From Candidatus Abyssobacteria bacterium SURF_5 (lineage in GTDB: Bacteria > Abyssobacteria > SURF-5), in assembly GCA_003598085.1 (NCBI GenBank), contig QZKU01000008.1, positions 1-12,993 on the forward strand: a stretch of 12,993 nt of DNA, in the 5' to 3' direction. Positions 1 to 12,993 of the stretch are shown here, in pieces (positions within the stretch are counted from its first letter, which is position 1; every line of letters begins with the position of its first letter). A program made the translations under genes and the position numbers. The notes beneath the pieces are model-generated. The model was not told where the DNA came from and did no database searches. It worked only from the letters and a program-made list of their open reading frames with translations.

Positions 1-105
1 CGCCTCCCTACATGTGAGATTCGGTGCTGGACTGGCGGCTACCCTTTGTCCAGACCAGACTTTCACTGGTAAGAACTTGTATGCTTCCTTGGCGCACATT
101 CGTCT

Positions 106-135
106 AATTCGTGTTCAAAGAATCTTGGTTGCGGC
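106..135 (+). repeat. 30-bp dispersed motif, copy A
   Basis: The sequence runs from AATTCGTG to TTGGTTGCGGC and matches 2854-2883 at 23 of 30 positions without gaps. The first 8 and last 11 bases are identical. In both copies the terminal GCGGC is the left arm of a hairpin, so motif and palindrome form one composite unit. Both copies are intergenic and in the same orientation. Confidence 0.7.
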
Positions 136-155
136 CACGCGGGGCCGCCCCTACA
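131..155 (+). repeat. palindrome + CCCCTACA element, copy 1
   Basis: Arms GCGGCC (131-136) and GGCCGC (143-148) flank a 6-base centre and are followed by CCCTACA, then TTCAT. This is one of a family in this window whose palindrome sequence varies while the right flank stays constant (see 559, 802, 2080 and 2778). Confidence 0.65.
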
Positions 156-223
156 TTCATTTATGACGGCGTTCAATGTCAGTCGAAAAAATGCACCGTG
201 AAAATCCGCTGACAAGAAGCGCG

Positions 224-517
224 CTAGATCGAATGGATTTCGTCCAGCGTGACGATATCGGGCGGGCCGCTCGCGAACGACATGGCCTTGCCCATGAACT
301 CCATGAAGTGCGGGCTCGATCCGTGCGCGCTCAGCGCGTCGACATCCTTGTAGCGCTCCATGAATACCAGCGTGTTCGGCTCGTTCGGATTGATGTTTAG
401 CGTGTAGTGGAGGGTACCCTCTTCCTTGGCCACGTGGGCCATGAGCAGTTTCACCTCTTTTATGGCCTCGTCTTTCAGTTCCGGTTTGACGGGGACCTTC
501 GCGATGACAGCAATCAT
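224..517 (-). CDS. antibiotic biosynthesis monooxygenase (ABM) family protein, putative quinol monooxygenase
   Basis: This 97-residue protein matches the small single-domain ABM/YgiN-like fold, a dimeric ferredoxin-like alpha/beta barrel of about 95-105 residues. Visible family features are an N-terminal strand (MIAVIAKVPVKP), the EEGTLHY segment at 31-37, and VFMERYKDVDAL at 51-62 followed by SAHGSSPHF, the usual ERY-x-H-xxSPHF pattern. Family members oxidise quinols or polyketides without a cofactor, or act in stress responses; the substrate cannot be read from sequence. The start at 517 is chosen because AAGGA lies 7 bases upstream and because it matches the family N-terminus. A longer reading frame to 640 would run through a palindromic repeat. 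The gene stands alone and is probably cytoplasmic, with no signal peptide. The family call is firm and the exact role unknown. Confidence 0.88.
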   Translation of the reverse strand: MIAVIAKVPVKPELKDEAIKEVKLLMAHVAKEEGTLHYTLNINPNEPNTLVFMERYKDVDALSAHGSSPHFMEFMGKAMSFASGPPDIVTLDEIHSI

Positions 518-558
518 TTCGTGTTCCTTTCTGTTTGGTGTTAATTGTGTCATTTTCC

Positions 559-583
559 GGGCACGGCCCGCCGTGCCCCTACA
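559..583 (+). repeat. palindrome + CCCTACA element, copy 2
   Basis: Perfect 9-bp arms GGGCACGGC (559-567) and GCCGTGCCC (570-578) are separated by 2 bases and followed by CTACATTTGG. The element lies in the leader region of the minus-strand ABM gene, about 40 bases upstream of its start codon, so it would be transcribed only if that promoter lies further upstream. Confidence 0.75.
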
Positions 584-623
584 TTTGGTCAATTGAAGAC
601 CTGACGCTTCGCCGCACCATTTT

Positions 624-653
624 GGGCATGGTCCCGCCACAGGCGGGATGCCC
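624..653 (+). repeat. long imperfect hairpin, probable diverged member of the same family
   Basis: GGGCAT (624-629) and TCCCGCC (632-638) pair with GGCGGGATGCCC (642-653) around an ACA loop, with an extra GG in the left arm. The right flank continues CCTCCGCG instead of CCTACA. There is no T-run on either strand, so it is not a standard intrinsic terminator. Confidence 0.55.
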
Positions 654-801
654 CTCCGCGGAACTAATGCGCACCTATCGACAAGACATTCTCGCCCAAA
701 TCCGCTTGCACGGGATTTCCATTATACACTATCGGGTTTGGTTCCTGGGTCTTTTGTCGTTGAGAGGTTTGGCGATTCTGGATTACTGGATGGGGAGAAG
801 A

Positions 802-821
802 CCGAATGAATTCGGCCCTAC
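802..821 (+). repeat. palindrome + CCCTAC element, copy 3
   Basis: Arms CCGAAT (802-807) and ATTCGG (810-815) flank GA, and CCCTAC follows directly (816-821). The arms share nothing with the GGGC-type arms of the other copies, yet the right flank is the same. Confidence 0.55.
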
Positions 822-959
822 CGGTCGGAGGGGTGGGAAGGTTGCAGGATGCCTGCGCTACGAAAGAGGGAAGGTTGATTGGAGGTAACCGCGATCGGTC
901 GTTTGCCGGCAAAAACGGCAAAAAAGACTGGAAATGGCCAGAAAATTGCATGCAACTTA

Positions 960-988
960 TTGACGGAAACGAAATTATGCGGTAAAAT
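960..988 (+). promoter_or_regulatory. sigma70-like promoter for the zinc-ribbon/FHA-like membrane protein gene
   Basis: TTGACG (960-965), a 17-base spacer and TAAAAT (983-988) give near-consensus boxes. The predicted transcript begins near 995, which leaves a leader of about 50 bases before the GTG at 1048 and argues against a start at 997-1003. Confidence 0.65.
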
Positions 989-1047
989 TTATACACTTGG
1001 GGATGCAGGTGCGGCGGGGCCTTTCACGAAGGGAGGGGGTGGCCATC

Positions 1048-1881
1048 GTGAAAAAGGGGATCATAGCCGGGCTGCTGTTACTCGGAACCGGCATATTTTT
1101 CTGGACGATGATAGCGGGTGAAATCTTCAATCCCGCGGAAAAAGTGGCCGTCAAGGTGGACAAGGAGAACTTTGACTGGTTCACGTGTCCGAGCTGCAGC
1201 ACTCTGTTCGTGGCTGAGGCGACGGCGAAACAGGGAATGTGCCCGTACTGCGGGTTTCCCATGATGCTGGGCATCGAGCAGAAGAGAGTTCTCGGGACGA
1301 GCGTGGACGAAAGCCAGTTCGTCTCGTTTTTTTCTCCCGCCTGCAACCGGGTCTTTTTTGCTTATCACACCGGCGAAATTGGCAAATGCCCTTACTGCGG
1401 CGAACCGATAGCGTTGATCGTCCCTGAGACGATCGAGCCGGAGGAGTCTCCGCCGGCCCTCGTGGCCTTTGTCAAGGCGAACTTCCGCTTTCTCGTACTG
1501 GCGATCGGCTTGGTCATCGGGACCAGTGTTGCCGGCGCTTATTTGCTGCTCCAGCGCCGGGTCATTTTGTCGCTCGAACCGATAGCCGGAACGGTGGCGG
1601 AAGAAGCGAAGATAGAGCTTTCGAAAAGACAGGTTAAGAAAAAACTCCTTACGCTCGGACCGTCGCCGACCGCCGATATCAATATCAAGCATCCTTCGCT
1701 TGATTTCAACTGCACCCTTTCCTTTGTGCGCGTGGGCGGCAACATGCACGCATATCTGCGGCGCGACTCGAATCTGCCGATATGGGTGAATGACAAGCCC
1801 GAGTATAATGCGCAGCTGAAGGACCACGACAAGGTGAAACTGGGGGACATCATTTTCGAGGTTCACGCGAGCAAGAACTAG
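1048..1881 (+). CDS. membrane protein with two zinc ribbons and a degenerate FHA-like C-terminal domain
   Basis: This 277-residue protein opens with a signal-anchor helix (about 4-24, preceded by MKK). Next is a CPSC...CPYC zinc ribbon (C47, C50, C65, C68) and a second, incomplete ribbon (C99, C114, C117, with S96 where the first Cys is expected). A second helix follows at about 147-168, trailed by QRR. Residues about 190-277 have the FHA strand pattern, with LGPSPTADI, an SLDFN segment, WVNDKPEY, and LKDHDKVKLGDIIFEV. The usual GR and SxxH phosphothreonine-binding residues are replaced (GP; SLDFN), so phosphopeptide binding is doubtful. By the positive-inside rule the ribbons would face outside and the FHA-like domain the cytoplasm. 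The GTG start at 1048 follows a strong GGAGGG about 10 bases upstream and sits just after a promoter; in-frame TTG at 997 and GTG at 1039 are less likely. I know no named homologue. Confidence 0.8.
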   Translation: MKKGIIAGLLLLGTGIFFWTMIAGEIFNPAEKVAVKVDKENFDWFTCPSCSTLFVAEATAKQGMCPYCGFPMMLGIEQKRVLGTSVDESQFVSFFSPACNRVFFAYHTGEIGKCPYCGEPIALIVPETIEPEESPPALVAFVKANFRFLVLAIGLVIGTSVAGAYLLLQRRVILSLEPIAGTVAEEAKIELSKRQVKKKLLTLGPSPTADINIKHPSLDFNCTLSFVRVGGNMHAYLRRDSNLPIWVNDKPEYNAQLKDHDKVKLGDIIFEVHASKN

Positions 1882-2079
1882 AGGGCGTACCAAGACCTGA
1901 AATCTGCAAGAGCAATGCTGCGGCTGTTTCGGCAGACGGAAAAGCGAACCACCAATAAACTAAAGGCACGCGTTTTCTCCTGCTGTTCTTGTTCCTGCCT
2001 ATCCAAAACACCAAAACCTTTTCTCGGCAAACGAGCATTTGAAATCCATTTCTAGAGAGAGAACGAGGAATAGACTTTC

Positions 2080-2105
2080 GGGCGACCCACCGGGTCGCCC
2101 CTACA
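2080..2105 (+). repeat. palindrome + CCCTACA element, copy 4
   Basis: Perfect 9-bp arms GGGCGACCC (2080-2088) and GGGTCGCCC (2092-2100) are separated by ACC and followed by CTACAG. Orientation is the same as in the other copies. Confidence 0.75.
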
Positions 2106-2188
2106 GAAGACCAGAGGAACTGTGTGAAGGGGCGACTTCTACAGGGACGGCATGGACGAGCATAGACAAAGGGAATGAAGCCATACCA

Positions 2189-2218
2189 TTGACTTCGAGC
2201 GGCCGTAACTGTTATTTT
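2189..2218 (+). promoter_or_regulatory. probable sigma70-like promoter for the four-helix membrane protein gene
   Basis: TTGACT (2189-2194), an 18-base spacer and TATTTT (2213-2218) lie about 70 bases upstream of the ATG at 2287. Confidence 0.5.
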
Positions 2219-2286
2219 ATTCACATGAATCCGATGCAAACCTTCTGAGAACGCAACTATCCAGTGAATGCAGAAGAGGGGAAACC

Positions 2287-2766
2287 ATGCTTGATCCTGC
2301 AGACGAAGCGAAACTCAGCACGCTTGCCAAAACCCTGTGGCTCAGCTATTTCTCTTTTGTTGCCGCCATGCCCGCATATGCCGTTGTTGTTTTCATCGTT
2401 ACCAGAGGCAATACGCCGCGGCCTTTGCCGTTCCCGATACTACCTCTTTTTCTGATGATATCTCTCATCGCCGCCGCGGCGAAATTCTGGGTGCAAAGCA
2501 GATTTTTTGCCAATGAGGAATCCTATCGGAACAGTCCGGGCATCGATGCGATCATAGAAAGATACACCCGGTATTTCTACATCATGCTGGCGCTATCTGA
2601 AGTTCCTGTTCTGCTGGGCCTCATCGTCGCATTCCTGGCGATGCGGATGGGGGAGTGGTGGTTATTTCTCGGGATTTCAATTTTATTGTTTGCGACGTCA
2701 GCTCCGAGGCCCGGCATGCTCCGACGCATTGCCGAAGATCATGCGGCGCGCCACCCCGTTACCTGA
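2287..2766 (+). CDS. hypothetical four-helix integral membrane protein
   Basis: This 159-residue protein has four predicted membrane helices: about 17-38, 49-69, 96-119 and 123-138. A polar loop at 70-95 carries several Arg and Glu residues, and the cytoplasmic-type tail is basic (RPGMLRRIAEDHAARHP). Helix 3 carries a Glu (LALSEVPVLLGL, E105), unusual for a lipid-facing position and possibly functional. No signal peptide or catalytic motif is visible and I do not recognise the family. The ATG at 2287 is supported by AGAGGGG about 6 bases upstream and a promoter at 2189-2218. The gene is monocistronic: a palindromic element starts 11 bases after its stop. It is clearly coding, judged by length, ribosome-binding site and helix periodicity. 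Confidence 0.72.
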   Translation: MLDPADEAKLSTLAKTLWLSYFSFVAAMPAYAVVVFIVTRGNTPRPLPFPILPLFLMISLIAAAAKFWVQSRFFANEESYRNSPGIDAIIERYTRYFYIMLALSEVPVLLGLIVAFLAMRMGEWWLFLGISILLFATSAPRPGMLRRIAEDHAARHPVT

Positions 2767-2777
2767 AAAGCGCTGCC

Positions 2778-2806
2778 GGGCGGCCACATGGGCCCGCCCC
2801 TACATT
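2778..2806 (+). repeat. palindrome + CCCTACA element, copy 5
   Basis: GGGCGGCC (2778-2785) pairs with GGGCCCGCCC (2790-2799) with one bulged base, followed by CTACATTCGTGTAAT. It sits just past the stop codon at 2766 and could stabilise the 3' end of that transcript, but lacks a T-run. Confidence 0.65.
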
Positions 2807-2853
2807 CGTGTAATCATGTTCTCGACTCCGATCGGGGATCGTCGAATTCGTGA

Positions 2854-2891
2854 AATTCGTGCTTCAAATAGTTTGGTTGCGGCTCCGCCGC
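2854..2891 (+). repeat. 30-bp dispersed motif, copy B, with hairpin
   Basis: Bases 2854-2883 match 106-135 (23 of 30). The closing GCGGC (2879-2883) pairs with GCCGC (2887-2891) around TCC. Another AATTCGTG lies at 2844-2851, so this octamer occurs twice in tandem here. The motif lies in the leader region of the ATPase gene. Confidence 0.65.
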
Positions 2892-2941
2892 ACTATGCTT
2901 TACTTTGACAAGTCTCTGCATTTATTCCGGAGAGAATAAGA

Positions 2942-4096
2942 ATGGGCACTCCGAAGAACAAGGTGCTCCGGTTCACCCGCATCACAATAGCGAACTGGCG
3001 CAATTTCTCGCGGGTCGAAGTCGAGCTGCAGCGCCGGGTTCTGCTCATAGGGGCGAACGCGCTTGGCAAATCGAATTTCCTCGACGTGTTCCGCTTTCTC
3101 CACGACGTGGTGTCGGTCGGCGGCGGTTTTCAGGAGGCGGTTCGCAGGCGGCGTGGAATTGCAAGCCTGCGCTCTCTGTCAGCGCAGCGCCCATCCGATA
3201 TCATGATCAAGGCTCACATAGGAACCGGAGACGAGCCCTCGCTGTGGGAATACGATTTGAGTCTGAATCAGGATAGGACGCGGGGGCCGATCGTCAGACA
3301 GGAAAAAGTTTCGAGGAACGGAAAGAATATCCTTATCCGTCCGAACCAGAAGGACAGGAGCGATCCGCAACGGCTGACGCAGACGTATCTCGAACAGGTT
3401 CATGCGAATGAACCGTTTCGCGAGGTGGCCGATTTCTTCGCCTCGATCCATTACCTTCACATCGTTCCGCAGCTGATGCGCGAGCCCGAGCGCATATCCG
3501 GCCGCGAAGAATCGCTCGGGAGCGATTTTCTCGAGCAGATAGCGCGAGTTCCCAAAAGCATACGCGACGCGCGTCTCCGGAAGATCGTGGATGCGATGCA
3601 TGTCGCCGTCCCTCAGCTCAAACAACTCGAGCTGTGGCGGGATGAGCAGGGCAGGCCGCACCTGCGCGGCAGGTACGAGCATTGGCGCTCGCAGGCGGCG
3701 TGGCAGACCGAGGAGCAGTTTTCAGATGGAACTTTGCGCCTGTTGGGGCTTCTGTGGGCGATGCTGGATGGGACGGGTCCGCTGCTCATGGAGGAGCCCG
3801 AACTTTCGCTGCACCCTGAGGTTGTACGCCTAATCCCGCAGATGTTTGCGCGCGTACAGCGCCGCTACGGCCGGCAGATACTGCTGAGCACTCATTCGAA
3901 TGAGTTGTTACGCGATGAAGGCATCGGGCTGGACGAGGTGCTCCTGTTTCAGCCGGGCGAAGGGACGTCCGTCACCCCCGCGAGCAGCTTCGAGGAAGTC
4001 AAGGCTCTCCTTCAGGGAGGCTCGCCTCTCGCGGATGCCGTCATGCCGCACACCCGCCCGCCGAAGGTCGAACAGTTGATGCTTTTTGGAGACTGA
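2942..4096 (+). CDS. RecF/OLD-like ABC-type ATPase (AAA_21 kind), first gene of a candidate defence pair
   Basis: This 384-residue P-loop ATPase has an N-terminal RecF/SMC-like segment (FTRITIANWRNFSRVEVEL). The Walker A is GANALGKSN at 37-45, with Ala40 where Gly is usual. An ABC-type signature FSDGTLRLL lies at 260-268, Walker B LLMEEPELSLHP at 281-292 (E284, E285), and the H-loop LSTHSNELL at 315-323. Such proteins are soluble ATPases acting on DNA or as sensors in anti-phage systems. The C-terminus ends EQLMLFGD, resembling the QLxLF peptide that binds the DNA polymerase sliding clamp. GGAGAG 7 bases before the ATG fixes the start. The TOPRIM-like gene begins 9 bases after the stop codon, so the two are almost certainly co-transcribed. 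The AAA family call is firm; a defence role is inferred from architecture and pairing. Confidence 0.88.
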   Translation: MGTPKNKVLRFTRITIANWRNFSRVEVELQRRVLLIGANALGKSNFLDVFRFLHDVVSVGGGFQEAVRRRRGIASLRSLSAQRPSDIMIKAHIGTGDEPSLWEYDLSLNQDRTRGPIVRQEKVSRNGKNILIRPNQKDRSDPQRLTQTYLEQVHANEPFREVADFFASIHYLHIVPQLMREPERISGREESLGSDFLEQIARVPKSIRDARLRKIVDAMHVAVPQLKQLELWRDEQGRPHLRGRYEHWRSQAAWQTEEQFSDGTLRLLGLLWAMLDGTGPLLMEEPELSLHPEVVRLIPQMFARVQRRYGRQILLSTHSNELLRDEGIGLDEVLLFQPGEGTSVTPASSFEEVKALLQGGSPLADAVMPHTRPPKVEQLMLFGD

Positions 4097-4105
4097 GCTG
4101 TACTG

Positions 4106-4714
4106 ATGCCGAAGGCTGTTACAATTTCCGGCGCTGTAGAAGGCCTTATCGATGAAGCCGTGCTGCGACGATTGATTCGCTGGGCGGGCGCCGTGCCCGG
4201 CCCGATCTATGGCAAGCACGGAAAATCATTTCTTCGAAAACAGATGGACGCTTACAACCTCGCTGCTTGCAGCGCTCCCTGGTTAGTTCTCGTTGACCTC
4301 GATCACGATGCGGATTGCGCGCCCACTCTTTTGGACGTGTGGCTGCCTGAGCCCGCTCCGCATATGTGTTTCCGGGTGGTTGTGAGGGAGATCGAGGCGT
4401 GGCTTCTCGCCGACCACGAGCGCCTGGCCCACTGCCTCAATGTCCGCTATTCGATGATCCCTCGCGATCCTGAAAGTCTTCATGACCCGAAACACACGCT
4501 GGTGGAGATAGCGAAAAAGTCGCGCCGAAAAGATATCCGCGCAGATATGGTCCCGAGCCTCAGGAGCTACCGAGAGGTCGGGCCGGCGTACAATTCGCGC
4601 ATGATCCAATTCGTTCTTGACGAGTTGAGCGGCTGGCGCCCCGAGGCGGCGGCCCAATCGTCCGAGAGCCTGATGCGCTGCCTGCACCACCTCGAACGCA
4701 TGGCGATCAGATGA
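4106..4714 (+). CDS. TOPRIM-like protein (DUF4276 kind), second gene of a candidate defence pair
   Basis: This 202-residue protein has the two hallmarks of a TOPRIM fold: an N-terminal acidic motif AVEGLIDEAVLRRL (E12, with D16 and E17) and a strand ending in VDLDHDAD (D64, D66, D68, D70). These would bind metal in a nuclease or nucleotidyl-transfer centre. REIEAWLLAD (94-103) resembles the conserved EIEAW-LAD block I associate with DUF4276 proteins. The C-terminal half is basic (KKSRRKDIR) and has no other motif. There is no membrane segment. Translation starts at ATG 4106, 9 bases after the ATPase stop codon, with only a weak ribosome-binding site, suggesting translational coupling. ATPase + TOPRIM pairs include PARIS (AriA/AriB) and Gabija-like systems. 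This one appears distinct because its TOPRIM partner is not DUF4435 by motif, though that needs a profile search. Confidence 0.8.
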   Translation: MPKAVTISGAVEGLIDEAVLRRLIRWAGAVPGPIYGKHGKSFLRKQMDAYNLAACSAPWLVLVDLDHDADCAPTLLDVWLPEPAPHMCFRVVVREIEAWLLADHERLAHCLNVRYSMIPRDPESLHDPKHTLVEIAKKSRRKDIRADMVPSLRSYREVGPAYNSRMIQFVLDELSGWRPEAAAQSSESLMRCLHHLERMAIR

Positions 4715-4729
4715 GCGTTTTTCCGCCGG

Positions 4730-4759
4730 TTGCGTATTCAGAAATTCGTATGTTAGAAT
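4730..4759 (+). promoter_or_regulatory. probable promoter for the acyl-CoA ligase gene
   Basis: TTGCGT (4730-4735), an 18-base spacer and TAGAAT (4754-4759, preceded by TGT) lie just after the TOPRIM gene stop codon. Transcription would begin near 4766, downstream of the ATG at 4711. That supports a shorter ligase and separates it from the ATPase/TOPRIM unit. Confidence 0.5.
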
Positions 4760-4806
4760 ACGGCTCGCGTTTTGGTCCCTCTGGGTTTACGATCTGGAAA
4801 CATGAA

Positions 4807-6534
4807 ATGATGCAAGAGAATCCTTCGATGGACGCTCACCCGTGGTTTAAATTCTACGACAAGCACGTCCCCAAATCGCTCGATTATCCGAGGATGACGA
4901 TCTATCAGATGCTGGAAGACGCGCGTCGCAAGTTTCCCGCGAATACCGCCACGATTTTCTACGGCGCCAGGCACACATACTCCGAACTGGGCGCCCGCGT
5001 CGATGCATTTGCCGCCGCGCTCAAGAATCTGGGAATCTCACAGGGGGACCGGGTTGCTCTGATGCTTCCGACGTCTCCGCAGTTTGTCATCGGCTACTTC
5101 GCCATCCTGAAACTCGGGGCGATTGTAGTTCCAACGAATCCGCTGTACGTCGAGCGTGAACTCGAGCATCAATTCAACGATTCGGGCGCCAAGGCGGTTG
5201 TGTGCCTCGACCTCATGTTTGGTCGCATTAAGAACATCTGGAAGAAGACCAAACTGCAGTACGTGATCATCACGAGCATGGCGGAGGAGATGCCGATGAT
5301 CGCCAAGGTCGTCTTCAAGTGGAGGCTGCGGAAGCAAGGCGTCAAGTCGCAGGTCGAAAATCTGCCGGGCGTGTTGTGGTTCAAGGATTTGCTGAAGACT
5401 CCGCCAGACAATATTACAGACGCCGCCTCTCACGACGATATCGCCATGCTGCAATATACGGGCGGAACGACAGGCATCTCGAAAGGCGTGATGCTCACCC
5501 ATCGAAACATGGTGGCCAACGTGGACCAAAACGTTATCTGGCGCGCTCCCGATATCGAGCCCGGCAAGAACACGGTGTTGTGCGTGCTTCCCTTCTTTCA
5601 CGTATACGGGTTGTGCAGCATGCTGTGCTACATTCGCGTGGGCGCCGCCATGGTTTTGTTGCCGAGATTCGACGTGAATGAGACGTTAAAAGCGTTGCAC
5701 AAGTACAGGCCTCAGCTATTTGCAGCCGTTCCTACTATCCTGGTCGCGATCAATTCCCACCCGCGCCTGAGCGAGTACAAGCTTGATTCGATCAAGAGCG
5801 TCAATTGCGGGGCGGCGCCGCTGCCGGTCGAAGTGATGGAGCAATTCGAGAAGAAAACGGGCGCAGTGATCCTCGAGGGATTCGGCATGAGCGAGACTTC
5901 GCCGGGCCTGCATTCCAATCCCTATCTCGGTCCTCACAAGGCGGGGAGCGTCGGCATCCCGATGTCGGACACCGACGCCAAAATAATGGACCTTGAAACC
6001 GGCGAGCGCGAGCTTCCCATGGGCGAAGCAGGCGAACTTGTCGTGCGCGGTCCGCAGGTGATGAAAGGATACTGGAACCGGCCGGACGAAACAGCCGCAT
6101 GCCTGCGAGACGGCTGGCTGTATACGGGCGACATAGCACGAATGGATTCCGACGGTTATTTCTATATTGTTGACCGGAAGAAGGACATGATAATCGCTGG
6201 CGGCTTCAATATCTACCCGCGCGAGATCGACGAGGTGCTGTTTGAGCATCCCAAGGTGAAGGAAGCCGTATCCGTCGGCATACCCGACCAGTATCGCGGC
6301 GAAACGGTCAAGGCTTATATTGTGCTGAAGGACGGCGAGACCGCGACGGAAAAGGAGATAATCGATTTCTGCCGCGAACGCCTAACCCGCTACAAGGTGC
6401 CGACGCAGGTGGAATTTCGGCCCGAGCTTCCGAAGACGCTGGTTGGGAAAATATTGAGGAGAGCCTTGCGCGAAGAGGAAATGAAGAAAAGCGCTGCCGA
6501 AGAAGCGAAGTCGCCATCCGAACGCATGCAGTGA
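4807..6534 (+). CDS. fadD: long-chain acyl-CoA ligase, FadD type (AMP-forming)
   Basis: The enzyme activates a fatty acid with ATP and CoA, through an acyl-adenylate, on the cytoplasmic side of the membrane. It is a full-length ANL-superfamily member (575 residues from this start). It has the P-loop YTGGTTGISKG (217-227), GFGMSETSP (358-366), YTGD (439-442), the hinge DRKKDMI (456-462) followed by GGFNIYPREIDEVL, and the catalytic Lys of LVGKILRR (K548). The N-terminus (HPWFKFYDKHVPKSLDYP) resembles bacterial FadD/LcfA proteins. ATG 4807 follows GGAAA by 6 bases. ATG 4810 and 4828 (AAGAGAA 7 bases upstream) are also possible. An ATG at 4711 that overlaps the preceding stop is less likely, because a promoter lies inside that extension. 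The chain-length preference cannot be read from sequence. A CoA-binding protein gene follows 36 bases downstream. Confidence 0.92.
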   Translation: MMQENPSMDAHPWFKFYDKHVPKSLDYPRMTIYQMLEDARRKFPANTATIFYGARHTYSELGARVDAFAAALKNLGISQGDRVALMLPTSPQFVIGYFAILKLGAIVVPTNPLYVERELEHQFNDSGAKAVVCLDLMFGRIKNIWKKTKLQYVIITSMAEEMPMIAKVVFKWRLRKQGVKSQVENLPGVLWFKDLLKTPPDNITDAASHDDIAMLQYTGGTTGISKGVMLTHRNMVANVDQNVIWRAPDIEPGKNTVLCVLPFFHVYGLCSMLCYIRVGAAMVLLPRFDVNETLKALHKYRPQLFAAVPTILVAINSHPRLSEYKLDSIKSVNCGAAPLPVEVMEQFEKKTGAVILEGFGMSETSPGLHSNPYLGPHKAGSVGIPMSDTDAKIMDLETGERELPMGEAGELVVRGPQVMKGYWNRPDETAACLRDGWLYTGDIARMDSDGYFYIVDRKKDMIIAGGFNIYPREIDEVLFEHPKVKEAVSVGIPDQYRGETVKAYIVLKDGETATEKEIIDFCRERLTRYKVPTQVEFRPELPKTLVGKILRRALREEEMKKSAAEEAKSPSERMQ

Positions 6535-6570
6535 GCTCTCTCTCGTATTCACAAGCGAAGGGGGAAGAAG

Positions 6571-7008
6571 ATGCCATCGAATTATGAAAACTTCTGGACC
6601 GCGACGAGCTATGCGATAATCGGGCACTCGGCGAAGATGGACTTCCCGAAAATCACTTACAATGCGCTCAAGAAATCGGGCAAGAAGGTTTTTCCGATTG
6701 ATCCCGGCGCGCCCTCCATCGATGGCGACAACGCGTATTCTGATCTTGCATCGCTGCCGGAACGAGTCGAGGCAGTCGTTATTGAAGTGCCGAAGGAAGA
6801 AACAAGGAATTGGGTTGCGCAGGCGGCGGATGCGGGGATCAGGAACGTGTGGATTCACATGGACTGTGAAACGCCTGAGGCGCTGGAGTTAGCCCGCGAG
6901 AAAGGTTTGAACGTGTGCTATGGGTCATGCGCCGTGATGTACGTGATCCCCGGCCTTTCCTTCCATTCCATCCACAAATGGATCAATAAATTGTTGGGCA
7001 AGTACTAG
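6571..7008 (+). CDS. small CoA-binding domain protein (YccU/CoA_binding_2 type)
   Basis: This 145-residue single-domain protein has the Rossmann-like CoA-binding fold. It opens with SYAIIGHSAKMDFP (about 13-26), then a helix and KKVFPIDPG (38-46), SLPERVEAVVIEVP (61-74) and IRNVWIHMDCETPEAL (90-105), and ends with the Cys-containing YGSCAVMYVIPG (117-128). This order and length match YccU-like proteins and the CoA-binding part of succinyl-CoA synthetase alpha chains. The canonical active-site His for phosphorylation is not expected in such short forms. AGGGGGAAG a few bases upstream of the ATG supports the start. The gene follows the acyl-CoA ligase by 36 bases on the same strand, so co-transcription is likely and a role in sensing or handling CoA thioesters is plausible but unproven. 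The C-terminus SIHKWINKLLGKY is unlike E. coli YccU. Confidence 0.82.
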   Translation: MPSNYENFWTATSYAIIGHSAKMDFPKITYNALKKSGKKVFPIDPGAPSIDGDNAYSDLASLPERVEAVVIEVPKEETRNWVAQAADAGIRNVWIHMDCETPEALELAREKGLNVCYGSCAVMYVIPGLSFHSIHKWINKLLGKY

Positions 7009-7059
7009 CGGGTGTCTTCTCCTCGTCCGAAACCCGTCCCATTTGATCTCGTTCAACCT

Positions 7060-8709
7060 CTATTGAAAGCGAAAGCGGCGGCCATCGCGATACGTTTCGA
7101 TCACGCGGATCTGGTCGAGGCGGTCGGGCTCGATCTTGCGCGGGTTTTCCGACAATACCACCATATCGGCGAGTTTGCCGACTTGCAGGCTTCCAACTTT
7201 ATCCTCCAGAAAGAGCTGCCATGCGGCATTGATCGTGACAGCCTTGATGGCTTCGTCGACGGAGAGAGCCTGCTCCTCTCCGATAGTTTCGCCATTGCGA
7301 GTCTTTCGCGTGACCGCTGTTTGTATGAGCCGGAACGGCTCGACCGGATACATTGGCGAGTCATTGTGGAGGGAATTGAGGAGGCCCCTTTTTTCGGCCG
7401 CGCCGACAGGATATGAGATGCGCGCGCGTTCGGACCCGATGATTTCATCGCGCAGCGCCTCGCCATAGTAATAGATGTAGTCGACGTGCCAGCTCGCGGT
7501 CAGGCCGAGACGCGCGGCGCGTTCCATCTGGTCGATGGGGAACAGGCCACCGTGCTCGATGCGATGGCGATGGTCCTGTCTTGGCGACTCGGCGAGGACA
7601 GCTTCATACACATCGATCATGTCGCGGATCGCGCGGTCGCCCTGTCCATGAATGACTATCTGCCGGCCCTGATCGTGATATTTTCGAACCAGTTCCTTCA
7701 ACTTCTGTTTCGACATTGTCGGATAACCGCTGGTGTTTTCCGGAATTCCCAGACCTTGCTGCATCAGTCTACTGTTCAGATACGGCTTATCCAGATAGAC
7801 ATTGCCGGTGCCGAAGGAGCCGTCGTACCAGAACTTCGCGCCGCCGGACCTGAGGCGGTCGCTTGCTGAACCTAAATCGACGGTAATACCTTGCTCCAGA
7901 TCGGTCGCCTTCTCAACAATGGTCATTCGTATCGGGCAATCATCGCGCTCGACAAGTTCTCTCAGAATGTTCTGCCAGTTCAGGAATACCGGGAAGACCC
8001 CCATAGCGCCTACGGTTGTATATCCCGCTTTGGCATACCGCTGAATCTGTCTCTCGATGAGGTCGAAACCCTTTGCTTGTGATTCAAGAAGGATCGGCAT
8101 CATAACGGAGGCGATAGCCGCCTGTTCGATAATCATTCCGGTCAGGCGTCCGGATTTGTCCTTGACAAAAATGCCGCCCTCCGGCTGGGGCGAGTCGTCT
8201 GTGATTCCGGCGATCTCGAGTGCCAGGTGGTTCACGTAGACCGTGTGCATGCTCTGGATCATGATGAAGATTGGATTCCGGCGGGATATCTCGTCGAGCA
8301 GATCGGCGCTCAAAGCCTTGAGGTCGCGAATGAGGATGGGATCGTATCCAAAGGCGGCGATCCACTCTCCCGGTTTAGCTCGTTCCGCCGCCTGTTTCAG
8401 CTTTTCTATCACCTCCGCGCCGCTTGCATTGGTGAATCCACTCACGTCGATCCAATCATAGAGAAGCGCGCTGATGACGGGGTGGCTGTGAGGCTCGACG
8501 AGACCGGGCATCAGGGTCTTACCTTGCAGGTCTATCGTTTCTGTAGCCGGCCCTTTGAATTCGAGCACCTGTTCGCGGTCTCCGACGGCCACAATTTTTC
8601 CGTTTGCGACGGCAAGGGCCTCGGCGGTCGGATTGGCATCATCAACGGTGATTATATCGCCGCCCCAGAAAATGGTTTCCGCAAATTCGTTTCTTTCCGC
8701 GTCTCTCAT
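7060..8709 (-). CDS. amidohydrolase family 3 protein (YtcJ-like)
   Basis: This 549-residue metal-dependent hydrolase has the composite beta-sandwich plus TIM-barrel layout. The sandwich half (DIITVDDANPTAEALAV..GKIVAVG) leads into LMPGLVEPHSHP, giving the HxH metal ligands H74 and H76. Later come the DGSFGTG loop (about 296-302), VIHGQGDRAI (H354), RIEHGG (H386) and LHNDSP (D450). It closes with NAAWQLFLEDKVGSLQVGKLADMVVL, the standard C-terminal return to the sandwich. Relatives hydrolyse N-substituted formamides, amides or exoenzyme products; the substrate here is unknown. There is no signal peptide. ATG 8709 has AGAAGG 8 bases upstream, better placed than the in-frame GTG at 8718. The gene is 63 bases downstream of the serine hydrolase gene on the same strand, likely the same operon, and converges on the CoA-binding gene. 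Confidence 0.88.
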   Translation of the reverse strand: MRDAERNEFAETIFWGGDIITVDDANPTAEALAVANGKIVAVGDREQVLEFKGPATETIDLQGKTLMPGLVEPHSHPVISALLYDWIDVSGFTNASGAEVIEKLKQAAERAKPGEWIAAFGYDPILIRDLKALSADLLDEISRRNPIFIMIQSMHTVYVNHLALEIAGITDDSPQPEGGIFVKDKSGRLTGMIIEQAAIASVMMPILLESQAKGFDLIERQIQRYAKAGYTTVGAMGVFPVFLNWQNILRELVERDDCPIRMTIVEKATDLEQGITVDLGSASDRLRSGGAKFWYDGSFGTGNVYLDKPYLNSRLMQQGLGIPENTSGYPTMSKQKLKELVRKYHDQGRQIVIHGQGDRAIRDMIDVYEAVLAESPRQDHRHRIEHGGLFPIDQMERAARLGLTASWHVDYIYYYGEALRDEIIGSERARISYPVGAAEKRGLLNSLHNDSPMYPVEPFRLIQTAVTRKTRNGETIGEEQALSVDEAIKAVTINAAWQLFLEDKVGSLQVGKLADMVVLSENPRKIEPDRLDQIRVIETYRDGRRFRFQ

Positions 8710-8772
8710 GCAAGGCACCTTCTATTGAAAAGACAGTCTCATCCGGATGACGTCGTTTGGCCGGTGAGACGT

Positions 8773-9957
8773 TTACTGGACGACTGCGGCGACCACCAGG
8801 TCCGACAGTCGCTGAAACCGCTGAACGCTCGCCGCTTCCTCCAGAAGTCCGGCAGTCAGACACACGAAAGTGAGATCGCGTTCGGGGTCGACCCAGAAAA
8901 GGGTCGAGCCGGCGCCGAGTCCCGCAAACGTTCCCGGCGACGTCGTCAGTCCGAGCGGTGTGGGGAAGATTCCTTCGCCGCGTAAAAAGAAACTCAATCC
9001 AAGATAGGCAGGGAATTCCGGCCATCCGTGCTCTTCCCGCGCATAATCAAAGAGATCGTTCCGATGAGTTCCGGTATGGTTGCTTGTAGCCAGATGAACG
9101 ATTGCAGGGGAAAGGAAACGCTTTCCGCCAACCTCTCCGCCGCGTCTATACAATTCGGAGAAGCGGTAGATGTCCATTGCAGTGGAAAAAACCCCGCCTG
9201 CAGGAATCTCGGTATCCTCTGCAAAGAGGATGTTGGTCGCTTCGAGCAGAGCAGGCTCGAAGAGTCCCGGAGTAGTATCCCGTACGACCACGGGCACTCT
9301 CCGGTCGACAAGGTCCGGGCGCAATCCCATGGCGGTATCGTTCATGCCGAGCGGCTTCAAAAGGTCCTCCGCCAGCATCTCGCGAAACGGCCGCTTTCCT
9401 CCATCGAGACGGCGGACAACCTCCGCCAGCAACGCGTGCGCGGTGAATGGATTGTACGAAACGCCCTTGTCGGGTAAGACAAGCAGCCGTTGTTCGCATG
9501 CGGCGGCGACATAGGCTTCGAGATTACCGACCTGTTCGAGGGGCAGACCCGGTGGCATCTCGATGGAGATTCCGCTCATATGCGTCAGCAAATGCCGGAC
9601 GGTGATGTTCTTTTTCCCTTTTTTGCCGAATTCAGGAATGATATCGGAAATCCTGGTGTTCAGCGAAAGTTCGCCGCGGTCGATCCTCATCAGGACCAAT
9701 GTGGTTGTGAGTTGTTTAGTGATGGACATGATAAAGAAAACATCATCGAGATGAGCAGTGCGCTTCTTTTCCAAATCCGAATGGCCGATCGCTTCGTGCA
9801 TGACGATGTTGCCGCCGCGCGCGACGAGAAAGACCGCTCCATCGTACAAGCCGCGTGCGGCATCCTGCTCAATCGCTTTCGCAACCATGTCGAGACGGCT
9901 CGTGTCGCAGCCAAAATCTTGCGCAGTCGTAAAGTTGCTTTTCTGTCGTCGAGACAT
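8773..9957 (-). CDS. serine hydrolase of the beta-lactamase/penicillin-binding-protein fold
   Basis: This 394-residue protein belongs to the class C beta-lactamase-like family that includes esterases (EstB) and nylon-oligomer hydrolase. The nucleophile motif is SITK (S78, K81). HLLTHMSGI (122-130) is the usual family helix. The second motif is Y168-N169-P170 rather than the classic YxN. Near the C-terminus GAGSTLFWVDPERDLTFVCLT replaces the KTG/HTG box strand, as in many family esterases. No signal peptide or lipobox is seen (MSRRQKSNF start), so it is probably cytoplasmic, which argues against a penicillin-binding or resistance role. GGGAGG 5 bases upstream of ATG 9957 and a promoter at 10010-10038 fix the start. 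It likely forms an operon with the amidohydrolase. Substrate is unknown; an ester or amide is most likely. Confidence 0.88.
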   Translation of the reverse strand: MSRRQKSNFTTAQDFGCDTSRLDMVAKAIEQDAARGLYDGAVFLVARGGNIVMHEAIGHSDLEKKRTAHLDDVFFIMSITKQLTTTLVLMRIDRGELSLNTRISDIIPEFGKKGKKNITVRHLLTHMSGISIEMPPGLPLEQVGNLEAYVAAACEQRLLVLPDKGVSYNPFTAHALLAEVVRRLDGGKRPFREMLAEDLLKPLGMNDTAMGLRPDLVDRRVPVVVRDTTPGLFEPALLEATNILFAEDTEIPAGGVFSTAMDIYRFSELYRRGGEVGGKRFLSPAIVHLATSNHTGTHRNDLFDYAREEHGWPEFPAYLGLSFFLRGEGIFPTPLGLTTSPGTFAGLGAGSTLFWVDPERDLTFVCLTAGLLEEAASVQRFQRLSDLVVAAVVQ

Positions 9958-10009
9958 AGGAACCTCCCTGCCGGTTCAGATGCAGAATCATGTGGTCTTC
10001 AAGAAAACC

Positions 10010-10038
10010 ATTCTATCCACTCTTTGCCGCAAATACAA
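10010..10038 (-). promoter_or_regulatory. sigma70-like promoter for the serine hydrolase/amidohydrolase operon
   Basis: Read on the minus strand: TTGTAT (10038-10033), a 17-base spacer and TAGAAT (10015-10010). The start codon lies about 50 bases downstream at 9957. Confidence 0.55.
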
Positions 10039-10053
10039 TCGGATTGGCGAATC

Positions 10054-10082
10054 TTGCATGCAGGTTGCCTTCGGAGTAGAAT
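10054..10082 (+). promoter_or_regulatory. sigma70-like promoter for the Nudix/PLP-enzyme operon
   Basis: TTGCAT (10054-10059), a 17-base spacer and TAGAAT (10077-10082) lie about 60 bases before the Nudix start. The -10 matches that of the divergent promoter, and the two -35 boxes are only 15 bases apart (10039-10053), so a regulator bound here could control both. Confidence 0.6.
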
Positions 10083-10144
10083 GAGGCACGACAATGCCGG
10101 GCATTATTCGGGTTCATTCGTCCGGCTGCCAGGGAGGATTCATG

Positions 10145-10705
10145 ATGCGGCAATGGAAAACGCATGCGCGGAGGGTGGTTCTAGACGAAGGGAGATATCT
10201 GAGGGTAGAGCATCACGACATCGAGCTGCCGGGCGGGCGGATGCTTCATGACTGGCCGTGGCTGGTCACGCCTGATTACGTGAACATCCTTGCAGTTACC
10301 GATCAGGGCAGATTCCTCTGTTTTCGGCAGACGAAGTACGCAGTCGAGGGACTGTGTCTGGCGCCGCCGGGCGGGTACATCGATGCAGGCGAGGATCCAC
10401 TGATGGCGGCGCGCCGGGAACTTCTTGAGGAGACTGGCTATCAGGCTTCGGAATGGGTGGCGCTCGGACATCTTCCGGTAGACGGAAACAGGGGAGCAGG
10501 CACAGCTCACTTGTTTCTCGCGCTGCAAGCGCAAGAGATTGCTGAGATAGACTCAGACGATCTTGAAGAGCAGAAGCTGCTGCTATTGACTCGAAATGAA
10601 GTTGAGAACGCGCTTGCCGCAGGCGAATTCAAGGTGCTTGCCTGGGCGACCGTTGTTGCGTTGGGTCTGCTGCATCTGGAGGGGCGGGTGAAATTTCATG
10701 CCTGA
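10145..10705 (+). CDS. Nudix hydrolase, ADP-ribose pyrophosphatase-like
   Basis: This 186-residue protein carries a complete Nudix box at 77-99, following G-x5-E-x7-RE-x2-EE-x-G: G77, E83, R91-E92, E95-E96 and G98. These Glu residues bind Mg2+ for pyrophosphate-bond hydrolysis. The preceding part (DWPWLVTPDYVNILAVT, then FRQTKYAVEGLCLAPPGG) resembles ADP-ribose or nucleotide-sugar pyrophosphatases more than MutT. The substrate remains uncertain. GGGAGGA lies 7 bases before ATG 10145 and 4 before ATG 10142, so either could be used. An in-frame ATG at 10094 lacks a ribosome-binding site. The end overlaps the next gene by 8 bases, implying translational coupling with the PLP enzyme. The protein is cytoplasmic and soluble. 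Confidence 0.88.
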   Translation: MRQWKTHARRVVLDEGRYLRVEHHDIELPGGRMLHDWPWLVTPDYVNILAVTDQGRFLCFRQTKYAVEGLCLAPPGGYIDAGEDPLMAARRELLEETGYQASEWVALGHLPVDGNRGAGTAHLFLALQAQEIAEIDSDDLEEQKLLLLTRNEVENALAAGEFKVLAWATVVALGLLHLEGRVKFHA

Positions 10706-11669
10706 GCCCACCATTGATGATATCCGCGCCGCCGCTCAGCGGATTCAGAATGTTATCCACCGGACGCCGGTACTCACGTGCGCTACGCTCGACCGCCTGT
10801 GCGATGCGAACATCTACTTCAAGTGCGAGAATTTTCAGAAGACGGGCTCGTTCAAAATACGGGGAGCGGCCAATGCGGTTTTCTCCTTATCTCCCGAGGA
10901 TGCTTCCAGGGGCGTGGCCACTCATTCCTCCGGGAATCATGCGGCCGCGGTGGCGCTTGCCGCTCGATTACGCGGCATAACGGCGTACGTGGTGATGCCG
11001 CGCACGGCGCCCCGGATAAAGAAGAACGCGGTCGCCGGTTATGGCGCCGAGATTGTTTTTTGCGAGCCGACGCTGGCGGCACGACAGGAGGGGCTGGCGG
11101 AGATCGTCAGGCAGACCGGCGCAGTAGAGGTTCATCCTTACAACAATTATGACGTGATGGCGGGGCAGGGGACCTCCGCCCTGGAGCTGTGCGAGGAGGT
11201 GGGGAATCTTGACGCGGTCGTTGCTCCGATCGGCGGCGGCGGACTGTTGAGCGGCACGGCTATTGCTCTCTCCTCAATCTCGCCGGCGACGAAGGTGATA
11301 GGCGCGGAACCCGCAAACGCGGACGATGCTGCGCGTTCGCTGCAGGCCGGAAAGATTCTTCCCGCAGGCGATCCTGTCACAATCGCGGATGGTTTGAGAA
11401 CCGGCGTCGGCACCCTCACGTTTCCGGTAATCAAGCAGTTGGTGAGCGACATCATCACGGCGGAGGAGGAATTGATTGCCGAAGCTCTTCTGCTGGTGTG
11501 GGAGCGGATGAAGGTGGTCATTGAGCCGTCGTCGGCGGTTCCGCTTGCGGTCCTTCTCAGGAGGCGCGGCGCGATACCGGGAAGAAGAATAGGAATTATC
11601 CTCTCGGGCGGCAATGTGGATATCGGGGCTGTGGCGCGGTCGCTGCCGGCGAATGTTTCAAAGAAGTGA
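10698..11669 (+). CDS. PLP-dependent serine racemase / threonine dehydratase-type enzyme
   Basis: This 323-residue fold-type II PLP enzyme has the Schiff-base Lys in GSFKIRGA (K53), SSGNHAAA (77-84), and the phosphate-binding Gly loop IGGGGLLSG (178-186). LSGGN lies at 302-306, with S303 as the pyridine-nitrogen partner. It lacks the C-terminal ACT regulatory domain of biosynthetic IlvA, so it is like the catabolic or racemase forms. EPANADD (E204, A208, D210) reproduces the divalent-metal site of mammalian serine racemase, and S78 aligns with its re-face base. It may therefore racemise or dehydrate serine, or dehydrate threonine. Sequence alone does not choose. The gene starts at ATG 10698 inside the end of the Nudix gene, with GGGGCGGG upstream. 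Family assignment is firm; activity is uncertain. Confidence 0.9.
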   Translation: MPEPTIDDIRAAAQRIQNVIHRTPVLTCATLDRLCDANIYFKCENFQKTGSFKIRGAANAVFSLSPEDASRGVATHSSGNHAAAVALAARLRGITAYVVMPRTAPRIKKNAVAGYGAEIVFCEPTLAARQEGLAEIVRQTGAVEVHPYNNYDVMAGQGTSALELCEEVGNLDAVVAPIGGGGLLSGTAIALSSISPATKVIGAEPANADDAARSLQAGKILPAGDPVTIADGLRTGVGTLTFPVIKQLVSDIITAEEELIAEALLLVWERMKVVIEPSSAVPLAVLLRRRGAIPGRRIGIILSGGNVDIGAVARSLPANVSKK

Positions 11670-11781
11670 AAATCTCCGGTGTAGGCGTCGCGCAATTCAT
11701 TTATCTGCGGGAGAGACGAATCGCGCGCTTACAACAACGGGGACCGAGAGACTGTCCGGCGATTGAGTCGGCTGGATCCTA

Positions 11782-11876
11782 GCGATGAGGGACAGCCCTG
11801 AATCTATCCCGCGGGGACGCGGGACTTCGCTACGCTCAGCGAGCAGGCGAATTTGTCTTGGGACAGTCCCCATCGC
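11782..11876. mobile_element. MITE-like or REP-like element with inverted termini and internal hairpins
   Basis: The left end GCGATGAGGGACAGCCC (from 11782) and right end GGACAGTCCCCATCGC (11861-11876) are imperfect inverted repeats: the right end read backwards is GCGATGGGGACTGTCC. Inside lie CCCGCG-GGGA-CGCGGG (11808-11823) and TCGCT...AGCGA (11827-11842). No coding frame is present. GGGACAGTCCC-type ends are typical of short palindromic mobile repeats. No target-site duplication was evident by eye. Confidence 0.45.
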
Positions 11877-11890
11877 CTTGAATAGAAACG

Positions 11891-11924
11891 AAAAAGGCAC
11901 CCGACGAAATTCGTCGAATGCCTT
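11891..11924 (-). terminator. intrinsic terminator of the rplM-rpsI operon
   Basis: On the minus strand, AAGGCATTCGACGA pairs with TCGTCGGGTGCCTT (14 bp with two G.U pairs) around a 3-base loop. TTT follows, completing a run of five T. It begins about 22 bases after the rpsI stop codon. Confidence 0.85.
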
Positions 11925-11946
11925 GAATGAGCCGTTGGGGAGGCGA

Positions 11947-12342
11947 TTAGCGCTTGGAGAACTGGAAGCGAGCGCGAGCGCCTTTCTGTCCGTACTTCTT
12001 GCGTTCCTTCATGCGGGGATCGCGCGTAAGATAACCGCCCTTTCGCAGGGCCGCGCGAAGCTCAGGGTTATATTCGAGCAAAGCGCGTGCGATTCCGTGG
12101 CGCAGGGCTCCCGCCTGACCGGATAGTCCCCCACCTTCCACATTTGCGAACACATCAAATTGTCCGACGGTTTGTGTGACCTCGAGAGGCTGTCTGATGA
12201 TCATTGACAGCGTTTCGCGGCGGAAGTAATCATCGAGAGAAGCTCCGTTGACGGTAAAATTTCCCGCGCCTCTTTGCAGCCTTACGCGTGCGAGAGAAGA
12301 CTTGCGCCTCCCGGTGCCTGAATAAACCTGCTGTTGAGCCAA
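11947..12342 (-). CDS. rpsI: 30S ribosomal protein S9
   Basis: The 131-residue S9 protein binds the head of the 30S subunit, where its C-terminal tail reaches the P-site tRNA anticodon. Recognisable features are the N-terminal [71 protein letters not shown] and the invariant terminal Lys-Arg. Length is normal. The start is TTG at 12342-12340. The codon just upstream is an in-frame TAG, no ATG or GTG lies nearby, and AGAGGAGGA sits 8 bases upstream. Translation from TTG reproduces the family's MAxxxxYGTGRRK start. It is the second gene of the usual rplM-rpsI operon, 23 bases after rplM, followed by a strong terminator. Confidence 0.97.
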
Positions 12343-12359
12343 CTATGTAGTCCTCCTCT
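12343..12359 (-). promoter_or_regulatory. strong ribosome-binding site serving the rpsI TTG start
   Basis: On the minus strand, AGAGGAGGA is followed by an 8-base spacer and then TTG. The near-perfect Shine-Dalgarno sequence compensates for the weak start codon. Confidence 0.8.
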
Positions 12360-12365
12360 AAGCGA

Positions 12366-12797
12366 TTAAACAAGTGTAATTTGTTCGGGTTTCTGGGCCT
12401 CATGGGGATGGCTTGGGCCTGCGTATACGCGCAGTTTTCTGGCCATGGCGCGGCCAAGCCTGTTGCGCGGGAGCATTCCTTTGACTGCCACATGAATGAT
12501 GCGTTCGGGGAAATCCCGCTGCACATCCCGATAAACTTTCGTTCTCAAACCGCCCGGCCAACTGGTGTGGTGCCGATAGATTTTCTGCAAGGGTTTCTTG
12601 CCGGTCACCTTCACCTTTTCGGCATTTACGATAATCACATGATCGCCGAGACTCATGTGCGGAGAATATTTCGGGCGGTGTTTGCCCTGGAGAAGCCGGG
12701 AAGTTTCGCTTGCCAACCGGCCGAGCACTTTCCCTTCAGCATCGATCAGATACCACTTATTTTCTATGTCATCCCGTTTGGGCGAAAACGTAGCCAT
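12366..12797 (-). CDS. rplM: 50S ribosomal protein L13
   Basis: This 143-residue L13 binds 23S rRNA early in 50S assembly. Conserved blocks seen are WYLIDAEGKVLGRLAS, HVIIVNAEKVKVTGKK, YRHHTSWPGGLR and VKGMLPRNRLGRAMARKLRVYAGPSHPHEAQKP. Length is normal. ATG 12797 is preceded by GGAGG with an unusually long 12-base gap. The gene heads the rplM-rpsI operon, whose promoter lies at 12850-12879. In some bacteria L13 represses its own mRNA through the leader. The leader here is short (about 45 bases), and I saw no clear L13-binding hairpin. Confidence 0.97.
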   Translation of the reverse strand: MATFSPKRDDIENKWYLIDAEGKVLGRLASETSRLLQGKHRPKYSPHMSLGDHVIIVNAEKVKVTGKKPLQKIYRHHTSWPGGLRTKVYRDVQRDFPERIIHVAVKGMLPRNRLGRAMARKLRVYAGPSHPHEAQKPEQITLV

Positions 12798-12849
12798 TGT
12801 TATGATAATCCTCCAACAGAAAAAGCACTAGCACCAAGTTAACTTTATT

Positions 12850-12879
12850 AGAATAGCAGAAAAATACGCTCTTTGTCAA
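12850..12879 (-). promoter_or_regulatory. strong sigma70-like promoter for rplM-rpsI
   Basis: Read on the minus strand: consensus TTGACA (12879-12874), an 18-base spacer and TATTCT (12855-12850). The AT-rich region after the -10 suits easy melting. Transcription would start near 12842. Confidence 0.7.
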
Positions 12880-12977
12880 GTGGCGGGTTCAGGAGTCAGC
12901 GATTCCGCAACCCGACATTCGGAAGTGAGTGAAAGGGCACAAAGACAGGGTTTTTATGGTGAAAGAGGAATAGAGCA

Positions 12978-12993
12978 ATGTCGCAGAGGGTAT
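12978..12993 (+). CDS. possible start of a divergent gene, cut by the window edge
   Basis: ATG 12978 has AGGA 9 bases upstream and an open frame (MSQRV) to the window end. Only five codons are visible, so no function can be given. It could equally be chance. Confidence 0.2.

Follow-up and report, generated by a model that had tools for sequence, protein, structure and literature searches.

A stand-alone copy of the candidate defence system HEC-01, a gene pair for an ABC-type ATPase and a predicted TOPRIM protein, in Candidatus Abyssobacteria bacterium SURF_5

The designation HEC, for Hma-embedded candidate, was reportedly introduced by Payne et al. 2024 in their guilt-by-embedding study. Passages of another paper describe several HECs as active, and HEC-06 is the only one that these passages name (PMC12988326). 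For HEC-01, our literature search found no described mechanism; the name was found only as that of a detected system in a paper on Desulfovibrio piger, and searches for DUF4276, and for HEC-01 together with PADLOC, found no papers. Among the described systems that combine an ABC-type ATPase with a TOPRIM protein, PARIS relies on AriA, which activates AriB, a cutter of host tRNAs (PMC12409363). The OLD nuclease of Burkholderia carries out two-metal cleavage with E400, E404, D455, D457, T506, E508 and K562 (PMC6755086). In passages of a recent BREX survey, TOPRIM-linked OLD-ABC dyads in BREX are presented as backup suicidal effectors (PMC12839542).

Here we report the analysis of a two-gene ATPase–TOPRIM unit in a stretch of 12,993 nucleotides (hereafter, the window), which is the whole of a 13 kb contig belonging to a 5.1 Mb draft genome. 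A preliminary description, made from the sequence of the window, had taken this unit for a candidate anti-phage system with an anatomy like that of PARIS and OLD and a TOPRIM class other than DUF4435, and had supposed that it was separate from the systems already recognised.

Identity and predicted active sites of the gene pair

The unit consists of two open reading frames on the forward strand, 2942–4096 (384 aa, protein A) and 4106–4714 (202 aa, protein B), with the expected 9 bases between the stop of the first and the start of the second. Comparison with PADLOC models revealed HEC-01A (PDLC04180) as the best match of protein A (E=4e-151, 501.5 bits; residues 9–381 against profile positions 1–380 of 382) and HEC-01B (PDLC04194) as the best match of protein B (E=4.5e-58, 194.4 bits; residues 3–200 against profile positions 3–198 of 204). 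All 13 PADLOC matches of protein B were to HEC-01 models. Protein A also matched Pfam AAA_21 (E=3e-35) and the PADLOC model of AriA (E=3.6e-34), with the HEC-01A score far above that of AriA. For protein B, no match to a DUF4435 or AriB profile was present in Pfam or PADLOC up to E=1. The DUF4276-like character ascribed to protein B was borne out only through its family: protein B itself scored 21.4 bits against DUF4276 (PF14103), below the Pfam gathering threshold of 30.2 bits, whereas an alignable distant relative (L020) exceeded the threshold with 49.7 bits. Judged by these profile matches, the pair is a copy of the already catalogued candidate defence system HEC-01 and not a new system, so the idea of a separate, unrecognised system had to be given up. 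Together with predicted models, the matches identify protein A as a HEC-01A-type ABC ATPase of the OLD/RecF/SMC-head class, presumably the sensor or regulator, and protein B as a HEC-01B-type, DUF4276-related TOPRIM protein, presumably the nuclease effector.

Analysis of 69 homologues located the ATPase motifs where the preliminary description had placed them. The Walker A motif GANALGKSN (residues 37–45; 3050–3076, plus strand, as are all motifs given below) has invariant G37, N39, A40, G42, K43, S44 and N45; in the Walker B motif LLMEEPE (residues 281–287; 3782–3802), E284, E285 and P286 are invariant, and the H-loop histidine H318, within STHS (3893–3895), is conserved in 99%. An ABC signature-like SDG (residues 261–263; 3722–3730) showed similar conservation (S261 and G263 100%, D262 99%). 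The predicted model of protein A (pLDDT 82) matched SMC, Rad50 and PtuA heads with Z of about 19–22.

The AlphaFold2 model of protein B (pLDDT 90.9, pTM 0.89) gave as its top VIA-align row the TOPRIM domain of OLD (6nk8; Z 8.9, 161 residues, 3.8 Å), followed by the hypothetical protein PH0156 (Z 8.4), PARIS AriB (8ux9; Z 8.0, 162 residues) and more OLD structures. The top chains (OLD, PH0156 and AriB) reached Z 7.8–8.9 over 154–168 residues, and unrelated folds about 6–7. Plain Foldseek with the same model yielded no match below E=0.001, and phmmer of protein B against PDB sequences yielded no useful match. The predicted structure supported a TOPRIM fold for the second gene and, with OLD and AriB as the best structural matches, agreed with the anatomy proposed in the preliminary description. 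Since the VIA-align margin was modest and plain Foldseek was non-significant, the conserved residues of protein B carry weight.

Among the 69 homologues, the invariant residues of protein B are E12, D64, C71, R90, V93, E97, W99, K129, G159, Y162, W177, A182 and S188, and E17 (96%) and E95 (99%) are nearly so. The proposed TOPRIM glutamate E12 (4139–4141) accordingly belongs to the invariant set; the acidic cluster D64/D66/D68/D70, in contrast, shrank to the DxD motif D64-L65-D66 (4295–4303; D64 100%, D66 90% D and 10% N), because D68 (45%) and D70 (35%) are not conserved. E12, E17 (or D16), D64, D66, E95, E97 and K129 stand in the same order as the OLD catalytic set. Within this series, E95-x-E97 (4388–4396) retains the two-residue spacing of OLD T506-x-E508 (metal B), of which it is the proposed counterpart by order and spacing, and K129 (4490–4492) is proposed, from order only, to match the OLD catalytic lysine K562. 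We infer that these residues correspond to the OLD two-metal site, a correspondence drawn from order and spacing and not from residue-level superposition.

The predicted fold does not discriminate between a DNA and an RNA substrate, since the tRNA-cutting AriB matched about as well as OLD. This bears on an OLD- or Gabija-like alternative, in which the ATPase–TOPRIM complex would itself cut or nick the DNA of the invader and the ATPase would control access to that DNA, instead of the complex acting as a release-type suicide effector on host RNA. The best match of protein B, 6nk8, is the TOPRIM domain of an OLD protein that nicks and degrades DNA (PMC6755086), and the ATPase resembles the DNA-handling heads of SMC and Rad50; however, AriB matches about equally (8ux9, Z 8.0), and a division over two genes is what PARIS shows. 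We regard direct attack on invading DNA as rather unlikely.

Pairing, distribution and genomic settings of the relatives

An alignment scan of genome contigs revealed 372 relatives, of which 80 were kept; a single-sequence scan of genome contigs gave no match. Any relative of gene B was present in 55 of the 386 sampled genomes, and strong HEC-01 relatives spanned many bacterial phyla and extended to methanogenic archaea. In 77 of the 80 loci, gene A immediately preceded gene B; of the three exceptions, two sit where a contig ends and one (L096) is a partial copy. In the 65 well-read loci, the gap between the genes had a median of -1 base and fell between -14 and +9 in 61, and 22 loci had a four-base overlap of stop and start. 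Mirror-tree analysis of pairwise distances gave r=0.886 between A and B (shuffled maximum, 0.127), a value that common descent inflates and that therefore indicates shared history rather than contact. Genes A and B form an obligate, coupled and co-evolving pair.

The phylum labels changed 34 times on the tree, against a minimum of 17 and 40 in shuffles. This mixing, which bins and paralogues may likewise produce, fits much horizontal movement. Broken copies were found as well: a stop or frame change interrupts gene A in L080 and L083 and gene B in L099. Gene B had no match in phage or plasmid collections and a single one among viral contigs. A putative viral contig of IMG/VR (L154, 6841–8609) carries a HEC-01-like pair with a four-base overlap, in which protein B is 34% identical.

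The first large recurring families among the neighbours of the pair were Hma genes, and some 12 relatives are situated within Hma operons or next to them. In nine loci (L058, L064, L068, L071, L072, L074, L082, L090 and L099), the pair follows HmaA and precedes HmaB, and it stands beside Hma genes in three more (L065, L066 and L092). PADLOC called both HmaA and HmaB in L058 and L071, and HmaA in L064; the other Hma assignments were made by similarity to these, with weaker HmaA scores in L068, L082 and L099. Type III restriction loci form a second setting for relatives of the same subfamily: in L110 and L123 the pair separates Mod from Res, and in L075 it directly precedes the Mod-Res genes. 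In the BREX operon brxB-brxC-pglX-pglZ of L020 (4732–10372), a distant HEC-01 pair is placed between an N-terminal (851 aa) and a C-terminal (328 aa) part of pglX. Two Hma loci, L074 (8776–15676) and L092 (6438–10606), each hold two different HEC-01 pairs, one of them divergent, and in L092 the two pairs stand in tandem. In L058, a SoFic-like gene (5595–6644) separates HmaA from the HEC-01 pair, and two modules thus appear nested in this Hma operon. A survey of neighbours counted 31 PADLOC families near the pair and 64 about 7 kb away; families and not proteins were counted, and PADLOC families were no commoner next to the pair than at this distance, where the far set lies within the same loci and is not an independent control.

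Because relatives are placed within larger defence operons in many phyla, the pair in the window is probably genuine immunity. The Hma, type III restriction and BREX settings, together with the PADLOC assignment to HEC-01, uphold the original view of the unit as a candidate anti-phage system, and conserved housekeeping settings are not the only places where homologues occur. A host DNA-repair or chromosome-maintenance pair, composed of a RecF/SbcC-like ATPase and a TOPRIM nuclease, would suit the SMC and Rad50 heads, to which the ATPase comes closest in fold, and Cran1, an archaeal OLD-family ATPase, reportedly has a cell-cycle role (PMC12796447). Nevertheless, gene B relatives are patchily present (55 of 386 genomes), phyla intermingle on the tree, copies are broken in L080, L083 and L099, the relatives have no conserved housekeeping neighbourhood, and placement within defence operons is repeated, all of which makes such a role highly improbable.

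Surroundings of the copy in the window

Upstream of the pair, the window contains a gene for a DUF4149-like membrane protein, and downstream one for an AMP-binding ligase. Apart from the pair, no defence gene was recognised on the 13 kb contig, where the neighbours are metabolic; this copy stands alone, outside any defence operon. Three genomes of one family, that of the window and two others (G001 and G002), have the pair in different gene settings: its neighbours are an MFS transporter in G001 and an EamA transporter and a PPIase in G002, and the genes that flank it in the window are found elsewhere in both genomes, without the pair. In the window (10139–11669) and in G002 (L013, 5937–7411), a block of NUDIX and threonine dehydratase-like genes is no more than about 6 kb away from the pair. 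The relative orientation of this block is opposite between the window and G002, which represent two related genera. Some common ancestral neighbourhood of these two copies is possible.

The stand-alone position beside metabolic genes bears on a further alternative, an anti-plasmid or addiction module of the toxin–antitoxin kind, in which the ATPase would restrain a toxic nuclease and the pair would persist by promoting its own spread and not by giving phage immunity. A coupled two-gene operon with a nuclease and a patchy spread over phyla would be in keeping with it, but placement in Hma, type III restriction and BREX loci indicates work against invaders, and gene B was not found in the plasmid collection; we consider this module improbable.

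A repeat-rich left border and a new promoter right after the pair had been read as signs of an inserted cassette. Two short repeats are indeed present in the left intergenic region, at 2777–2804 and 2839–2898 (neither assigned to a strand), but both are dispersed genome-wide, the first with many copies elsewhere in the genome and the second with copies at 80–87% identity on several other contigs. We rejected them as cassette borders because of these copies and because the gene pair is not bounded by local repeats, direct or inverted. In all, the window segments 98–158, 2777–2804 and 2839–2898 represent two short genome-dispersed repeat families with 24 matches. The promoter did not hold up either: a consensus scan found one promoter-like site, compared with 0.7 expected by chance, and this site is not at the 3' border of the pair.

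Elsewhere in the genome of the window, on a separate contig, there is at least one complete Hma operon. This operon (L159, contig C36, 4658–13152, minus strand) carries, between HmaA and HmaB, an ATPase + DUF3226 pair (PDC-M38A, E=4.8e-85; PDC-M38B, E=1.6e-47) and a 158-aa gene. A second HmaA–HmaB-like locus of the same genome (L160, contig C53, 6376–14320) has, between its HmaA- and HmaB-like genes, genes for an HTH + Peptidase_M78 protein (422 aa) and for a protein of 197 aa that matches PDC-S70 weakly.

Proposed function and comparison with known systems

We favour, as a reasonably probable reading, that the pair in the window is a stand-alone HEC-01 copy that serves as a two-gene immune module, in which an ATPase sensor unleashes a TOPRIM nuclease in the manner of PARIS; by analogy, working like PARIS is the most likely mode of action for HEC-01. 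An ATPase dimer would hold or gate the TOPRIM nuclease until the ATPase detects a sign of infection, which for embedded copies may be that a phage has blocked the restriction-like system of the host. The ATPase would then activate the TOPRIM protein through its putative two-metal active site, nucleic acid would be cut and the infection aborted, as with AriA and AriB. Both the sensing and the release of the nuclease are carried over from PARIS by analogy. Counting against this reading are the metabolic surroundings of the window copy, the survey in which PADLOC families were no commoner beside the pair than farther off, and the near absence of gene B matches from the phage, plasmid and viral collections.

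More tentatively, and on balance doubtfully, HEC-01 may be a general backup device that guards Hma, type III restriction–modification and BREX, with a DUF4276-type TOPRIM protein that kills the cell when a phage disables them and with stand-alone copies that have a trigger of their own. If true, PARIS would have an independent counterpart, a second solution of its type built on another class of nuclease. Residue conservation at the metal site, the constant gene pairing and the presence within three kinds of host defence operon open the mechanism of HEC-01 to direct test. They also suggest that ATPase–TOPRIM dyads split over two genes, of several unrelated TOPRIM classes, are a recurrent type of effector in prokaryotic immunity.

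Compared with HEC-01 as catalogued, the window holds the same gene pair, and both proteins are full-length matches; the difference is in the setting, since HEC-01 relatives of the same subfamily are embedded in Hma operons and the window copy is not. PARIS likewise has two genes, for an ABC-type ATPase and a TOPRIM protein, and the predicted fold of protein B resembles AriB (Z 8.0, 162 residues). However, protein B matches neither the DUF4435 nor the AriB profile, so that membership in PARIS is rejected on the side of the effector, although AAA_21 (E=3e-35) gives protein A an AriA-type ATPase. OLD proteins of class 1 and class 2 (GajA of Gabija) share with the pair the ABC ATPase and TOPRIM, the order of the two-metal residues and the best structural match (6nk8), whereas in the window ATPase and TOPRIM are separate polypeptides. 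Two open reading frames, each with its own stop and start, rule out a single-chain OLD, and Gabija was rejected since no GajB-like helicase lies beside the pair, which is flanked by the DUF4149-like membrane protein and the AMP-binding ligase. PDC-M38, a PADLOC candidate consisting of an AAA ATPase and a DUF3226 protein, resembles HEC-01 in joining an ATPase to a small DxD-containing partner and is Hma-embedded in the same genome (L159), but its partner is of another family (DUF3226, E=9.8e-54) and its ATPase belongs to another clade than that of the HEC-01 pair. The TOPRIM-linked OLD-ABC dyads of BREX neighbourhoods have the same architecture as the HEC-01 pair, a likeness of architecture, as the survey passages in question name neither HEC-01 nor DUF4276 (PMC12839542).
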